64,000 nucleotides of DNA from Blautia pseudococcoides. Its GTDB lineage: Bacteria > Bacillota > Clostridia > Lachnospirales > Lachnospiraceae. Below the pieces are notes generated by a model. The model did no database searches, was not told the origin of the DNA, and saw only the letters and a list, made by a program, of their open reading frames with translations. Of this stretch, positions 1 to 64,000 are shown piece after piece (the first letter of the stretch is position 1; every line of letters starts with the position of its first letter). The stretch lies in the NCBI RefSeq assembly GCF_001689125.2, contig NZ_CP015405.2, positions 3,664,501 through 3,728,500 on the forward strand, written 5' to 3'. The position numbers and the translations under genes were made by a program.

Positions 1-323
1 AGGACTTCGATCAAATCCCGCAGGGCTTCGTCCGGAAGGTTTCCACATTTTCTGCAGAAACCGGATTCCACACCTATCCTTTCGCTCTCTCTGCGTATCT
101 GACTGTGGATGGAATCACAGACTTTGCGCATCATGTATTTGTCCGGATGTTCATCATACATCCTGCTGCCCTCATAATCCATACGGTCACAGGCATCCTC
201 CACAAAGCACTGGATATAGGCCGCGTTTTCCGGATAGTTAGCCCGCAGGCGCCGCATATCCTGCTGCAGCACCCGCTCCTGCCCCAGCATTTCTTCCCTG
301 GGGTCCACTTTCTTAACTGCCAT
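1..323 (-). CDS. Hypothetical protein, 3' end outside window
   Basis: This open frame starts with ATG at 323 and runs leftward off the window edge, giving 107 visible codons. The protein starts MAVKKVDPREEM, is highly charged, and has a Cys-x2-Cys pair (FCRKCGN) near codons 87-93 that could be half of a metal-binding site. There is no signal peptide or membrane segment, so it is probably cytoplasmic. I do not recognise the family. A short AGG-type ribosome site lies just upstream, and a sigma-A-like promoter precedes it. The function is unknown. Confidence 0.6.
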   Translation of the reverse strand, partial: MAVKKVDPREEMLGQERVLQQDMRRLRANYPENAAYIQCFVEDACDRMDYEGSRMYDEHPDKYMMRKVCDSIHSQIRRESERIGVESGFCRKCGNLPDEALRDLIEV

Positions 324-352
324 AAAAAACCTCACTGATTCTTCTCATAGTC

Positions 353-382
353 AGTATATGCAGAAAAGAAATAACAGTTCAA
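353..382 (-). promoter_or_regulatory. Candidate sigma-A promoter for the first gene
   Basis: On the minus strand TTGAAC (382-377) and TATACT (358-353) are 18 bp apart and lie about 30 bp upstream of the ATG at 323. This is a good match to the housekeeping consensus. It is inferred from sequence only. Confidence 0.4.
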
Positions 383-442
383 CAGGTATGCGGGTTCACT
401 GGGCTGGCTGTATGGATACATGGCGGCAGCAAACATCCCGTG

Positions 443-1657
443 TTACTGTCCGGCCGCGGTCCGGGGTGTGTAGGGCGGAACCTCTCCCCCCTGTTCAATG
501 GTGTTGCTCACATACAAAAAATCATCATCTGCTTTCCGTACAGTCACCTGATGAGAGAAGAGCTTATCCTTTTTAAGCTGAGGGCAGACAACATCCACTG
601 TCATGGTTATGGTGCCATCCCCATTGTCCCCGTAGTCCACCACTTCAGGGTCTCTCTCCACCAATACAGCAGCGTTGCTGCCAGCGATCTGTGTCCAGGG
701 GTATGTGCCGGTCTGGCTGTTATAGCCTGCCTGTTCCCTTAACTGCTCCGCAGGTATGCTGAAATATTTGCCTATCAGGTCCTCAAACTCGCTTCTGCCG
801 ATCCCGTTTGGATATTGGGTGCTGTCCGGCAGACTTCCCTGGTCGATCCGGTAAAGGATATCATACAGATCATTGAAGTTTACCTGCTGAAAATTCTCCT
901 CATCCCACTCCACAAGAAACAGATTATTAGCCTCATATCCAATAGGCTCTATATAGTCCTCGCAAAGTTTACGCAGTTCTTCATCCAGGGGAAGGACTCT
1001 TATGCCAACGGTCCCGTCTGCCTCCATTCCATCCGGTATGTACCTCTCATAGAAAAGATAGCCTTTTTTTGTGTACTCCCACTTCCATGCCTGATAGCGG
1101 ACCATATCCACCACGTAAGGCTCCTGCTTTTTATTCCAGTCTATAATTGTGTTGGTGACCGTCACCGCCCCTGTATCGTCTGAGGCGAAATCGGTCTTAT
1201 CCATTCCCCCGTCCTGGTGGATCCGGTACACGGAGATGGCTGCCTCTTCCTTTTTTTCCTGACTTACCAAAAATTTTTCCACTAACTGGTAGTTCTCCAT
1301 ATTCTCCCGGTTCCTATTATCCAGGGCCGCATATCCCTGGCTGCCCATCTTTTTTACCAGGGCTGCCACGTTTTCCATGGAGAGCACATCCTCCTTGCTG
1401 CTGTTCTTCCTGGCCTGTATAAACAGGTCCTGACAGCTTTTTGCAGCCTGGACAGCGGCTTCTGTGAGGGTCTCCGCCTCATCAGCAGGTATTTCCATCT
1501 CGTAATAATTGTTCTCATCTTTGACAGCTTCCTGGTCCTCTGCTTCAGCCACATCCGCTTTGACTGCCACATCACTTTCCTGCTTTGCCTTGTCTCCGCA
1601 GCCGCCCAGGATCAGGCTTACTGCCGTCACACACATCATAACCCCTTTTAATCTCAC
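443..1657 (-). CDS. Large lipoprotein of unknown function, downstream of PBP
   Basis: This is a 404-residue protein that starts with GTG at 1657, well spaced from AAAGGAG. A short hydrophobic stretch ends in the lipobox LGGC near residue 20, so it should be an exported, lipid-anchored protein. An acidic linker (about residues 25-60) precedes a soluble domain with no motif I can name. It starts 6 bp after the stop codon of the MecA-like PBP gene, so the two are almost certainly cotranscribed and may act together at the cell surface. No enzymatic residues can be assigned. The lipoprotein call is firm and the role is not. Confidence 0.75.
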   Translation of the reverse strand: MRLKGVMMCVTAVSLILGGCGDKAKQESDVAVKADVAEAEDQEAVKDENNYYEMEIPADEAETLTEAAVQAAKSCQDLFIQARKNSSKEDVLSMENVAALVKKMGSQGYAALDNRNRENMENYQLVEKFLVSQEKKEEAAISVYRIHQDGGMDKTDFASDDTGAVTVTNTIIDWNKKQEPYVVDMVRYQAWKWEYTKKGYLFYERYIPDGMEADGTVGIRVLPLDEELRKLCEDYIEPIGYEANNLFLVEWDEENFQQVNFNDLYDILYRIDQGSLPDSTQYPNGIGRSEFEDLIGKYFSIPAEQLREQAGYNSQTGTYPWTQIAGSNAAVLVERDPEVVDYGDNGDGTITMTVDVVCPQLKKDKLFSHQVTVRKADDDFLYVSNTIEQGGEVPPYTPRTAAGQ

Positions 1658-1663
1658 ACCACG

Positions 1664-3724
1664 TCACTCCTTTGTCAGCATTTCATCCAACAGTCCTTTA
1701 TCTAAATCCACCACGTAACCGCTTCCTCCGCGGTCCTTCACGTCTTCTACCATGTTGAGCATCAGAAAGCTGCTTTTCTTGTCCCCATCCGTATTAAATA
1801 CGGCAAACCATCCCAGCTCTGTTCCGTTTTCATCATCCTGGGATGCCTTAATTTCCGCTGTCCCTGTTTTGCCTGCCAGGTCTGCGCCTTCTGTGTAAGC
1901 TCCACGCCCGGTTCCATTTTCATCTGCAATGACCTCTGTCAGGTCCTCCTGTATCACCGCGGCAGCCTCCTTTGAAAAAACGCCTGCCTTCCAGTATTCA
2001 GGCCCCCTTGCGTCTTTTATCTCCAGATACGGCTTTATCATATTCCCCTCGTTGACAAAGGCGGAGTAGATACATGCCAGATGGAGGGGATTCACCAGTA
2101 TCTGCCCCTGTCCATAGCCGCTGTCAGCAAGCTGGATCTCAGAGGAGATATGGTCCTCGTTGGTATACTGGGATTTGCTCATACCAATCTCAAAGGGAAT
2201 ATCCTCACCAAATCCCAGCTTTTTCAACTGTTCTGTCAGTGTATCCGCACCAATCTTCAGTGCTGCTTTGGCAAAATAAATATTGTCGGAGTAGATCAGT
2301 GCATTCCGCAGAACCGCTTCCTCCCCATATTCGTGGAGCGTGGTGATCTGGTAATCGCCCCAGCTCTCATCCTTCTGCCAGGAAAGGCCGCTGGCTCCCA
2401 GATTTTCATCTGCGGACAGGGTTCCTGTCGTAAGGCCCACTGCACCGATGACGGGTTTGAAAGAAGAACCCGGCACCCAGCTTTCCCTTGTCCTGTTAAA
2501 CAGGGGTTTATCCTCATCATTATTCAGGGAATCCCATTTTTCCTGGGACATTCCCAGCACAAAATCCATGCTGTTAAAGGTTGGCGTTGAGACCATTGCC
2601 AGCACCTCACCGGTCTTGGGGTTCATAACAATAGAACTGCTCTTGTCATTCTTATACTGCTCATACACGCTCTGCTGAAGATGTCCGTCAATGGTCAGGG
2701 TGATGTTCTCCCCATCCTTTGCGGAAACGGAGGCAAGAGCCTCTTTCTCATTGCCCTCTGCGTCCACAATGGAGATTTTATAGCCTTTTTGGGCTTTCAG
2801 CCTGTCTTCATATAATTTCTCCAGTCCGCTTTTTCCCAGAATGCTCTGTTCGTCATATCCCTTGCCCTTTAACTCCTCCAGTTCCTCCGCGTTTATCTCC
2901 TGCACATACCCCAGAAGATGGGAGGTACAGTCCCCGTAAGGATAAACCCTGCTCTCCGCATCAGAGATCATAACGCCCGGCAGCTCCAGAAGCTTATCTT
3001 TAAGTGAAGCCTCCTCTTCCCCTGCAGGCGTTTCCAGCGCGCTGTTGGTCATCTTTTTCACCGGCACAAAGGAATCATCCTTCACCCAGGATGCATCCAG
3101 TTTATCGGAAATACTGCTGGCCGTGGTTCCCAGAAGCGCTGCCATGGCCTCCAGCTCCTCCTGGGGCTGGACCGCCATCTTGCCTGGGACAAGCCCTACA
3201 TTGGCCACAGTTCCCTGGCCTGCCAGAAGTGCACCGTTTCTGTCATAAATCTCTCCCCGCTTTGCCTCTATGCTGACGACACTCACCTTATCGGCTGCCT
3301 TCAGGTTGGGAAATATCATGGAATCGTTCCACTTAATGCGCCATTTTCCGCTCTCTTTTTCAAATAAAGCATCATTGTCATAGGAAATCTCCCCTGCCAC
3401 GGTATCCATGGTGACTTTATAGGATATGGGCTGGCTCTTCTCCTGCTTCTCCGAAACGTCCAGACGGATATTGTCAGCTTCTATGCCCTCATAAATCTTC
3501 TTGTTCCTGACCACAAAATCCTCTGCGCTCACGGTGTTCCTGCTGGCCTCATCCAGCAGAGCGTACATCTTGTCATATCTTCCCTTCTCGATATAACCCA
3601 TGTACTCCTCCAATACATCCTGGCGCTTCTTCTCGAATTTTACCTTGTACAGAAATATGCCTGCCGCGCACGCGGCAATTGCCGCCACGGTCCCTATCAC
3701 TGCAGCTACTTTCTTTCGCTTCAT
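1664..3724 (-). CDS. MecA-like class B penicillin-binding protein (D,D-transpeptidase)
   Basis: This 686-residue membrane-anchored peptidoglycan transpeptidase cross-links stem peptides. The order is: N-terminal anchor (residues 7-27); an NTF2-like MecA_N domain (about 32-145); a PBP dimerisation domain (about 150-310); and the transpeptidase domain. The catalytic set is complete: SSFK with Ser420 and Lys423, SDN at 479-481, and KTG at 619-621. MecA_N is characteristic of PBP2a/PBP3-type proteins, some of which have low beta-lactam affinity; resistance cannot be read from sequence alone. The gene has its own promoter with BlaI/MecI-like operators and is followed by a lipoprotein gene 6 bp away. 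The start is ATG with AAGGAGG upstream. Confidence 0.93.
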   Translation of the reverse strand: MKRKKVAAVIGTVAAIAACAAGIFLYKVKFEKKRQDVLEEYMGYIEKGRYDKMYALLDEASRNTVSAEDFVVRNKKIYEGIEADNIRLDVSEKQEKSQPISYKVTMDTVAGEISYDNDALFEKESGKWRIKWNDSMIFPNLKAADKVSVVSIEAKRGEIYDRNGALLAGQGTVANVGLVPGKMAVQPQEELEAMAALLGTTASSISDKLDASWVKDDSFVPVKKMTNSALETPAGEEEASLKDKLLELPGVMISDAESRVYPYGDCTSHLLGYVQEINAEELEELKGKGYDEQSILGKSGLEKLYEDRLKAQKGYKISIVDAEGNEKEALASVSAKDGENITLTIDGHLQQSVYEQYKNDKSSSIVMNPKTGEVLAMVSTPTFNSMDFVLGMSQEKWDSLNNDEDKPLFNRTRESWVPGSSFKPVIGAVGLTTGTLSADENLGASGLSWQKDESWGDYQITTLHEYGEEAVLRNALIYSDNIYFAKAALKIGADTLTEQLKKLGFGEDIPFEIGMSKSQYTNEDHISSEIQLADSGYGQGQILVNPLHLACIYSAFVNEGNMIKPYLEIKDARGPEYWKAGVFSKEAAAVIQEDLTEVIADENGTGRGAYTEGADLAGKTGTAEIKASQDDENGTELGWFAVFNTDGDKKSSFLMLNMVEDVKDRGGSGYVVDLDKGLLDEMLTKE

Positions 3725-3768
3725 AAAATAACCTCCTTATGTACGATACACTCCCTATACAAAAATCC

Positions 3769-3825
3769 TACAAACGTAAGATATAGTTTCACCTAATATA
3801 TTACATTTGTAGGACTTATTGTCAA
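3769..3825 (-). promoter_or_regulatory. PBP promoter with two BlaI/MecI-like operators
   Basis: On the minus strand TTGACA (3825-3820) is followed by an AT-rich -10 around 3797-3802. Two copies of a TACA-N2-TGTA-type site, TACAAATGTA (3811-3802) and TACGTTTGTA (3778-3769), form an inverted pair. The first lies in the core promoter and the second lies near the start of the transcript. TACA-N2-TGTA is the known BlaI/MecI operator core. No blaI or blaR gene is visible in the window, so the regulator would be encoded elsewhere. Confidence 0.5.
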
Positions 3826-3833
3826 GCATTTTT

Positions 3834-5015
3834 TTATTCGTTTTTTTCTTCCCCGTCACCAGTGCTCTGCGCATCTGCTGCCACATCGGTGACTTTGGCG
3901 GTCTCCTGCAGGATTTCACAAGACCTGCTCCAGAGTACATTGGCCTTTACCATGACTTCGTCACTGTAGGCGCTCTCTAAAGCTGCTGTATCTTTGAATC
4001 CGTAATCCTTTGCAAATTTTTCAAGCTCTGCCTCATAATCCTTTACAGAGATCTCAACTTTTTCCGCATCAAAGATAGCCTGCACGATCAGGGACTGCTG
4101 CAGGATATTCTGTGCCATCTGTGTCATGGTCTCCTCTGCCTGTTCCGCAGAAATGCTCTGTGACTCCCAATACTCATCCAGGGTCATGCCGCTTGGACTG
4201 GCATACTGCTCCTGAATCTTATTCTTGACATATTCCATGGTCTCAGACATGGGTTTTTCCGGATACTCCGTGATCTCTGTATTCTCCACTACCTTCTGGA
4301 ACAGATCAGATTTGAGCTGGCTCATATAGTTCAGATCCGCGTTCTCCACCAGGGATTTCCTGATTTCTTCTTTATACTCATCTACTGTCTTGTAGTCTGT
4401 GTTGTTCTTAACCCACTCATCTGTCAGCTCCGGAGCTGCTTTGATGGTGTTGATCTTCACTTTGAACTGCACAGCCTTGCCTGACAGGTCAGGATTATTG
4501 CTGTAGGGGTCCGGGAAATTCAGATCAAGGGTAACTTCCTCCCCTTTCTTTTTGCCGATCAGGCCGCTCTCAAATCCTTCAATAAATGAATTAGAGCCAA
4601 TCAGCAAATCCGAATCTGTAGCTGAACCGCCCTCAAATTCCGCTCCGTCCATATATCCGGTATAATCAATGTTGACGGTGTCATTTTCCTGTACCGGCCT
4701 GTCCTCTGTGATCTCCTCTGCCTTGTAGGTGAGCTGCTGGCTGATATAATCCTCCACATCAGCGTCTGTGATCTCAGTCTTCGTCTCTGTCACTTCCAGA
4801 TTTTTATATTCACCCAGTTTGACATATTTGCTGATATCATCCACATCCACGGCTACCACATTGCCTTTGCTGTTGGTATCTACTGTTGTATCCTCTTTGG
4901 ACGCTTCCGTCTTTTTATCATCGTCTTTGCTGTTGTCACTCTTCTTGCCGCCGCATCCTGCTGCCATCACTGCAATGCTAAGTGTCAATAGCACCATGAT
5001 CAATTTTTTCTTCAT
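3834..5015 (-). CDS. Trigger-factor-like FKBP-type peptidyl-prolyl isomerase lipoprotein
   Basis: This is a 393-residue exported foldase. ATG at 5015 is chosen because AAAGGAA lies 8 bp upstream and it gives a proper lipoprotein signal (MKKKLIMVLL to AAGC). A Ser/Lys/Asp-rich linker is followed by a region like trigger factor: an FKBP fold at about residues 105-195 (VNIDYTGYMDG, then a FIEGFESGLIGKKKGE core) and a helical C-terminal chaperone-like part. FKBP domains isomerise Xaa-Pro bonds. Anchored outside the membrane, it probably helps secreted proteins fold. It lies upstream of the PBP gene but ends 110 bp before it, with a separate promoter between them. Confidence 0.88.
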   Translation of the reverse strand: MKKKLIMVLLTLSIAVMAAGCGGKKSDNSKDDDKKTEASKEDTTVDTNSKGNVVAVDVDDISKYVKLGEYKNLEVTETKTEITDADVEDYISQQLTYKAEEITEDRPVQENDTVNIDYTGYMDGAEFEGGSATDSDLLIGSNSFIEGFESGLIGKKKGEEVTLDLNFPDPYSNNPDLSGKAVQFKVKINTIKAAPELTDEWVKNNTDYKTVDEYKEEIRKSLVENADLNYMSQLKSDLFQKVVENTEITEYPEKPMSETMEYVKNKIQEQYASPSGMTLDEYWESQSISAEQAEETMTQMAQNILQQSLIVQAIFDAEKVEISVKDYEAELEKFAKDYGFKDTAALESAYSDEVMVKANVLWSRSCEILQETAKVTDVAADAQSTGDGEEKNE

Positions 5016-5108
5016 ATATAATTCCTTTCGTCTATGGTCTCTGGTTTCCACATAAGGAAGTTATACCACACATGACCTGAAAAAGGAACCCTTTCTTTCA
5101 CATTTTTA

Positions 5109-5137
5109 TTGCCTTTTCACAGAAACAATGCTAGAAT
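5109..5137 (+). promoter_or_regulatory. Candidate sigma-A promoter
   Basis: TTGCCT (5109-5114) and TAGAAT (5132-5137) are spaced 17 bp apart, 43 bp ahead of the ATG at 5181. This fits a housekeeping promoter for the following single-gene unit. Confidence 0.5.
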
Positions 5138-5180
5138 AATAGTTGCGTTATCAGTCCAGATTTTAGGAGGTCTAACACAA

Positions 5181-5672
5181 ATGGTGTGGAAAGTTCTACT
5201 GATTATTTTAATCATTTTAGTAGTCGTTCTTGCCGTTTTATATTTCCTTGGCAAGAGGGCACAGAAAAAGCAGGAAGCACAGCAGGAACAGATCGAAGCT
5301 GCAAAACAGTCCGTCTCCATGCTGGTTATCGATAAAAAGAGGCTTCCCATTAAACAGTCCGGTCTTCCTCAGATGGTAATTGACCAGACACCGAAGCTTA
5401 TGAGACGTTCCAAACTCCCGATCGTAAAAGCAAAGATCGGCCCCAAGATTGTTACCCTGGTGGCGGACGAGCAGGTCTTTGAGATCATCCCCGTAAAGAA
5501 GGAAGTCAAGGCTGAAGTCAGCGGTATTTATATTACCGGTGTCCGCGGGCTGCGCGGTGCTTTGGAAGCTCCTCAGAAGAAGAAAGGCTTCTTCAAAAGA
5601 ATGCGTCTCAAAGCAGAGAACCTTGCAAAGGGAAAACAAACGGCAAGTAAGGATACGAAAAAGAAAAAGTAA
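5181..5672 (+). CDS. Single-pass membrane protein of unknown function
   Basis: This is a 163-residue protein. The in-frame ORF extends upstream, but ATG at 5181 has a perfect AGGAGG 10 bp ahead and starts directly with a membrane helix (residues 3-26, MVWKVLLIILII). A basic coiled-coil-like stretch (27-50), a compact cytoplasmic domain (about 55-130) and a very Lys-rich tail ending KKKK follow. A basic tail after an N-terminal anchor suggests the bulk sits in the cytoplasm, possibly touching nucleic acid or phospholipid. I do not recognise a named family. It stands alone between its own promoter and a terminator. Confidence 0.75.
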   Translation: MVWKVLLIILIILVVVLAVLYFLGKRAQKKQEAQQEQIEAAKQSVSMLVIDKKRLPIKQSGLPQMVIDQTPKLMRRSKLPIVKAKIGPKIVTLVADEQVFEIIPVKKEVKAEVSGIYITGVRGLRGALEAPQKKKGFFKRMRLKAENLAKGKQTASKDTKKKK

Positions 5673-5678
5673 AAAACA

Positions 5679-5716
5679 GCCGCCCGGAATGGACCAAATC
5701 CCGGACGGCATTTTTT
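5679..5716. terminator. Intrinsic terminator, probably bidirectional
   Basis: GCCGCCCGG (5679-5687) pairs with CCGGACGGC (5701-5709) with one mismatch. TTTTTT follows on the plus strand and an A-rich run precedes it, so it can serve the membrane-protein gene and the convergent DUF1934 gene. Confidence 0.8.
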
Positions 5717-5735
5717 ATATCTGCTGCTCTGTTTT

Positions 5736-6200
5736 TCAATGGGAAGATGCCAGGTGGAAATTCCCTGCACCCTGGGGCTTCACATTCACACATATCTGAC
5801 AGTCCGCTGTATGTACTTCATTGATCTCCAGTGCGTAGTCAATGAGGATGTCAATATTCTCCTCCTGCTCCTTCACATCAATCTTTGTAGCGGATATCCC
5901 CATCTGCATATCCCCAAAGGGCGTGGCATAATAGGTCAGGTTCTTCTTGGTCTCCTCGAAAATCATGTGTGTGTTGGTAAGTCCCTTTTTCTGGACTTCC
6001 ACGGAACCCTGCATGACTTTGATCATGTTCTTTGTGATTTTGTCATATCCCTCCTGAACTTCCTCGTAGCAGATAAAATGATGGCCGTTCCTGTAATAAT
6101 AATCTCCCTTTGCCACCACTTCCACTGCTTCCGGCTCGTCGTTGGCATCCATTGCCTGCATCCCTTTAACTGTGATCAGTACATCTTTCGTCATTTTCAA
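5736..6200 (-). CDS. DUF1934 (YwiB-like) protein
   Basis: This 154-residue small beta-barrel protein of the DUF1934/YwiB group resembles calycin-like folds. It has the family pattern of an N-terminal strand (MTKDVLITVKGMQ), a YEEVQEG motif near residue 46, and a late LTYYATPFGDMQMGI segment. It is cytoplasmic and its biochemical role is unknown. Its ATG overlaps the murI stop by 4 bp (ATGA), so it is translationally coupled to glutamate racemase and may share a wall-related or housekeeping context. Confidence 0.82.
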   Translation of the reverse strand: MKMTKDVLITVKGMQAMDANDEPEAVEVVAKGDYYYRNGHHFICYEEVQEGYDKITKNMIKVMQGSVEVQKKGLTNTHMIFEETKKNLTYYATPFGDMQMGISATKIDVKEQEENIDILIDYALEINEVHTADCQICVNVKPQGAGNFHLASSH

Positions 6201-7018
6201 TACTCCTCAATATTAATCTGCTTGGTCATCCTCACATCATAAGGCAGGATAGATCCTGCAAACTCCTGGAAGCGCTCCTCCGCATCGCTGACATAGAAGC
6301 GGTAAGGAAACTCCTCCTCCTCATGCCCGTCATTCTCTATCCCATGTTCCTTCAAAAGCTCCCGCAGAGCCTGGGCAGTCTCATAGGCAGGATTCACCAG
6401 TGTCACGCCGTCACCTGCCACCTGACGCATCAGGGAGCGCAGCAGCGGATAATGGGTGCAGCCCAGGATGAGGGTGTCCACGCCCTGTTCCAGAAGGGGG
6501 TTCAGGTATCGTTTTGCCACTTCAACTGTAACTTCATCCTTCAGCCAGCCTTCCTCCACCAGGGGCACCAGCAGAGGGCAGGCCTGGCCTATGACCTGTA
6601 TCTGGGGATCATATTCATGTATGATGGCAGGATACAGTTCAGATTTCACTGTGCCTCTTGTACCTATCAAACCGATTTTTTTATTCCTGGTGGTCTGTGC
6701 AGCCACTTTTGCTCCCGGCTTCACCACACCTATGATAGGAATATCTATCTCCTCCCGTATGGTTTCCAGGGCCATGGCACTGGCTGTGTTGCACGCTACC
6801 ACAATGGCCTTTACATTCTGGGTCTGCAGAAAACGCACGATCTGACGGGAATATTTCAGCACAATTTCTTTTGACTTGCTTCCATAGGGCACCCTTGCAG
6901 TATCCCCAAAGTATACAATCCGCTCACTGGGCAGGTTACGCATGATCTCTCTGGCAACGGTAAGTCCGCCCACGCCGGAATCGAAAACACCGATTGGTGC
7001 CTGTTTATTCTGGTTCAT
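6197..7018 (-). CDS. murI: Glutamate racemase
   Basis: This 273-residue cytoplasmic enzyme converts L- to D-glutamate for peptidoglycan precursors without a cofactor. The family signature is complete: N-terminal GVFDSGVGGLTV, first catalytic cysteine C76 in VVACNTAS, second catalytic cysteine C187 in LGCTHYPL. Length is typical. ATG at 7018 has AAGAGGG upstream. It forms a two-gene unit with the overlapping DUF1934 gene and probably starts its own transcript, since 82 bp separate it from spoIIR. Confidence 0.97.
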   Translation of the reverse strand: MNQNKQAPIGVFDSGVGGLTVAREIMRNLPSERIVYFGDTARVPYGSKSKEIVLKYSRQIVRFLQTQNVKAIVVACNTASAMALETIREEIDIPIIGVVKPGAKVAAQTTRNKKIGLIGTRGTVKSELYPAIIHEYDPQIQVIGQACPLLVPLVEEGWLKDEVTVEVAKRYLNPLLEQGVDTLILGCTHYPLLRSLMRQVAGDGVTLVNPAYETAQALRELLKEHGIENDGHEEEEFPYRFYVSDAEERFQEFAGSILPYDVRMTKQINIEEY

Positions 7019-7100
7019 ATGAAAACCCTCTTAAAATTTTTTCTATTTTAACCGTGTTTCCATTTTACCCTCATTAGGCCCAGAATGCAAGCAGCAACCA

Positions 7101-7760
7101 TTAAAACCACTTAAATCCTATTTTCACCTTATCTCTTTTCTCCGGATCGTTTAAAACAGCCAGAAATTCTTCCTCTGTCAGAACTTCCTTTAAGTCCTCT
7201 TTTTTGTCCTCCGAAACCACACCGTGGGACTCATCAATAAAGCAAAGGCTTGGATAGAGGACACACCACCAGTTGTGTCCCTTGGCCTCCCCGATTTTCA
7301 CATTCAGCGCTTCATATTCTCCTGCCGGAAACGTACAGTCCCCATAAGTCTTGTCCGGAAAATACGTCTTTTCCACGGCAGCTGTGACCGCATAATCATA
7401 TCCCTCTTCCGCCATCACCTGTCTGGCGGTCTTCTCGATCTCATCTAAATGGGTCAAAACCCCCTCTTTCGTAGCATCCAGGGACCTGTCCTCACCAAGG
7501 ACTTCCTCCAGATAATCCACAATGCCTGTTTTAACCTGAAGCTTCAGGTTCTGGTCTTCCTCTGTATCACTGTTGGCAACCACATGCAGGCGGAAGATTT
7601 CTTTTGCGATCCCCTGCTGCACTTCCCGTTCCAGACGCACCTGTGTCTCCTCTTTTTCCTTCTTCAGTGTATGTATGCGGACAGCCCCGATCAGTACAGT
7701 GGCAAGAAGTCCAATGATCGTAGCGGCGATCCATATATTTCTCTGCATTCTTCGTCTCAC
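7101..7760 (-). CDS. spoIIR: Stage II sporulation protein R (SpoIIR)
   Basis: This 219-residue exported signalling protein is made in the forespore and activates SpoIIGA, which processes pro-sigma-E in the mother cell. There is an N-terminal hydrophobic segment (residues 8-28). The family motifs FRLHVVANSD (about 57-66), YPAGEYEALNV-like and NWWCVLYPSLCF (about 164-175) are clear. The start is GTG, with GGAGGG 7 bp ahead. A 7-bp inverted repeat (7791-7817) sits in its leader. It lies downstream of the germination operon. Presence of this gene is direct evidence for an endospore former. Confidence 0.95.
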   Translation of the reverse strand: MRRRMQRNIWIAATIIGLLATVLIGAVRIHTLKKEKEETQVRLEREVQQGIAKEIFRLHVVANSDTEEDQNLKLQVKTGIVDYLEEVLGEDRSLDATKEGVLTHLDEIEKTARQVMAEEGYDYAVTAAVEKTYFPDKTYGDCTFPAGEYEALNVKIGEAKGHNWWCVLYPSLCFIDESHGVVSEDKKEDLKEVLTEEEFLAVLNDPEKRDKVKIGFKWF

Positions 7761-7882
7761 AGCAAATCCCTCCGTCTTACCCGGTGTGATGGTGCGGAAA
7801 TGTCCGTATTACCGCACCTCCTGCCGGATTTTTTATTTCTCATTTTTTATTATAGACAGAGTATTGCCGTATCTTCGCAGGC

Positions 7883-8509
7883 CTATTCCTGATTCAGCAT
7901 AATTTTATCCTCCAGAGCGCTTACCTCCAAAAGGCCGGGGCGGTCCTCCCCATTGTGCCAGGCATTATATAAGTCCTGCAGGTCTGTCTGCTCTTTTGCC
8001 TGACTGTCAGGCCGGTTCTCCACGATACCTGTCAGATAATCCCCCAGGGAATCCATCTCCTGCCCATCCATGCTCATCACATCCCCAAGCTGGCTGCAGG
8101 AGAACACGTAGATATTTCCTGCTACTGAGGGCTTGTCTTCCAGATAGTGAAGCAGATTTTTATAGGCTTCCTGGTCGTCAAGCAGACCGTTCCCCAGAAG
8201 GAGGACTTTGAGATGTCCGGTATCCAGGTAGTCCTCCTGGCTGTTCTGAAAATCTTTTTCCGCATCCTCCATGGTTTTACCCTGGTAAAAATCTGCTTTT
8301 TCTCCGGCTTTCTGGTTCTCACTGTCCTTATTCTGCCCTGTCACCCCTGACAAGTCGGGAAGGCCGTAATAAACCTGATATTCCCCGTCCTGATAATCCA
8401 CACCCATGGAGAGGGGAAAACTGCGGTTCTCCAGAGCCACCCCGCAGGCGGAAAGACTTAATGCCAGAATGGCAGCCAGGAGCACCGCTTTACTTTTCTT
8501 CCTTATCAT
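7883..8509 (-). CDS. gerAC: Short Ger(x)C-type spore germination lipoprotein
   Basis: This is a 208-residue lipoprotein and the third gene of the germination operon. ATG at 8509 has GGGGGA upstream and gives a lipoprotein signal with LSAC. The Ger(x)C N-terminal pattern is present (LENRSFPLSMGVDYQDGEY) along with the GHLKVLLLGNGLL strand. Classical GerAC proteins are about 370-400 residues with three domains; this one stops after what should be domain 1, with only about 120 bp before spoIIR. It overlaps gerB by 20 bp. It may be a natural short form or a truncated gene. Confidence 0.85.
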   Translation of the reverse strand: MIRKKSKAVLLAAILALSLSACGVALENRSFPLSMGVDYQDGEYQVYYGLPDLSGVTGQNKDSENQKAGEKADFYQGKTMEDAEKDFQNSQEDYLDTGHLKVLLLGNGLLDDQEAYKNLLHYLEDKPSVAGNIYVFSCSQLGDVMSMDGQEMDSLGDYLTGIVENRPDSQAKEQTDLQDLYNAWHNGEDRPGLLEVSALEDKIMLNQE

Positions 8510-9560
8510 GATGTTTCCCCCTTCCGTACGCAATCCCTGCCCACAGCGCCAGCAGCAGGAACAGCGGCGCATAAATGTTCTGCAGAACCTCGCGGTACCA
8601 TTCCAGGGAAATGCCTGCTTTCTCACATCCCAGTGCGCATACCAGAATCCCTCCTGCCAGGTAGGGCGCCCCTTTTTCCATATGCCCCCGCTTTAACAGC
8701 TCGTGGTTGTAGAAAAAAATACTGCCCACAGCAAAAAAGATGCAGAACATGACAGCAGCAATGAAAAAGATATCCACACGTTCCAGAAAATCCCCCGGCA
8801 GATCCACGCCTGCCATCATGTCAAAAAGTGGGTAGGACTTCTGCACATAGCCCCCTGCTCCGAATGCCCCCTGTAACAGGATCAGGGCTGCGGACAAAAT
8901 CCCCAGAAGAAGAAACACGGAGCTGTTCAGCGCTTTTCCCGCATTGCCCGGACGGTCCACATTTCCCAGGGTAAAGGGCAGGAAGAATACCGGGAGGAAG
9001 GTACAGAACACCCTGTAACATCCCTGGATCACGCCTTTCAGTGACGTATATCCCGTCACTTCCAGATAGGCACCATTGACTCTGGTGACAGACAGCAGAA
9101 ACATGATGGCCAGCACAAATAAAATGACCGGAAAACAGATCTCCGCCATACGTCCCCTTCGCTCCAGTCCCTGATGGCTTCCCAGATAGCACACCACAGC
9201 AGTGATCGTGATGATCACAAAAGGTTTGCTGCTCTCAATGAAGAAACGGCCCGTGATCCTGCTGGTCACAAGAAGCAGGAAGACCCCTGTGATAAAAAGG
9301 TATGACAGATGCAGAAGACAGAAAATTTTCCCCGCGTATTTTCCCATATACCGCTCAGGCATTAAATAGCAGGATTTCATACGGATAAAGAATATGCTGG
9401 CTGCCAGGAACAAAAATCCCATTAAAAGCAGGGAGAGCACCCCCTGCCGTCCCTCCAGATATGAGGTGACGGGAACGGTGACTAAATAGATGCCCAACTG
9501 TCCCAGGACCAACTGCCGAAAAAGCTGTCTGTGGGATATCCTTTGATTGTCAGCGTACAT
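8490..9560 (-). CDS. gerAB: GerAB-type spore germination permease
   Basis: This 356-residue polytopic protein of the amino acid permease-related GerAB family is a nutrient-sensing subunit of a germinant receptor in the spore inner membrane. About ten hydrophobic segments are visible. ATG at 9560 is chosen because AAAGGAGG lies 9 bp ahead; an ORF extension upstream lacks support. It overlaps gerA by 11 bp and gerC by 20 bp, showing a tight three-gene operon. The ligand cannot be read from sequence. Confidence 0.93.
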   Translation of the reverse strand: MYADNQRISHRQLFRQLVLGQLGIYLVTVPVTSYLEGRQGVLSLLLMGFLFLAASIFFIRMKSCYLMPERYMGKYAGKIFCLLHLSYLFITGVFLLLVTSRITGRFFIESSKPFVIITITAVVCYLGSHQGLERRGRMAEICFPVILFVLAIMFLLSVTRVNGAYLEVTGYTSLKGVIQGCYRVFCTFLPVFFLPFTLGNVDRPGNAGKALNSSVFLLLGILSAALILLQGAFGAGGYVQKSYPLFDMMAGVDLPGDFLERVDIFFIAAVMFCIFFAVGSIFFYNHELLKRGHMEKGAPYLAGGILVCALGCEKAGISLEWYREVLQNIYAPLFLLLALWAGIAYGRGKHHDKEEK

Positions 9561-11058
9561 GCTTCTTTCCTCCTTTTGTTTTGAGGCGCACCTGCTGATC
9601 TCTTCTGGCATAGAGAGGCCTTCTTGTCATAAATCTGAGCGGTGCCAGGACAACGCCGTCTGATTCACCTCTGTATCCTGCATCTCTCTGCGCGGCAAAC
9701 GGTGTCAGATAGGGGATGCCAAAGCTTTTGAGGCCTGCCAGATGGCTGATAACAAGATAAAGCCCTAAGAGCATACCAAAGACACCCATGGTACCTCCAA
9801 GAAGGATGAAACCGAATTTCAAAAGCCTGAAGGGCGCCGTAAATTCCTCATTTGGGATAGCCAATGTGGCCAATGCGGTCACAGCCACCACGACCACCAC
9901 AATGGGGCTTACCAGGTTGGCCTCCACAGCCGCCTGGCCGATGATCAGACCGCCCACAATACCGATGGTGCCGCCAAGAGGCCCTGGCGCCCGAACCCCG
10001 GCTTCCCGGATACTCTCAAATGCCACCTCCATAAAAAAGACCTCCAGAATCCCCGGAAAGGGCACACCTTTTCTGGCCTCCGCAAAGGAGAGGATCAGGT
10101 TGGTGGGAAGTACCTGGGTATGGAAATTCGTCACTGCCAGATAGGTTCCAGAAAAGAGCATGGCAAATGCTGCCGCTATATAGCGGATGATCCTTAAAAA
10201 GGATGCCAGCTCAAAATGGTTGTATTCATCCTCGCTCACCTGCAGAAAGTCGTTGAACGCAGCCGGAAGCAGGATTCCCATAGGGGAATTGTCAACAAGC
10301 ACCAGGACTCTGCCGTTGAGGATCTCCATGGCGCACTTGTCCGGGCGCTCAGATGTCTGGAACTGGGGAAATGGGGACAGCCAGTTTTCCTCAGCCAGAT
10401 GTTCCACAATGCCGCTGTCCATGACACCGTCAATCTCAAAGCTCTCCAATCGCCGGTCCAGCTCTTCCAACAGTTCCGGGCGCACCAGTTCCTCCATGTA
10501 AAGAATCTGCACCAATGTCTGGCTTCTGACACCCAGAGTTTTTTCTTTGACTTTTAACTTGGCATTCCGGATCCTTTTCCGCACAAGAGCGGAGTTGGTT
10601 TTGACCACATCTGAAAATCCTTCTTTTGAGCCCCGCAGCACCTTTTCCCTGGATGCCTCCTGCACACCCATGCTGGGATAACCCTTGCTGGATACCTTAA
10701 TAGAGTGTGGGTAGCCGTCAAAGAAGAAAATGGCATTCCCCGCAAACATGGCTGCCAGAGCTTCTGACATAGTATCCAGGGTTTTAACATCCGAGATTCC
10801 CAGACCGTTTTCATCCACAAATTCCAGGATCTCATCCTTTGGCATTTCCCACATATGGTTTACCAGCTTGCCAATGACAGAGTCCTCCAGCATCATGTTG
10901 CTGACTGCCACCTCAATATAGACTACCAGGCAGCGTATTTTCTGTTCCTGTCCCAGAATCATGGGACGGATAATAACGTCAGCGCAGTCTTTCAGTGTCT
11001 TTCGGATGTAGTCTTCATTTTCCTGTATATGGATGGATATTTCGTCGTTGTTTTTCAT
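9550..11058 (-). CDS. gerAA: GerA-type spore germination protein (GerAA family)
   Basis: This 502-residue subunit is first in the gerA-gerB-gerC operon. A soluble N-terminal region (to about 260, with FFDGYPHSIKV and the VLVDNSPMGILLPAAFNDF block) is followed by several membrane helices (about 290-460) with the family motif FPGILEVFFMEVAFESIREAGVR split across about 325-350. ATG at 11058 follows GAAAGGGG. Recent work on the family describes GerAA oligomers as ion channels. It is expected in the spore inner membrane. Confidence 0.94.
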   Translation of the reverse strand: MKNNDEISIHIQENEDYIRKTLKDCADVIIRPMILGQEQKIRCLVVYIEVAVSNMMLEDSVIGKLVNHMWEMPKDEILEFVDENGLGISDVKTLDTMSEALAAMFAGNAIFFFDGYPHSIKVSSKGYPSMGVQEASREKVLRGSKEGFSDVVKTNSALVRKRIRNAKLKVKEKTLGVRSQTLVQILYMEELVRPELLEELDRRLESFEIDGVMDSGIVEHLAEENWLSPFPQFQTSERPDKCAMEILNGRVLVLVDNSPMGILLPAAFNDFLQVSEDEYNHFELASFLRIIRYIAAAFAMLFSGTYLAVTNFHTQVLPTNLILSFAEARKGVPFPGILEVFFMEVAFESIREAGVRAPGPLGGTIGIVGGLIIGQAAVEANLVSPIVVVVVAVTALATLAIPNEEFTAPFRLLKFGFILLGGTMGVFGMLLGLYLVISHLAGLKSFGIPYLTPFAAQRDAGYRGESDGVVLAPLRFMTRRPLYARRDQQVRLKTKGGKKHVR

Positions 11059-11126
11059 TTGGAAGGCCCCTTTCCGCTCTCCTGCCGCTATAGTGTACCT
11101 GAAAACAGGATGGATCTGCCGCACAA

Positions 11127-11162
11127 AAAAAGAGAGACGTATTTTTTTACATCTCTCTTAGA
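11127..11162 (-). terminator. Intrinsic terminator before the germination operon
   Basis: On the minus strand AAGAGAGA and TCTCTCTT form an 8-bp stem around an A-rich loop and are followed by an uninterrupted T run. It should end transcripts coming from the GntR/ispE unit, so the germination operon needs its own (probably sporulation-specific) promoter just after it. Confidence 0.7.
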
Positions 11163-11226
11163 ATATCCATTTCTTCTATTATTATACAATGCGTTATTCC
11201 GTCACTATCCCCATTCACGCAGCGCA

Positions 11227-11302
11227 AAATGCAATAAATTGCATTTCCTACTCCAAAGGGCAGAACTATGCATGGCAAAACGTGTTACTGTTAGCAGTAA
11301 CA
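11227..11302. repeat. Two perfect inverted repeats after the GntR gene
   Basis: TGTTACTG-TTAG-CAGTAACA (11283-11302) directly follows the GntR stop codon and has 8-bp arms. AAATGCAAT-AA-ATTGCATTT (11227-11246) has 9-bp arms. The first could act as a weak terminator on the minus strand. The second has the dyad shape of a regulator site. Neither has been matched to a known regulator. Confidence 0.45.
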
Positions 11303-11977
11303 TTAATCCGGCTCGTTCAGGCTACGGATGATAGCCTTCTGCTGATTATCCACATGGACATAGACATACTTCAGCGCAGACTCCTTGTCCTTTTTCCGCA
11401 GAGCTTCGCAGATCGCTCTGTGCTCCTGGGCAAGTGTACGGCGCACAGCGATATCCTTCAGATACTCAATACGGTAACGGTACATCTGTTCCCTTAAATT
11501 GCTCAAGAGCTGCACCAGGCGGTTATTATTGGTGGCATTATAAATGATATCGTGAAATGCCACGTCCATCTCAGCAAGCTCCGTCAAATCCCCGTTCTCA
11601 GTCAGGCTTAAAAATCTATGCTCCACCTTGTCCAGCTCGTCCAACTCCTCCGGAGTGATCCGCTCACAGGCCAGACGGATGGCCAGTTCCTCCATGCCTT
11701 TTCTGACCTCCAGCACATCATTTAAGTCACGCTCTGTGATGGATGCCACTTTTGCCCCTTTTCTGGGCGCCATGACTACCAGCCCTTCCAGTTCCAGCTT
11801 CCGGATCGCCTCGCGGATGGGGGTTCTGCTCACACCCAGTTTCTCGGCCAGGGCAATCTCCATAAGCCGCTCGCCCGGTTTTAAATCTCCTTTAAGGATA
11901 GCCCTCCGCAGTGTATTGAAAACCACATCCCGCAGCGGAAGGTATTCATCCATATGCATTTCCAAATCCGTTGTCAT
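11303..11977 (-). CDS. GntR-family transcriptional regulator (FadR subfamily, FCD domain)
   Basis: This 224-residue regulator has an N-terminal winged helix (about residues 13-78; KLGVSRTPIREAIRKLELEGLV is the usual recognition region, split here) and an all-helical FCD ligand-binding domain (about 90-215, with the metal-site-like FHDIIYNATNN segment). FadR-type regulators usually sense organic acids or sugar acids and repress nearby genes. Its ATG overlaps the ispE stop (ATGA), so it is translationally coupled to ispE, an unusual partner that does not reveal its ligand. RBS is GGAGG. Confidence 0.92.
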   Translation of the reverse strand: MTTDLEMHMDEYLPLRDVVFNTLRRAILKGDLKPGERLMEIALAEKLGVSRTPIREAIRKLELEGLVVMAPRKGAKVASITERDLNDVLEVRKGMEELAIRLACERITPEELDELDKVEHRFLSLTENGDLTELAEMDVAFHDIIYNATNNNRLVQLLSNLREQMYRYRIEYLKDIAVRRTLAQEHRAICEALRKKDKESALKYVYVHVDNQQKAIIRSLNEPD

Positions 11978-12846
11978 CTGTGTCTTCCTCCATTATTGAA
12001 TACTGTAGTCAAAAAAACGGTTCTGGCGATCTTAGTCTCGCGCAGTGCCTCACAGGCCTGCTCCGCTGCCGCCTTATCATCAAAGAGTCCGAAGACCGTA
12101 GGACCGCTGCCGCTCATCATGGCATTGACTGCGCCGTGGTCCTTCATATGTTGTTTGATCTCCTCAATCACAGGGTATGCCGGAATTGTCACGCTCTCAA
12201 GAACATTTCCCATATGTTCGGCAATCCTGTTCAAATTATGCCATTGGAGCCCCTCCAGCATTCTGTCTATCTCCGGATGTTCTGCGATCTCCGATGCATC
12301 CAGTTTCTCATAGACAAATTTCGTGGACACGCTGACAGGCGGCTTTCCAATGAGCACGTAGCAGTCCGGACAGGGGGGCAGAGCACGCAGCTTCTCTCCG
12401 ATTCCCTCTGCAAGTGCAGTGCCACGAAGCAGGCAGTACGGAACATCCGCACCGACTTTCACGCTCCGCTCCATAAGCTCCCGCACGGTAAGCCCCAGTC
12501 CGAACAATCGGTTCACTCCGATCATGGCGGCGGCGGCATCCGAGCTCCCGCCTGCCATGCCGGCAGCGACCGGTATGAATTTCTGCAGATCCACTGTTAT
12601 CCCTTTCTTCACTTTGAACTCATCCATCAAAAGCTGCGCTGCTTTATAGACCAGATTGTTCTCGTTGGTAGGGATAAACGGCAGATTTGTAGTAATGGAA
12701 ATCCCCGGTTCCTCTTTGATATCAATTTCTAACTGGTCATACATGTTAATGGTCTGCATGATCATGCGAACCTCATGATAACCGTCCTCACGTTTTCTGA
12801 CTACATCCAATCCCAGATTAATTTTCGCCAGTGCCCTTAATCTCAT
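11974..12846 (-). CDS. ispE: 4-diphosphocytidyl-2-C-methyl-D-erythritol kinase
   Basis: This 290-residue GHMP kinase of the MEP isoprenoid pathway phosphorylates the 2-OH of CDP-methylerythritol with ATP. Motif 1 AKINLGLDV is at the N terminus, the ATP-binding glycine loop PVAAGMAGGSSDAA is near residue 100, and the C-terminal SGSGPTVFG block is present. ATG at 12846 has AGGAG upstream; longer in-frame starts lack a ribosome site. It is the first gene of an ispE-gntR unit with a candidate promoter near 13150. Confidence 0.96.
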   Translation of the reverse strand: MRLRALAKINLGLDVVRKREDGYHEVRMIMQTINMYDQLEIDIKEEPGISITTNLPFIPTNENNLVYKAAQLLMDEFKVKKGITVDLQKFIPVAAGMAGGSSDAAAAMIGVNRLFGLGLTVRELMERSVKVGADVPYCLLRGTALAEGIGEKLRALPPCPDCYVLIGKPPVSVSTKFVYEKLDASEIAEHPEIDRMLEGLQWHNLNRIAEHMGNVLESVTIPAYPVIEEIKQHMKDHGAVNAMMSGSGPTVFGLFDDKAAAEQACEALRETKIARTVFLTTVFNNGGRHR

Positions 12847-13132
12847 TTTTATCTCCTGTGTTCCCAATTCTGCACCTGAAAGCATGGTTGGTATTCCTTT
12901 CTGCCAGATGCAGACATGCTACCGGGTGAATCGTTAAGTTTTTGTAACTGTTCAGCAGGTCTGCGCACAACTGGGCTGACTGTAAGAATGTCCCCGTGAA
13001 GGGAAAGCTTTCAACAGCCTGGCAAAAATCCCATCCTCCCAGGCGGTTCTGCATGGATTTCTGCTTGTGGCTGAGAAGATACCGGACAGCTACAAATGTT
13101 TATTGTATATTGTATTCGTTTTTATACACTTT

Positions 13133-13161
13133 ATTCTATACGATATACCTCCTTTTTTCAA
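13133..13161 (-). promoter_or_regulatory. Candidate promoter for the ispE-gntR unit
   Basis: TTGAAA (13161-13156) and TAGAAT (13138-13133) on the minus strand are 17 bp apart. The implied leader to ispE is about 280 nt. I see no convincing gene or terminator in the rest of 12847-13172. Confidence 0.4.
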
Positions 13162-13172
13162 CACCAAAAACA

Positions 13173-14732
13173 TTATGATTCTACTTTCTTCGTCAATATC
13201 AGGGTATCATATGGTTTAACCTCGTCACTTTCCAGATTATTGAGCTGCACAATGGTTTCAATTGTAGTATAAAACTTCTTGGCAATGTCCCAAAGTGTAT
13301 CCTGGGGCTGTACCTGGTATCCCACAATTCCAGGCATACTCTGGAGTTTTTCCCGGTCCAGCTCCCGCTCTTCTATCTCCCGGATGATGCCTGTGTCCGT
13401 CTGCTTCAGCACAAGGGCATTCAGGTTCATGACTATTTTCACTTCTATCTCATCACTGTCTATCATTGTGGTGGACAGTTGTTCCAAATCTGTCCGCAGA
13501 TGATAGGTACAGTTTTTCCCTATTCCCGGAGCTTCCACCACATGGGTGAAGGGGATCATGGCATCCATGGAATAGAAGGGCATATCATCGTCCCCTATAA
13601 TATAGAGGATTCTCACCTGGACGATGCCTTCCACTTCTATGCCGTTTTCCACAGGATGGGTGTCGTCTACTTTCACATTTCCGTCGCTGTGGCATATTTG
13701 AAGGATTTTCCCCTGGTTCTGTTCCATTTTGATGCGGTCCCCCACACGGCATTTGGAATTGTTTTTCACCAGGAGGCTTTCCAGTTTTTTATTTTCGCGG
13801 ATGGGGACGCATTCTTTTACAGGAGTGTATACGTCCAAAAGCAGGGACATTTCCTCCTCCTCATAGATTTTCATTTCTAATTCCAGGACGGCATCCACAC
13901 CGATCAGGCGCTCCTCCCCGTCGCTGTCTGTTTTCACCTCCAGTTTGCTCTGGGGCATGGTCACATCTATGTTCGGCACCATATCCACGGTGCAGCCCAC
14001 GCATTCCAGTTCCTGGTAGAAGGGGACGGAATGCTCCAGCCACTGGAGGGAATTGTTGTCATCATCCCCGCGGTACAGGGCAAATATGAAAAGTTCACCT
14101 TTTACGCCTATCTTATCGTTTTCCGCCCGGATGTCCATGCCGCGGACTTCCACGGTGTTCCACAGAAGTTCGTGGATATTTGGCTTGTTGGAAGCAAGGG
14201 CAATGTCCTCTTTTACCCGCATGGTATCTTTTTTATGGACCGCGATCCCCATGACGGAGATATCCTTTTTTTTCTGGGAAATGCCTTCAGCGTCCACACC
14301 TGCAGGAAGATTGGTCTCCTGCATTTCCTCCACGGACGCGGTGAAGGTTACCAGGGCTTTGATGTTCAGCTTTCTGGAGTTGATAAGCTGGACACTCAGG
14401 TCTTCAATGTCCCATTTTACCCGCACTTTGTCACCGTTTTCCAGGCCCTCCAGGTGCATGGTCTCCCCTATGGGAAGGGTGCCGAGAAGACTTTGGATCC
14501 TGCGCTCCTCGCTGTCGCTTACATAGAGGAGATAGACCATCAAAGCGCCGGTGAGAAAAGCGTGGCCCTCTGATATCTGTACGTCATCTATGTGGATTTC
14601 CCCTTTTTTCTGGATCATGCGGCCTACGTCGGGTTTGATATCCGGCACATTTAAATCTTCGTCAAAGGTAATCTGGCTGACAGCTTCACATTTTGTATGC
14701 ATCATACGCATCTGTTTTGTTATTAATTCCAC
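13173..14732 (-). CDS. sipL: SPOCS/DUF3794 and LysM protein, SipL-like
   Basis: This 519-residue protein has repeated SPOCS (DUF3794) domains through most of its length (for example DEDLNVPDIKPDVGRM near residue 25 and MEQNQGKILQICHSDGNVK near 335) and a C-terminal LysM domain (about 472-516, YQVQPQDTLWDIAKKFYTT). In Clostridioides difficile SipL binds SpoIVA through LysM and tethers the spore coat. This gene has the same architecture. Start is GTG after AGAGGG. It is made in the mother cell in known cases. The following lipoprotein gene is unrelated. Confidence 0.88.
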   Translation of the reverse strand: MELITKQMRMMHTKCEAVSQITFDEDLNVPDIKPDVGRMIQKKGEIHIDDVQISEGHAFLTGALMVYLLYVSDSEERRIQSLLGTLPIGETMHLEGLENGDKVRVKWDIEDLSVQLINSRKLNIKALVTFTASVEEMQETNLPAGVDAEGISQKKKDISVMGIAVHKKDTMRVKEDIALASNKPNIHELLWNTVEVRGMDIRAENDKIGVKGELFIFALYRGDDDNNSLQWLEHSVPFYQELECVGCTVDMVPNIDVTMPQSKLEVKTDSDGEERLIGVDAVLELEMKIYEEEEMSLLLDVYTPVKECVPIRENKKLESLLVKNNSKCRVGDRIKMEQNQGKILQICHSDGNVKVDDTHPVENGIEVEGIVQVRILYIIGDDDMPFYSMDAMIPFTHVVEAPGIGKNCTYHLRTDLEQLSTTMIDSDEIEVKIVMNLNALVLKQTDTGIIREIEERELDREKLQSMPGIVGYQVQPQDTLWDIAKKFYTTIETIVQLNNLESDEVKPYDTLILTKKVES

Positions 14733-14747
14733 AATAAGCCCTCTTTT

Positions 14748-15158
14748 CTATTCAAAAATTACCGGCTCTTCCCGGTATTTCATTTTTACCACCAGATATG
14801 GATAGGATGGCTCGTCTTTTAGGTCTTTGTCCTCCTCCGGCCCTATTAGGGTGGTCTGTAGATGGATCGCATTGTCCCACAGGGACAAGTCCTCAATTTG
14901 GATACTGTATCCTCCTGTCTCTTGTTTGCCATAGCCTTTGAGAAGGTATAGGTAGGAACCGTCCTGATATGTAAGCTGGAATTCTGATTCTTTGTTTTCT
15001 TCTATCAGTTCCTTGACTTTATCAGGGAAATCCTCTTCCTTCATCACTGTGTACTCTGGCTTGACTCCGTCCTGGGCTTTGACTTTTTCTATGCTGCAGG
15101 AGGCCAGGGGGAGGGTCAGGAGGCAGATGAAACATAGTGTTAGGATTAATTTTTTCAA
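14748..15158 (-). CDS. PrcB C-terminal-type lipoprotein
   Basis: This is a 136-residue exported protein. No ATG fits; the TTG at 15158 gives MKKLILTLCFICLL and the lipobox LASC, so I place the start there (a more distal TTG adds an unlikely basic extension). The C-terminal half (LYLLKGYGKQETGGYSIQIEDL) matches the PrcB_C domain, named after a subunit of a Treponema protease complex and common in Clostridia lipoproteins. Its real function is unknown. It ends 15 bp before the sipL start, so the two are probably cotranscribed. Confidence 0.72.
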   Translation of the reverse strand: MKKLILTLCFICLLTLPLASCSIEKVKAQDGVKPEYTVMKEEDFPDKVKELIEENKESEFQLTYQDGSYLYLLKGYGKQETGGYSIQIEDLSLWDNAIHLQTTLIGPEEDKDLKDEPSYPYLVVKMKYREEPVIFE

Positions 15159-15257
15159 TGTTGGGGTGCCGCCTTTGGTTTTTGGTGCTCTTAGCAATAG
15201 TGTATGTGGGGCGGGGATGTAATATGACAGGGAATTTTTTTGAAATGGGGGGATAGA

Positions 15258-15318
15258 ACCTGCTCCCAGTCACTAAGCTGGTCACCAGTGGGTTCCTCGC
15301 TAAGTGTCTGGGGCAGGT
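15258..15318. repeat. Long imperfect palindrome, candidate structured RNA or palindromic element
   Basis: A 21-nt arm (15258-15278, beginning ACCTGCTCCCAG) pairs with a 20-nt arm (15299-15318, ending CTGGGGCAGGT) with only symmetric mismatches and one bulge. The apical part contains a second small hairpin, CTGG-TCA-CCAG. There is no T tract on either strand, so it is not an intrinsic terminator. It sits in a 1-kb interval (15159-16184) with no convincing gene. Confidence 0.55.
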
Positions 15319-15537
15319 GGATCTCCTGTCCGCTCCTCTGAAACATCACTCCTGGGACTTATGCCCGCCCTGCCCTGTTCCCCCTGGTTTTGATGAAAGC
15401 TCCATGTTTTTGTCCTGATGTGTTGCGTTGGATGGGCTTGGATGTAGCTTTTGGACCTGGCTTTTAGGATGCGGATTTAGTAATGCAGATTTGGGGATGT
15501 GGCGTTGAGAATAAAGCTTTTGAAATATAATTATTTT

Positions 15538-15853
15538 AGGGATACGGATTTGGGGATTCTTCTTGTGTGTGCAGCTTTAGGGGTACGATTTTGGAAATTC
15601 AGCTTGTGAATAAAGCTTTAGGAATACGATTTGGGAAATTCAGCTTGTGAGTATAGCTTTAGGAATACATTTTGGAAAACTCTGCTTGTGAGTACAGCTT
15701 TAGGAATACATTTTGGAAAACTCTGCTTGTGAGTACAGCTTTAGGAATACATTTTGGAAAACTCTGCTTGTGGGTACAGCTTTAGGAATATATTTTGGAA
15801 AACTCTGCTTGTGAGTACAGCTTTAGGAATACATTTTGGAAAACTCTGCTTGG
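15538..15853. repeat. 41-bp tandem repeat, seven full copies plus a partial one
   Basis: Units begin AGGAATACATTTTGGAAAAC and end with GTACAGCTTT. Full copies start at 15538, 15579, 15620, 15661, 15702, 15743 and 15784, with a partial copy at 15825. The first three are diverged and the last ones nearly identical, which fits recent slippage expansion at the right end. The period is not a multiple of three and no long frame crosses it, so it is non-coding. The rest of 15320-16184 holds looser relatives of the same words and no gene. Confidence 0.9.
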
Positions 15854-16184
15854 TGATGAATACTTTATTGTTTTGGGTTGTGGAATATGTGGCAGATAAT
15901 TTATTCGTTTGTGTGTTGATTATGTTGCTGTGAAAAAGTCTGCTTGATGGGATTGTCGAGTAGAAGGTAAGATTCTATGCTATATGGTAGTGCTCTTTGA
16001 TCTTGGTTGTGGATGTTAAGGGATGAAACAGTTAATGGAAAATTGTGAATTTAGGGAAATAGAGCTGCCGTCGAAGGTGTTTATAGCTGGGTGCAATTGG
16101 AATGTGTTGCACGGGTCGCTATATGAGTCTTGCTTCGTGTGGCAGCTCTGGGAATGGATGTTTAAGGGTGTTGTTGGGCGGGGA

Positions 16185-17582
16185 TTAATTGGCTACTATA
16201 TTTTGCAGCCATACGCCTTTTTTTACTAGTATGAAGCCTATAAGGCATTTCACCATGTCACCCATTTGTACCAGAATGTAGATGGCAACTACTGGGAGTA
16301 GTGTGTGGTGGCTTAGGGTGAAGGCTATGGTTACGCTTACGCACCAGATGAACACACTGTCAAACAGGAAGGTAACAATGGTTTTTCCGCCGGACCGCAG
16401 GGTGAAGTAGGCGGCGTGGAGGAAGGCGTTTTGGGGCATGAAGACTGCGGTTGCCATGATAAAGTATTTTGCAAGCTCCCTGGCTTCCTGGTTGGTATTG
16501 TAGAGCATGGGGAACAGGGGTGCAAGGAGCAGCATGAGCAGCGCAACACCGGTACAGCAGAATACGGAAAATGCGATCATCTTTGTATCTGTGTCCCGGG
16601 CTTCTTTCATTTTGCCGGCTCCCAGAAGCTGGCCCACTACAATGGCCACGGAATCTCCAAGAGCTATAAATACAATGTTGAATACATTGTTGATGGTGTT
16701 GGCAATGTTCAGGGCCGCAACTACATTAAGTCCCCGGATGGAATAACATTGTGTCAGCATGGCCATTCCGGCAGCCCAGAGGGCCTCGTTCAGAAGAAGG
16801 GGGGTTCCCTTGATCAGAATCTTTTTAGTCAGCAGCGCAGGAACCTTCAAGGTTCTGTACAGACCTTCAATGTATTGGTTTATTTCTTTGTGTTTATGGG
16901 TCCAATGGATGACAATGGCTGCCTCCACATATCTGGACAGTACGGTTGCTATGGCTGCACCCTGGACACCCAGCGCCGGAAAACCGAATTTTCCGTATAT
17001 TAATATGTAGTTAAACACCAGGTTAATGATAACGGCTGTGATTCCGGCCTTCATAGGCACGACTGTCTCCCCACATTCACGCAGGGTACTTGCGTATACC
17101 TGAACCATCATAAACGGCGGAAGGCCTAAGAGCATAATGTAAAGGTATTGTTTTCCGTAGGTAAGTGTAGCTGCCAGATTCTCTGCACTGCCCTCACCGT
17201 GAAGGTACATGCTGATGAGCTGCTCACCTCCAATGAGGAAAACCATAACAGTTCCTACTGTAAGGATCACTGCCATCCATATTTTATAGCGAAATGTATT
17301 GCGGATACCTTCATTGTCCTTCTGCCCGAAATACTGCGCGGTAAAAATCCCCGCCCCTGACACACCTCCGAAGATACAGAGGTTATAAACAAAGATGAGC
17401 TGGTTTACAATGGCAGCGCCTGACATCTGCTCTGTGCCAATTCTTCCTACCATGATGTTATCCAGAAGGCTCACGAAATTGGTGATACCGTTCTGTATCA
17501 TAATAGGAACAGCTATTGCAAGGATCATCTTATAAAAGTTTTTATTACCGATGAATTTTTTCATCACTCCGGTCTTTTGCAT
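16185..17582 (-). CDS. MATE-family efflux transporter
   Basis: This 465-residue membrane protein has the 12-helix MATE pattern in two homologous halves (repeats near AIAVPIMIQNGITNFVSLLDN and, in the second half, GTPLLLNEALWAAGMAM). It probably exports cationic organic compounds with a Na+ or H+ gradient. ATG at 17582 is used; an internal ATG at 17564 has GGAG too close to be better. It is transcribed away from plsC and stands alone. Confidence 0.93.
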   Translation of the reverse strand: MQKTGVMKKFIGNKNFYKMILAIAVPIMIQNGITNFVSLLDNIMVGRIGTEQMSGAAIVNQLIFVYNLCIFGGVSGAGIFTAQYFGQKDNEGIRNTFRYKIWMAVILTVGTVMVFLIGGEQLISMYLHGEGSAENLAATLTYGKQYLYIMLLGLPPFMMVQVYASTLRECGETVVPMKAGITAVIINLVFNYILIYGKFGFPALGVQGAAIATVLSRYVEAAIVIHWTHKHKEINQYIEGLYRTLKVPALLTKKILIKGTPLLLNEALWAAGMAMLTQCYSIRGLNVVAALNIANTINNVFNIVFIALGDSVAIVVGQLLGAGKMKEARDTDTKMIAFSVFCCTGVALLMLLLAPLFPMLYNTNQEARELAKYFIMATAVFMPQNAFLHAAYFTLRSGGKTIVTFLFDSVFIWCVSVTIAFTLSHHTLLPVVAIYILVQMGDMVKCLIGFILVKKGVWLQNIVAN

Positions 17583-17733
17583 TTTTCTCTAAGCCCCCTA
17601 AAATCAGCGATATAATACATAACTTACTACAGGAAATCTTCTTTGTAAAGAAAATAATATGGAATATATTGACGATTTTTTGCAGGGTTTTTCGTTAGAA
17701 TAACAAGAATGTCTGCCTCAAAGGAAAATGGTG

Positions 17734-17991
17734 TACCTTTTCGCGGTATGCCGGTATATTTTTCGTGTTATATAAGTAAATATGGCTTGCATCCCCTTCG
17801 TGTTTTCCGTATAATATAAAGAGTTACAGGTATTGGAAGCGTTGCAGCCACACGGCACATCATAAAATGCTGCGAATGGCATTCCATACCTTTCGGTATA
17901 GCAAGTATGCCGCATAATATATAAAATTACCGGCCAGGTATGTGTATAGCATATCTGGTTTCTTATCCAATAACATATACCAAACGGTATA
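17734..17991. promoter_or_regulatory. Repeated ATACC-N4-GGTAT inverted repeats upstream of plsC
   Basis: Two perfect dyads, ATACC-TTTC-GGTAT (17886-17899) and TATACC-AAAC-GGTATA (17976-17991), plus a looser one (17734-17748), lie in the 423-bp interval between the MATE gene and plsC. The last abuts the plsC ribosome site at 17993. The pattern suggests an operator for an unidentified regulator. No gene is seen in the interval. Confidence 0.45.
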
Positions 17992-18005
17992 GAAAGGTGA
18001 GTGTT

Positions 18006-18746
18006 ATGTTCCGCTTTATTCTTGTATGTATTATAGTTGTAGGATTTCTCATTTTATCCATCCCCATTCTGCTGGCAGAGTGGGTGATCGGCAAATGTAA
18101 CAAGAGGGCAAAAGATATCAGTTCCCTTCGTATTGTCCAGGCTGTTTTTAGATGTGTCCTTAAAATTACGGGTTCTGATATTCAGTTCATAGGCCATGAA
18201 AATGTTCCCAATGACACAGCTGTGCTTTACATAGGAAATCACAGAAGTTTTTTTGATATTCTTTTGACTTATGTCATGTGCCCGGATTTGACCGGATATG
18301 TTGCCAAAAAAGAAATGGAGCCAATCCCTCTGCTGTCAAACTGGATGAAATATCTGCATTGTCTGTTTTTGGACAGAAAGGATATCAAAGCCGGTATGAA
18401 AACCATTCTGACCGCTATTGACAAAGCGAAAAATGGTATTTCCATCTGTATTTTCCCTGAGGGAACCAGAAATAAAAATGAAAGTGAACTGGAGATGCTG
18501 CCCTTCCATGAAGGGAGCTTTAAGATTGCTACAAAATCGGGCTGTCCTATTATTCCCATTGCGATCACCAATTCGGCTGAGATTTTTGAGGCACATTTTC
18601 CAAAGATCAAACCGGCTAAAGTAATTGTGGAATACGGAAAACCGATTTATCCGGACCAGCTGTCAAAGGAAGATAGGAAACGTCTGGGAGTATATACACA
18701 GGAAACTATTTTGCATATGCTGAAGGAACACAGAGAAAACTTCTGA
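18006..18746 (+). CDS. plsC: 1-acyl-sn-glycerol-3-phosphate acyltransferase (PlsC family)
   Basis: This 246-residue membrane-bound enzyme transfers an acyl group to lysophosphatidic acid to make phosphatidic acid. An N-terminal membrane helix (residues 4-27) precedes the catalytic motif H79-x4-D84 (NHRSFFD) and substrate motif FPEGTR (150-155). ATG at 18006 follows AAAGGTG; the longer in-frame ORF has no ribosome site. Three dyad repeats upstream suggest control at this gene. The next gene is a MATE exporter 141 bp downstream. Confidence 0.93.
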   Translation: MFRFILVCIIVVGFLILSIPILLAEWVIGKCNKRAKDISSLRIVQAVFRCVLKITGSDIQFIGHENVPNDTAVLYIGNHRSFFDILLTYVMCPDLTGYVAKKEMEPIPLLSNWMKYLHCLFLDRKDIKAGMKTILTAIDKAKNGISICIFPEGTRNKNESELEMLPFHEGSFKIATKSGCPIIPIAITNSAEIFEAHFPKIKPAKVIVEYGKPIYPDQLSKEDRKRLGVYTQETILHMLKEHRENF

Positions 18747-18887
18747 AATTAAATTTTATAGTTTATGCTGCCGTTTATCGTAAAAAACGCTGTTTCGGTT
18801 ATTCTATTATTATAGAAGGAATACCGGGGCGGCGTTTCTGAATTTTAACAGAAGGAAAATACCGTAAAAGAGAGGGACAAAGGAATT

Positions 18888-20249
18888 ATGAAGAAAAAAT
18901 CATACAATATGCTGACAGATCCGCCAGGGCGTTCACTGCTGCTTTTTGCTCTTCCTATGATTTTCGGGAATCTTTTTCAGCAGTTTTATAATATTGCGGA
19001 TTCTGTGATCGTAGGTAATTTCGTAGGGGAACAGGCGCTTGCCGCTGTTGGGGCTTCTTATGCGATCACGAATGTATTTATTGCCATTGCCATCGGCGGA
19101 GGAATCGGAAGTTCTGTGATCATTTCCCAATGCCTTGGCGCAGGGCAGAAAGGTAAAATGAAAACAGCTGTTTTCACCACATTGATCAACTTTTTTGTGG
19201 TGAGTATTTGTCTGGGGGCTCTGGGGCTTTTCCTGAATCATAGGATTCTGGGGTGGGTAAATACGCCCCTAGAGGTGTTTTCAGATGCGGCGCTTTATCT
19301 GGCTATTTATTTTGCCGGGCTGCCGTTTTTGTTTATGTATAATGTGGAGGCATCTATTTTCAATGCACTGGGGGATTCCAGGACGCCGCTTTATCTGCTG
19401 ATATTTTCCTCTCTTTTGAATATTTTTTTAGATATGCTATTTGTCATCCAGTTTCAGCTAGGGGTGGGAGGGGTTGCAGTGGGAACGCTGATTGCCCAGG
19501 GAGTTTCCGCTGTTATATCGTTTGGGCTGCTTCTGAGAAAATTGAAGAAGTATGAAACAGATGAGCCTTGTCGGCTGTACGACGCGGGGCTGATGGTTTC
19601 CATGGTGCGGATCGCAGTTCCTTCCATTATACAGCAGTCCATCGTGCAGATTGGAATCCTGCTGGTCCAGTCCGTAGTAAACAGCTTCGGGGCTTCCGTG
19701 CTGGCGGGTTATTCTGCGGGAATGCGGATTGAATCCATCAGTATTGTGCCTATGCTGGCAATGGGAAACGCCATGTCCACATTTACGGCCCAAAATGTCG
19801 GTGCAGGACAATTGGAACGGGTGAAGAAGGGATATCGGATGTGCTATGCGGCGGTTCTGAGCGCCGGGGCGTTTATATGTGTTCTTTATCAGTTGTTTGG
19901 GAATGTGTTTGTCTCAGCATTTTTAGATGCCGGAAATGGAAGTGCCGCTTTTCAGACAGGGCTTGATTATGTGAAATTCCTTTCGTTCTTTTACGCTTTG
20001 ATTGGACTGAAAGCCTCCACGGACGGGCTGCTGCGGGGGGCCGGAGATGTGAAAGCATTTACAGTGGCTAATCTGGTGAATCTGTCTATTCGGGTGATCG
20101 TGACTAATGTGTTCGCGCCGGTGTATGGGATTCAGGTTGCGTGGATGGCTGTGCCTATGGGGTGGGCGGCTAATTATGTGATATCGTTTGGGTGGTATTT
20201 GACGGGAAGGTGGAAATGGAAATGGGAAAAGGTTACTAATATAGATTAA
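18888..20249 (+). CDS. MATE-family efflux transporter
   Basis: This is a 453-residue, 12-helix transporter. The N terminus (LTDPPGRSLLLFALPMIFGN, then FYNIADSVIVGNFVG) is typical of the DinF/NorM-like Firmicute group. It probably exports drugs or metabolites by cation antiport. ATG at 18888 has AAAGGA ahead. It is not closely similar to the other MATE gene at 16.2-17.6 kb, so the pair is not a recent duplication. It is the last rightward gene before the CRISPR array. Confidence 0.93.
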   Translation: MKKKSYNMLTDPPGRSLLLFALPMIFGNLFQQFYNIADSVIVGNFVGEQALAAVGASYAITNVFIAIAIGGGIGSSVIISQCLGAGQKGKMKTAVFTTLINFFVVSICLGALGLFLNHRILGWVNTPLEVFSDAALYLAIYFAGLPFLFMYNVEASIFNALGDSRTPLYLLIFSSLLNIFLDMLFVIQFQLGVGGVAVGTLIAQGVSAVISFGLLLRKLKKYETDEPCRLYDAGLMVSMVRIAVPSIIQQSIVQIGILLVQSVVNSFGASVLAGYSAGMRIESISIVPMLAMGNAMSTFTAQNVGAGQLERVKKGYRMCYAAVLSAGAFICVLYQLFGNVFVSAFLDAGNGSAAFQTGLDYVKFLSFFYALIGLKASTDGLLRGAGDVKAFTVANLVNLSIRVIVTNVFAPVYGIQVAWMAVPMGWAANYVISFGWYLTGRWKWKWEKVTNID

Positions 20250-20323
20250 ATGAAATATCATGGTCAATTTACCCTTTCAAGGCAACTAGGAATCGGGTAG
20301 GAGGTAAATAATTATTTTATTTA

Positions 20324-20750
20324 CCGTCCTTCCACACCACCGCGAAGTGGTGACACGGCTTATATGATATGCTCCGTCTATTTAGACAATTTCAATCCAC
20401 ACCACCGCGAAGGTGGTGACGGGGCCTCCAAGCGCTTGAATAATGTTCTGGTGGATTTCAATCCACACCACCGCGAAGGTGGTGACACGGACAGAGACAA
20501 ACCAGGGATGTTGCGTTGCGATTTCAATCCACACCACCGCGAAGGTGGTGACTTTCCTTCTTTTATATTGGCCATTGTTTGCTTTGATTTCAATCCACAC
20601 CACCGCGAAGGTGGTGACGAAATCAGCAGAGTTCTTAAACCCGGCGGAATTATTTCAATCCACACCACCGCGAAGGTGGTGACCGTCAACAGCGGCAACG
20701 GCTGGAGCAACACAAGAGATTTCAATCCACACCACCGCGAAGGTGGTGAC
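20324..20750 (-). CRISPR. Type I-C CRISPR array, six spacers
   Basis: Six identical 32-bp repeats (starts 20389, 20455, 20521, 20587, 20652, 20719; plus-strand repeat begins ATTTCAATCCACACCACC) and a degenerate seventh at 20324-20354 enclose six spacers of 33-35 nt. On the minus strand the repeat ends GTGGATTGAAAT, the type I-C handle form, so crRNA is read leftward from the leader at the right. The degenerate copy is at the leader-distal end, as expected for an old trailer. The array is short. Confidence 0.97.
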
Positions 20751-20921
20751 ACCAAAAACCACCAAATCTAGCACTACATATTTGTGCAACTTCCTCAAAT
20801 TTCAATCATATTTTATCATCCAATCCCAATTAGCCCCATATACCATCCCCATATCCACCCATCCTATCTCTAAAACCCGGTGCGAATCCCCCAGGGTTTT
20901 TCTGTTCACTTCATATTCGCA
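20751..20921 (-). promoter_or_regulatory. CRISPR leader
   Basis: This AT-rich interval lies between cas2 and the first repeat. On the minus strand it carries an inverted repeat (GTGCGAAT and ATTCGCACC) around a C/G-rich centre, which resembles leaders of other type I-C arrays. It should hold the crRNA promoter and the integration signals. No open frame of note. Confidence 0.6.
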
Positions 20922-21212
20922 CTAGAAAATCAAAGTTGAATCAGCTGCCGTTCCTTTATCGACCCCCATATGCTCAACTTTTGTTTTATAATTATTTCCC
21001 AGATAATAAAATCTCAGGCTGTCAACTTCTTTATCAATAATATCTTCCAACACAGCTTTCAATGAAACACACTAGGTATTGTCAAGGATGCATTCAAAAA
21101 CAGAGTTTTGTACCCGCCTTCCGTAATTCACACACTGTTTGGCAACTTTTCTAAGGCGTCTTTTCCCGGCGTCTGTCTCTGTATTCACATCATAGGTAAT
21201 CAATACTAACAT
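20922..21212 (-). pseudogene. cas2: cas2 with an internal amber codon
   Basis: Read from ATG at 21212, the frame encodes a full type I-C Cas2 of 96 residues ([19 protein letters not shown], later DSLRFYYLGNNYKTKVEH), but codon 47 is TAG (21074-21072). It lies in the segment that in relatives reads CILD..QC, so CAG to TAG is the likely change. Both halves are otherwise intact and the length is normal. Cas2 is the structural core of the Cas1-Cas2 integrase; without suppression, spacer acquisition should fail while interference could continue. A base-calling error is the main alternative. Confidence 0.85.
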
Positions 21213-21220
21213 CACTTCAC

Positions 21221-22240
21221 CTACTTCCAAAAAAATGGTGGGTATTCATCCAAATCGCCTCTTAAATAACGAGCCAGAAGCATTGCCTGCGCAAATGGTA
21301 TGGTTCCCCACTCCACTTTCTCTCCTAAATATGGATGGGTGATGACATCTTTCTTTTTATTCTGCCACTCTGTCAGCAGCTGCTTCCTGCATTTGTCACT
21401 GATCAATACTGCCCCGTCCTCTTTAACAGAAAAATCCTTTTTGCTGACCATTTTTTTATTGATCATTGTCAGAACAAACCGATCCACCAAGACAGGCCGC
21501 AGCTCTTCCATCATGTCAAGTGCCAATGAAACTCTGCCGGGCCTGTCTGTATGCATAAACCCTACATATGGGTCCAGTCCTACGCTTTCTAATGCTGAGG
21601 CATACATATTTGTAAGCAAGGTATAAAAAAACGAGAGCATGGCATTTACATTATCTAACGGCGGTCTTCTGTTTCTTCCGTCAAATTTAAAATCTTTTTT
21701 CTGCTGCAGGATAAGCTGGTCAAATACACGGAAATAAACACTTGCCGCTTCCCCCTCATATCCTCGCAGCTGCTCCATATTTGTGCAGCCTTTAACCTGT
21801 TTTAAAGACTGCTGCAAATATCCTGATGCACGCTTTAGCTCCTCCGTATCAATCTGAAGACCATGGTCCCTCACAGCCCTCTCAAGAACCCACCGGGAAT
21901 TATAAATTTTCCCCAGTATACAGTTGCGTGCGATCATAAGGCTTGTTTCATCCTCCCCGGATACCCTATACTGCTTCTTCCTTAAAATAACATTTCCACG
22001 CACATTCCCTGTCACTCTTGCCAGAAACCTGCCCTGGGGCGTCATAAAGCACAACGAAATATCCCGCTCCGCGCAGGCTCCCATCAATGCCGGACTCACC
22101 CCTCTGTATCCAAAGGAAACAATCGCTTCTAAATTATGCAGCGGTACCCTTCCTAATTCCTTGTCCTTATCCAGCACCACTACATTTTCACCATCCAGAG
22201 ATAAATAACCATCTGGGGAGGTGACATATAAGGTGTTCAA
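21221..22240 (-). CDS. cas1: CRISPR-associated endonuclease Cas1, type I-C
   Basis: This 339-residue integrase catalyses spacer insertion together with Cas2. The metal-binding residues are present: E162 in RGYEGEAA, H230 in FMHTDRPGR, and D242 in LALDMMEE. Length fits the I-C subtype. The start is TTG, overlapping the cas4 stop (TTGA), a standard coupling in these operons. It ends 8 bp before cas2. Its partner cas2 is interrupted, so Cas1 may be without a working complex. Confidence 0.96.
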
Positions 22241-22920
22241 TAGTTTCTTGATTTACTGTCCTCCTCTCCAATTGCATCATGAATATATTCCCTAACTGAA
22301 GATGCCTTTCCCAGTTTCGGCAGACATATATCCTTGAGAGAACATGCATTACATCCCTTTGACCATTTAACACGAGGAGTATATTTTTTATTGAAAAGCT
22401 GATGCATTTCTGCAAATATATCCTTCACCTGTGTCTTTAAATCTTCCGAAAATCCAACACGTTCCCGCCTCTTCACCTCTCCGTAAAAAATAGCTCCCTC
22501 CCCAATCGTACATGATAACATCTCTTCCAGGCACATAGCCTGAGCTGTCAATTGCAGAATATCAATTTGGGTATCTTTCGGCCTGCCTCTCTTGTACTCA
22601 ACAGGATAAACCTGAAAAGTCCCACGGTGCCCATGCAGGGAGATCCCATCTTCTGCTCTCCTGAACTCCACAATATCACATACACCGCTGACTCCCATCT
22701 CCCTTGAATGCACAGGCATTCCTCTGCTGATTATCACATCATCTCTTTTCTCCGAAGAATATGTGTCATGTGCCTTCTTATGAAGCAGTTCCCCTTCCAC
22801 AGTACGCACGTTTTCCTGCCATTGCTGCTCAATATGTATCAAGGCCCACTGTCTTCTGCAAAAGGCAAAATGCTGGATGCCTGAAAGCATCAGAAAATCC
22901 TCTTCCTTATATTCCATCAT
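22237..22920 (-). CDS. cas4: CRISPR-associated exonuclease Cas4
   Basis: This 227-residue RecB-like nuclease helps choose PAM-proximal prespacers. The four iron-sulphur cysteines are visible (C21 and C190, C193, C199), as is the nuclease core with D82 (GVCDIVEF) and E108-x-K110 (PVEYKRG). It starts at the ATG overlapping the cas7 stop and overlaps cas1, so it is translated as part of the cas operon. Length and position between cas7 and cas1 are typical of type I-C. Confidence 0.95.
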   Translation of the reverse strand: MMEYKEEDFLMLSGIQHFAFCRRQWALIHIEQQWQENVRTVEGELLHKKAHDTYSSEKRDDVIISRGMPVHSREMGVSGVCDIVEFRRAEDGISLHGHRGTFQVYPVEYKRGRPKDTQIDILQLTAQAMCLEEMLSCTIGEGAIFYGEVKRRERVGFSEDLKTQVKDIFAEMHQLFNKKYTPRVKWSKGCNACSLKDICLPKLGKASSVREYIHDAIGEEDSKSRNY

Positions 22921-23807
22921 ATTTTCCTTGAAATCTCCACGGTTTCCGGAATCATATCCGAATGGATCTCGACCTGATAATCCTGATATTTCCTGGGATA
23001 GATCACATCTTCAAGTTTCTTTACCTTAACCGCATCAAACAATTTATAGGCCGGACAATCGCCAAATTCTTTGCTGTGTTTGAAAACAACCAACTCTCTG
23101 ACAGCCATTTTTCCCCTGGCAGCAGAATGGTCAATCTCAAACATATTGATAATGGCCTCCCATAAAAGATCCAAATCGTCCTCTGTAAATCCAGTCACTT
23201 TCCTTGCCAGATTTGCCGATATATATCCTTCCATTCTATAAAGTGCATATGGAATAATGTTCTTTCTTCCCATCTCTGTACTTTTATTTTCCGCATCCTT
23301 CTCTGTGGTAATGGCAACACGGGTTATTGTCACTTCCTGGCTCACCACCGGATCAATACTTCTGGCAAATCCCAGCTGAACAGGGCCTCTGACCTGTCCG
23401 CAGTTAAGGGCAGCTTTCACAAACGTAGTCATAACAGCTCCGAATGTTCGGATATCAAAAAAGTTTCCGCACATAAAATCACGAATCTTCCGATCCACGT
23501 CCGGATCTTTTTTCTTTAACTCTTTAATTTCCTTTTCGTTGGTTTTCAAATATTCATATGCTGTATTATCGCTCCGGTTCAGAGGCACATCTTCTTTTAT
23601 ATAGATTTTGTAACCCTCTTCATCCTCTTTTACTGCTTCCACATAATTTCTTATTTTTCTTTTAATACATACGTCTGTGACAATCCCGTATCCGCTTTCC
23701 GGATCTATACGGGGCAGATTTCCAGCATCGGGATCTCCGTTTGGATTCCCATTTTCTACATCAAATAAAATCACAAACTCATACCTGTTTTTAATTACCT
23801 CTGACAT
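22917..23807 (-). CDS. cas7: Type I-C Cascade backbone subunit Cas7 (Csd2)
   Basis: This 296-residue RNA-binding protein polymerises along the crRNA. The conserved N terminus FVILFDVENGNPNGDPDAG and the GPVQLGFARSIDPV segment near residue 140 mark the Csd2 family. ATG at 23807 has AGGAGGAAG upstream inside the end of cas8c; the genes overlap by 17 bp. The gene is intact. Confidence 0.96.
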   Translation of the reverse strand: MSEVIKNRYEFVILFDVENGNPNGDPDAGNLPRIDPESGYGIVTDVCIKRKIRNYVEAVKEDEEGYKIYIKEDVPLNRSDNTAYEYLKTNEKEIKELKKKDPDVDRKIRDFMCGNFFDIRTFGAVMTTFVKAALNCGQVRGPVQLGFARSIDPVVSQEVTITRVAITTEKDAENKSTEMGRKNIIPYALYRMEGYISANLARKVTGFTEDDLDLLWEAIINMFEIDHSAARGKMAVRELVVFKHSKEFGDCPAYKLFDAVKVKKLEDVIYPRKYQDYQVEIHSDMIPETVEISRKI

Positions 23808-25587
23808 CCTGCTCTTCCTCCTTAACCTTTTTCTCGTATCGTTTTTGGTTCTGGTGATAATACCCCAGTATGAACATCCCCTGTTCTTCCAGTGAAAGTC
23901 TTCTTGGACAGGGAACCATCTGCCCTTCCGTTACCGGTATTCTGTCCTGAAGTTCACCTAAAAGCTTTTCAAAATAAACCACTTTGCCTCGGTTTGAAAT
24001 TTTACGGATATGACTGTTCTTCAACTTAAACAGCACCGGAAAAATGGCTGCGGGGGTGGCACAGGCTGAATTAAAGTATTTGTCCTTTATTGTTGTATTA
24101 ATTCCCGGATTTGCCTCCTCCTGGATGGCTTCCAGCACTGCAAATTCCCGTCCCAAAGTGTATGCTACATTTCTGCTGTCCTCATTCAGACTCACTGTTA
24201 TCTCCTCCTTTTTATCATAGCCGTTGCGAATCAGATACGCTTTGATGATCGCTGCTCTTCCCTTTGTTATTTTCCGGATATGGCTGTCTTTATCATCCTG
24301 CTCCGCTCTGATCCTCCCCATCACTCCCAGAAAAAGAGATGCCGGATACTGTCCTCCGGAAATAACTGCCCGGTATACGCTCCCCGCCATATTCGATACC
24401 GGCTTTTTGTCCCTGGACTTTTTATTCACCGTTTCCTGAAGCATACGCCAGATTCCCATATACCGCATTTCATCAGCAGCCGGTCTCACGATCCCCATTC
24501 TGTCATAATGTTCCTTTAAATGCCTGAGAACATTTCCAAAACTGTCCTGATAGAAAAAGCGCACCGCAATCCTGGCGGCGTTAGGTGCCAATCCCAATAT
24601 GTAGAATTTCTGTTCCAAAGACAGGCTTTCTTCCACCTCGTCAACTGCGGTCGGCTTCCCTGCCTCCAGGCTTCTAAACACGCCGTCAATGATATCCTGA
24701 TTATCTACAGACGGTTCCACAGCACCGCCAAATAAATTCTGATATTTCTCATTCCCATCCTCTGCCCAATATACAACTGTCGTATCACCAATCTGGCTGG
24801 TATGTGACCTGTCTGCCAGCAGATGATTCAGAGCTGTAGTATAGGCATATGCCGCATAAGTTCCTACCGGTGCATTATAGCTTTGTTCTTTTCCGTATGA
24901 TTCAAATGCCGGTGCATTAAAAGACACGAGAGCCGCCCCGCTTGACTGTGCACCGGGCACTCCCTTGATCAGTCCATGGATTCTGGATATTTCTGTTTTT
25001 TGCCCTGTGACAAGGCATATACCTTCGTTTTCCCATTCCGCATTACCTCTGCAGTTTTCCCAGGCTTCTCTTATCTCATGTTCATCCTGGGCCCAGTCAC
25101 CGTTCACACAGAAAATCAGATTTCCTCCGGAAATTATTTCATCCAGACTATCTTTTATGGCAGCATGCTCCGCAGCACTGTCCGGATTCCAGGATCCAAA
25201 GAAACTGCGCACCGCCCTGGCGGTGGTTCCTTCTATACCTTCCAGAATTTCCAGATGTTTGTTTTTAGCTGCAGCAAAGCATTCTTTTGAACGCTTAGGT
25301 TTTCCTTTATTATCAATCCCCAGGAAATACCCCGAGTTATCACACAAGAAATTTGCTGATACACCGGAGGAGCGGGTCACCATTTCCGGGACTTCCATCT
25401 GCCGGGGCTCCATAACTGTTTTCTTTCCTCTTTGTTTTTCAATCTTCAGAGGGATCACGTCTAAGAGATCACCTGTCTCAGAGATATCCAGTGCGAAAGA
25501 TATTTTTGCTTTACACCAGCCGGGCCTGGTTATCTTTCCTTTCTTCTCCAAAGCCTCATAATATTCCACCAATGACTGCAGGATCAT
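23791..25587 (-). CDS. cas8c: Type I-C large subunit Cas8c (Csd1)
   Basis: This 598-residue Cascade subunit recognises the PAM. In type I-C, translation from an internal start inside cas8c also supplies the small subunit Cas11c; a candidate internal start was not pinned down here. Csd1 features include the N-terminal LVEYYEALEKKGKITRPGW, the IHGLIKGVPGAQSSGAALVS stretch near 205, and the LGLAPNAARIAVRFFYQ block near 330. ATG overlaps the cas5 stop by 4 bp. Confidence 0.94.
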   Translation of the reverse strand: MILQSLVEYYEALEKKGKITRPGWCKAKISFALDISETGDLLDVIPLKIEKQRGKKTVMEPRQMEVPEMVTRSSGVSANFLCDNSGYFLGIDNKGKPKRSKECFAAAKNKHLEILEGIEGTTARAVRSFFGSWNPDSAAEHAAIKDSLDEIISGGNLIFCVNGDWAQDEHEIREAWENCRGNAEWENEGICLVTGQKTEISRIHGLIKGVPGAQSSGAALVSFNAPAFESYGKEQSYNAPVGTYAAYAYTTALNHLLADRSHTSQIGDTTVVYWAEDGNEKYQNLFGGAVEPSVDNQDIIDGVFRSLEAGKPTAVDEVEESLSLEQKFYILGLAPNAARIAVRFFYQDSFGNVLRHLKEHYDRMGIVRPAADEMRYMGIWRMLQETVNKKSRDKKPVSNMAGSVYRAVISGGQYPASLFLGVMGRIRAEQDDKDSHIRKITKGRAAIIKAYLIRNGYDKKEEITVSLNEDSRNVAYTLGREFAVLEAIQEEANPGINTTIKDKYFNSACATPAAIFPVLFKLKNSHIRKISNRGKVVYFEKLLGELQDRIPVTEGQMVPCPRRLSLEEQGMFILGYYHQNQKRYEKKVKEEEQDVRGN

Positions 25588-26243
25588 CTGACCACCTCAC
25601 AATCCCGTACATCCAGTACCCCATTTTTCATGACTGCCCGGAAAAACATGGGTGTGATATTTTCCGGATCGGAATAATCAAAATCATACAACATATATCC
25701 CAAATCCTTTACACAATCCGGATAGGCAGTCACTACCTCCTCCTGCTCATACATTTCAAAATTAGCAGGAAATTCCCTGCATCCAAAATACGGCATATGA
25801 AAACACTGGCCTCTGCGCAGCCGTCTCACAATAATATCCTTAAATTTACCGCAGTTATCCGTCCGGTTTGCCTGTTCTGTCATCTCAAAATGTGCCTCTA
25901 TCACATACTCAACATCCCGCAGCAAGATAGCGGCCCTCTGCACAATTTCCTCTCTGGCACTCAGATACAGCGGCTTATTCCCTCCATTTATAATGCTTAA
26001 TGCATTTCCTGCCTGTAATTTACTTTTGACCTCATTGCGCCTGATACTGGTAAACTGTATCGGCTTCCTGATATAAATCCTATCAACTACCCAGCGTAAT
26101 CCCGGGTGCCAGTAGATCGCTTCCAAAATCCCCCGTGCTGCCGACGGCGGGATCACATCATAGCTGCAGCGCTCCACTTTCATCTCAGGCCGTGAAAACA
26201 GTGCTCTGTCCCCCCAAACCCTTACGCGTACACCATGGCTCAT
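25584..26243 (-). CDS. cas5: Type I-C crRNA endonuclease Cas5c (Cas5d)
   Basis: This 219-residue protein replaces Cas6 in type I-C: it cuts the pre-crRNA and caps the 5' handle. The N terminus VRVRVWGDRALFSRPEMKVE and the RGILEAIYWHPGLRW segment are diagnostic. I choose ATG at 26243 (strong GGGAGGAGG upstream, start MSHGVRV); an upstream ATG at 26303 would add 20 residues and overlap cas3. It is between cas3 and cas8c, as usual. Confidence 0.93.
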   Translation of the reverse strand: MSHGVRVRVWGDRALFSRPEMKVERCSYDVIPPSAARGILEAIYWHPGLRWVVDRIYIRKPIQFTSIRRNEVKSKLQAGNALSIINGGNKPLYLSAREEIVQRAAILLRDVEYVIEAHFEMTEQANRTDNCGKFKDIIVRRLRRGQCFHMPYFGCREFPANFEMYEQEEVVTAYPDCVKDLGYMLYDFDYSDPENITPMFFRAVMKNGVLDVRDCEVVR

Positions 26244-26286
26244 TCTTCTCCTCCTCCCGCTTTTGCTGCCTTCCATGTAAAAACAC

Positions 26287-28425
26287 TTACCACAATAATG
26301 CATCTCCCCTCTCTGCCCTGACCGTCAGGCCTCTGTCATCGGTATAAAGTTCTTTGTCACGCAGTACATAAAAATCTGTATCTATATTTGTACACAGGGC
26401 ATCCAGCATACCTGCCCCGTCCAGATTTTTAAAATCATTTTCATATATACTTACACAATACTGTCCCGCAGTCCTGAACAGCTCTCTGGAATGCTCTCCC
26501 CTTCTCAGGCGTTCCACAAGCTCCATTGCCTCCGGTTCTTTATCAACAAGGATTGTTTTTGTCTGTGACTCAATTATGTGAAATTCTTTTGCTGTGGCTG
26601 CAAAAGGGAAGTTAAAAGAAGGAATCCCCTTCTCAAAACTCTCTACAATATTCTTTATATCCAGACTTTCTCCCCGAAAGTGATAAAGCCTTTGAAAATA
26701 TTCGTGGACCGCCTCTGGCGACGTGATATCCTCATATTTTTTTGTGATTTGTTTTGCAACAGATATAGGCAGCTTCAATTGTCTCGGAATGTGAATATCT
26801 TCGCTCTGCTCCAAACTAAAAATTATAGTCTCACTCTCATCTTTCTCCCGATTCCCTTCCCGATTACACCGTCCTGCTGCCTGAATGACAGAATCAATTC
26901 CAGCCAACTCCCGAAACACAGATGCAAAATCAAAATCAACGCCTGCTTCCACCAAACTTGTCGCGATCAGTTTACATGGCCTGCCATGTTTAAGATTCCT
27001 TGTTATCCTGTCTAAAATATATCTTCGGTGCTTTGGATACATGTAAGTTGACAGGTGATATATTTTTTCTCCCTTTAAGGATTCATACACTCTCTGGACT
27101 CGTTTCCTGCTGTTTAATATACAGAGTACCTGCTGCTTTCCTTCCAGTTCAGAAATCAGGGTTTCCTCCGAAATCTCACCAATATTCTTCACTTTCGTCC
27201 TTTTAAAAAAATCATATTGCCCCTTCACATCCGGACATATCTCTTCCGCCTTTATGAATTCCGGAAAAAACGGTTTCAGCGCAGGCTGTGTCGCGGTACA
27301 TAAGACTACGGAACAATGATAGTTATATATCAATTCACTGATAGCTTGGATACACGGCCTGAGATAATTCACCGGCAGCATCTGTGCTTCATCAAAGATT
27401 ATCACACTCTTGGAAATATTGTGTATTTTACGGCATTTGGATGTCTTATTGGCAAACAAGGACTCAAAAAACTGGACATTCGTGGTTACAATAACCGGTT
27501 TGTCCCAGTTTTCCGCTGCAAGCTGCATATCTTCAAGTTCCTCATCATTGTCACAGACTACATTACAATGATTTTCCAGCACATTATTTTTCCCCAGAAT
27601 ATCCTTAAATACCTGTGCGTTCTGCTCGATTATGGACGTAAACGGAATCACATAAATGATACGTTCTAAATGATGTTCTTTGGCATGCTGCAGGGCAAAG
27701 GTCAAACTCGAGACGGTCTTTCCTCCACCTGTAGGCATGGTGAGCTGATAAAGTCCCTGTTGCTCTATTCCCTTTTCCAAACATGCACGCAGTATGGCAG
27801 AGCGTCTTCCGTTTACTGTATCCTTATCATAATTTATCAGCCAGGAGGCTATATGCTTATATAGCCTGTCAAACAGTTGTTCTATAGAATCGTAATTCCC
27901 TCTGGAAATCTTCCCCTGCTTCATGAATCGCTCGGTATCCAGATAGTCTGCATCTACCAGGCAGGAAAAGAGCATGCGGATAAAAAAGGCCGCACTAAAC
28001 CCACCTTTTCCTATCGGCTTCAACGGTGCATCCGGAAATGCCGGTATCTCAATCTCTGCCTTAAAGTCCTGATAATCTTTCAGTTCCTTTTTCATTCTTC
28101 CATAAAATGTTGCGGGTTCTGCAGGTGAACCTCCGTCAGGCAGACCTGAATGATGTCCTGCCACACAATATGCCTGCATGACATTACCATTGCGGAATAA
28201 TTCCTGTGCCCCTGCAGTTGCATGATCTACTTTAGGACCTCCGTGCAGACGCTGCTGGAATTCCATAGAATATTTTCCGATATCATGCACTGATCCACAG
28301 CCATCTCCCCATTCCCCACAGTCAAAACAAGCAGCGAACATACCGCCCAGCTTTGCAACTTCTTTCGCATGTTCTATGATGGATTGTTCTCTTAATTTAT
28401 CTTCACTTATATGGGCTAAATACAT
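26287..28425 (-). CDS. cas3: CRISPR-associated helicase/nuclease Cas3
   Basis: This 712-residue effector unwinds and degrades target DNA recruited by Cascade. The N-terminal HD nuclease has H19, H47-D48 (SVHDIGK) and the GHHSG motif at 90-94. The helicase has GGGKT at 233-237, the DEAQ box at 345-348, and QAAGRCNREG as motif VI. ATG at 28425 follows GAGGAAA; upstream in-frame ATGs lack support. It is the first gene of the cas operon, 43 bp from the predicted transcription start. Confidence 0.95.
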   Translation of the reverse strand: MYLAHISEDKLREQSIIEHAKEVAKLGGMFAACFDCGEWGDGCGSVHDIGKYSMEFQQRLHGGPKVDHATAGAQELFRNGNVMQAYCVAGHHSGLPDGGSPAEPATFYGRMKKELKDYQDFKAEIEIPAFPDAPLKPIGKGGFSAAFFIRMLFSCLVDADYLDTERFMKQGKISRGNYDSIEQLFDRLYKHIASWLINYDKDTVNGRRSAILRACLEKGIEQQGLYQLTMPTGGGKTVSSLTFALQHAKEHHLERIIYVIPFTSIIEQNAQVFKDILGKNNVLENHCNVVCDNDEELEDMQLAAENWDKPVIVTTNVQFFESLFANKTSKCRKIHNISKSVIIFDEAQMLPVNYLRPCIQAISELIYNYHCSVVLCTATQPALKPFFPEFIKAEEICPDVKGQYDFFKRTKVKNIGEISEETLISELEGKQQVLCILNSRKRVQRVYESLKGEKIYHLSTYMYPKHRRYILDRITRNLKHGRPCKLIATSLVEAGVDFDFASVFRELAGIDSVIQAAGRCNREGNREKDESETIIFSLEQSEDIHIPRQLKLPISVAKQITKKYEDITSPEAVHEYFQRLYHFRGESLDIKNIVESFEKGIPSFNFPFAATAKEFHIIESQTKTILVDKEPEAMELVERLRRGEHSRELFRTAGQYCVSIYENDFKNLDGAGMLDALCTNIDTDFYVLRDKELYTDDRGLTVRAERGDALLW

Positions 28426-28474
28426 TTTTTTCCTCGATTTTTTCCCTCGGTTTTTATCACTGGGATACATTCCC

Positions 28475-28503
28475 ATTATACACGATATATACATATTGCA
28501 CAA
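28475..28503 (-). promoter_or_regulatory. Promoter of the cas operon
   Basis: TTGTGC (28503-28498) and a perfect TATAAT (28480-28475) on the minus strand are 17 bp apart, about 50 bp before the cas3 start. The surrounding sequence is alternating AT. Confidence 0.65.
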
Positions 28504-28639
28504 CATTTATTGTGAGTTATATATATATCACATCATTTTTACTATATTTACCTAATACGATCTCAGGGTTAAATATGAGACAGCCTATCGTTGCTATTGG
28601 GATGGTAAAACGATAAGAAGTGGCAGATTGATATTCTAA

Positions 28640-28771
28640 ATGATTTCGGAAGCCCGCAGAGAAATAAAAAAAGAAAGCATAAGCCAGATAATAAAAATCT
28701 ACTGCCGGGGAAATCACCATACGAAAGGAGAACTCTGTCCAGATTGAAAAAGATTTGAGGAATATGCCTGA
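28640..28771 (+). pseudogene. Remnant of a YgbA-like (nitrous-oxide-stimulated promoter) gene
   Basis: From ATG at 28640 the frame reads through IIKIYCRGNHHTKGELCPD, the signature start of the small Cys-rich YgbA_NO family, then hits TGA at 28745 where the family has a cysteine codon, continues KRFEEYA, and stops again at 28769. The remaining half of the family (further cysteines) is absent. A GCCG-N7-CGGC hairpin with a T run (about 28774-28797) follows. I read it as a decayed gene. The rest of 28507-29141 has no other gene I can support. Confidence 0.6.
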
Positions 28772-29141
28772 AGCTGCCGTTTCATCCGGCTTTTTGCTTT
28801 TAGCCCGCTTATATAGATTTTAAACCAGGTTGATATTTAGAAAATCTATTTTATTTTTAAGTCTGAACATCACGCTGTCAACTTTTCAAGAAAACAAATC
28901 ACGTTCCAGCATAGTCTGCACACGGTGATCCGTCTATTCCCGGTACGCTTTCCTTTGCTAATTCGTAATAACAGTAGCATGTAACAGTATTAAATGGTAT
29001 ACTGAAACAAAAAATAAAAGGATATGTGATCATGGCAGCTCATATAAGTCATGTAAGGAACTCTACCCTATCCCCACGAAAATGGATCACAACAAATCAT
29101 AGTCAAAAATTTACGTCTTATTATACCAAGGAGAAAACCAT

Positions 29142-29903
29142 ATGGCTGAAAAATTGATAGTAAAAAATCTGGTAAAAGAATATGAGGGAGAACAAGTCTT
29201 AAAATCCCTATCATTTGTAGTGAAAGAAGGAGAATTTCTTAGTGTTCTGGGCCCCAGTGGGTGCGGTAAGACAACATTATTAAGAATACTCATTGGTCTG
29301 GAATCGCAGACAGGAGGGAAAATACTGCTGGACGGAAAAGATATAAGTAAACTTCCTGCCTCCCAAAGAGGGATGGGCATCATCTTTCAAAATTATGCTT
29401 TATTCCCCAATATGACCGTATTGGAAAATGTGGAATATGCCCTTAAGATCAGGCCTGAAACAAAAACAGACGCCACACAGCGCGCCAAGCGGACACTGGA
29501 TATGATAGGCATGAGTGACCAGTTAAAAAAAAGGCCGCATCATCTCTCCGGAGGCCAGCAGCAAAGGGTGGCGATTGCCCGCACTCTGGCCTTAAACCCA
29601 TCTATTGTTCTGCTCGATGAACCCATCAGTGCGCTGGATGTTGAAAATAAAGAGATTATGAAGCGGGAACTGAAGGATATCCAGAAAAAATTCCATTCTA
29701 CCATGATATATATTACCCATGACCAGGAGGAAGCATTTTTTCTGTCTGACAGGATCATGGTGATGAGCACCGGAACCATTGAACAATTGGCTACCCCTCT
29801 GGAAATATACAATAATCCCGCCAATGAATACATTCAAAGCTTTGTGGTAAGCCATTTAAACCAAAAATACGAGTCACTGTCAAAATGTATCGGCAGATTA
29901 TAG
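29142..29903 (+). CDS. ABC transporter ATP-binding protein, FbpC/PotA-like
   Basis: This 253-residue ATPase powers an importer. It has Walker A GPSGCGKTT (about 39-47), the LSGGQQQRVAIARTLA signature (about 135-149) and Walker B VLLDEPISALD (about 154-164). It lacks the C-terminal TOBE regulatory domain of longer iron/polyamine ATPases. ATG at 29142 has AAGGAG upstream. It leads a three-gene operon, 12 bp before the permease. Confidence 0.93.
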   Translation: MAEKLIVKNLVKEYEGEQVLKSLSFVVKEGEFLSVLGPSGCGKTTLLRILIGLESQTGGKILLDGKDISKLPASQRGMGIIFQNYALFPNMTVLENVEYALKIRPETKTDATQRAKRTLDMIGMSDQLKKRPHHLSGGQQQRVAIARTLALNPSIVLLDEPISALDVENKEIMKRELKDIQKKFHSTMIYITHDQEEAFFLSDRIMVMSTGTIEQLATPLEIYNNPANEYIQSFVVSHLNQKYESLSKCIGRL

Positions 29904-29915
29904 GACGGAGGAAGT

Positions 29916-31499
29916 ATGAAAAACAAAACCTTTCACGGCCTGAAACTTGTTGTGGCCATATTTTTAATATTACATGTTATATGCCCTATCATTGCTCTGG
30001 CAGCCCATATTTCAATTGGAGATATCAGCGAGGTTATATCCAGTGCGCAGTTTGGGCCAATGTTGTGGAATTCTTTTATTTCATCTCTCGTGACAACTAT
30101 TGTATCTGTATGTCTGGCATTATTGCTGGCTTGGTGTGTCAACAGGACAAGGATCCGGCATAAAGGTGTGTGGTCGGTTATTTTTACACTGCCTATGCTG
30201 ATCCCCTCTATTTCTCATGGTATGGGATTGACATTGTTGTTCGGGGACAATGGTTTTTTCACTAATTTAACAGGGATAAACATTCACCTGTATGGATTGA
30301 CAGGTATCGTGATCGGGGCAACGCTGTATTCCTGCCCCATGGCATTTCTGATGCTGACAGATATCTTTCAGTATGAAGATTTCACTGTATATGAGATCGC
30401 GGATGTGCTGGGATTATCAAAAAAACAGCAGTTACAGGCCATTACCCTATCCAATCTAAAAAAACCGCTGATCTCTGCTTTCTTTGCTGTGTTTACCGTG
30501 GTATTTACGGATTATGGTGTGCCGTTGATCGTGGGCGGCAAAATGATGACGCTTCCTGTATATATGTACCGGGAAGTCATTGGGCTGCTTGATTATTCAA
30601 AGGGGGGAATTATCGGCGTCATTCTGTTGATTCCTGCAGTCATTGCATTTATCATTGACTTGATGAACAAGGGCACAGGCACAAGCAGTACTATTACCAA
30701 GCCCTATGTGATCAGGAAAAACAAGAAACGCGACATTTTTGCCAGAATTGTATGTGCAGTGACACTTGTCTTGATCAGCCTGCCTATTGTAACGTTTATT
30801 ATTTTGAGTTTTGTAAAGCAGTATCCGATTGATTTCAGTTTTACGCTTGATAATATAACGGAGTCCATGGATCTGGGGATTGGAGGGTATCTGCTGAATT
30901 CCCTGTTTATGGGGCTGACAACGGCTTTAGCAGGTACATTAGTTACATATTATGCGGCGTACGTTACTGCGCGTTCAGGGAAGAAATTTTCTTCCATGGC
31001 TATCCATTTGATTTCCTTGGTGTCCTTATCGTTTCCGGGTATTGTTTTGGGCTTGTCTTATGTGCTGTTTTTCCAGGGGAGCTTTGTTTATGGGACAATT
31101 GTCATATTGATCACTGTGAATATCACTCACTTTTTTGCGTCACCTTATTTACTGGCTTATAATTCACTATCCAAATTCAACGGTAATCTGGAGGATGTTG
31201 CATACTCTCTGGGAATTTCTAAAATGAGGATGCTGATGGATGTGTACATGCCCTGCACGAGAGGGACGGTTTTAGAAATGTTCAGCTATATATTTGTGAA
31301 CTGTATGGTGACGATCTCGGCTATTTCCTTCCTGGCAAATTTCAGGAATATGCCTCTGGCCCTTCTGATCCCCCAGTTTGATTCTCAGTCAATGATTGAA
31401 CCCATTGCATTTATTTCTATCTTGATCCTGCTGATCAATGTTGCGGCAAAGGGTGTGATCTATTTCCTGAAATTGTATTTTGTAAGGAAGGAGAATTAG
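29916..31499 (+). CDS. ABC transporter permease, fused two-domain type (FbpB/ThiP-like)
   Basis: This 527-residue membrane protein has two binding-protein-dependent permease halves, each with about six helices and an EAA-type loop (first near YEIADVLGLSKKQQLQAI, second near LEDVAYSLGISKMRMLMDV). Fused permeases of this form serve ferric iron, thiamine or 2-aminoethylphosphonate importers. It sits between the ATPase and the binding protein, with only 3 bp to the latter. Substrate is not decided by sequence. Confidence 0.92.
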   Translation: MKNKTFHGLKLVVAIFLILHVICPIIALAAHISIGDISEVISSAQFGPMLWNSFISSLVTTIVSVCLALLLAWCVNRTRIRHKGVWSVIFTLPMLIPSISHGMGLTLLFGDNGFFTNLTGINIHLYGLTGIVIGATLYSCPMAFLMLTDIFQYEDFTVYEIADVLGLSKKQQLQAITLSNLKKPLISAFFAVFTVVFTDYGVPLIVGGKMMTLPVYMYREVIGLLDYSKGGIIGVILLIPAVIAFIIDLMNKGTGTSSTITKPYVIRKNKKRDIFARIVCAVTLVLISLPIVTFIILSFVKQYPIDFSFTLDNITESMDLGIGGYLLNSLFMGLTTALAGTLVTYYAAYVTARSGKKFSSMAIHLISLVSLSFPGIVLGLSYVLFFQGSFVYGTIVILITVNITHFFASPYLLAYNSLSKFNGNLEDVAYSLGISKMRMLMDVYMPCTRGTVLEMFSYIFVNCMVTISAISFLANFRNMPLALLIPQFDSQSMIEPIAFISILILLINVAAKGVIYFLKLYFVRKEN

Positions 31500-31502
31500 A
31501 AG

Positions 31503-32477
31503 ATGAAGAAGATATTGGCAGGATTATTGGTTGTTATTGCCGCATTGTATTTGGTCATAAATAAACAGGACAGTAATACACTGGTGATCTATTCCGCACT
31601 GGAACAGTATAGAAATGATGATCTGAAGGCTCATCTGGCAGATGAATTTCCGGGGTTAAATGTGCAGATCATGTACATGCCTACAGCTAAGGTGGCTGCT
31701 AAGGTGCAGACGGAAAAAGAAAGCTCTGATGCAGATATTGTGCTGGGGATCGAGACCGGATATATGGAAAAAATGAAGGATGCTTTGGCTGATGTTGTGG
31801 AATATTCGCGTTTGGATTATATAGACGGTATGCTGCCGGAGCATGGGAAGTATCTAATATGGGAAAGCTATGGCGGAGGTTTTGCGGTGAATACGGAAAT
31901 CCTAGATAAGTATGGGATTGATGAGCCGAAGACGTATGAAGATTTGCTGAAACCGGAGTTTAAGAATAGAATCTCCATCCAGAATCCCAAATCTAGTTCT
32001 ACAGGATATAATTTTTATCTGAATCTGAGGAATGTGTGGGGGGAGGAAAAAGCGTTAGATTATTTTGACAAACTCAATGAGAATGTAAAACAATACTCTG
32101 AGTCGGGGTCCGGTCCGGTGAAATTATTGATTCAGGGGGAGTGTGCTGTGGGTACTGCCCTCACATATCAGGTAGTTACAGAGATCAATAATGGGAATCC
32201 CTTAAAGATGATCTATCCGGAATCGGGGTCACCATATTCGTTAGATGGAGTCAGTATTGTGAAGGGGAAGGATGACAAGCAGGATGTTAAAGATGTGTTC
32301 GCTTATCTGGTGAATGACTATCTTGTTTATGATAAGGACCATTATAATCCCGGGAGGATATTGGAAGGACAAAAGAGCAGAATGAAGAATTATCCCGAGA
32401 ATATTAAGTATGCGGATATGACGGGGATTGATGATCTTGAACTTCGGGATGAACTTCTTGGGAAATGGAAATATTAA
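31503..32477 (+). CDS. ABC transporter substrate-binding protein, iron/aminoethylphosphonate type
   Basis: This 324-residue exported binding protein has an N-terminal hydrophobic segment (residues 3-20) without a lipobox cysteine, so it is probably an uncleaved anchor. The mature part (LVIYSALEQYRNDDL, then DADIVLGIETGYMEK) resembles periplasmic-binding proteins for Fe3+, thiamine or 2-aminoethylphosphonate. A cluster of tyrosines that would mark a ferric site is not obvious. Downstream there is a hairpin terminator. The transporter as a whole is intact. Confidence 0.88.
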   Translation: MKKILAGLLVVIAALYLVINKQDSNTLVIYSALEQYRNDDLKAHLADEFPGLNVQIMYMPTAKVAAKVQTEKESSDADIVLGIETGYMEKMKDALADVVEYSRLDYIDGMLPEHGKYLIWESYGGGFAVNTEILDKYGIDEPKTYEDLLKPEFKNRISIQNPKSSSTGYNFYLNLRNVWGEEKALDYFDKLNENVKQYSESGSGPVKLLIQGECAVGTALTYQVVTEINNGNPLKMIYPESGSPYSLDGVSIVKGKDDKQDVKDVFAYLVNDYLVYDKDHYNPGRILEGQKSRMKNYPENIKYADMTGIDDLELRDELLGKWKY

Positions 32478-32508
32478 GGGATATTGGGTGCAGCCCGGGC
32501 TGCCTTGG

Positions 32509-32570
32509 GGGGCCTGCACGTGCGTACATAATGGTGTAAAAGCACGTGTGCCTCTCACCCCTTTTTGCAG
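32509..32570 (+). terminator. Candidate terminator of the ABC operon
   Basis: GGC..CACGTGC and GCACGTG..GCC arms (about 32509-32524 and 32540-32552) form a hairpin followed, after a short C-rich spacer, by TTTTT. A separate perfect palindrome GCAGCCCGGGCTGC (about 32490-32503) lies just upstream. Confidence 0.45.
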
Positions 32571-32700
32571 AATCCATAACTATTTAACCATTCAATACTT
32601 TCCTACAACATTCACTGCTACAAGCAATAGGCTATGTTTTAGTGCCTTCAGCCCTTATAACATCTCCTTGTATGATAGTGTACTGTATTGATTTGGTGGG

Positions 32701-32804
32701 TTATTGGTTTAGTGGATTATTGGTTTGCAGCTTATTGGTTTAATGGCTTATTGGTTGGAAGCTTGTTGGTTTGATGGCTTATTGGTTTGATGGCTTATTG
32801 GTTT
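32701..32804. repeat. 16-bp tandem repeat, core TTATTGGTTT
   Basis: Seven copies of TTATTGGTTT (some with one change) start at 32701, 32717, 32732, 32748, 32763, 32779 and 32795, separated by 5-6 variable bases. No frame crosses it. It lies between the ABC operon and the convergent VanZ gene. The rest of 32478-32867 carries no gene. Confidence 0.85.
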
Positions 32805-32867
32805 GGCAGCTCCTTAATTCAATCATTTGCTGCTATTTTAATTTAATGCAGTAATTGAGCCGACAGT

Positions 32868-33395
32868 CTATTTTTTTCGTTTTAGAACCATACTCATTAT
32901 TATGCATCCAGCCATACAGCCAAGACTGTTATGGACTATATCATCCCATTCAAATAATCCCCTGCAGAATATTAATTGGAAAGTTTCGATCATACCTGAA
33001 ACAAGAACGCCGGCCAGCAGTCCCTTCCACCAGCTTAGCCTGCGGTTAAATGTTACCGGAAGCAATAGGCCCATGGGGAATAGTAGTATACAGTTTAGCA
33101 GGTTTTCTTTCATCAGTTCCAGACTGTGGTTCAGGAAGACTGCTTTCCAGGACCAGAATAGTTCCAGATTGTATTTCCGTTCCATTGGCATACGGGTGAA
33201 TACTGTGGAACCGAATACGATGCCGAGGAAAAGAAGAAGGATCATGCCTGATATGGCCTGCGATAGTTTTATTTTTTTGTTGTACAGTAAATATAGTGCT
33301 GTCAGTAATGCGATGGTATATAGTATAGAAAAACCGATAACTTCACGGACTGTCCATACTCTGTTGTGGGTGATGAAAATTTGATATAAGTCCAA
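32868..33395 (-). CDS. VanZ-like integral membrane protein
   Basis: This 175-residue protein has five hydrophobic segments and the family end motif FEWDDIVHNSLGCMAG near residues 147-162. VanZ-like proteins occur in glycopeptide-resistance clusters and, more often, as stand-alone membrane proteins of unknown role; no other van gene is nearby, so resistance is not implied. It is read toward the ABC operon. Confidence 0.82.
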   Translation of the reverse strand: MDLYQIFITHNRVWTVREVIGFSILYTIALLTALYLLYNKKIKLSQAISGMILLLFLGIVFGSTVFTRMPMERKYNLELFWSWKAVFLNHSLELMKENLLNCILLFPMGLLLPVTFNRRLSWWKGLLAGVLVSGMIETFQLIFCRGLFEWDDIVHNSLGCMAGCIIMSMVLKRKK

Positions 33396-33471
33396 TGTGG
33401 TATTTTGCTCTCTTTCATTGATTTATTATTTCTTATTATCAGGTTACCACTTAAATTATATGCAGGCAAGT

Positions 33472-33701
33472 AATTCCGCCTGTTTTCTGATCCTTTTGAT
33501 CCGCGCTCATTATTTTGATAGCCAAAATGGCCAATCATTTCTCCTTAAAGCATGGCTTCAAACATAGGTCCAAATATATCTTTTAGGGTACTCTGCATAT
33601 CCTCTACAGATTTAGGCTGGTACTGCCCCAAAATGGGTTCCTGCCAGTTTTCCATTGGATTTCAGATCTTTCTTTTTCCTAGCCACAGTTGATGTGTTCA
33701 T
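33472..33701 (-). pseudogene. Remnant of an IS256-family (Mutator-type) transposase
   Basis: Reading leftward, ATG at 33701 gives MNTSTVARKKKDLK; then, in another frame, KDIFGPMFEAML, a TAA stop, and GEMIGHFGYQNNERG..ENRRN. This is the N-terminal region of IS256-type transposases (…FGPMFEAMLQGEM..HLGY). The stop replaces a glutamine codon (CAA to TAA), and there is also a frame change. The catalytic DDE part is absent. It shows decay of a mobile element between the VanZ gene and the restriction-modification locus. Confidence 0.65.
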
Positions 33702-33775
33702 CCTTACTGTCATTTAGTATTTTCCTTATGTCAGTCTACAAGGAACTACACGCAGACCACGAAACGGGGGCTGCT

Positions 33776-33839
33776 GACAACAAAACGGGCTGAACATCAA
33801 ACACAGGAAAGTGCCAGATGTTCAGCCCGTTTTGTTGTC
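33776..33839. repeat. Perfect 23-bp inverted repeat
   Basis: GACAACAAAACGGGCTGAAC (first 20 of 23 bases, 33776-33798) has a perfect complement at 33817-33839 with an 18-nt loop. Inverted repeats of this size occur in mobilisation regions and at the ends of integrated elements. Confidence 0.85.
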
Positions 33840-33847
33840 CGGGGTTT

Positions 33848-33960
33848 CCAAAGGGGCTTGCCCCTTGGCACACGACTTTGCTTGCGTAGTGTAGTGTGTT
33901 ATACGCTCTGTCGGCGTTGCCGTGAAAATGCCGTTGCCGCTGGGGGGATATAAATACATC
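33848..33960. mobile_element. Mobilisation-region (oriT-like) fragment of a conjugative element
   Basis: CCAAAGGGGC-TT-GCCCCTTGG (33848-33868) is a near-perfect hairpin. It is followed by sequence that I recall from regions upstream of relaxase genes in Firmicute integrative elements. No relaxase gene remains. The attribution rests on memory of such regions, so it is tentative. Confidence 0.35.
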
Positions 33961-34176
33961 ATATTCCGGTAATTGCCGTGCTTGGTATTTTGGTACTTCT
34001 ACTTTGTCAATGCCATTCATTTTATCTACAAAGTTTTTATCATTTTTGATACTTGTTAAACAAGCAATAAGTTCATCATATGCATGTAATCCACGATGAA
34101 ACAAGTGAGTTTTTATTCTATTACCCAATGCATGTTCTTTCAAATAATTGTCGTAAAAAATTTGAACATCATTCAT

Positions 34177-34296
34177 CTAAATTTCACTCGGCTTATTGTA
34201 TTCTGCAATATTAGTACCTATTGGTGCAGCATTAATTGGCGATTTTATATTTTTTGTTGGTTCTAAAAGAGAATCTAATTGTTCCTCAAAAATCAT
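34177..34296 (-). CDS. Small ORF coupled to the methyltransferase gene
   Basis: A 39-residue frame (MIFEEQLDSLLEPTKNIK start) opens 1 bp after the methyltransferase stop, with AAGGAAGGAG placed inside the end of the methyltransferase gene, so translation is well supported. It ends in TAG, which is directly followed in the same frame by the ATG of the next gene. It may be a genuine small protein, or the 5' part of a gene broken by an amber codon. Confidence 0.5.
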   Translation of the reverse strand: MIFEEQLDSLLEPTKNIKSPINAAPIGTNIAEYNKPSEI

Positions 34297-34297
34297 A

Positions 34298-35242
34298 TTA
34301 ACTCCTTCCTTTACTTAATTGATCTACTAATGCATATTGCCCTGACTCAATTAGCTTATTGCAGTATTTTCGCTTAACTTCTTCAACAAATTCATTTATT
34401 GCATCAGGATGGTATGCAAGGAACCACTTTATGTGATTTTGTATGTATTCAATACGAATTTGGGCATCGTTTAAATCATTAGGAACTCTTTTCATTCGCT
34501 CGTCAATGCTGTCAAATCCAGTAAAGGGAGAATTTAAGCGTTCATTTGTCATCTTTATGTATTCGGGATTATTATCTATTCCAATACCAAGTCTATCTGT
34601 TTGCTGGCATACTCTCAAAAGCGTGCCACTACCTACAAAGGGATCGAGAATAGTATCTCCTTTATTAGAAGATGCTAAAATCATTCTCTCATATAGGGCT
34701 TCCGGCTTTTGTGTAGGGTGTTTTTGACGGTTTTTATTGCAGTAATGCATATGAGAAAATTCCCACACATTTCCGGGATTTGCTCCTCGCATATTATTAA
34801 CTGACCTATAAAACTTTTGAGGTACACGAATATCATCCAGATTAAAAACAAATTTTGTATGATGTTTTGTAAACAACAAAATATCATCGTGCCGAGGGGA
34901 AAACCCCTTTGTCTTTCCTGTGCCTTGTGTGTAATACCATGTAATCCAAGAATTGAAATACATACCTATTTCGTGCTCTAAAATTGAATAGATGTAGGAA
35001 ATGTATCTCATTCCCATAAAGACATACAAAGAGCCGTTGTCACTCAATACCCTATGCGCCTCTTTTAGCCATTGCCTGGAAAATTCAAGATATTCATCAA
35101 ATTCGAGATTATCTTGATTGGTACCATAGTCTTTATTTAAGTTATACGGTGGATCGGTAACAATTAGATTGATACTTTTGTCTGGTAGTTTTCGGAGTTC
35201 CTCAACTGCATCACCGCAAATTGCAATTAATTTTTTATCCAT
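34298..35242 (-). CDS. Site-specific DNA methyltransferase, beta class (probably N6-adenine)
   Basis: This is a 314-residue modification enzyme. Motif IV TDPPYNL (29-35) precedes the target-recognition region, and motif I DPFVGSGT (199-206) comes near the C terminus; that order defines the beta class, and DPPY favours N6-adenine over N4-cytosine. HPTQKPEALYERMI is the motif X-type segment. The gene is intact and overlaps the nuclease gene by 16 bp. Its partner nuclease carries a stop codon, so it may now act as an orphan epigenetic methylase. Confidence 0.92.
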   Translation of the reverse strand: MDKKLIAICGDAVEELRKLPDKSINLIVTDPPYNLNKDYGTNQDNLEFDEYLEFSRQWLKEAHRVLSDNGSLYVFMGMRYISYIYSILEHEIGMYFNSWITWYYTQGTGKTKGFSPRHDDILLFTKHHTKFVFNLDDIRVPQKFYRSVNNMRGANPGNVWEFSHMHYCNKNRQKHPTQKPEALYERMILASSNKGDTILDPFVGSGTLLRVCQQTDRLGIGIDNNPEYIKMTNERLNSPFTGFDSIDERMKRVPNDLNDAQIRIEYIQNHIKWFLAYHPDAINEFVEEVKRKYCNKLIESGQYALVDQLSKGRS

Positions 35243-35799
35243 TTATTCTTCTTAGCCTCTCTATAAAAATCATCAATACTTCTCCGAGAACTGTGCAAAT
35301 ATTTTTGGTCGAGAAGTTGACACATTTCCCAAGTGGTACGATACTGGTATGTAACATAATGAATATCCTTAATTTGAATTTGCCCCGTTCCCAATGCAGG
35401 ATTATAATTAATGTCTGTATCGCTTATAAATTTTAAATCATATGCATGATAATCTACAATGTCCATGATTCCATCAACAAGTCCACTTGTTCTATTTCTT
35501 TCAGAATAAACTCGATGTTTAATCGATAAGATAATAAACATAAAATCCGGATCTACTACAAACGCTGTCCTAATTCTTGCAAACGATGTAATATTAGGAC
35601 CTTTCCCACTATTCGGAATATCATCTGCAGTTGCTTTTACATCTACATTACCCGTAAGAACTCGTCCGGACTTTCTAAATTGCAAAATAATATCTGCCAT
35701 ACCAAGTCGTTCCTGTGCTTCAACATTAATAAGACAATATTCATTATCCTAATGATCTCTGATACCTGAAAACACTTCGCCAGCCCAAGCTTCAATCAT
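35227..35799 (-). pseudogene. PD-(D/E)xK restriction endonuclease with an amber codon at position 17
   Basis: Read from ATG at 35799 (overlapping the HTH stop as ATGA), the frame gives MIEAWAGEVFSGIRDH, then TAG at 35751-35749, then DNEYCLINVEAQERLGMADI and a 157-residue open remainder. GMADIIL followed by GNVDVKAT has the spacing of the catalytic D...(D/E)xK of PD-(D/E)xK nucleases. Only an internal ATG at 35700 could restart, and it would cut off part of the fold. The gene pairs with the overlapping methyltransferase. It is probably inactive unless the amber codon is suppressed. Confidence 0.7.
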
Positions 35800-35990
35800 T
35801 GGTCCGGTACCTTAAATTCCTTTGCCACACCTATGAGAATATCACTACTGACTGTTCTCGTTTCGCCGCTGACAATCCGGCTCAACTGGGAAGCGGAAAC
35901 GCCTATCTTCTCCGCAAGTTCCTTTTGTGTGATGTGGTTTCCGTTGCATAAATCAGAAATCCGCTGTCCGGGTGTTCCAGGTAAAGCCAT
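35796..35990 (-). CDS. Short XRE-type helix-turn-helix regulator
   Basis: This 64-residue protein consists almost only of an HTH domain (about residues 8-58; ITQKELAEKIGVSASQLSRI contains the turn). ATG at 35990 has GGAGGAGG upstream. It could be the controller of the restriction-modification locus. However, the sequence is very like the N terminus of longer regulators in Firmicute integrative elements, which suggests that it was cut short where the restriction-modification genes joined. Confidence 0.8.
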   Translation of the reverse strand: MALPGTPGQRISDLCNGNHITQKELAEKIGVSASQLSRIVSGETRTVSSDILIGVAKEFKVPDQ

Positions 35991-36218
35991 AGATACGCAC
36001 CTCCTCCGCATACATCCATTATACAGAATGATTGCAAAAATGCAACTTCCAAAGTGTAAACTTCATAAAATGCAATTCTCGCAAAATTCCGGGGATTGCA
36101 TTTTTTTCGTGTAGACTTAGGGTAGTTCATCGATGGACAGCACCTTGAAAACAGAATGACCGTCCGAAAAGGAATACCCCGGCTGGGAAGCACCGCAAGG
36201 CCGGACTTCGGGACCAAA

Positions 36219-36823
36219 TGAACTGCTACCCGTCAAGTGGACAATGAAATAATTTAGTTTCCAACGGCAATCGGTTGGCTTTGGCAAGCCAAGACTATGC
36301 CGCTAAGCACAACTCATATGATGCCCAGGCCGTGCTGGAGGCGCATGGAATTGTAATAGGTGATGTACTCCTGAATCATCCGGGCCAGCTCCTCCCGGCT
36401 GGTAAAACGTCTGCCATAGTAACGCTCACGCTTGAGGATCCCCCAAAAACCTTCCATGGGGCCGTTGTCGATGCACTTGCCAATACGCGACATACTCTGG
36501 GGCATGCCTGCCGCTGCCAGCTTGTCGTGGAACACACGGGTCGTATATTGGAATCCCCGGTCACTGTGAAAAAGGGGATGTGCTTCCGGGTTCGCCTCCA
36601 CCGCCTGATCGAAGGTATCGTATACCAATGCGCTGTCGTTGGAATCCCGAATTACAAAGGCAATCACCCTTCTGTCGCACAAATCCAGTATGGCGCTGAG
36701 GTAAATTTTGTGCACCGTCGGGCCAGCGTAATACTTGAACTCGGTGACATCCGTCAGCCATTTTTCGTTTGGCTTGTCCGCATGGAAGCGGCGGCCCAGC
36801 AGGTTCTCCGCGGTATGCTGCGG
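36219..36823 (-). mobile_element. IS3-family element fragment with transposase catalytic domain
   Basis: The frame 36314-36823 (minus) encodes an rve integrase core: WLTDVTEF, LFHSDRGFQYT and PMEGFWGILKRE supply the D, D and E of the catalytic triad. The N-terminal HTH/orfA part is missing, because the frame meets a recombinase gene fragment at about 36823-36840. A plausible IS end, TGAACTGCTACCCGTCAAG (from 36219), lies downstream; a partial inverted copy (GGGTAGTTCA) sits near 36120. No second full terminus was found, so the element is dead. Confidence 0.7.
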
Positions 36824-36839
36824 GGCGGAGGCCCGTTTT

Positions 36840-37226
36840 GTTAAGAAGTTGGGAAAGCACAAGACGCTGACGGGCAGAAAGAAAGCGGCAAAAGCCAACC
36901 CGAAAATCGCCGCCCTGCAAGTGGAGCTTCTCCATGTGGACAGCGAGATTAAAAAGCTAGTGGACAGTCTGACAGGCGCAAACAATGTCCTGCTCTCTTA
37001 TGTGCATGTAAAGATAGCGGAATTGGACTGGCACAAGCAGGAACTTGTGAAGCAAATAGCGGAGTTGACGGTGGAAGCCATCAGCCCGGAGCAGGTCAAT
37101 CAGATATCCGGCTACCTCGACACATGGGACAGCGTATCCTTTGACGATAAACGGCGGGTGGTGGATTTGATGATTACCACCGTAGCCGCCACAAGCGACA
37201 GCTTGAACATTACATGGAAAATCTGA
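36840..37226 (+). pseudogene. 3' fragment of a large serine recombinase
   Basis: An open frame without its own start encodes a charged coiled-coil (LLHVDSEIKKLVDSLTGANN) and the C-terminal segment YLDTWDSVSFDDKRRVVDLM, typical of the ends of large serine recombinases from Tn4451- or Tn1549-like elements. The catalytic N-terminal domain is absent. It abuts the IS3 fragment and marks the right boundary of the decayed mobile element. Confidence 0.7.
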
Positions 37227-37313
37227 CGGGCGGCACACCTCCCGTCAGACCGTTACCCTGTGTAGTCCCTTGTAAACTGCACTTTCCTAAATATTAACAC
37301 ATCCTCTTGATAG

Positions 37314-37358
37314 AAATAAAGTGCATAAGTTGTCTATTCAACTTACACACTTTATTTT
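37314..37358. terminator. Terminator at the end of the polysaccharide operon
   Basis: AAATAAAGTG..ATAAGTTG pairs with CAACTTA..CACTTTATTT around a 6-nt loop. T-rich sequence follows on both strands, so it can act in both directions. It lies 165 bp after the capA stop. Confidence 0.8.
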
Positions 37359-37522
37359 ACACTCCCTAAATTACCGCCCATCTTGCAATCCTATGCCCTC
37401 CACATAGCCACTTAAAGTTCAATCTAAGTATTATTGGCAAAACCCCAAATTCATACATAGTAATACTCCTAATATGTAATAAAACGTAATATAACCCCAT
37501 ATCCTTCACAATAATCTTGTCT

Positions 37523-38737
37523 TTACAAGAGATACTCTTGCATTACTGCTACGTTCTCTAACTGCATTCCTGTAATCCGGTTATAAACCCTATCAATCTC
37601 TTTTTGCAGTTTAATTGAATAATTGTTCTTAGCCCATTTTTCAATCGGATAAACAATAACTTTATGAGTATCGTCTTCTGCAATTCTTAAAATAGAAAAT
37701 GTAACCTTTACTATTTTTTTACTGTGTTCATCTATGTATACATGTAATGCCATAGAATATTCTGGTAAACTATCATGAACAATATAATCTGCACTCACAG
37801 ACAAATTAAAACTTCCTAATGAATACGCCGCAATACACTTTTCTAATACACGCGCCTTATGTATTACATGAGGATGGTTTCCAACAATTATATCAACGCC
37901 ATTTTTTCTTAAAAAATCGACTATAAACTCTGAATACTCTCCTGGCACCTCATTAAATTGTCCTCCTATGTGTGGACATACTACAACTACATCCGCTTTT
38001 TCTTTAGCCCTGGTAATATCGCTTTTTACCATTTCCAAATAATTGTTCTCTATATCTCCATACTGTATTTTATCTATATATGGCTTAAAATAGGCAATAC
38101 CAAGACGCAACTTAGTTCTGTTGATTAAACGGTTTATTATTCTTTTTTGTCTAGCTGTAAGGTGAGATAGTAAAAAACCCTTAAATCCTTTTTGATGCTT
38201 TGTATTATCTATTTGCTGCCTTAAAATCCCAACTAAATAATCATTATCATTGTCTAACACAACGCCTGTATTAGCCTCGTTAGTTCCATAGGTATATGAT
38301 AGAACTGCCATTTTTAGATTGCCCATAGAAATAACTTTAATATTATCTCTATCAATTTGACTGGTATAAGTTCCAGAATGCTCTATACCATTTTCATCCA
38401 AAACAGCCAACGTTCTTTTCAAACCGGTTATCCCTTGATCCAGACAATGATTGTTTGCAGTTGTCACACAATTAATGCCGCCATCTTTTATTGCCTCAAT
38501 CAGCTGATCGGGTGAATTATATAATAAAAATTCATTTTTAAAATCATTACTGCTTCCGGCACAAACCGTTTCAAGGTTAGCAATCACATAATCTGATTGA
38601 GCTAGAAAAGGTTTTACTTCTGAAAATACTTCTTTAAAATTGTATTTCCCTTCAGCTGATCGGGAACTTTCCAACAGAGGCCGATCACATGTTATATCAC
38701 CCAAAAACGTAATTTTTTTAATACATTCTGTACCCAT
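37523..38737 (-). CDS. CapA-family protein (metallophosphatase-like)
   Basis: This 404-residue protein is last in the polysaccharide operon. It has CapA/PgsA-type metallophosphatase motifs: FLGDITCDRP near the start, TTANNHCLDQG near residue 95, and GNHPHVIHKA near 285. Unlike B. subtilis PgsA it has no N-terminal membrane segment. In poly-gamma-glutamate systems CapA aids polymer synthesis or export; here, with no CapB/C, it more likely hydrolyses or transfers on an amino-acid-bearing glycan. ATG follows AGGGG and comes directly after wzx. Confidence 0.88.
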   Translation of the reverse strand: MGTECIKKITFLGDITCDRPLLESSRSAEGKYNFKEVFSEVKPFLAQSDYVIANLETVCAGSSNDFKNEFLLYNSPDQLIEAIKDGGINCVTTANNHCLDQGITGLKRTLAVLDENGIEHSGTYTSQIDRDNIKVISMGNLKMAVLSYTYGTNEANTGVVLDNDNDYLVGILRQQIDNTKHQKGFKGFLLSHLTARQKRIINRLINRTKLRLGIAYFKPYIDKIQYGDIENNYLEMVKSDITRAKEKADVVVVCPHIGGQFNEVPGEYSEFIVDFLRKNGVDIIVGNHPHVIHKARVLEKCIAAYSLGSFNLSVSADYIVHDSLPEYSMALHVYIDEHSKKIVKVTFSILRIAEDDTHKVIVYPIEKWAKNNYSIKLQKEIDRVYNRITGMQLENVAVMQEYLL

Positions 38738-38738
38738 T

Positions 38739-40169
38739 TTACCCCTCTTTCCTTTTCTGCCTATTCATGCATCTTTGTATTAGATTACGTTTGCTGTATA
38801 TGGTAATAAGGAAAGTAATTATCATTAGTAACAAAATCCCATATCTGAGCACTGGTAAGCTGTATAGCAATAAAGCAAGCGGTATACACAAAACGACCAG
38901 CCCCAGTCCCCCAAATATTATTTTCCGACTAAAGATTGTTTTATATCCCAACTTTTTTATTGTATGATAATGAATAAAAAATAATACAACATATCCAACT
39001 AAGGTTGTGTATCCAGCGGCAACATATCCAAACACAGGTATTGTCAAATAATTCAATGCGATATTTACAATTGCTGCAATCGTCGTTCCAATTGCCACCA
39101 TTTTCATTTTCTTTTCATAAAATTCCACTTGCACATACATCGTATATGCAAACTGAAAAGCGCATCCAACAAGCAGAGAAGGCAACACATAAATCCCATC
39201 CAGATATTGTCTACCACCAAGAATCAATACAATTTCTGGTGCCGCTAAAAGGATTACAATCATAAGTGTAATAAAAAGCCCGAAATATGGTATTGCTGCC
39301 TTTTTTATTGCCTCTTTATTTTGTGCTTTCAAAGAATCAAGAAACCAAGGAGCCCACGCCTTATTCATAGAATCAATCAAAATAGCAACAATACTAGCAA
39401 GTATATGCGCAATACTATAGATAGCAGTGTATTCTGCACCAGCTAATTTTGTAATCATAATTCGATCAGACGAACTAAGCACCGTCATAGAAAGCAGGTG
39501 AGGGACTAATGGAAGGCTTAAAAGCAACCCATACTTATAATATGGCAAATAAACCTTTTTGCCTCTTTTGGCAACCAAAACATACAAAACTATTCCTATG
39601 AAAATATACGGCACATACTGGCCATAGACTCTGGCATCCAGCTTATTCCTCATTGTAATCACAAGAAACAGCGATAGTATACATGAACCGACAACACCAA
39701 TACCTGTCAAAATTGAGAATGTCTTATATCTATAATGTGCTCTTTCAATTGTAATAAATACATAAAACCCTTGGGCAGTAAACAAATATATAAACAAAAT
39801 AAAAAAATATTTCCCATCAATCCCCATAAGATTAGATAAGAAATCTCGAAATAACATTGTAACTGCAAACAAACCTATTGTTATAATAGATTCTAATGTT
39901 AGCATGGAAAAGGCATATCGCTCCAAATCATTTTCATAATCTAATTTTGCTCTAATAATTGATGTATATAAATCACATGCTGTTAGAATAAACAAGATGG
40001 AAACCCAACTGGTTATATTATTAAATTCACCATACTCTGCCTTTGTCAAAATACGTGCAAATATAGGTGTTGTAATAAAGGCAACTGACCTGAATGCAAA
40101 ATTACTGACTGTATACCACAGGCCAGATTTCACAACTATATTTGCAGAAACTTTCTTTTCCATTTCCAT
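38739..40169 (-). CDS. Polysaccharide flippase (Wzx-like, MATE/MOP superfamily)
   Basis: This 476-residue protein has about 14 hydrophobic segments and the family N terminus (VKSGLWYTVSNFAFRSVAFI, TPIFARILTKAEYGEFN). It should flip lipid-linked repeat units across the membrane before Wzy polymerises them. It lies between wzy and capA with 1 bp to capA. The gene is clearly AT-richer than the core genes at the window ends. Confidence 0.93.
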   Translation of the reverse strand: MEMEKKVSANIVVKSGLWYTVSNFAFRSVAFITTPIFARILTKAEYGEFNNITSWVSILFILTACDLYTSIIRAKLDYENDLERYAFSMLTLESIITIGLFAVTMLFRDFLSNLMGIDGKYFFILFIYLFTAQGFYVFITIERAHYRYKTFSILTGIGVVGSCILSLFLVITMRNKLDARVYGQYVPYIFIGIVLYVLVAKRGKKVYLPYYKYGLLLSLPLVPHLLSMTVLSSSDRIMITKLAGAEYTAIYSIAHILASIVAILIDSMNKAWAPWFLDSLKAQNKEAIKKAAIPYFGLFITLMIVILLAAPEIVLILGGRQYLDGIYVLPSLLVGCAFQFAYTMYVQVEFYEKKMKMVAIGTTIAAIVNIALNYLTIPVFGYVAAGYTTLVGYVVLFFIHYHTIKKLGYKTIFSRKIIFGGLGLVVLCIPLALLLYSLPVLRYGILLLMIITFLITIYSKRNLIQRCMNRQKRKEG

Positions 40170-40189
40170 CCTATCTCCATCCCTTACAT

Positions 40190-41473
40190 CTATTTTCTAT
40201 AATTCATCTTACTACATTTTTTTAATTGAAAATATTTATGGGCAATTGCAGCTGCTGCCCAGAATTCCATAACATACCATACCGACAATGATAAGAACAA
40301 TTGGCAGGATATGGAGAAAAATATAATAAATAATTCTCTCCATTCTTTATCTTTACAAAACCCTATCATCCTTATGGACTGAATAATCAAAAAAACACAT
40401 AATGCAATGCCAACTACTCCAAAACTACAGACCAACTCCAAAATTATATTATGAGAATAACCAACATAGTGAAGTCCATATACAAATTGTCTATCACCAA
40501 ACACCCCATAACCAAATGGTCCACCATCCTGTATTGCAGCAATTACTCTTGCCCATATTAATGTTCGCCCTGAATCATTTGAAATCTCTCCACTTGACAG
40601 CATTTGTAATGTTCTTGATTCCAATCCCATTGATGATAGAACCTCAACAAATACAGATAACAACATATTTCCAAATAAGGCAAAAACAACTCCTATTACA
40701 ACGATTCCTGCGATTTTAGCTGCTTTCCAAGATACATCTTTGCTATCTAAAATATTACTTATAAACATCAGCGCAACAAATATAATAGGTACTATCAAGG
40801 CACCACGTGATCCATTTGTTAAAATTGTGACAAATCCAATCATGCTCAGAATCAATGTAACCCAATTTTTTTCTCTTATATAAAAATATAACAAAAGAAT
40901 TGCCGGAAGTAACATCTCATACCCAAATGTGAGGCTATAGGTACGTTGAACCGTCTGACCCAAAGAATTCACATCTTCCCAATATCCCCTGGACATAGCT
41001 GGCAATAATTCCACCAACATTAAATAGCTAAAATCCATATATGCAAACTTCTTCAATGTTCTTAATATGTCTTCCGGATTATCCAATAAACTAAAAAAAA
41101 GAAATGCATATATTGCACAGTCAGGTCTAAATACTCGGATAAGACCATAATCTACTCTTGTAAAATATTGTTTATATTCTGGATGATACATCAATGTTAT
41201 TAAAAAAGTTGCAACAACTACTGCATATAGAAGCAAAAAAGATATATATATTCGACTTGTAATCTTCGGCATTCTAATTAAAAACAATATCACCGGCACT
41301 GATGCAATACACGATAATATAAAATTTCTAAAAAAGCCAGTATCAAACCCCATTCTGCTCAGTGTAAATCTCGCTACAGTCAGAAAGAATAGCTGAGACA
41401 AATACAATAAAAGCAGTCTGGAATAATAATCAGATTTACGAACTCTAATTTTTAATAATTTTCTATTATTCAT
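40190..41473 (-). CDS. O-antigen/capsule polymerase (Wzy-like)
   Basis: This 427-residue protein has about 11-12 membrane segments and a large external loop. The TNGSRGALIVPIIF block near residue 220 and the GYSHNIILELVCSFGVVG segment near 330 match the O-antigen ligase/polymerase superfamily. It should join repeat units outside the membrane. It overlaps the threonine aldolase gene by 8 bp, so the two are translated together. Confidence 0.9.
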   Translation of the reverse strand: MNNRKLLKIRVRKSDYYSRLLLLYLSQLFFLTVARFTLSRMGFDTGFFRNFILSCIASVPVILFLIRMPKITSRIYISFLLLYAVVVATFLITLMYHPEYKQYFTRVDYGLIRVFRPDCAIYAFLFFSLLDNPEDILRTLKKFAYMDFSYLMLVELLPAMSRGYWEDVNSLGQTVQRTYSLTFGYEMLLPAILLLYFYIREKNWVTLILSMIGFVTILTNGSRGALIVPIIFVALMFISNILDSKDVSWKAAKIAGIVVIGVVFALFGNMLLSVFVEVLSSMGLESRTLQMLSSGEISNDSGRTLIWARVIAAIQDGGPFGYGVFGDRQFVYGLHYVGYSHNIILELVCSFGVVGIALCVFLIIQSIRMIGFCKDKEWRELFIIFFSISCQLFLSLSVWYVMEFWAAAAIAHKYFQLKKCSKMNYRK

Positions 41474-42506
41474 GATAAATCTCTTCTTTTAATCGTTTTA
41501 AAAATAGTTCTACATCGCACTTTTTAGTGGCCCAGCTTGTTACCAATCGAATCCCAGTCCTTTGCTCATCAATTATACTGATTATCTCATAAGCAAACTC
41601 TTCATTTAACTTATCTAGTACGCTATTTTTTAGTATTGGAAACAATTGATTAGACGGACTATCTACAGTAAAATCAATCCCTAATTCTATTAGTCCTTTT
41701 TTTAAATGTTTAGCCATCTCATTTTGATGTTTCCCTATTCGCTCGTAAAGGTTATTGCTCATAAGTATTTCAAACTGCAGCCCTAAAAGCCAGCCTTTTG
41801 CCAACATTCCTCCGCGTTGCTTTGCAATATATCTAAACTCATTCTTAAGAGAATCATTTATTATAACAAGTGCCTCTCCAAATAAAGCACCATTCTTTGT
41901 TCCACCGATATAAAAAGCATCACATAATTCTGCCATTTCTAAAAGAGTCACATCGGAACAATCCAATGCACTTGCAAGTCTGGCCCCATCACAATATAAA
42001 AGAAGATTATACTTATCACATATCCGTCTTAATTCACGCAATTCATTCACAGTATACACTGTGCCAACCTCTGTTGTTTGACTAATATAGACCATACGAG
42101 GCTTCACACACAAAATCCCAGCATGATCCCAATGCTGCGGCCCACAAGCCTCTTCTATATCTTGTGGTGTAACCTTCCCGGCGCAACCTTTTACCTCAAT
42201 ACATTTATGTCCTGTGCTTTCAACTGCACCCGTTTCATGAATACAAATATGTCCGGTAGGAACTGCAATAATCGCTTCGTGCGGCCTTAAAAAAGCACAA
42301 GCCGCAATTAAATTTGTCTGTGTCCCACCCATCAGAATCTGAATTTCTGCATCTTCCTTTTTTATCTTCTTACGAATAAGTTTAGCTGCCCTTTCTGTAT
42401 GCTCATCCCCAGAATAGGCAACATTTCCTTCTAAATTAGTTTCTATAAGGGCATTCAATATATCTGGATGTGCGTTTTCACTGTAATCATTTACAAAACT
42501 AATCAT
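41466..42506 (-). CDS. Low-specificity threonine aldolase family PLP enzyme
   Basis: This 346-residue fold-type I PLP enzyme belongs to the beta-eliminating lyase/threonine aldolase group. MISFVNDYSENAHPDIL is the usual N terminus, YCDGARLASAL is near residue 170, and the PLP lysine lies in YIGGTKNGALFGEA near residue 197. It would split or form beta-hydroxy amino acids (threonine, serine analogues). In a capsule operon it probably supplies glycine, acetaldehyde or an unusual hydroxy amino acid for decoration. RBS is GGAGG. Confidence 0.9.
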   Translation of the reverse strand: MISFVNDYSENAHPDILNALIETNLEGNVAYSGDEHTERAAKLIRKKIKKEDAEIQILMGGTQTNLIAACAFLRPHEAIIAVPTGHICIHETGAVESTGHKCIEVKGCAGKVTPQDIEEACGPQHWDHAGILCVKPRMVYISQTTEVGTVYTVNELRELRRICDKYNLLLYCDGARLASALDCSDVTLLEMAELCDAFYIGGTKNGALFGEALVIINDSLKNEFRYIAKQRGGMLAKGWLLGLQFEILMSNNLYERIGKHQNEMAKHLKKGLIELGIDFTVDSPSNQLFPILKNSVLDKLNEEFAYEIISIIDEQRTGIRLVTSWATKKCDVELFLKRLKEEIYHE

Positions 42507-42544
42507 ATCTTGTCCTCCAACACAATCTCACTCTGATAAGCTAT

Positions 42545-43552
42545 TTATGTGCAATTATTCAACTTACGAATCCCCCTAAGGTATTTTTCATAATATGGCC
42601 ATCTTCCTTCTTTGGTGGTTATTTGTTCGGCATCTGGATCCGCACCAGGATTACCTTCTACTAAGGCAATTTCATAATCATTTGTTATTACAATATCCCA
42701 TCCAATATACCTCATATCCGGGAATTCAAGCGCAGCCTTTTTTACCGTATCCACAACCTCCTTCCAGATTGGAATCTGAAAACCAACGATTTTCTTTTTT
42801 GAATCTGGATGTAAAATGTGACGGTCATTATTTTTATCAACGCCCAATGTACATACGATCCCTGTAATTGGATCAATATATGCACAAATTCCTTGATGAT
42901 GAAAATTATCTGCTATACGCCCTTTACGCCCAACACGCAAAAGCCCACCCATAATTTCCACTTTTCCATCAGCTCGAACAATCGAAACCACTCGCAGTGT
43001 ATTTATAGATGTATCATTAAATTCCATCATTTCACTGCATTGCGTCAATGTCTCCTCGCACAATATTTCTCTTCTTCGATAATCCTCATACAATTTATGT
43101 AAATCTTCAATATCCTTGACAAAAACCTTTTCAACCCCAGTACCAAACATTCCATCTGGCTGCTTTGCAAAAAAGCTGTCTTTCGTCTTAATAAACTCGG
43201 CAAATTTTTCGTATGATGTATTCTTTACATCCATCCAATCCCGGTGTAAATAATTGAAAAATGCCTTGTCAAATTCCGGCTTTTGGTCAAATATATAACG
43301 ATGTTTGGGATTGTTACATACTCGCATTATTTCTAATAATTTCCCATGAACAACATATTTTTTTCTCTCACGTCTTGTTTTGGAATAAAAATCATATTGG
43401 ATATAATCTAACAAATAAACTCCATGAAACCGATACTCAATAGCAAAATCCATTAAAATTATCATCTTTTTTAATACAGATGCTTTCGGATCAATGTTTA
43501 CCTCAACCTCTTTAAAAAGGCGTTTACATTTTTGAAACATAGTTTCATTCAT
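42545..43552 (-). CDS. Sugar-transfer-associated ATP-grasp protein (first copy)
   Basis: This 335-residue protein belongs to the ATP-grasp group found in polysaccharide loci (ATPgrasp_ST). Visible marks are INTLRVVSIVRADGKVEI near residue 190, GGLLRVGRKGRIADNFHHQG, and the metal-binding end VEGNPGADPDAEQ near 310. ATP-grasp enzymes join a carboxylate to an amine or thiol through an acyl-phosphate; here they probably link an amino acid to a sugar. ATG has GGAGAG upstream. It is related to the product at 45.2-46.3 kb. Confidence 0.88.
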   Translation of the reverse strand: MNETMFQKCKRLFKEVEVNIDPKASVLKKMIILMDFAIEYRFHGVYLLDYIQYDFYSKTRRERKKYVVHGKLLEIMRVCNNPKHRYIFDQKPEFDKAFFNYLHRDWMDVKNTSYEKFAEFIKTKDSFFAKQPDGMFGTGVEKVFVKDIEDLHKLYEDYRRREILCEETLTQCSEMMEFNDTSINTLRVVSIVRADGKVEIMGGLLRVGRKGRIADNFHHQGICAYIDPITGIVCTLGVDKNNDRHILHPDSKKKIVGFQIPIWKEVVDTVKKAALEFPDMRYIGWDIVITNDYEIALVEGNPGADPDAEQITTKEGRWPYYEKYLRGIRKLNNCT

Positions 43553-43566
43553 AAATTAAACTCTCC

Positions 43567-44127
43567 TTACATTCTTCCCCTATGGAATAGTTCCCACATT
43601 AAATCCTCACATTCTTGTGATACAAATTGTTTAGCATTATTAGCAGGGTATTCAATGTGAAACATCCTACGCTTTTCAGCAAAGTCCTCGAAATTACCAA
43701 TAACTCTTGCCGGTACTCCCCCCACTATAGAATTATCGGGCACGTCCCGGTTCACCAGTGATCCTGCAGCAATAACAACATTGTTTCCAACTTTCACATC
43801 ATACAAAATCAGCACATCAGAACCAATAAACACGTTATCTCCAATTTCTATACATCCAATCTTCTCTTCAAATCTAGCTTCATCCCATTTCTTCCAGCCA
43901 TTTAGCATAAAATGGCATACGTCATGCGTAATAAACGACACACCAGACGCCATCCATACATTATTACCAATACTGATCAATCGTGAATACAAAGGTATCT
44001 TACGGGAAGTTATCATGACTTTTTCACCCATACTGTGAAAGACGCCTTTCTTCCTCATATAGTCTGCTCGTTTCATTGGGGAACGCATAAAGAACATTCT
44101 TAACATTAAAAAATATCTCGTATTCAC
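43567..44127 (-). CDS. Left-handed beta-helix acyltransferase (WecD/LbetaH, hexapeptide repeat)
   Basis: This 186-residue acetyl- or acyltransferase has hexapeptide turns visible from about residue 48 to 155 (ISIGNNVWMASGVSF, IEIGDNVFIGSDVLI, VKVGNNVVIAAGSLV) ending VPARVIG. It probably O- or N-acetylates a sugar or its amino-acid substituent. Two in-frame GTG codons are possible starts; I prefer 44127 because AGGAGG is 8 bp ahead, whereas the GTG at 44133 is too close. Confidence 0.88.
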   Translation of the reverse strand: MNTRYFLMLRMFFMRSPMKRADYMRKKGVFHSMGEKVMITSRKIPLYSRLISIGNNVWMASGVSFITHDVCHFMLNGWKKWDEARFEEKIGCIEIGDNVFIGSDVLILYDVKVGNNVVIAAGSLVNRDVPDNSIVGGVPARVIGNFEDFAEKRRMFHIEYPANNAKQFVSQECEDLMWELFHRGRM

Positions 44128-44140
44128 CGACACGTCCTCC

Positions 44141-45223
44141 TTATTTTCTACAATCCTCTAAAATCTTCTCTATATTTTCCAATCTAAGCCCTTCTAGTGT
44201 TCTGCCTTCTGCTCGAAGATTTCTACCAAGTGCCGCACCTGCAATCTCAATTAATGCTGTCACAATTGGCGTAGGAACAGACAATGCTTTTCCAAGTGCC
44301 TCCAGCATAACCAGCCCTTGTGGAACATCTTCCGAAATATATCTGGAATCTACTTTAGTTGGTCCTTTTGCTCTGGTATCCATTTCGGCATAATTCAGAA
44401 ACACTTCTTTTGCATCCATATTATCATCAAGAGAATTACGGTATTTACATGCTTCCACATAGCTCACCCTATTAAATCCCAATTTCTCTAATACATTCAT
44501 TTTCTCAGCATCAAGGGCCTCCAAAATCTTCCATGTTGCAGGGTTATCCCTTGTATATGCCTCATGATACATACAGAAATCTCCACGGGATTTTTCAATC
44601 CGCGGTATACTCATTACAGAACCAACCGTATGCACTACAAGATTAGGATTATGAATAGCCGCCTCAACAACGGAATCTAAATACACAAACCGTTCATTCA
44701 TCTGATTCAGTTTCTGGATTGCCTCATCTTTTCTTGCTGACGGATATATTCCAATAGGGTTTCTTACATTGCGAAATCCAACCCTAAAACATCCAGGCTC
44801 CATGATTCTGCCATCTATAAACGAACTCTCTGCTTCCGCAATAATGAGATTCTTTTCTCCACAGTGTTTTAGCACATATGCCGTAGATAAGTATCCAGGA
44901 TTTATAAGAAGAATCTGGTTATCCTGTAAATATGGAGCAATGCGTTCAATCAATTGCTCATGAAAATTTGTCTGAATATAAATCACAATAATTTCTGCAT
45001 TGCTTATTTCTGCAACATCTCTAGTCACCTTATGTATTTGCGCTGTTTTAGTTTCACCAAATTCATTCAATGTCATTTTTCCATTATTATTTTGAAGAAA
45101 CTCAAAATTATCATCATGCATGGCATGAGAAGTCTTAATCAGTGTTACCTCATGGCCTTTTAAAGTTAAATCTGCCGCAACAGCACATCCTGCATTTCCA
45201 GCTCCTAAAATAGAAATTTTCAT
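44141..45223 (-). CDS. Octopine/nopaline dehydrogenase family oxidoreductase
   Basis: This 360-residue protein has an N-terminal Rossmann domain (MKISILGAGNAGCAVAADL) and a C-terminal NAD/NADP octopine/nopaline dehydrogenase domain (about 180-350; HTVGSVMSIPRIE with the expected catalytic His region). Opine dehydrogenases reductively couple an amino acid to a keto acid such as pyruvate. In a capsule operon this suggests N-(1-carboxyethyl)-amino-acid type substituents. ATG at 45223 follows AGAGGA; the longer ORF is not supported. Confidence 0.88.
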   Translation of the reverse strand: MKISILGAGNAGCAVAADLTLKGHEVTLIKTSHAMHDDNFEFLQNNNGKMTLNEFGETKTAQIHKVTRDVAEISNAEIIVIYIQTNFHEQLIERIAPYLQDNQILLINPGYLSTAYVLKHCGEKNLIIAEAESSFIDGRIMEPGCFRVGFRNVRNPIGIYPSARKDEAIQKLNQMNERFVYLDSVVEAAIHNPNLVVHTVGSVMSIPRIEKSRGDFCMYHEAYTRDNPATWKILEALDAEKMNVLEKLGFNRVSYVEACKYRNSLDDNMDAKEVFLNYAEMDTRAKGPTKVDSRYISEDVPQGLVMLEALGKALSVPTPIVTALIEIAGAALGRNLRAEGRTLEGLRLENIEKILEDCRK

Positions 45224-45242
45224 TTTATTTTCCTCTTTTTCA

Positions 45243-46334
45243 TTAGTTTTGAGCATATTTTAATGTCTTCTTTACAAACACTTCATCCAAAACATGTTCT
45301 GTTAAATCTCCAAATGTAGGTCCACAAGTAATCTGATTTGATCCCGGACAAACATTATATTCTATAAAAACCGGCTCTCCCTCTCCACTCACAGAAAAAT
45401 CCCAGCCAATCAATTTGAAATGTGCCAACTTTCGATGCTGTTTTTTTACAAGCCCAACTATCTTCTCATAAGATGGCACTTGAACATCAGCAAAGCGGAT
45501 TCCATGCTGGTTTTCTGACACCCACTCAGCTTTTCGGTTCACACCTCTTTCTGCCAAATGTCCATCTTTCTGTATCGGACAGGCAAAACCACCTGCACCT
45601 ATATTATCCACTTTATGTCCGCTGGCTCCCATTCGGAGAATTGATGACAAAATATGTACTTCCCCTTCAAAAAAGAAAGATACAATGCGTATTGTATTAA
45701 GTGAAGAAGGGTTCAATTCACTTAATACGGGATGTTGTTTCACTGCCTCCTGTGCAATATAATTTGCCTTCAGTGAATGCATGACTGCTGTAATTGATTC
45801 CTTATCTTTCTTTTCTTTTTCAAAAAAACTAATCAGCCTACCCTCACCACTGTCTATCGAAGGCTTAATAAGAAATTCTTCCGGATAGTCCAAACAGTTT
45901 TTCACAGCTTGCTCCATTGAAATGACATTCATATCTGAATCATAAAATACACCCGCAATATTCTTAATGATTGTTTCCGGTCTAGTAAATTCTTTAAAGA
46001 AAATATCATGCATACATTTATCTTCCCCAAAACGCCTAAATTGTGTATTGCTAAAATACGGTACTATCACCCCATACCATAAATCATCCGGTATGTATCT
46101 GGGATCTACTTTTTTCTCCCTGTCAGAAAAAATCTGATACCACATTTTTGATGGTTTTAAACCATATCTTTTCCAAAATGGAACCACTATTTCTTCGTAT
46201 TCTTTTGAACAGTTGAACCCGCCGTTCATACGTTTCAAACGTAGTTTAGCCTTTTTCTGATATTCAAGTTTCCGATAAACGGATTCCGCTTTCAGATTAA
46301 TATCATCCCATTTCTTTCTAAATCCGCTTCGCAT
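45243..46334 (-). CDS. Sugar-transfer-associated ATP-grasp protein (second copy)
   Basis: This 363-residue protein has the same core as the product at 42.5-43.5 kb: LNTIRIVSFFFEGEVHIL near residue 210, SSILRMGASGHKVDNIGAGG, and VFIEYNVCPGSNQITCG near 330. It has an extra N-terminal helical region of about 80 residues. It probably activates a carboxylate (an amino acid or opine) and couples it to a sugar amine. Two divergent copies in one operon suggest two different amide bonds. Confidence 0.88.
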   Translation of the reverse strand: MRSGFRKKWDDINLKAESVYRKLEYQKKAKLRLKRMNGGFNCSKEYEEIVVPFWKRYGLKPSKMWYQIFSDREKKVDPRYIPDDLWYGVIVPYFSNTQFRRFGEDKCMHDIFFKEFTRPETIIKNIAGVFYDSDMNVISMEQAVKNCLDYPEEFLIKPSIDSGEGRLISFFEKEKKDKESITAVMHSLKANYIAQEAVKQHPVLSELNPSSLNTIRIVSFFFEGEVHILSSILRMGASGHKVDNIGAGGFACPIQKDGHLAERGVNRKAEWVSENQHGIRFADVQVPSYEKIVGLVKKQHRKLAHFKLIGWDFSVSGEGEPVFIEYNVCPGSNQITCGPTFGDLTEHVLDEVFVKKTLKYAQN

Positions 46335-46346
46335 TGTCTTAATACC

Positions 46347-47327
46347 TCACAATTTTTTCATCATTATTTCGTTATACTTCATCATAAAAATACCTTCTTC
46401 ATAGTCCCCTATATTCTTCTGATTAGCATTACCATATAAATTCTCTACAATGAGTTTCATATGATCACATCCACACTCATAAGCATGCGGATAGCCACCC
46501 CCAAATCTGGGATTGACTTCTGACACGTAATATTCACCGCCAATTTCAAAAATATCAATATCAATCTGTCCTCTGTATCCGGTTTCCTCCACTAACTTTT
46601 CAATCAGTGCAAATAGTTTTTCATCCTTAAACGAAACTGATTTATCTGTTTCCCCCGCTCTCATGGCAATCTTTTTCTTCGTGAATATAGAGACAATTTC
46701 CTCACTGACCAAGTCAATGTAAACATCTGCACCGATTTCCTGTCCATCCATATATTCCTGAACCATCAGATTATCACCATGTGCAAAAAGCAGCTCCACC
46801 GTCTCTTTATCATATACCTTGTTGATCGCGACGGAAGCGCTGCCTCTAACTGGCTTTACAAAAACCGGATAGTTTATCAGACCTGCTTCTACATCTATAT
46901 AGAATAATTCTTTATCAGTATAACTCTTTGGAGTTTTATATCCATGCTCTGTAAGCCACTCATACATTTTCATTTTATCAAGGCTCATCTCACACAGATT
47001 ATAATCAGAACCAATTACCATCACACCAAGATCAGAAAACTCTTCTCTATGTACTGCAAGAAGACTCAGCTCTGGATCGATCAGACTGAGAATTGCAGAT
47101 ATTTCTTCCTTCTTGCATATATCGAAAATCACCTCAATATACCCATCCGCAGCCATCTGAGGAACCTGATAAAACTTATCAGCCTCATAGACTGACGGAG
47201 CAATATTACTCATATCTGTTGCAATCACACGCCCAATCCGTTCCCCACTTGAAGTTGTCAGTGCTTTTTTGAAATACTGAACGATCTTATTCCTTGTACC
47301 AGCACTTAAAATCAATATATTCATCAT
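46347..47327 (-). CDS. ATP-grasp ligase, carbamoyl-phosphate-synthase-like (PylC-like fold)
   Basis: This is a 326-residue enzyme. It has an N-terminal Rossmann-like domain (MMNILILSAGTRNKIVQYFK), a central ATP-grasp (FVKPVRGSASVAINKV near 155, DGQEIGADVYIDLV near 195), and the magnesium-site end EVNPRFGGGYPHAYE near 285. The family forms amide or peptide bonds from amino acids. It lies between the PLP lyase gene and the second ATPgrasp_ST gene, so I infer an amino-acid ligase in capsule decoration. Confidence 0.88.
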   Translation of the reverse strand: MMNILILSAGTRNKIVQYFKKALTTSSGERIGRVIATDMSNIAPSVYEADKFYQVPQMAADGYIEVIFDICKKEEISAILSLIDPELSLLAVHREEFSDLGVMVIGSDYNLCEMSLDKMKMYEWLTEHGYKTPKSYTDKELFYIDVEAGLINYPVFVKPVRGSASVAINKVYDKETVELLFAHGDNLMVQEYMDGQEIGADVYIDLVSEEIVSIFTKKKIAMRAGETDKSVSFKDEKLFALIEKLVEETGYRGQIDIDIFEIGGEYYVSEVNPRFGGGYPHAYECGCDHMKLIVENLYGNANQKNIGDYEEGIFMMKYNEIMMKKL

Positions 47328-47337
47328 TTCTGTTTCC

Positions 47338-48270
47338 TCAAATCTTTATATTTTCCAAGTCATCAAAAAATAGCGGAGTACCACCTGTATGAATAAACAG
47401 AATATTCTTTCCTCTAATACCCTGTTTATTTAAATAGGCTCTCATACCGGCGTATGCTTTACCAGTATATGTACTATCCAGCGGTATTCCATGATTAATC
47501 AACACGTCCTTTATTGTCTGCTCAATCTCTATATTGTTCTGTCCATAACCCCTGCCAATGTATTTATCATCAAAAACAATGGTCTTTTCTATTTTCTCAT
47601 CATCATATGTATAATTCTTCTCAATCAGATATTCCTTAACGCTATTAAATACCACCTGCCTGCCTCTCGGATTTTTTCTGGCAATACTGATTCCCACAAT
47701 TCTTCTGTTATCTCCATGTATTAACTGACCACAAACAAGCCCTGCCTGCGTGGTCCCTGTACCAGATGCAGAGAAGATATAATCAAAATGAATCCGGTTT
47801 TGTTTCTCAAACACTCTAATCTCCTCATAGCAGTCCACATATGCCTGTGTGCCCAAATTCCCATGACCTCCACCAGCAATGAAATAAGGATTTCTGCCCT
47901 GTTCTCTTAATTGTTCTAACTTATTTTCTATCGTGTTATGTACTGTCTCAACTGGAACGATTGTTATCTCAGCACCCAGCCAATTCATCATTTTACTGTT
48001 AAAAGTAGGCTTAGATGCCTCTTTGGGACCGATAATATAACAAGATATTTTCCTCATGGCGGCCATACTGGAAACAATACGACAATGGTTGGAACTACTG
48101 GTTCCATAGGTCACAACGCAGTCATAAGCACCCTCATCAATCTCTTGAAAAAAATTAATAGCTTTTCTTGCCTTATTTCCACCAAAAGATATGGGAATCA
48201 AGTCATCTCGCTTTATATATATATTGTTACTATAGATTTCTCCAAGATTTTGTATCAATGTTTCAACCAT
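47338..48270 (-). CDS. PLP-dependent lyase, D-cysteine desulfhydrase/ACC deaminase family
   Basis: This 310-residue fold-type II PLP enzyme has the PLP lysine in FGGNKARKAINF (about residue 33), SSNHCRIVSSMAA near 60, and SGTGTTQAGL near 170. The family deaminates or desulfurates small D-amino acids or 1-aminocyclopropane-1-carboxylate. In this operon a role in making an unusual amino acid, or the pyruvate/2-oxobutyrate that an opine dehydrogenase would use, is an attractive inference. RBS AAGGTG. Confidence 0.87.
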   Translation of the reverse strand: MVETLIQNLGEIYSNNIYIKRDDLIPISFGGNKARKAINFFQEIDEGAYDCVVTYGTSSSNHCRIVSSMAAMRKISCYIIGPKEASKPTFNSKMMNWLGAEITIVPVETVHNTIENKLEQLREQGRNPYFIAGGGHGNLGTQAYVDCYEEIRVFEKQNRIHFDYIFSASGTGTTQAGLVCGQLIHGDNRRIVGISIARKNPRGRQVVFNSVKEYLIEKNYTYDDEKIEKTIVFDDKYIGRGYGQNNIEIEQTIKDVLINHGIPLDSTYTGKAYAGMRAYLNKQGIRGKNILFIHTGGTPLFFDDLENIKI

Positions 48271-48288
48271 TCCTACATCACCTTCTAA

Positions 48289-48792
48289 TCATCCTTTGCT
48301 TTTATCATCTGAGGAGACAACATAATAATATCGGTCTACACTTTTCCCCCTATTTACAACCGAATCGCGTTCTAGTCCCATCTTGATGAATCCACAGCGT
48401 TCAAATAGCCGTTGTGCACTGGTATTGTCTATTTCTGTATAGAGATACACTTCTTGTAAGCCTATTTCAGAAAAAGCATAATGAAGCAGCAAGTATGTTG
48501 CTTCTTTAGCAATTCCTTTCCCCTTGAACTCTTGCTCTCCAAGTGTGATGTAATATTCCGCCCGACCACCCGAAATCGACAGCAATCCGATCAGCCCCAC
48601 TGGCACATCGTCACATTCAATAACAGCATCATACCTATCTGCTCTATACTTATTATTCTCATACCAGATTTCCGTTTGTGGGATATTCAGTGGCAAATCG
48701 TAGTGCAAATATTGATTATTATTCTCGTCATTAATCCAACGTACTTTATTAGGTATGTCTTCTTTTACAAATCTTCTCAACTGTATTTTCAT
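48289..48792 (-). CDS. GNAT-family N-acetyltransferase, possible UDP-amino-sugar acetyltransferase
   Basis: This 167-residue protein of the RimJ/RimL and PseH-like group has the acetyl-CoA loop in QEFKGKGIAKEA near residues 94-105 and the late NTSAQRLFERCGF motif. Next to a UDP-sugar dehydratase, aminotransferase and priming transferase, the simplest role is acetylation of the new 4-amino group of the primer sugar. It overlaps the priming transferase gene by 4 bp, which supports a shared pathway. Confidence 0.87.
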   Translation of the reverse strand: MKIQLRRFVKEDIPNKVRWINDENNNQYLHYDLPLNIPQTEIWYENNKYRADRYDAVIECDDVPVGLIGLLSISGGRAEYYITLGEQEFKGKGIAKEATYLLLHYAFSEIGLQEVYLYTEIDNTSAQRLFERCGFIKMGLERDSVVNRGKSVDRYYYVVSSDDKSKG

Positions 48793-49469
48793 TTATGCAC
48801 CATTTCTCTTCTGTTCCAATCTCTTCTTGCATGATCAAGCCTTCCGGCAGGAATCTGGTTTCCAACCAAAATATCCGATTTTTTTATAACTTTAAAAAAG
48901 GTCTTAACAATAATTCTAGCATCCATCAAAAAAGTACAATGTTTCACATAATAAAGATCCTGTTGTAAGCGTTCATCCCACGCCGTAACATTCCGTCCAT
49001 TTACCTGTGCCCAGCCAGTCAATCCTGGTCGAACATCATGTCGGTGCATTTCTTCATCTGTATAATAAGGGAGATACTCAACCAGAAGTGGTCTAGGGCC
49101 TACAATACTCATATCACCCCGAAAGATATTCCACAATTCCGGGAGTTCATCAAGACTTGTAGATCGTAATCTCCTCCCAAAAGTAGTAAGTCTAACTTCA
49201 TCTGGTAGTAAAATCCCGTCTTTATCTCTTTTATCAATCATGGATCTAAATTTATAAAGATAAAAGCTCTTCCCCTTTAGACCAGGTCTTACTTGTTTAA
49301 ATATTACAGGCGATCCCAATTTCACACGGACTAGAATAGCCGTAACCAATAACACCGGTGATAATAAAATCAAAGCAATACCTGAAAGCACTACATCTAT
49401 AGGCCGTTTTATGTATTTTTCAAAAAAACTTTTTTTACAAGTTTTACTTTGTTTCTTTTTTTCATCCAT
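48789..49469 (-). CDS. Priming glycosyl-phosphate transferase (bacterial sugar transferase, PglC/WcaJ-like)
   Basis: This 226-residue membrane enzyme places sugar-1-phosphate on undecaprenyl phosphate to begin a repeat unit. One N-terminal re-entrant helix (about 22-45) precedes FKQVRPGLKGKSFYLYKFRSM (split here by position 75-95), the DELPELWNIFRGDMSIVGPRPL catalytic block and RPGLTGWAQVNGRN. It is small, like PglC. ATG at 49469 follows AAAGGGA; a GTG 24 bp earlier is less well placed. It overlaps the GNAT gene. Confidence 0.95.
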   Translation of the reverse strand: MDEKKKQSKTCKKSFFEKYIKRPIDVVLSGIALILLSPVLLVTAILVRVKLGSPVIFKQVRPGLKGKSFYLYKFRSMIDKRDKDGILLPDEVRLTTFGRRLRSTSLDELPELWNIFRGDMSIVGPRPLLVEYLPYYTDEEMHRHDVRPGLTGWAQVNGRNVTAWDERLQQDLYYVKHCTFLMDARIIVKTFFKVIKKSDILVGNQIPAGRLDHARRDWNRREMVHK

Positions 49470-49480
49470 GTTCTTTCCCT

Positions 49481-50794
49481 TTACTCGAAGCACCTTCTAA
49501 TAATATCAACAACTCTATCCACTTGCTCATAACTCATCTTATTATCACTCGCTAGGCACAATCCCCTGTGGAAGATATCTGCACCGACATCAGAATCAAT
49601 ATCCTCATCCATATAAGCATTGCTTTTGCCACGTCCATTCCCCTTTGCAGTTACAAAACCATGCATCCGGTAAATTGGTTGCATATGCATCGGCTTCCAG
49701 ATTGGTCGTCCTTCTGCATTAAAGGCAGCAATCGCCTCCAATATCTCTGTCGGACAAGACTTTCCAGGCTCAGACACATAAAGTGCTTTCTGCTCACCAC
49801 GCATCTGTTTACACATTGCTTCTTTATTAATCAATAAGCAACTCAACCAGTAGTTTGGTACGATATCTACACCGCTCAAACTCACCGGATTCATACTAAC
49901 AGGCAAATCTTTTAGTCCCTTTTTATATCTTTCATAAATAGCTTTCTTTTGACTTCTATGGTCTTCTGCATACGGAAGCTGACCACGCAGCACACCAGCA
50001 ATGATATTACTCATGCGATAGTTATACCCCACTTCCTCATGTTGATACCACGAAGCATCCTCCCGACTCTGGGTGGACCACTTGCGGACCTTGTTGGCCC
50101 ACTCCAAATCATCAGTCAAAAGTAGTCCTCCGGAACTTCCCGTGCATAGCTTATTACCGTTTGCGGACAGGATTGAGACATCTCCAAAACACCCGGTCTG
50201 GATACCGTTATAGGTAGCACAAAAAGACTCTGCTGCATCCTCTACAATTAAAGCATGGTGATCATCTGCAATTCTTTTGATCTCATCCATCTTTGCTGGC
50301 GTGCCATAGAGATGAACAATCACGATCAGCTTCACATCCGGATATATTTCAAATGCCTTCTCAAGAGCCACAGGGTCCATATTCCAGGTATCATATTCGG
50401 TGTCTATGAAAATGGCCTCGCCGCCCTCATATGCCACCGGATTCACAGTGGCAGCAAAAGTCATATCACTGCAGAACACCTTCTTTCCTTCCAGTGTTCC
50501 ATGACTGACTTTGGGCTGACCATAGAGCTTTTCTCCACAGAGTTTTATTGCCAGGTGAAGTGCAGCGGTTCCAGAGGATAATGCCACAGCATGCTTACGC
50601 CCCACCTTCTCTGCCGTCATACGCTCTACTTCATTGATATTAGGTCCTACTGTTGACACCCAATTGGTGCGAATAGCTTCATCCACCCACTTCTGCTCGT
50701 CACCGTGCATTGTGGGGGAAGAAAGCCATACCTTACTTGAGAAAGGCTCTATGCCCTTGAATCTCGGATCTAATAAGTATTTCTCTCTGTCCAT
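49481..50794 (-). CDS. DegT/DnrJ/EryC1/StrS-type UDP-sugar aminotransferase (PglE-like)
   Basis: This 437-residue fold-type I PLP enzyme makes a 4-amino sugar from a 4-keto nucleotide sugar. HAVALSSGTAALHLAI near residue 90, VEDAAESFCATYNG near 193 and the PLP lysine in SANGNKLCTGSSGG near 218 are clear. It follows the PglF-like dehydratase gene and precedes the priming transferase, matching the order of bacillosamine-type pathways. ATG has GGGAG ahead. Confidence 0.94.
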   Translation of the reverse strand: MDREKYLLDPRFKGIEPFSSKVWLSSPTMHGDEQKWVDEAIRTNWVSTVGPNINEVERMTAEKVGRKHAVALSSGTAALHLAIKLCGEKLYGQPKVSHGTLEGKKVFCSDMTFAATVNPVAYEGGEAIFIDTEYDTWNMDPVALEKAFEIYPDVKLIVIVHLYGTPAKMDEIKRIADDHHALIVEDAAESFCATYNGIQTGCFGDVSILSANGNKLCTGSSGGLLLTDDLEWANKVRKWSTQSREDASWYQHEEVGYNYRMSNIIAGVLRGQLPYAEDHRSQKKAIYERYKKGLKDLPVSMNPVSLSGVDIVPNYWLSCLLINKEAMCKQMRGEQKALYVSEPGKSCPTEILEAIAAFNAEGRPIWKPMHMQPIYRMHGFVTAKGNGRGKSNAYMDEDIDSDVGADIFHRGLCLASDNKMSYEQVDRVVDIIRRCFE

Positions 50795-50979
50795 TAATCT
50801 TACTCCCTTAATCGCTTTTCTACCTTCTGATTTTAAAATACCTAATAATATGTTCAGAACTTACATTGTTAGATTTCCATCAACACACTCCGCCACTACT
50901 CCACCTTTAAATTAGTCTAAGAATAAATTCCGTAATTAGTTCAACTTCTTACCCATTACTTCATTAAGATAATTTAATG

Positions 50980-53223
50980 TTAAACTTTATACCTATATGT
51001 GGGAACCACTTTACCTACAAGTTCCCTAATATCATCCTGATTGCAATAACTAGATTCTGCTAAATTATCCAAATCGATCAAAAACTTCTCTACATCAAAC
51101 GGAATAGGACTTCCAATATGTATCAACTTATTCGGTGTAGTCTTCATCCCTTCCTCCGCCATCAGCTTCTCTTCATAAAGCTTTTCTCCTGGTCTCAGTC
51201 CAGTATATACAACCGATATGTCTACATCCGGCTTATACCCTGAAAGTTTTATCAAATTACGAGCCAATGTATCAATTTTCACAGGTGCTCCCATATCCAA
51301 AATGAATATCTCGCCACCCTTCGCATACGTCCCTGCCTGCAACACGAGACTCACCGCCTCAGGTATTGTCATAAAATATCGAATAATATCCGGATGCGTA
51401 ACAGTGACTGGCCCACCTGCTTCAATCTGCTTCTTAAAAAGAGGAATCACAGATCCATTACTTCCTAAAACATTACCGAAACGAACAGCAACAAAATCTG
51501 TATATTTTCTATCCTTAACATCCTCTTCAACCCTATACTCTCTGGTAGCCGCTACCATTTCATAAACTGTATCTTTCTCATGCCCATTTAAGTCCGGCAA
51601 ATCCATTGTCTTTCCCTGCTTACTCAGCCTATCCATAGTCTGAATCACCATCTCACAAAGCCTCTTACTTGCCCCCATAATATTCGTAGGATTAACCGCC
51701 TTATCCGTACTGATCAGCACAAATTTCTCGCACCCACTCTGCAGTGCCGCGCTTGCAGTCTTATACGTCCCCAAAACATTATTCTTTATTGCCTCACAAG
51801 GACTCGTCTCCATCAAAGGCACATGTTTATGTGCAGCCGCATGATAAACCACATCCGGTCTGTACTCTGCAAACACACTGTCAACCCTTCTACTATCCCT
51901 CACCGATCCAATCAAAACAACCAAATCCAGCTTCGGATATTTCCGTCTCAACTCCTGCTCAATTTCATAAGCATTATTCTCATATATGTCAAATATGATC
52001 AGCCGTTTCGGACCATGCGCCGCAATCTGCCGACACAACTCGCTGCCAATAGAGCCCCCTCCACCTGTAACAAGAATCGTCTTATTCCGCAGCGCATTAA
52101 AGATTTCCTCCATATTGACCTGGATCGGATCTCTCCCCAACAAATCCTCCACAGCCACACTCTTCATCTTACTAATCGAGACTTCCCCATTCACCAGCTG
52201 ATATATTCCTGGAAGTATCTTCATTTCGCACCCAGTCTCTTTACAGATATTAAGAATATCTCTCTTTACCTCAGCCGAAGCACTGGGGATCGCCAGCAAA
52301 ATCTGGTCAATCTTATATTTCTCTGCACTCAGCAGAATATCATCCCTATTCCCAACAATAGGAATCCCTTCTATGTAACGTCCCATCTTATTCGGATTAT
52401 CATCAATAATACAGCAAACCTTTGCCTTCACCTCACTGGCCCTATTCAAATCTCTGATTATAATCTGCCCCGCGGCCCCTGCCCCGATCAGCATAACCCG
52501 ATGAAGAACCGTATCCTCTTCACTCTGTTTATTCCGATTACGCTCCAACAAAATAAACCGATAAGAAAACCGAACTGCAACCGTAAACACAAACTGCAGC
52601 ATAATCCCAAACAAATAATAAGAAATTGGCATTCTCTTCACAAACAAAGTAATACCAATAATCTGAAACAACCCAGTCACAACATTAGCCGCCCCAATCC
52701 GGAACAACTCACTAAAACTGGCAAACCTCCAAACACTCTTATACAGCCTCAACACCCAATAAACCGCTATACAAAACACCGTATACCAAGGCGCAAATTT
52801 CAAAAACGACCCGAGATAAATATCCGGAATCAAAGAATACCGACAGTCAAACCTAACCCACAAAGCCAGCATAAACGCCGCGTTCACAGCCACAACATCG
52901 TAAAGCATCAGCCAAAGCGCAATCGCCTGCCAATGTTCCATTACCTTTTTCTTCCTACCCGCCTTGCGCATCAATTCTTCCTGAACCCTGTCCCTCTCCT
53001 CATTCGTCTGTGCCGCTTTCCATTTTCTCTCTTCCTCACCGGTCATACCAGAGCCATTTTCCATGCTCTCGTCATATCCAGCATCTATACCACCACGAAT
53101 AAACGCCTCCTGCTCATTATCCTCTCTCTTCCTGTCTCCGGCGTTGATCTTCGCCAAAGCAAACACTATCACAAACAGGAACAGCACCAGCAGAAGCAGC
53201 AGCACAATGATTATCTGCCACAT
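50980..53223 (-). CDS. PglF/CapD-type membrane UDP-GlcNAc 4,6-dehydratase
   Basis: This 747-residue protein is first in the main polysaccharide operon. Membrane helices (about 3-25 and four between 98 and 228) precede a first nucleotide-binding fold (VMLIGAGAAGQII, 243-255) and a second catalytic SDR-like domain with VTGGGGSIGSEL (385-396). FlaA1/PglF proteins convert UDP-GlcNAc to the 4-keto-6-deoxy sugar. An unusual extra acidic linker (30-90) separates helix 1 from the rest. A structured leader lies 108 bp upstream. RBS GGGGAGA. Confidence 0.94.
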   Translation of the reverse strand: MWQIIIVLLLLLVLFLFVIVFALAKINAGDRKREDNEQEAFIRGGIDAGYDESMENGSGMTGEEERKWKAAQTNEERDRVQEELMRKAGRKKKVMEHWQAIALWLMLYDVVAVNAAFMLALWVRFDCRYSLIPDIYLGSFLKFAPWYTVFCIAVYWVLRLYKSVWRFASFSELFRIGAANVVTGLFQIIGITLFVKRMPISYYLFGIMLQFVFTVAVRFSYRFILLERNRNKQSEEDTVLHRVMLIGAGAAGQIIIRDLNRASEVKAKVCCIIDDNPNKMGRYIEGIPIVGNRDDILLSAEKYKIDQILLAIPSASAEVKRDILNICKETGCEMKILPGIYQLVNGEVSISKMKSVAVEDLLGRDPIQVNMEEIFNALRNKTILVTGGGGSIGSELCRQIAAHGPKRLIIFDIYENNAYEIEQELRRKYPKLDLVVLIGSVRDSRRVDSVFAEYRPDVVYHAAAHKHVPLMETSPCEAIKNNVLGTYKTASAALQSGCEKFVLISTDKAVNPTNIMGASKRLCEMVIQTMDRLSKQGKTMDLPDLNGHEKDTVYEMVAATREYRVEEDVKDRKYTDFVAVRFGNVLGSNGSVIPLFKKQIEAGGPVTVTHPDIIRYFMTIPEAVSLVLQAGTYAKGGEIFILDMGAPVKIDTLARNLIKLSGYKPDVDISVVYTGLRPGEKLYEEKLMAEEGMKTTPNKLIHIGSPIPFDVEKFLIDLDNLAESSYCNQDDIRELVGKVVPTYRYKV

Positions 53224-53330
53224 AATATCTCCCCTCGTATTCCTAAATCATTTTTATCTCTTTAATTTTTTGTTTATTATTACTTTGAATATTCTCTGCC
53301 CCAAAAGGCAATTCTTCGCCGCCCCCGCTA

Positions 53331-53404
53331 AGGAGCCGACCGGCGATATTCAACCGGAAACTATGCGTCACTGGCGCACAGCCTCTTGCCAGTTTCCCGG
53401 CATC
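53331..53404 (-). ncRNA. Structured leader RNA of the polysaccharide operon (GEMM/c-di-GMP-I-like candidate)
   Basis: The minus-strand RNA starting GAUGCCGGGAAACUGGC has a hairpin CUGGC..GCCAG, the core GACGCAUAG (compare GACGCAAAG in c-di-GMP-I riboswitches), a second short hairpin CCGG..CCGG, and a closing GCCG/CGGC stem. A short hairpin (GGCGA..UUGCC) with UUUU follows before the gene. The GAAA tetraloop of typical GEMM RNAs is missing. Alternatives are an antitermination element or a guide RNA for the adjacent TnpB-like protein. Confidence 0.45.
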
Positions 53405-53405
53405 T

Positions 53406-53436
53406 ATATAAGAGTGAATGTTCACACTTATGTCAA
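53406..53436 (-). promoter_or_regulatory. Promoter of the polysaccharide operon with internal dyad
   Basis: On the minus strand TTGACA (53436-53431) and TTATAT (53411-53406) are 19 bp apart. Between them lies GTGAA-CA-TTCAC (53425-53414), a dyad in the spacer where a regulator could act. The spacer is longer than ideal, so activation may be needed. Confidence 0.5.
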
Positions 53437-53488
53437 TTTAAAAATCTAAATTCTCTTAATAATTGATCCATCTCATTCATTTAGCTGA

Positions 53489-54694
53489 TCAAATTTTCCT
53501 CTTCCGCTCAAAATCCTTCAGGCATTTCACCCCAAGATTTCTCGCACTGTTCAGGAACCGACTGCCCTGATGCCCATTCTCGCACTCAAACATAGCTCCG
53601 TTTTTCTTGATCTTCCCGCCGCAGACAAAGCACTTACTACTCGTCCCTTCCGCACTAAGCTCCAGAACCACGATACCGGTGCTCCATGCCTTATACTTCA
53701 GAAACTCTCTTATCCTGCTTCCTAAATACAACGGCGAATACATCCCTGAACGATACCGGACAACCTTTGTAAACTCCTTATCATAAGACGGAAATACCAA
53801 AACGCTGGCTTCTTCCCTCACACAGAAATCCACGATTTCCCTGCTCACCTGATGTGCATAATGCTCGGACAAGTTTTTTAAACGCAAATAATATTTGTGA
53901 TTCGCATGAGGAGCATTGTCTTTATCCGTATAAACTCTGGATTTCTCGATCTTCTCCAAAAGGACCTTACATTTGCTTCTATACGCATCCCCGCCTCTGC
54001 AGGAATACACAGCCTTTTGTTTCCCATCCCCATCCAGCACACAGCACATAGCAAAAATGTCCGTATTGGTAAACTGCACGCTGCAGACATTCTCTCTACT
54101 CATCATCCGCTCTTTTGCGTTCCTGGCATCCTCCGTCTGCTGTTTCACAGGCACATGCAGCCAAAACTCCTTCTCCCGGAAAACAACTGTGGGAGAAAGC
54201 ATCATACCATCTTCAGGCATCGACTGCCCCTTTAACCTGCAGTCCATCCAGTTCCACTTCTTCCCATCCCATACCTTCAGAGAAATCTTATTCTCCCGAA
54301 AATCCTTATACATCCCCTTAAAGTAGGTCACAGACGCATCAATGGTATCCGGTATGGTATAGACCAGGTCATCACCCGAATTTTTATACTTTTCCGTATA
54401 ACTCTTCAAACTGGCAGATGCCTTATTAATAGCGGACCGCCTGAAATAAACCGGAACCTTGTCAAAGGGCAGCGGCCTCTCAGGCACTCTCCCGTCTCTC
54501 CCTGCAATAGTCAGGCGTTCTAACGCCCCCTGCATCTGAAGGAGATTCAATTCCCAGATTTCTTCGTGCTCCAAAAGCAGCCGAAAATAAAAATCCAACA
54601 CCTGCCTGTAATATTTCTCTGTTTCTGTCAGCCATTCCGGGTGAGAACAGCGAAGTTTGTATTTAATTGTCTTAATGCAGTATCCTGTTTTCAT
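53489..54694 (-). CDS. TnpB-like protein lacking RuvC catalytic residues (TldR-like candidate)
   Basis: This 401-residue protein has the general architecture of TnpB/OrfB: a helical N-terminal part, a RuvC-like fold and a C-terminal zinc ribbon (C355-x2-C358 and C371-x3-H375, CFVCGG..CENGHQG). At the places where TnpB has GIDLG, an E in IVIEDL, and DRDxNAARN, this protein reads SVQFTNTDIF (about 205-214), VLVFPSYD (298-305) and SRFLNSARN (378-386), so all three acids seem lost. There is no tnpA or IS end. It lies between an invertible segment and a capsule operon promoter. Its start is 22 bp from an inverted repeat and has only a weak ribosome site. Confidence 0.7.
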   Translation of the reverse strand: MKTGYCIKTIKYKLRCSHPEWLTETEKYYRQVLDFYFRLLLEHEEIWELNLLQMQGALERLTIAGRDGRVPERPLPFDKVPVYFRRSAINKASASLKSYTEKYKNSGDDLVYTIPDTIDASVTYFKGMYKDFRENKISLKVWDGKKWNWMDCRLKGQSMPEDGMMLSPTVVFREKEFWLHVPVKQQTEDARNAKERMMSRENVCSVQFTNTDIFAMCCVLDGDGKQKAVYSCRGGDAYRSKCKVLLEKIEKSRVYTDKDNAPHANHKYYLRLKNLSEHYAHQVSREIVDFCVREEASVLVFPSYDKEFTKVVRYRSGMYSPLYLGSRIREFLKYKAWSTGIVVLELSAEGTSSKCFVCGGKIKKNGAMFECENGHQGSRFLNSARNLGVKCLKDFERKRKI

Positions 54695-54716
54695 TCACTT
54701 ATTCCAATAAATGGGA

Positions 54717-54740
54717 CATATTTTTTTAGAAATACGACAT
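54717..54740 (+). repeat. Left inverted repeat of the invertible segment
   Basis: This 24-bp site (beginning CATATT, ending TTTTAGAAATACGACAT) matches its inverted partner at 56214-56237 at 23 of 24 positions. An AGACAAG word (54751-54757) inside the segment is also mirrored (56203-56209). Confidence 0.85.
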
Positions 54741-54742
54741 GA

Positions 54743-54785
54743 GATAAAAAAGACAAGTCAGAAGGCGCGTTTGGCGGCTTCTGAC
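54743..54785 (-). terminator. Terminator of the recombinase gene, inside the invertible segment
   Basis: On the minus strand GTCAGAAG and CTTCTGAC (54785-54757) form an 8-bp stem extended by CGC/GCG after one mismatch, followed by a T run (54752-54745). It should stop recombinase transcripts just before the left inverted repeat, so the TnpB-like gene is not fed by them in this orientation. Confidence 0.75.
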
Positions 54786-54813
54786 CATTTTGGTGACCAT
54801 TAATAATTCTGGT

Positions 54814-55950
54814 TCATAGTATTGTGAGCTGGTTCATATATCTGCGCTTGGTATCCGGCTGTATATGCACATATAGGTCAAGCGTTGTCTTTACCGAAGT
54901 GTGGCCCAGGATTTCGGACAGGGATTTTGTATCAAAACCTTGTTCTATCCAGCGGCATGAGAACTGATGGCGGAGCGCATGGATTTTTATGTGGCGGATC
55001 CGGCATTTTTTTAAAAGAGCGGCGTATCTCCGTTGTATTGTCCTTGGTTCCATGCATTTTTCTGTTCCGGTTAGGACAAAAAAGCTGCTGTCCTTTTTTA
55101 AAGGTGCAGCCAGTGCCAGAAGTCTGTCAGGCAAAGGAATGGAACGTATGGATGTCGGTGTTTTCGGAGTGCCGATATTCAAATGTGTGCGGGAGCATTG
55201 ACTTTTTCCGTCTGTTATGAGCATATTCAGGTTTTTTACACGTGTCACAGTGCGGCGAATGTGAATTTTGCATTGCGTAAAATCAATGTCTTCCCACTTC
55301 AGGCCGCTCAGTTCGCCTACACGGATTCCGGTGTACATGCATAAGAGGATGCCAAAAGAAAAAGGATCTATATTGTTGAACAGGTAGGAATCGAGCTTCT
55401 TGTAATCTTCACTGCTCATAATCTGTATATCACTGCTGCTTGAGGGGATACGGGGGAATTTAAGCGGCTCAGCCGGGAAGTAGCCGAATTCCTGAGCATA
55501 CCGGAGAATATTTTTGAGTACACTTAGGATCACATGGATACTTCCGAATGCCATTCCCTGCTCCAGTTTCTTTTGCACAAAACCTGTGAGGGTGTGGTTA
55601 GTAAACTTTTTAACCTGCATTTGGCCCAGGAGGGGCAGAATGTGATTGTCAAGAATCTCCTCATAGTTGGAATACGTGCTTTCTTTCACAGTATAGCGGA
55701 TATGGGATTTCCACTGTATGCTTACGGTACGGATCTGGTCATCAAGGGGTGGCGTAGAGGACTGACTGCCGTACAGATACAAATTTGGATTTTCGGATAT
55801 GATCTTGGCTTTTTTATCTTTTACCTCCGTGTAGGACCTGCCATACAGATAGCCGTATCGGATTTTACCGTCTATGTCACGTCCTTTTACATACCGTGCT
55901 TCCCAACGACCATCTTTTCTTTTTCTGATATTTTCACCTCTTCTGGACAT
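54814..55950 (-). CDS. Tyrosine recombinase, probable DNA invertase
   Basis: This 378-residue site-specific recombinase has an N-terminal arm-binding-like region (about 1-60), a core-binding SAM-like domain (about 75-175) and a catalytic domain with R210 (TGIRVGE), H324 and R327 (HALRHQF), H350 (LGHTS) and Tyr360 (LDLYVH). ATG at 55950 has AGGAGG ahead. It resembles Tn916/phage-type integrases, but the gene is flanked by inverted rather than direct repeats, so I infer that it inverts the 1.5-kb segment in which it lies. Confidence 0.9.
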   Translation of the reverse strand: MSRRGENIRKRKDGRWEARYVKGRDIDGKIRYGYLYGRSYTEVKDKKAKIISENPNLYLYGSQSSTPPLDDQIRTVSIQWKSHIRYTVKESTYSNYEEILDNHILPLLGQMQVKKFTNHTLTGFVQKKLEQGMAFGSIHVILSVLKNILRYAQEFGYFPAEPLKFPRIPSSSSDIQIMSSEDYKKLDSYLFNNIDPFSFGILLCMYTGIRVGELSGLKWEDIDFTQCKIHIRRTVTRVKNLNMLITDGKSQCSRTHLNIGTPKTPTSIRSIPLPDRLLALAAPLKKDSSFFVLTGTEKCMEPRTIQRRYAALLKKCRIRHIKIHALRHQFSCRWIEQGFDTKSLSEILGHTSVKTTLDLYVHIQPDTKRRYMNQLTIL

Positions 55951-56128
55951 ATTGACCTCCTAAAAATTATGAATTTATTGCACAAATTCAGACCACTTTT
56001 CTGACCACTAATGGTTTTCTATTAATGGTGCCAAAATATCTCGGTTTTCATTTTATATCCCGTAAAGTTTTCCAGTGGTTCCGGATATACTAAAAATAGA
56101 CAAAAAATTGCCATTATTTTTTGGCATA

Positions 56129-56157
56129 TTGACTTTAAGGGCTTTTGGCGTTAAACT
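56129..56157 (+). promoter_or_regulatory. Promoter inside the invertible segment, pointing away from the capsule locus
   Basis: TTGACT (56129-56134) and TAAACT (56152-56157) are 17 bp apart on the plus strand. The transcript would cross the right inverted repeat and meet a small terminator-like hairpin at about 56392. After inversion the -10 would lie near 54797-54802 and read leftward through the left repeat into the TnpB-like gene. Confidence 0.65.
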
Positions 56158-56213
56158 TAGTTTTGACTAAAGACCGGAAAATCATATTTGTTAATACTTT
56201 TTCTTGTCTTTTG

Positions 56214-56237
56214 ATGTCGTATTTCTAAAATAATATG
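56214..56237 (-). repeat. Right inverted repeat of the invertible segment
   Basis: This is the inverted partner of 54717-54740 with one mismatch (plus strand begins ATGTCGTATTTCTAAAA). The segment between holds the recombinase gene, its terminator and an outward promoter. The rest of 55951-56576 has no gene. Confidence 0.85.
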
Positions 56238-56391
56238 GTTAAAGATATACCAGCCCCCAAAGCTTGCACAGAGGCATACCTTCTGCCGTTATCCGCCAGC
56301 CCCCCTATTCATACATCTTCCCCAAAAAGCTTTTTCTTACACAGAATATTCCTAAAAACTTTCCATAAATCCGTAAATCAAAGCAGAAATC

Positions 56392-56415
56392 AGCCCGCCC
56401 GGAGGGCTTCTTTGT
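56392..56415 (+). terminator. Weak terminator for the outward promoter
   Basis: AGCCC-GCCCGGA-GGGCT (56392-56408) followed by TCTTTGT on the plus strand. It could end the rightward transcript before it runs antisense into murF. Confidence 0.4.
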
Positions 56416-56479
56416 CACATAAAAAAAGGCCCCGCACCACACGGCCCCCTCTATCTCTTTATCATCACATCATAAAAGT

Positions 56480-56520
56480 GAAAACCCCCGCCGTATCCTT
56501 CACCGGCAGGGGTTTCCACT
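56480..56520 (-). terminator. Terminator of murF
   Basis: On the minus strand AAACCCC..CCGG and ..CGGCGGGGGTTTT pair into a GC-rich stem with a TTTT-containing tail. It is 57 bp beyond the murF stop. Confidence 0.7.
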
Positions 56521-56576
56521 TTTATAATTATTCTTATTATCAGATTCAGTATCTCAAAATTCAAACACTTTGTCAA

Positions 56577-57956
56577 TCAGTTACAGGGAAAATTCTTCAA
56601 CGTCTCCACCACTTTCTCAAACTCCATAAAGTGCGAAGCCTTCACCAAAATGGTATCCCCATCCCGGATCATCTCCGGCAGAGCCTCCAGCAGGCTTTCC
56701 TTTTCCGCAAAATATACAATATCTTTTGTTGGCGCTGCCAGCCTGGCTGCCTCAGCCATATCCCCTGCCAGTTCACCAACGCAGATGATCTTATCAATAT
56801 CCCTGGCAGCGGCATACACCCCAACTTCCCGGTGCATCTCCACTTCCTCTTTACCAAGCTCCCCCATATCTCCCAATATGGCAACTCTTCTCCCCAGCGC
56901 ATCTTGCAGCACATCCAGAGACGCTTTCATAGAAACCGGATTGGCATTATAACAGTCATCCACGATTGTCCTGTTCCCCGTCTCTATAATATGGAAGCGA
57001 CCGCTCAAAGACTGCAGACTCTCAATCCCTTTCTTTATCTCCTCCATATTCATTCCATAGGTCAGCCCAACAGCCGTTCCTGCCAGCGCATTATACACCA
57101 TATGCCGCCCAGGTATGGGAATCAGCACCTTAAAGTTCTCTTCTCCCGCATGGATCCGGCAGGAAATGCCTTTCAGCCCCTTACTCTCAATCTCATCCGC
57201 CCACACTCCCTGATGGTTATCAATACCAAAGAATAACGGTTTGATCCCTTTCACATCCCTGACCGTGATCAGCTTATCGTCATCCCCATTCAGGATCACA
57301 TGCCCGTCACTTTCCAGGAAATCAAATATCTCTGTCTTTGCCTTCAAGATCCCATCACGGGATTTCAGCAATTCCAGATGACACAACCCGATATTCGTGA
57401 TCAAACAGGTATCCGGCCGTGCGATCTTAGCCAGTCTGTGCATCTCACCGAAATCACTGATCCCCATTTCCAGCACCGCGATCTCGTGATCCGGGCGTAG
57501 CCCAAATACAGTCAGCGGAACTCCTAGTTCATTGTTGAAATTCCCTTTTGTCTTCAGTACATTGTATTTTTCTTCCAGAACCGCAGCAATCATTTCTTTG
57601 GTACTGGTCTTACCAACACTGCCGGTAATTCCTACTACCGGGATGGACAATTGCTTCAGATAAAACTCTGCAATATCCTTTACAGCCTGCAGCGAAGAAT
57701 TCACCTTTATATAAGGAAAGCTTTTTTCACCCAGCCCCCTTTCTGTGAGGGTACACAGCGCTCCTTTTTCCATCACACCGTCAATAAAATCATGGGCATC
57801 TACCCTGGCGCCTTTAATAGGCACAAACAGAAAACCTTCCTCCACCTTTCTGCTGTCCGTGACAATCCCCTGTACTTCCTGTTCCTTCTTCTCCGGGCTG
57901 CCCACATAGACACCGCCACAGACTTTTGCTATATTTTTCAACGTAAGATTTTTCAT
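56577..57956 (-). CDS. murF: UDP-N-acetylmuramoyl-tripeptide:D-alanyl-D-alanine ligase
   Basis: This 459-residue cytoplasmic Mur ligase adds D-Ala-D-Ala to the UDP-MurNAc-tripeptide using ATP. The N-terminal substrate domain (to about 100) is followed by the ATP loop GITGSVGKTSTKEM (near 110-123), the central NGDDD region near 225 and the C-terminal YNANPVSMKASLDVL near 315. It lies 31 bp after ddl, the gene for the enzyme that makes its substrate, so the two form a natural operon. Confidence 0.96.
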   Translation of the reverse strand: MKNLTLKNIAKVCGGVYVGSPEKKEQEVQGIVTDSRKVEEGFLFVPIKGARVDAHDFIDGVMEKGALCTLTERGLGEKSFPYIKVNSSLQAVKDIAEFYLKQLSIPVVGITGSVGKTSTKEMIAAVLEEKYNVLKTKGNFNNELGVPLTVFGLRPDHEIAVLEMGISDFGEMHRLAKIARPDTCLITNIGLCHLELLKSRDGILKAKTEIFDFLESDGHVILNGDDDKLITVRDVKGIKPLFFGIDNHQGVWADEIESKGLKGISCRIHAGEENFKVLIPIPGRHMVYNALAGTAVGLTYGMNMEEIKKGIESLQSLSGRFHIIETGNRTIVDDCYNANPVSMKASLDVLQDALGRRVAILGDMGELGKEEVEMHREVGVYAAARDIDKIICVGELAGDMAEAARLAAPTKDIVYFAEKESLLEALPEMIRDGDTILVKASHFMEFEKVVETLKNFPCN

Positions 57957-57987
57957 GGCACACCTCTGATCCGTTATATTTTTCCGG

Positions 57988-59019
57988 CTATTTATATTTT
58001 TTCAGGGAAACCTCGATCAGTTTCTCGCACAGTTCCGGGTAATCCATGCCCAATACCTTTGCCTCCTGGGGGATAAGGCTGGTAGGTGTCATCCCCGGCA
58101 GCGTATTGGCCTCCAGACAGTACATATTTCCTTCTTTGTCCAAAATGAAGTCCAGTCTTGCATATGCCTGCAGGGCCAGTGCCTTATATCCCAGTTCAGC
58201 GTATTTCTGCATCTCCCTGGTCAGTGTTTCGGGCAGTTCAGCGGGACACGTCTCTATGGTAGAACCTGCCTCGTATTTGTTCTTATAATCGTAGAATCCC
58301 TGAAGCGGCGCAATCTCAATAACCGGATATGCCTTGCCGTCCACTACAGCTACAGAGAACTCACGCCCCTCAATGAACTGTTCCACAACTGCTTCGTTTT
58401 CATAAGAAAAAGATTCCTCAAGGGCTGCCTCATACTCTTCCTGGTTCTTAGCAATACACACGCCCACACTGGAACCGCCGCAGCATGGTTTGACGATAAC
58501 CGGGAAATCCATATCATAGTCAGCCAGTTCACTGCTGCATTTTCCCTTCTGCAGGGTCACACCCTTGGGTGTGGGTACTCCTTTTGCTTCAAATACCATT
58601 TTTGTGATGCCTTTATCCATAGCCATCCCGCTGCTCAGCGGCCCGGAACCGGTGTATGGAATGCCCATCAGGTCAAATACTGACTGAACCTTGCCGTCCT
58701 CCCCATTGGAGCCGTGCAGGGCCAGGAAAACCATATCTGCGGCCTTGCAGATGTCCAGTACATTCGGCCCGAAGAATTCTTTCCTGCTCTTCATGGTCTC
58801 TTCCAGTTCCCTGCTTTTTGCCTGCATATAAGCAGTCTCCGCATCTATATCATAGGTAAGGGGAAACATCTCCTTACCCCACTCCTCTTTTCCAAAATAC
58901 GCGTCCACCAATACTGCCTTATGATTTCTTTTGCGCAAAGCTGTGCAGATACCCTGTCCGGACACAATGGAAACTTCCCTCTCCGTACTGCTGCCGCCTG
59001 CTAAAACAACTATATTCAT
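57988..59019 (-). CDS. ddl: D-alanine:D-alanine ligase
   Basis: This 343-residue ATP-grasp enzyme joins two D-alanines. LAGGSSTEREVSIVSG at the N terminus, ALHGSNGEDGKVQ near 100, the ATP site VIVKPCCGGSSVGV near 170, FIEGREFSVAVVDG near 215, and EANTLPGMTPTSLIP near 305 are all present. The omega-loop residues that mark D-Ala-D-Lac ligases were not compared. ATG at 59019 follows GGGAGAAAG. Confidence 0.96.
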   Translation of the reverse strand: MNIVVLAGGSSTEREVSIVSGQGICTALRKRNHKAVLVDAYFGKEEWGKEMFPLTYDIDAETAYMQAKSRELEETMKSRKEFFGPNVLDICKAADMVFLALHGSNGEDGKVQSVFDLMGIPYTGSGPLSSGMAMDKGITKMVFEAKGVPTPKGVTLQKGKCSSELADYDMDFPVIVKPCCGGSSVGVCIAKNQEEYEAALEESFSYENEAVVEQFIEGREFSVAVVDGKAYPVIEIAPLQGFYDYKNKYEAGSTIETCPAELPETLTREMQKYAELGYKALALQAYARLDFILDKEGNMYCLEANTLPGMTPTSLIPQEAKVLGMDYPELCEKLIEVSLKKYK

Positions 59020-59069
59020 GCTCTTTCTCCCTTTTCACAGCCATTTGGTTTCATTAACCTGCTCTTTTT

Positions 59070-59098
59070 ATACTAATCAATTTAAACTTTTTTGTCAA
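59070..59098 (-). promoter_or_regulatory. Strong promoter of ddl-murF
   Basis: A perfect TTGACA (59098-59093) and TAGTAT (59075-59070) on the minus strand are 17 bp apart, about 51 bp before ddl. In the rest of 59099-59436 I see no supportable gene. Confidence 0.7.
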
Positions 59099-59436
59099 CG
59101 CTGTTGCTGTCTCACAACATAATCTGCAATAAAAAAGACACCTCCGGTTCAGATTTTTTCCTCGTATCCTGATCTCCTGGGCTTCTTCTCTGCTGCCAAA
59201 AAACAATTCCGGGCAGTTCCCCGCCGTCAGAATAACTTTCATCCCGCAGTTTTTTCCAGCTCTTTTATCCATATTTCTGATCTTTATGACATATACTTTC
59301 AATACAAAATACAATTTGACATACAAACAGCATAAAAAATCATATGTTTTGTGCACATTTTACAGTAAAATTATCACATTCCAACAAGTCAGGCGCTAAT
59401 TGGACGAGATTCCCAATGGCACCCCATTTTACCCTT

Positions 59437-60345
59437 TTATGCGTTCTTTGTATCAGATAGAACAAGCGTCCCGGAGGAGGCGCGGAACGCCTTGGGACTG
59501 ATGCCTATTTTCTGCTTAAATGCCTTGGAAAATACCAGTGCGTCTTTATATCCCACCATTTCCGCGATCTGCCTGACCGGCAGTGTTGTGTCCTGGAGAA
59601 GCAGGGATGCTTTGTTCATACGGACACCCAGCAGATATTCATAGGGCGAAACGTGAAGAACCTGCTTGAATATCTTAGTCAGGTAGCTGCGGGTGATCCC
59701 GATATAAGTGCACATGTCATTGACCTTTATATCTCTGTGATAATTCTGTTCAATGTAGGCAACCGCATAGTCCACATATTCCTGCTGGTGATATTCTCCG
59801 AAAGGCTCCCGTGAGACGTGCGTACTTTGATACTCACAGATAATATTTGCCAGAAACAGGGTAAGCTGGCTCTGGCGCACCAGGTCATTGGCATAAGTAA
59901 GCTGGTGGGCTGCCAGCATGGCATCCACACAGGCGGTAAGTTTCTCCTCCTGCTCGAAACGTACCACCCGCTGGCTGTCAGAAAACCCGGCGTGTTCCAA
60001 ACACTCGTATGCCCGGATGCCGTCAAATGCCACCCAGACATAGGACCAGGGCGTTTCCATATCCGCCCGGTACACAGTGGTCTCCTCCGGCATAATGAGA
60101 AACGCATCATGAGCGCTCAGTTCTCTGGTCTTTCCATTTGCTGTAAAGGTGCCTTTTCCGCTTACTACATAATGCAGAAGATATTCCTTCCGGGCGGCAG
60201 GGCCATAAGTATGCCCTGCCTCGCAGATTTCCCTGCCGCAGTAAGCCAGATAAAGCTCCACAGAGTTTTTTCTGAGAAATTCCAGGCATTGATACTTGGG
60301 GGATTCCGTGTATTTCACCTCGGTGTCCTTATGTAGGCTGTCCAT
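59437..60345 (-). CDS. AraC-family transcriptional regulator
   Basis: This 302-residue protein has an N-terminal cupin-like ligand domain (about 25-160; YLLHYVVSGKGTFTANGKTREL, then LIMPEETTVYRAD) and a C-terminal double HTH (about 195-290; INDMCTYIGITRSYLTKIFKQ-like first helix pair, then IAEMVGYKDALVFSKAFKQKIG). ATG at 60345 follows AAGGAGGAG. Regulators of this form usually sense sugars. It is divergent from the GH16 gene, which is its probable target. Confidence 0.92.
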   Translation of the reverse strand: MDSLHKDTEVKYTESPKYQCLEFLRKNSVELYLAYCGREICEAGHTYGPAARKEYLLHYVVSGKGTFTANGKTRELSAHDAFLIMPEETTVYRADMETPWSYVWVAFDGIRAYECLEHAGFSDSQRVVRFEQEEKLTACVDAMLAAHQLTYANDLVRQSQLTLFLANIICEYQSTHVSREPFGEYHQQEYVDYAVAYIEQNYHRDIKVNDMCTYIGITRSYLTKIFKQVLHVSPYEYLLGVRMNKASLLLQDTTLPVRQIAEMVGYKDALVFSKAFKQKIGISPKAFRASSGTLVLSDTKNA

Positions 60346-60392
60346 TTTGAATCTCCTCCTTTTCACCCTCATCCATAAGATCAGCTATAAGT

Positions 60393-60421
60393 ATTATAGC
60401 ATTATGCTTATCCGGTGAAAA
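60393..60421 (-). promoter_or_regulatory. Candidate promoter of the AraC gene
   Basis: TTTTCA (60421-60416) and a perfect TATAAT (60398-60393) on the minus strand are 17 bp apart. A GGATGT-GCCGA-ACATCC dyad (60440-60456) between this promoter and the GH16 gene could be an operator for the divergent pair. Confidence 0.45.
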
Positions 60422-60593
60422 GGAAAATGTAATACCAACGGATGTGCCGAACATCCATAGTTACTGTTCACAGACTACTGTCCCGTAAGTTATTTTCTCC
60501 GGGGGATGCTGCGCCTTTTGCACCCTGAGGGGCGGAGCTATACTTTAACATGCCGTGAACAGCAGCCATCCATAACAAGGAAGGAGTAAATGT

Positions 60594-63500
60594 ATGAAAA
60601 GAAACAAGAAAATCCGTAAGTCCCTGTCACTGCTCATGGCTCTGGCCCTGACCGCAGGAAATCTATCCCCTGCCACAGTCAAGGCAGAACCCGTAATCGT
60701 GGATAAGAACATCCTTGAAGGACTGGTTCCCACCACAAATGCTGCCGGAGGTATTGCCAATCCTGAGGCAGCAACAGATGGTATCAAAACTGACAGCAAT
60801 GTAGACATGAACAATACCCGCATCGACGCCGGGGAAGAAACCGGCGGGGACGACAATGGCTACTCTCAGTGGAACCAGGTGTATCTGCAGTATGATTTTG
60901 GTGATGTATACAGTGTAAAAGCTGTGGATATATACCGCAACACCTATGATATCGCAGTCTCCACCTTCAAGGACGTTAAAGTGGAGCTGTCAACGACCGA
61001 GGATTTTTCTGAAAGTATTGTCCTTTACGGTGAACCTGACGGCGAAGATATAGGGGAAACCATGGACACCAAAGGCACCTCCCAGTACCTGGAGACAGAG
61101 AACACAGTGGATGCCCGCTACCTTCGTGTATGGGGAAAAGGACATTACATTGAAAATACCGTGGGTTCCTGGAAGGGCTACAGCAACGGCGTCCTTTTCA
61201 ATGAGATCGAGGTTATTGCCTCTGTTGAGGAGGAATCTACAGACCCCGGCGGCGATGAGGAGATGGTGGACGCCAACATCATGACAGGTCTTCTTCCCAC
61301 CTCCAACTCACCGCACCAGATTGTAAGCGGTGACGCCACCGTGCCCCAGGTTCAGATCAAGAATCCGGAAGCTGCAACAGATGGTGTCAAATCCGGCAGT
61401 GACGATGACTCCAACAACACCAAAATAATCGCAGGAGAAGAAACCGGAGGCGCTGACAACGGCTATTCCGGATGGGACCATGTGTACCTGCAGTATGATT
61501 TCGGCAAGCTCCGTGACGTAAAAGAAATTGACCTGTACCGGAACACTTATCCCAACGCAGTCTCCACCTTCAAAGATGTCAAAGTGGAACTGTCCGCAGA
61601 TGAGGATTTCTCAGAGAACACCATCGTATACGATACTGCTGATCATGAGGAGACCACCGACAATAAAGGACAGCCCCAGACACTTGTTCTGGAGGAACCC
61701 GTATCTGCCCGGTACATCAGGATCTGGGAGAGAGGACACTACATCCAGAACACCAACAGCGCCTGGAAAGGTTACAGCAACGGCATCCTCTTTAATGAAA
61801 TCGAAGTAATTGCCAGCATTCCAAAATCAGAAGTTCCCGCTCCGCCGCCGGAGGAGGAGTCACAGAATATTGCCTTGGGAAAAATCCCATACGTGCGCGG
61901 TCTGACCCCAACCAATATTGAGGCCATCACAGACGGCAATGTTGACGACAACTATGCGGTACACAACAGCACCGGAGAGCGCTGGCTTCAGTTTGAGTAC
62001 AGAAATAATTACCAGATGAAAGAAATCCGCTTCAAACTCGAGGAGGGCACATACCAGTCCGTAAAGGTTTCCGTTTCCTCCTCCCCCACCAATGGGGGAC
62101 AGACTGTATTCCAGCAGAAGAACTGGACACAGGGTGCTGACATGCAGACAATAACCCTTGACCAGCCTGTTACGGGAAGATATGTACGTTTTACTGTAAA
62201 CAAGGATAACAACAGCCCCACCAAATATTCAGAGGTGGAAATCTGGGCCACAGGCAAATCTTACGATGAGTCCAAGCCCGAATACGTGGCACCGGATTCC
62301 AAATATGACACCCTGGTATGGGCAGATGAGTTTGACGGCGACAGCATTGACGAGACAAGATGGAATATTATTGACGGTATGGCAAACCACGCCGCCATCT
62401 ACAACAGAGACGCTGTCAGCATAGTAAAGGATGGAGAGGAAAGCTACCTTGCCATCAACTCCAAGAACTACGAATCCACAAAGGCCCTTATTGATGCGGT
62501 AGGCTGGGATCAGTACGGTTCACAGCAGCTCGCCTCCAAGGTCACATGGTCATCCGGCCGCCTGGAATCCAAAAATAAGTTTTCCTTCCAGTTCGGACGC
62601 ATGGCAGTCCGTGCAAAACCCAACGATTCCCAGGGTATCTGGCCTGCGATCTGGATGCTGTGCCAGGATGAGACCGGACATGATGAGATCGACGTACTGG
62701 AATATCTTGGTCAGGATTCCTGGTCGGCCTGGACCACCAATCATTTCGGTATTCTGAGCTACAATAAAGGCTCACACGGTATTGCCACCAACAATTATGA
62801 GGCATGGTGCCAGGACTTCCACGTATTTGAAGTAGAATGGGACCCTGAGGCTATCACCTTCTTTATTGACGGCAATCAAGTACACAAAACCAGCCAGGCC
62901 AGGGATGACGGCAGAGACGGCATGCACACCCGCCCCATGTTCCCCATTCTGGAAACACAGGTGGGCGACGGCTGGGTCGGTGATGTGGACTACAGCAAAC
63001 AAAACACAAAACAGGACAGCGATTTCCTGGTTGACTGGGTTCGCGTATACCAGACCGAAGATCAGGCAGTTACCCGTTTTGACGACCTGACCAAAATTTC
63101 AGGGGGAACCAATGACGATTACTTTATCAGTGCTTCCTCGGCAACAGACGGGCTTATGGCACTCACAAACGGAGAAGAACCTTATGAGGACAAGGACAAT
63201 TTCTATTACGGCGGGCAGCCCAGATATGAGGACAGCAGAATCGCTGTAAAGGAAAATGCTGAGGACCAGTCCTTAGTATACAAAATCCCGGGCGTAAATG
63301 ATGTGCATCTGACCGCCTATTACCAGACCCTCAGCGATGCGGCCCAGTGGGACGGCGGGGCAGGTTCCTACAAAGGCGCATCCATCAGAACCACGCTGAA
63401 GGATAATGCAAATATTGATTTCCAGGTATTTTCCTCACCTGACGGAAAGAACTGGACAAGGTTTGAAAATATTAAGACTGTAGATAATTTCCCTGAGGCA

Positions 63501-63734
63501 TATCCAAGCTATGCCAGGATCACATTTGACGCTTACGGACTTCCGGAAGGCACAAATTATGTGAAAGTTGCGTTCCCGGACTATAAAGGTGTCAGCTACG
63601 CTCTTAAATCAGGGGATGTGAAAGAGGTTCAGAACACAGATATCCAGCTTGCAAAAGTGACCTTCCTTCAGGATCAGCAGGAAACTGCAGACAAATCCCA
63701 ACTGGAAGCAGTCATTGCAGAAGCGGAGCATTGA
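60594..63734 (+). CDS. Secreted GH16 beta-glucanase with F5/8-type carbohydrate-binding domains; frameshifted
   Basis: This is a 1046-residue exported enzyme. A signal peptide (1 to about 32) precedes two very similar discoidin-like modules (about 36-208 and 222-408), a third F5/8C/CBM32 module (about 420-555), a GH16 catalytic domain (about 570-830) and a further beta-sandwich module (about 850-1035). The GH16 site EIDVLE puts the catalytic acids at E698 and E703; laminarin-type beta-1,3-glucan is a likely substrate. The frame stops at TGA (63732) inside what should be a FIVAR repeat. ATG follows AAGGAG. Confidence 0.9.
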   Translation: MKRNKKIRKSLSLLMALALTAGNLSPATVKAEPVIVDKNILEGLVPTTNAAGGIANPEAATDGIKTDSNVDMNNTRIDAGEETGGDDNGYSQWNQVYLQYDFGDVYSVKAVDIYRNTYDIAVSTFKDVKVELSTTEDFSESIVLYGEPDGEDIGETMDTKGTSQYLETENTVDARYLRVWGKGHYIENTVGSWKGYSNGVLFNEIEVIASVEEESTDPGGDEEMVDANIMTGLLPTSNSPHQIVSGDATVPQVQIKNPEAATDGVKSGSDDDSNNTKIIAGEETGGADNGYSGWDHVYLQYDFGKLRDVKEIDLYRNTYPNAVSTFKDVKVELSADEDFSENTIVYDTADHEETTDNKGQPQTLVLEEPVSARYIRIWERGHYIQNTNSAWKGYSNGILFNEIEVIASIPKSEVPAPPPEEESQNIALGKIPYVRGLTPTNIEAITDGNVDDNYAVHNSTGERWLQFEYRNNYQMKEIRFKLEEGTYQSVKVSVSSSPTNGGQTVFQQKNWTQGADMQTITLDQPVTGRYVRFTVNKDNNSPTKYSEVEIWATGKSYDESKPEYVAPDSKYDTLVWADEFDGDSIDETRWNIIDGMANHAAIYNRDAVSIVKDGEESYLAINSKNYESTKALIDAVGWDQYGSQQLASKVTWSSGRLESKNKFSFQFGRMAVRAKPNDSQGIWPAIWMLCQDETGHDEIDVLEYLGQDSWSAWTTNHFGILSYNKGSHGIATNNYEAWCQDFHVFEVEWDPEAITFFIDGNQVHKTSQARDDGRDGMHTRPMFPILETQVGDGWVGDVDYSKQNTKQDSDFLVDWVRVYQTEDQAVTRFDDLTKISGGTNDDYFISASSATDGLMALTNGEEPYEDKDNFYYGGQPRYEDSRIAVKENAEDQSLVYKIPGVNDVHLTAYYQTLSDAAQWDGGAGSYKGASIRTTLKDNANIDFQVFSSPDGKNWTRFENIKTVDNFPEAYPSYARITFDAYGLPEGTNYVKVAFPDYKGVSYALKSGDVKEVQNTDIQLAKVTFLQDQQETADKSQLEAVIAEAEH

Positions 63735-64000
63735 CTGCCCATGATTATACGGCGGAGAGCTGGAACGTATTAAGGGAAGCGGTGGATGCAGGCACAGCTG
63801 TCATGAACGATGAGACCGCCATTGCACAGGATATGGCGAATGCTGCCACAGCCATCCGAAATGCCATCGACAGCCTGGAGGCGGCACCGGAAGCAGACAA
63901 AACAGCGCTGAAATCCGCACTTGATAAAGCAGCAAAGCTCATCGAAAGCGATTATACCTCATCCTCCTGGAAAACTCTGACGGAAGCAGTCAGCGCGGGC
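63728..64000 (+). pseudogene. FIVAR repeats continuing the GH16 gene in a shifted frame
   Basis: One base is missing after GCGGAG: read from 63728 the frame gives ALTAHDYTAESWNVLREAV, a perfect continuation of the FIVAR sequence LEAVIAEAE that ends the GH16 frame. It stays open to the window end through a second repeat (SDYTSSSWKTLTEAV). FIVAR modules bind carbohydrate or space domains at the cell surface, and a wall anchor may lie beyond the window. Confidence 0.75.

What the first reader, a model, noticed from the sequence alone, without database searches (positions are those of the whole stretch)
53489..54694. Nuclease-dead TnpB homologue domesticated between a phase switch and a capsule operon
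The protein keeps the TnpB length and C-terminal zinc ribbon, but the sites expected to hold the three RuvC acids read SVQFTNTDIF, VLVFPSYD and SRFLNSARN. There is no TnpA and no IS end. TnpB-like nuclease-dead repressors (TldR), known from other loci such as flagellin genes, use guide RNAs to silence promoters. Here the gene is under an invertible promoter and ends 53 bp before a capsule promoter, so RNA-guided control of surface polysaccharide is a reasonable hypothesis and appears to be a distinct branch.
Basis: partly seen in the sequence, partly recalled or inferred. Interest (0 to 1): 0.92.

Follow-up and report, generated by a model that had tools for sequence, protein, structure and literature searches.

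The report
Dead TnpB with guide RNA, capsule operon
A Blautia bacterium carries a transposon-type DNA-cutting enzyme that has lost its cutting residues but keeps its partner guide RNA, placed at the start of a surface-sugar gene cluster behind a DNA switch; related bacteria repeat the arrangement, which suggests an RNA-guided controller of the cell coat whose DNA target is still unknown.

Summary
The 401-aa protein (53489-54694, -) is a TnpB/Cas12f relative whose RuvC acids are replaced (Q207, P302, F380); a zinc ribbon is kept. It belongs to a deep clade (22 loci here, mainly Lachnospiraceae); the triad is absent in 21 of 21 readable members. In 19 of 22, polysaccharide genes follow within three genes; 14 of 20 have inverted repeats of 12 nt or more just upstream, against 0 of 15 relatives outside the clade.

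New here: directly after the stop codon lies a conserved RNA with omegaRNA architecture; its pseudoknot beside the guide is paired in 119 of 120 cells, with compensatory changes in 6 of 6 pairs.

A relative of the recombinase is adjacent in only 5 of 22 loci; the inverted-repeat layout is commoner.

Against the silencing story: no guide target was found. Whole-genome guide matches are at chance level (40 versus 42 for the control), and guide seeds are not enriched in the locus's own switch.

Verdict: probably a new TldR-like branch riding on phase-variable polysaccharide operons. RNA-guided DNA binding is inferred, not shown.

The parts
53489..54694 (-). nuclease-dead TnpB (TldR-like) gene, 401 aa; RuvC acids replaced by Q207, P302, F380; zinc ribbon C355 C358 C371 H375
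   Evidence: Cas12f/TnpB structures found by profile at 1.5e-14 and weaker
53285..53431 (-). omegaRNA-like guide RNA scaffold: hairpin 1 about 53431-53408, hairpin 2 53402-53387, hairpin 3 53385-53357, hairpin 4 53356-53341, two further hairpins
   Evidence: fold z -3.75, 0 of 200 shuffles; 20 of 37 consensus pairs compensatory in 9 rows; model R1 search; no Rfam match
53346..53351 (-). 5' strand of the pseudoknot (GAATAT, loop of hairpin 4)
   Evidence: with its partner 119 of 120 cells paired, 6 of 6 pairs with changes on both sides
53287..53292 (-). 3' strand of the pseudoknot (ATATTC), two bases before the guide position, as in ISDra2 omegaRNA
   Evidence: ISDra2 layout from passages of PMC10097598
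53265..53284 (-). putative guide AGTAATAATAAACAAAAAAT; its first 12 bases are shared with L012 and L016, the rest is not
   Evidence: no target found
50980..53223 (-). FlaA1-like nucleotide-sugar dehydratase, first polysaccharide gene, 266 nt after the dead TnpB gene
   Evidence: Polysacc_synt_2 8.8e-118
48789..50794 (-). next two genes, DegT-type aminotransferase and sugar transferase by similarity to genes of L013, L015 and L017
   Evidence: ORFs; similarity; Pfam of those relatives
54724..54740 (.). inverted repeat arm of the invertible element nearest the gene (17 nt exact)
   Evidence: (0 of 100 shuffles)
56214..56230 (.). inverted repeat, far arm of the invertible element
54814..55950 (-). 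tyrosine recombinase inside the invertible element
   Evidence: Phage_integrase 4e-21
56129..56157 (+). promoter TTGACTTTAAGGGCTTTTGGCGTTAAACT inside the element, facing away from the dead TnpB gene here (read as OFF); in the paralogue L003 the like promoter faces the gene
54756..54786 (-). terminator-like hairpin before a T run, between recombinase and dead TnpB gene
   Evidence: -17 kcal/mol, z -3.55, 2 of 200 shuffles

Best explanation
It is a TldR-like ribonucleoprotein: a TnpB that lost its nuclease but kept its own guide RNA, domesticated as the first gene of phase-variable surface-polysaccharide operons. Shown: triad loss, RNA with conserved pseudoknot, linkage to polysaccharide genes and to inverted-repeat switches. 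Inferred: when the switch turns the promoter toward the gene, the dead TnpB, its RNA and the polysaccharide genes are made as one transcript. The protein binds the RNA carved from that transcript and uses a short guide to sit on DNA, blocking transcription of a competing surface locus or of its own. The direction (repression) and the target are unknown.
For: Triad loss in 21 of 21 readable members. The RNA directly after the gene covaries: pseudoknot 119 of 120 cells paired; the whole structure 87.5 % paired against 32-44 % when slid; 20 of 37 pairs compensatory in nine rows. Model R1 finds as many RNAs as dead genes in six of nine genomes: 2, 1, 2, 3, 1, 1 (seven of these ten RNAs are rows of the model itself). 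Polysaccharide genes follow in 19 of 22 loci; the tally for 14 relatives outside the clade lists none of those families. Switch repeats 14 of 20 against 0 of 15. Closest solved structures are RNA-guided Cas12f and TnpB. Precedent: csrA-linked TldRs with an inverton upstream and predicted cross-targeting guides (PMC13418256 section 11).
Against: No target found: GTAATAATAAAC with up to 1 mismatch has 40 hits in the own genome against 42 for the reversed control; AGTAATAAWARA has 6, two of them the RNAs themselves, control 13; own 6-mer seeds in own switch regions 8 against 5.5 expected, 7- and 8-mers none. The guide's far part is not conserved even between 91-94 % identical proteins, and in L059 it runs into what looks like the next gene's ribosome-binding site. 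R1 finds nothing in G171 and G315, which hold dead copies, and only one weak contig-edge hit in G035. L061 lacks a recognisable guide end. An acid near the first site, D212, is kept in 17 of 20 rows.
Confidence: 0.55

Rival explanations
1. RNA-only regulator of the operon in cis: the dead TnpB binds its scaffold in the polysaccharide transcript and controls readthrough, processing or stability, the place that UpxY (Bacteroides) or LoaP (Firmicutes) antiterminators hold (recalled). No DNA targeting.
For: The scaffold lies between the regulator gene and the first polysaccharide gene. The guide's far part is unconserved. Seven genomes of the clade each show one NusG match only, so no LoaP/UpxY-like paralogue was seen; genomes without the dead TnpB were not compared.
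Against: The pseudoknot beside the guide position persists as in DNA-targeting TnpB RNAs. The scan lists no terminator-like site between the RNA and the first gene. No NusG domain in the protein.
Confidence: 0.2
2. Self-addressed cis control: the only full guide match found is the RNA's own gene, so the complex binds there and acts as a roadblock between the regulator and the polysaccharide genes.
For: The only exact 12-nt match in the own genome is the RNA itself. A guide that only has to match itself would be free to drift, as seen.
Against: A target-adjacent motif at the own site is not known. TnpB-type systems normally avoid the own locus (recalled).
Confidence: 0.1
3. The complex binds the crossover sites of the switch and controls inversion rather than transcription.
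For: Inverted repeats lie upstream in 14 of 20 loci; the repeat arms of the window, L003, L012 and L016 hold AGAAAT, one base from the guide start AGTAAT (seen after the fact).
Against: Own seeds are not enriched in own switch regions of 13 loci: 8 seen, 5.5 expected, 34 of 200 shuffles as high; none at 7 or 8 nt.
Confidence: 0.05
4. A decaying transposon remnant, or a nuclease with acids at shifted positions.
For: One copy in G171 (L057) is cut by stop codons. D212 near the first site is kept in 17 of 20 rows.
Against: Open frames and a covarying RNA across several genera; no acid takes the place of E or of the third D in 21 of 21.
Confidence: 0.04

Closest known systems
TldR (TnpB-like nuclease-dead repressors), flagellin-linked and csrA-linked clades (PMC13418256; read: passages and section 11)
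   Same: RuvC-dead TnpB, own adjacent guide RNA, new non-transposon partner genes; csrA-tldR loci also carry an inverton upstream
   Different: Partner is a surface-polysaccharide operon, not flagellin; the adjacent recombinase, where there is one, is a tyrosine recombinase, not Hin; no guide target found; kinship to the published clades not tested
ISDra2 TnpB and its omegaRNA (PMC10097598; passages)
   Same: Protein family; pseudoknot formed by bases just before the guide; zinc-binding TNB domain
   Different: The sites of D191/E278/D361 are replaced; CCCH-like instead of CCCC ribbon; no transposase beside it
UpxY/UpxZ (Bacteroides) and LoaP (Firmicutes) regulators at the head of capsule or exopolysaccharide operons (recalled)
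   Same: Early gene behind an invertible promoter, before the polysaccharide genes
   Different: Unrelated protein; no NusG domain
Nuclease-deactivated Cas12f of PDB 9n9c (named; function not read)
   Same: Nuclease-dead relative with a guide RNA
   Different: Weaker sequence match than Cas12f nucleases (4.6e-05 against 1.5e-14)

Membership tests
TldR | TnpB homologue | tested here: met
TldR | RuvC catalytic triad lost | tested here: met
   21 of 21 readable clade members
TldR | own guide RNA scaffold next to the gene | tested here: met
   RNA expression and binding not testable
TldR | separated from the transposase, linked to other genes | tested here: met
   polysaccharide genes within three genes in 19 of 22 loci; no TnpA beside the window gene; IS ends not tested
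TldR | guide matches a genomic target gene or promoter | tested here: inconclusive
   no match above chance; 6-nt guides suffice in a published TldR, which a genome scan cannot resolve
TldR | represses transcription | not testable with these tools
   needs ChIP-seq and a reporter
TldR | groups with published TldR clades in a tree | not tested
   no published TldR sequence at hand; Wiegand 2024 not held
active TnpB nuclease | intact D/E/D | tested here: not met
UpxY/LoaP antiterminator | NusG N-terminal domain | tested here: not met
   E up to 10

The most novel reading that the evidence does not exclude
The polysaccharide operon makes its own guide: the guide RNA is part of the operon transcript, and the only full DNA match found is the locus itself. 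Switching the operon on would then create a self-addressed nuclease-dead TnpB complex that holds the operon (or the switch) in check: RNA-guided cis feedback on phase variation, which I did not meet in the papers searched.
Probability: 0.12. Interest if true: 0.9.

Novelty: new variant of a known kind. Interest (0 to 1): 0.76.

Why it matters
Phase-variable surface polysaccharides shape how gut bacteria meet phages and the host, and how Gram-positive gut bacteria coordinate several such loci is poorly known (both recalled). A dead TnpB and guide RNA built into these operons would extend RNA-guided transcription control from flagella to the cell coat, and would couple it to DNA inversion. The RNA is sharply defined, so RIP-seq and ChIP-seq can test it directly.

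Tried and rejected
Capsule promoter at 53436: rejected, it overlaps the RNA's first hairpin and is not conserved. A 17-of-19 match of the guide to 56091-56109 (pair I4) looked like a target upstream of the recombinase; the related loci do not keep it. Guide as an extended -10 promoter box: the sixth base of the hexamer does not fit and whole-genome matches were at chance. Guide against sister loci of the same genome: nothing clear; the L054 guide matches 11 nt in the L053 leader, untested for significance. No close relative was found in phages (best 21 %), plasmids (20-26 % among the 15 of 20 records listed) or viral contigs (none by one scan). The AlphaFold model is weak (pLDDT 59.1, pTM 0.43), so the structure search only names the family; triad loss rests on sequence alignment. 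My first extraction of canonical TnpBs was faulty for those rows and was redone (10 of 12 loci). The count of the guide start AGN[TA]AT is partly circular: one search extracted guides with that motif; by eye 21 of 22 loci have it and L061 does not. The relatives outside the clade came from a search with alignment A1, which held one of them (L021), so closer intact relatives may have been missed. The 160-nt limit of the repeat search was set. The pseudoknot was drawn from these sequences before it was counted; hairpin 2 is paired in only 74.8 % of cells.

Full report
Setting. The window lies at 3664501-3728500 of a 5.13-Mb single-contig genome, in the same genus as G005, whose contig length equals that of Blautia parvula NBRC 113351. 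On the minus strand the order is: tyrosine recombinase 54814-55950, the 401-aa protein 53489-54694, FlaA1-like dehydratase 50980-53223, then genes similar to polysaccharide genes of the relatives.

Observation. Pfam and NCBIfam put the protein in the TnpB/Cas12f family, the latter below its cut-off. A profile of 18 clade members finds Cas12f and TnpB structures at 1.5e-14 and weaker, and Foldseek with a low-confidence model finds the same families. Aligned with ten TnpBs taken from related genomes, all ten have D at motif I, eight have E at motif II (L135 and L148 read GD) and all ten have D at motif III; the window protein has Q207, P302 and F380 there. The zinc ribbon is kept as CxxC...CxxxH. 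A nearby acid, D212, is kept in 17 of 20 clade rows, but nothing replaces the other two acids.

A clade, not one odd gene. Of 145 relatives 5 genomes matched, own included; of 397 genomes of the family 26 matched at 1e-20, and that set mixes dead and other relatives. I assembled 22 dead loci (window, L003, L012-L020, L053-L056, L058-L064). I left out L022 and L065 (fragments), L052 (repeats L014) and L057 (cut by stops). The 20 long members and L055 lack D, E and D; L020 is a fragment not read at all motifs. Of the 15 relatives outside the clade, 14 keep the first D (L075 reads VGF), all 15 keep E and the third D, and all 15 have lost zinc cysteines. Dead rows and these rows lie on two sides of one 100/100 branch (20 and 15 rows). 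In 398 genomes drawn over the phylum 8 matched at 1e-30. Of the seven besides the own genome, six could be read; they keep D and E at motifs I and II, and the two copies of G764 read H at motif III. So no further dead member appeared outside the family in that sample, though most of my search was inside it. The own genome has two guided_TnpB matches at 1e-10, this gene and a 64 % paralogue at 384580.

The guide RNA. Directly after the stop codon the loci share a structured RNA. For the window the fold is better than all 200 shuffles. In nine rows, 20 of 37 consensus pairs have compensatory changes. In 20 rows aligned by sequence alone (L055 and L061 not included), the six pairs between the loop of hairpin 4 (GAATAT) and the strand two bases before the guide (ATATTC) are formed in 119 of 120 cells, each pair with changes on both sides; hairpin 2 is formed in 74.8 % and hairpin 4 in 88.8 % of cells. 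Sliding the partners drops pairing of the whole structure from 87.5 % to 32-44 %. I drew this structure from these sequences, which favours it over the slid versions, but the many compensatory pair types do not follow from that. It is the layout of the ISDra2 omegaRNA pseudoknot, where bases -6 to -2 pair with an upstream loop (PMC10097598, passages). A covariance model of nine rows finds as many RNAs as dead genes in G000 (2), G005 (1), G009 (2), G336 (3), G209 (1) and G460 (1); the ones in G209, G460 and one of G336 were not rows of the model. It finds one weak hit at a contig edge in G035, not examined further, and none in G171 and G315, whose RNAs are diverged. Only 150 first-look candidates were scored per genome. 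Rfam holds no match.

The neighbours. Within the next three genes, same strand only, 19 of 22 loci have polysaccharide genes (glycosyltransferases, sugar epimerases and dehydratases, DegT aminotransferases, sugar transferases, fucose pyrophosphorylase). The exceptions are L062 (one unassigned gene, contig end), L063 (glycosyltransferases on the other side, divergent) and L055 (no gene called by my script). For 14 relatives outside the clade, 40 downstream genes on either strand show none of these families among the 25 of 70 families listed; one polysaccharide deacetylase is listed. Exact inverted repeats of at least 12 nt with the right arm within 160 nt before the gene occur in 14 of 20 dead loci and 0 of 15 others; in L016, L053 and L055 one to four of 100 shuffles did as well. 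L013, L017, L018, L058, L061 and L063 did not reach 12 nt; L020 and L064 are cut short. The arms look like recombinase crossover sites, for example GTCGC...GCGAC in L014 and L015. Relatives of the window's recombinase (tblastn 1e-5) lie beside the gene in L012, L016, L017 and L056. In the window, L012, L016 and L017 the element's promoter faces away from the gene; in the paralogue L003, an element of about 0.5 kb without recombinase gene, the like promoter faces the gene. A terminator-like hairpin separates recombinase and dead TnpB in the present orientation. I read this as OFF in the window and ON in L003; inversion itself was not seen.

The guide and its target. By the ISDra2 layout the guide would start AGTAATAATAAAC in the window. 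Across the 20 extracted loci the guide start reads AG-N-[TA]AT, but the extraction used that motif; by eye it holds in 21 of 22 and fails in L061. Beyond about 12 nt there is no conservation even among the three closest loci. In the own genome AGTAATAAWARA has six hits (13 for the reversed control), two of them the RNAs themselves. For the other four I looked at the bases and for two at the ORFs; none was seen beside polysaccharide genes. GTAATAATAAAC with one mismatch has 40 hits against 42 for the reversed control; 30 of the 40 were viewed as bases, their genes not named. Own 6-mer seeds are not enriched in the switch regions of 13 loci (8 against 5.5, 34 of 200 shuffles), and 7- and 8-mers are absent. 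So the target is open. A published TldR reduced motility with guides as short as 6 nt (PMC13418256, passages); so short an address cannot be found by a genome scan.

Mechanism. Most likely the switch turns on one transcript carrying dead TnpB, its RNA and the polysaccharide genes. The protein binds the RNA and the complex sits on DNA to repress a competing or the own locus. RNA binding is strongly implied by covariation; DNA binding and repression are inferred from the family. The main rival is an RNA-only role in cis, in the place that UpxY or LoaP hold elsewhere (recalled). Seven genomes of the clade show a single NusG match each; that is compatible with the rival but is no proof, since genomes without the dead TnpB were not compared.

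Known or new. Searches of the held library found two papers with TldR, TnpB and RNA-guided together, none for TnpB + capsule + polysaccharide + nuclease-dead, none for inverton + TnpB + polysaccharide and none since 2024 for TldR + polysaccharide. The founding TldR paper and the TnpB diversity survey are not held, so this clade may be listed there. The closest precedent is the csrA-tldR loci with a Hin inverton upstream and cross-targeting guides (PMC13418256 section 11). I file the finding as a new variant of a known kind.

Noticed in passing
G000:C1:346605-347920 (locus L091, 16606-17921): A second recombinase gene with the same promoter type, in the place where G009 carries a dead TnpB and polysaccharide operon (L017), but here no such genes follow in the fetched stretch: the operon seems lost and the recombinase left.
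   Followed up: partly
L057 8268-9266 and L065 (genome G171): A dead TnpB copy cut by stop codons (L057) and a contig-edge fragment (L065) beside a longer open copy (L062) in the same genome.
   Followed up: no
L021, L034, L066-L078: The relatives with RuvC acids have lost zinc-ribbon cysteines, while the dead clade keeps them: the opposite of what one might expect.
   Followed up: no
window 54724-54740 and 56214-56230; arms of L003, L012, L016: The repeat arms contain AGAAAT, one base from the guide start AGTAAT; seen after the fact, and own seeds are not enriched in the switch regions.
   Followed up: partly
L053 5992 (-): The leader between the RNA and the first polysaccharide gene holds GTTATGAAAAATAGAG, an 11-nt match to the guide of the sister locus L054 of the same genome; could be chance.
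   Followed up: no
L019 upstream of 6728: Long nested inverted repeats (49 and 32 nt arms) lie inside the switch region; no other locus shows such arms within 500 nt before the gene.
   Followed up: no
G000, G005, G009, G336, G315, G035, G209: Each of these seven genomes shows one NusG match only, so no LoaP or UpxY-like paralogue was seen.
   Followed up: no
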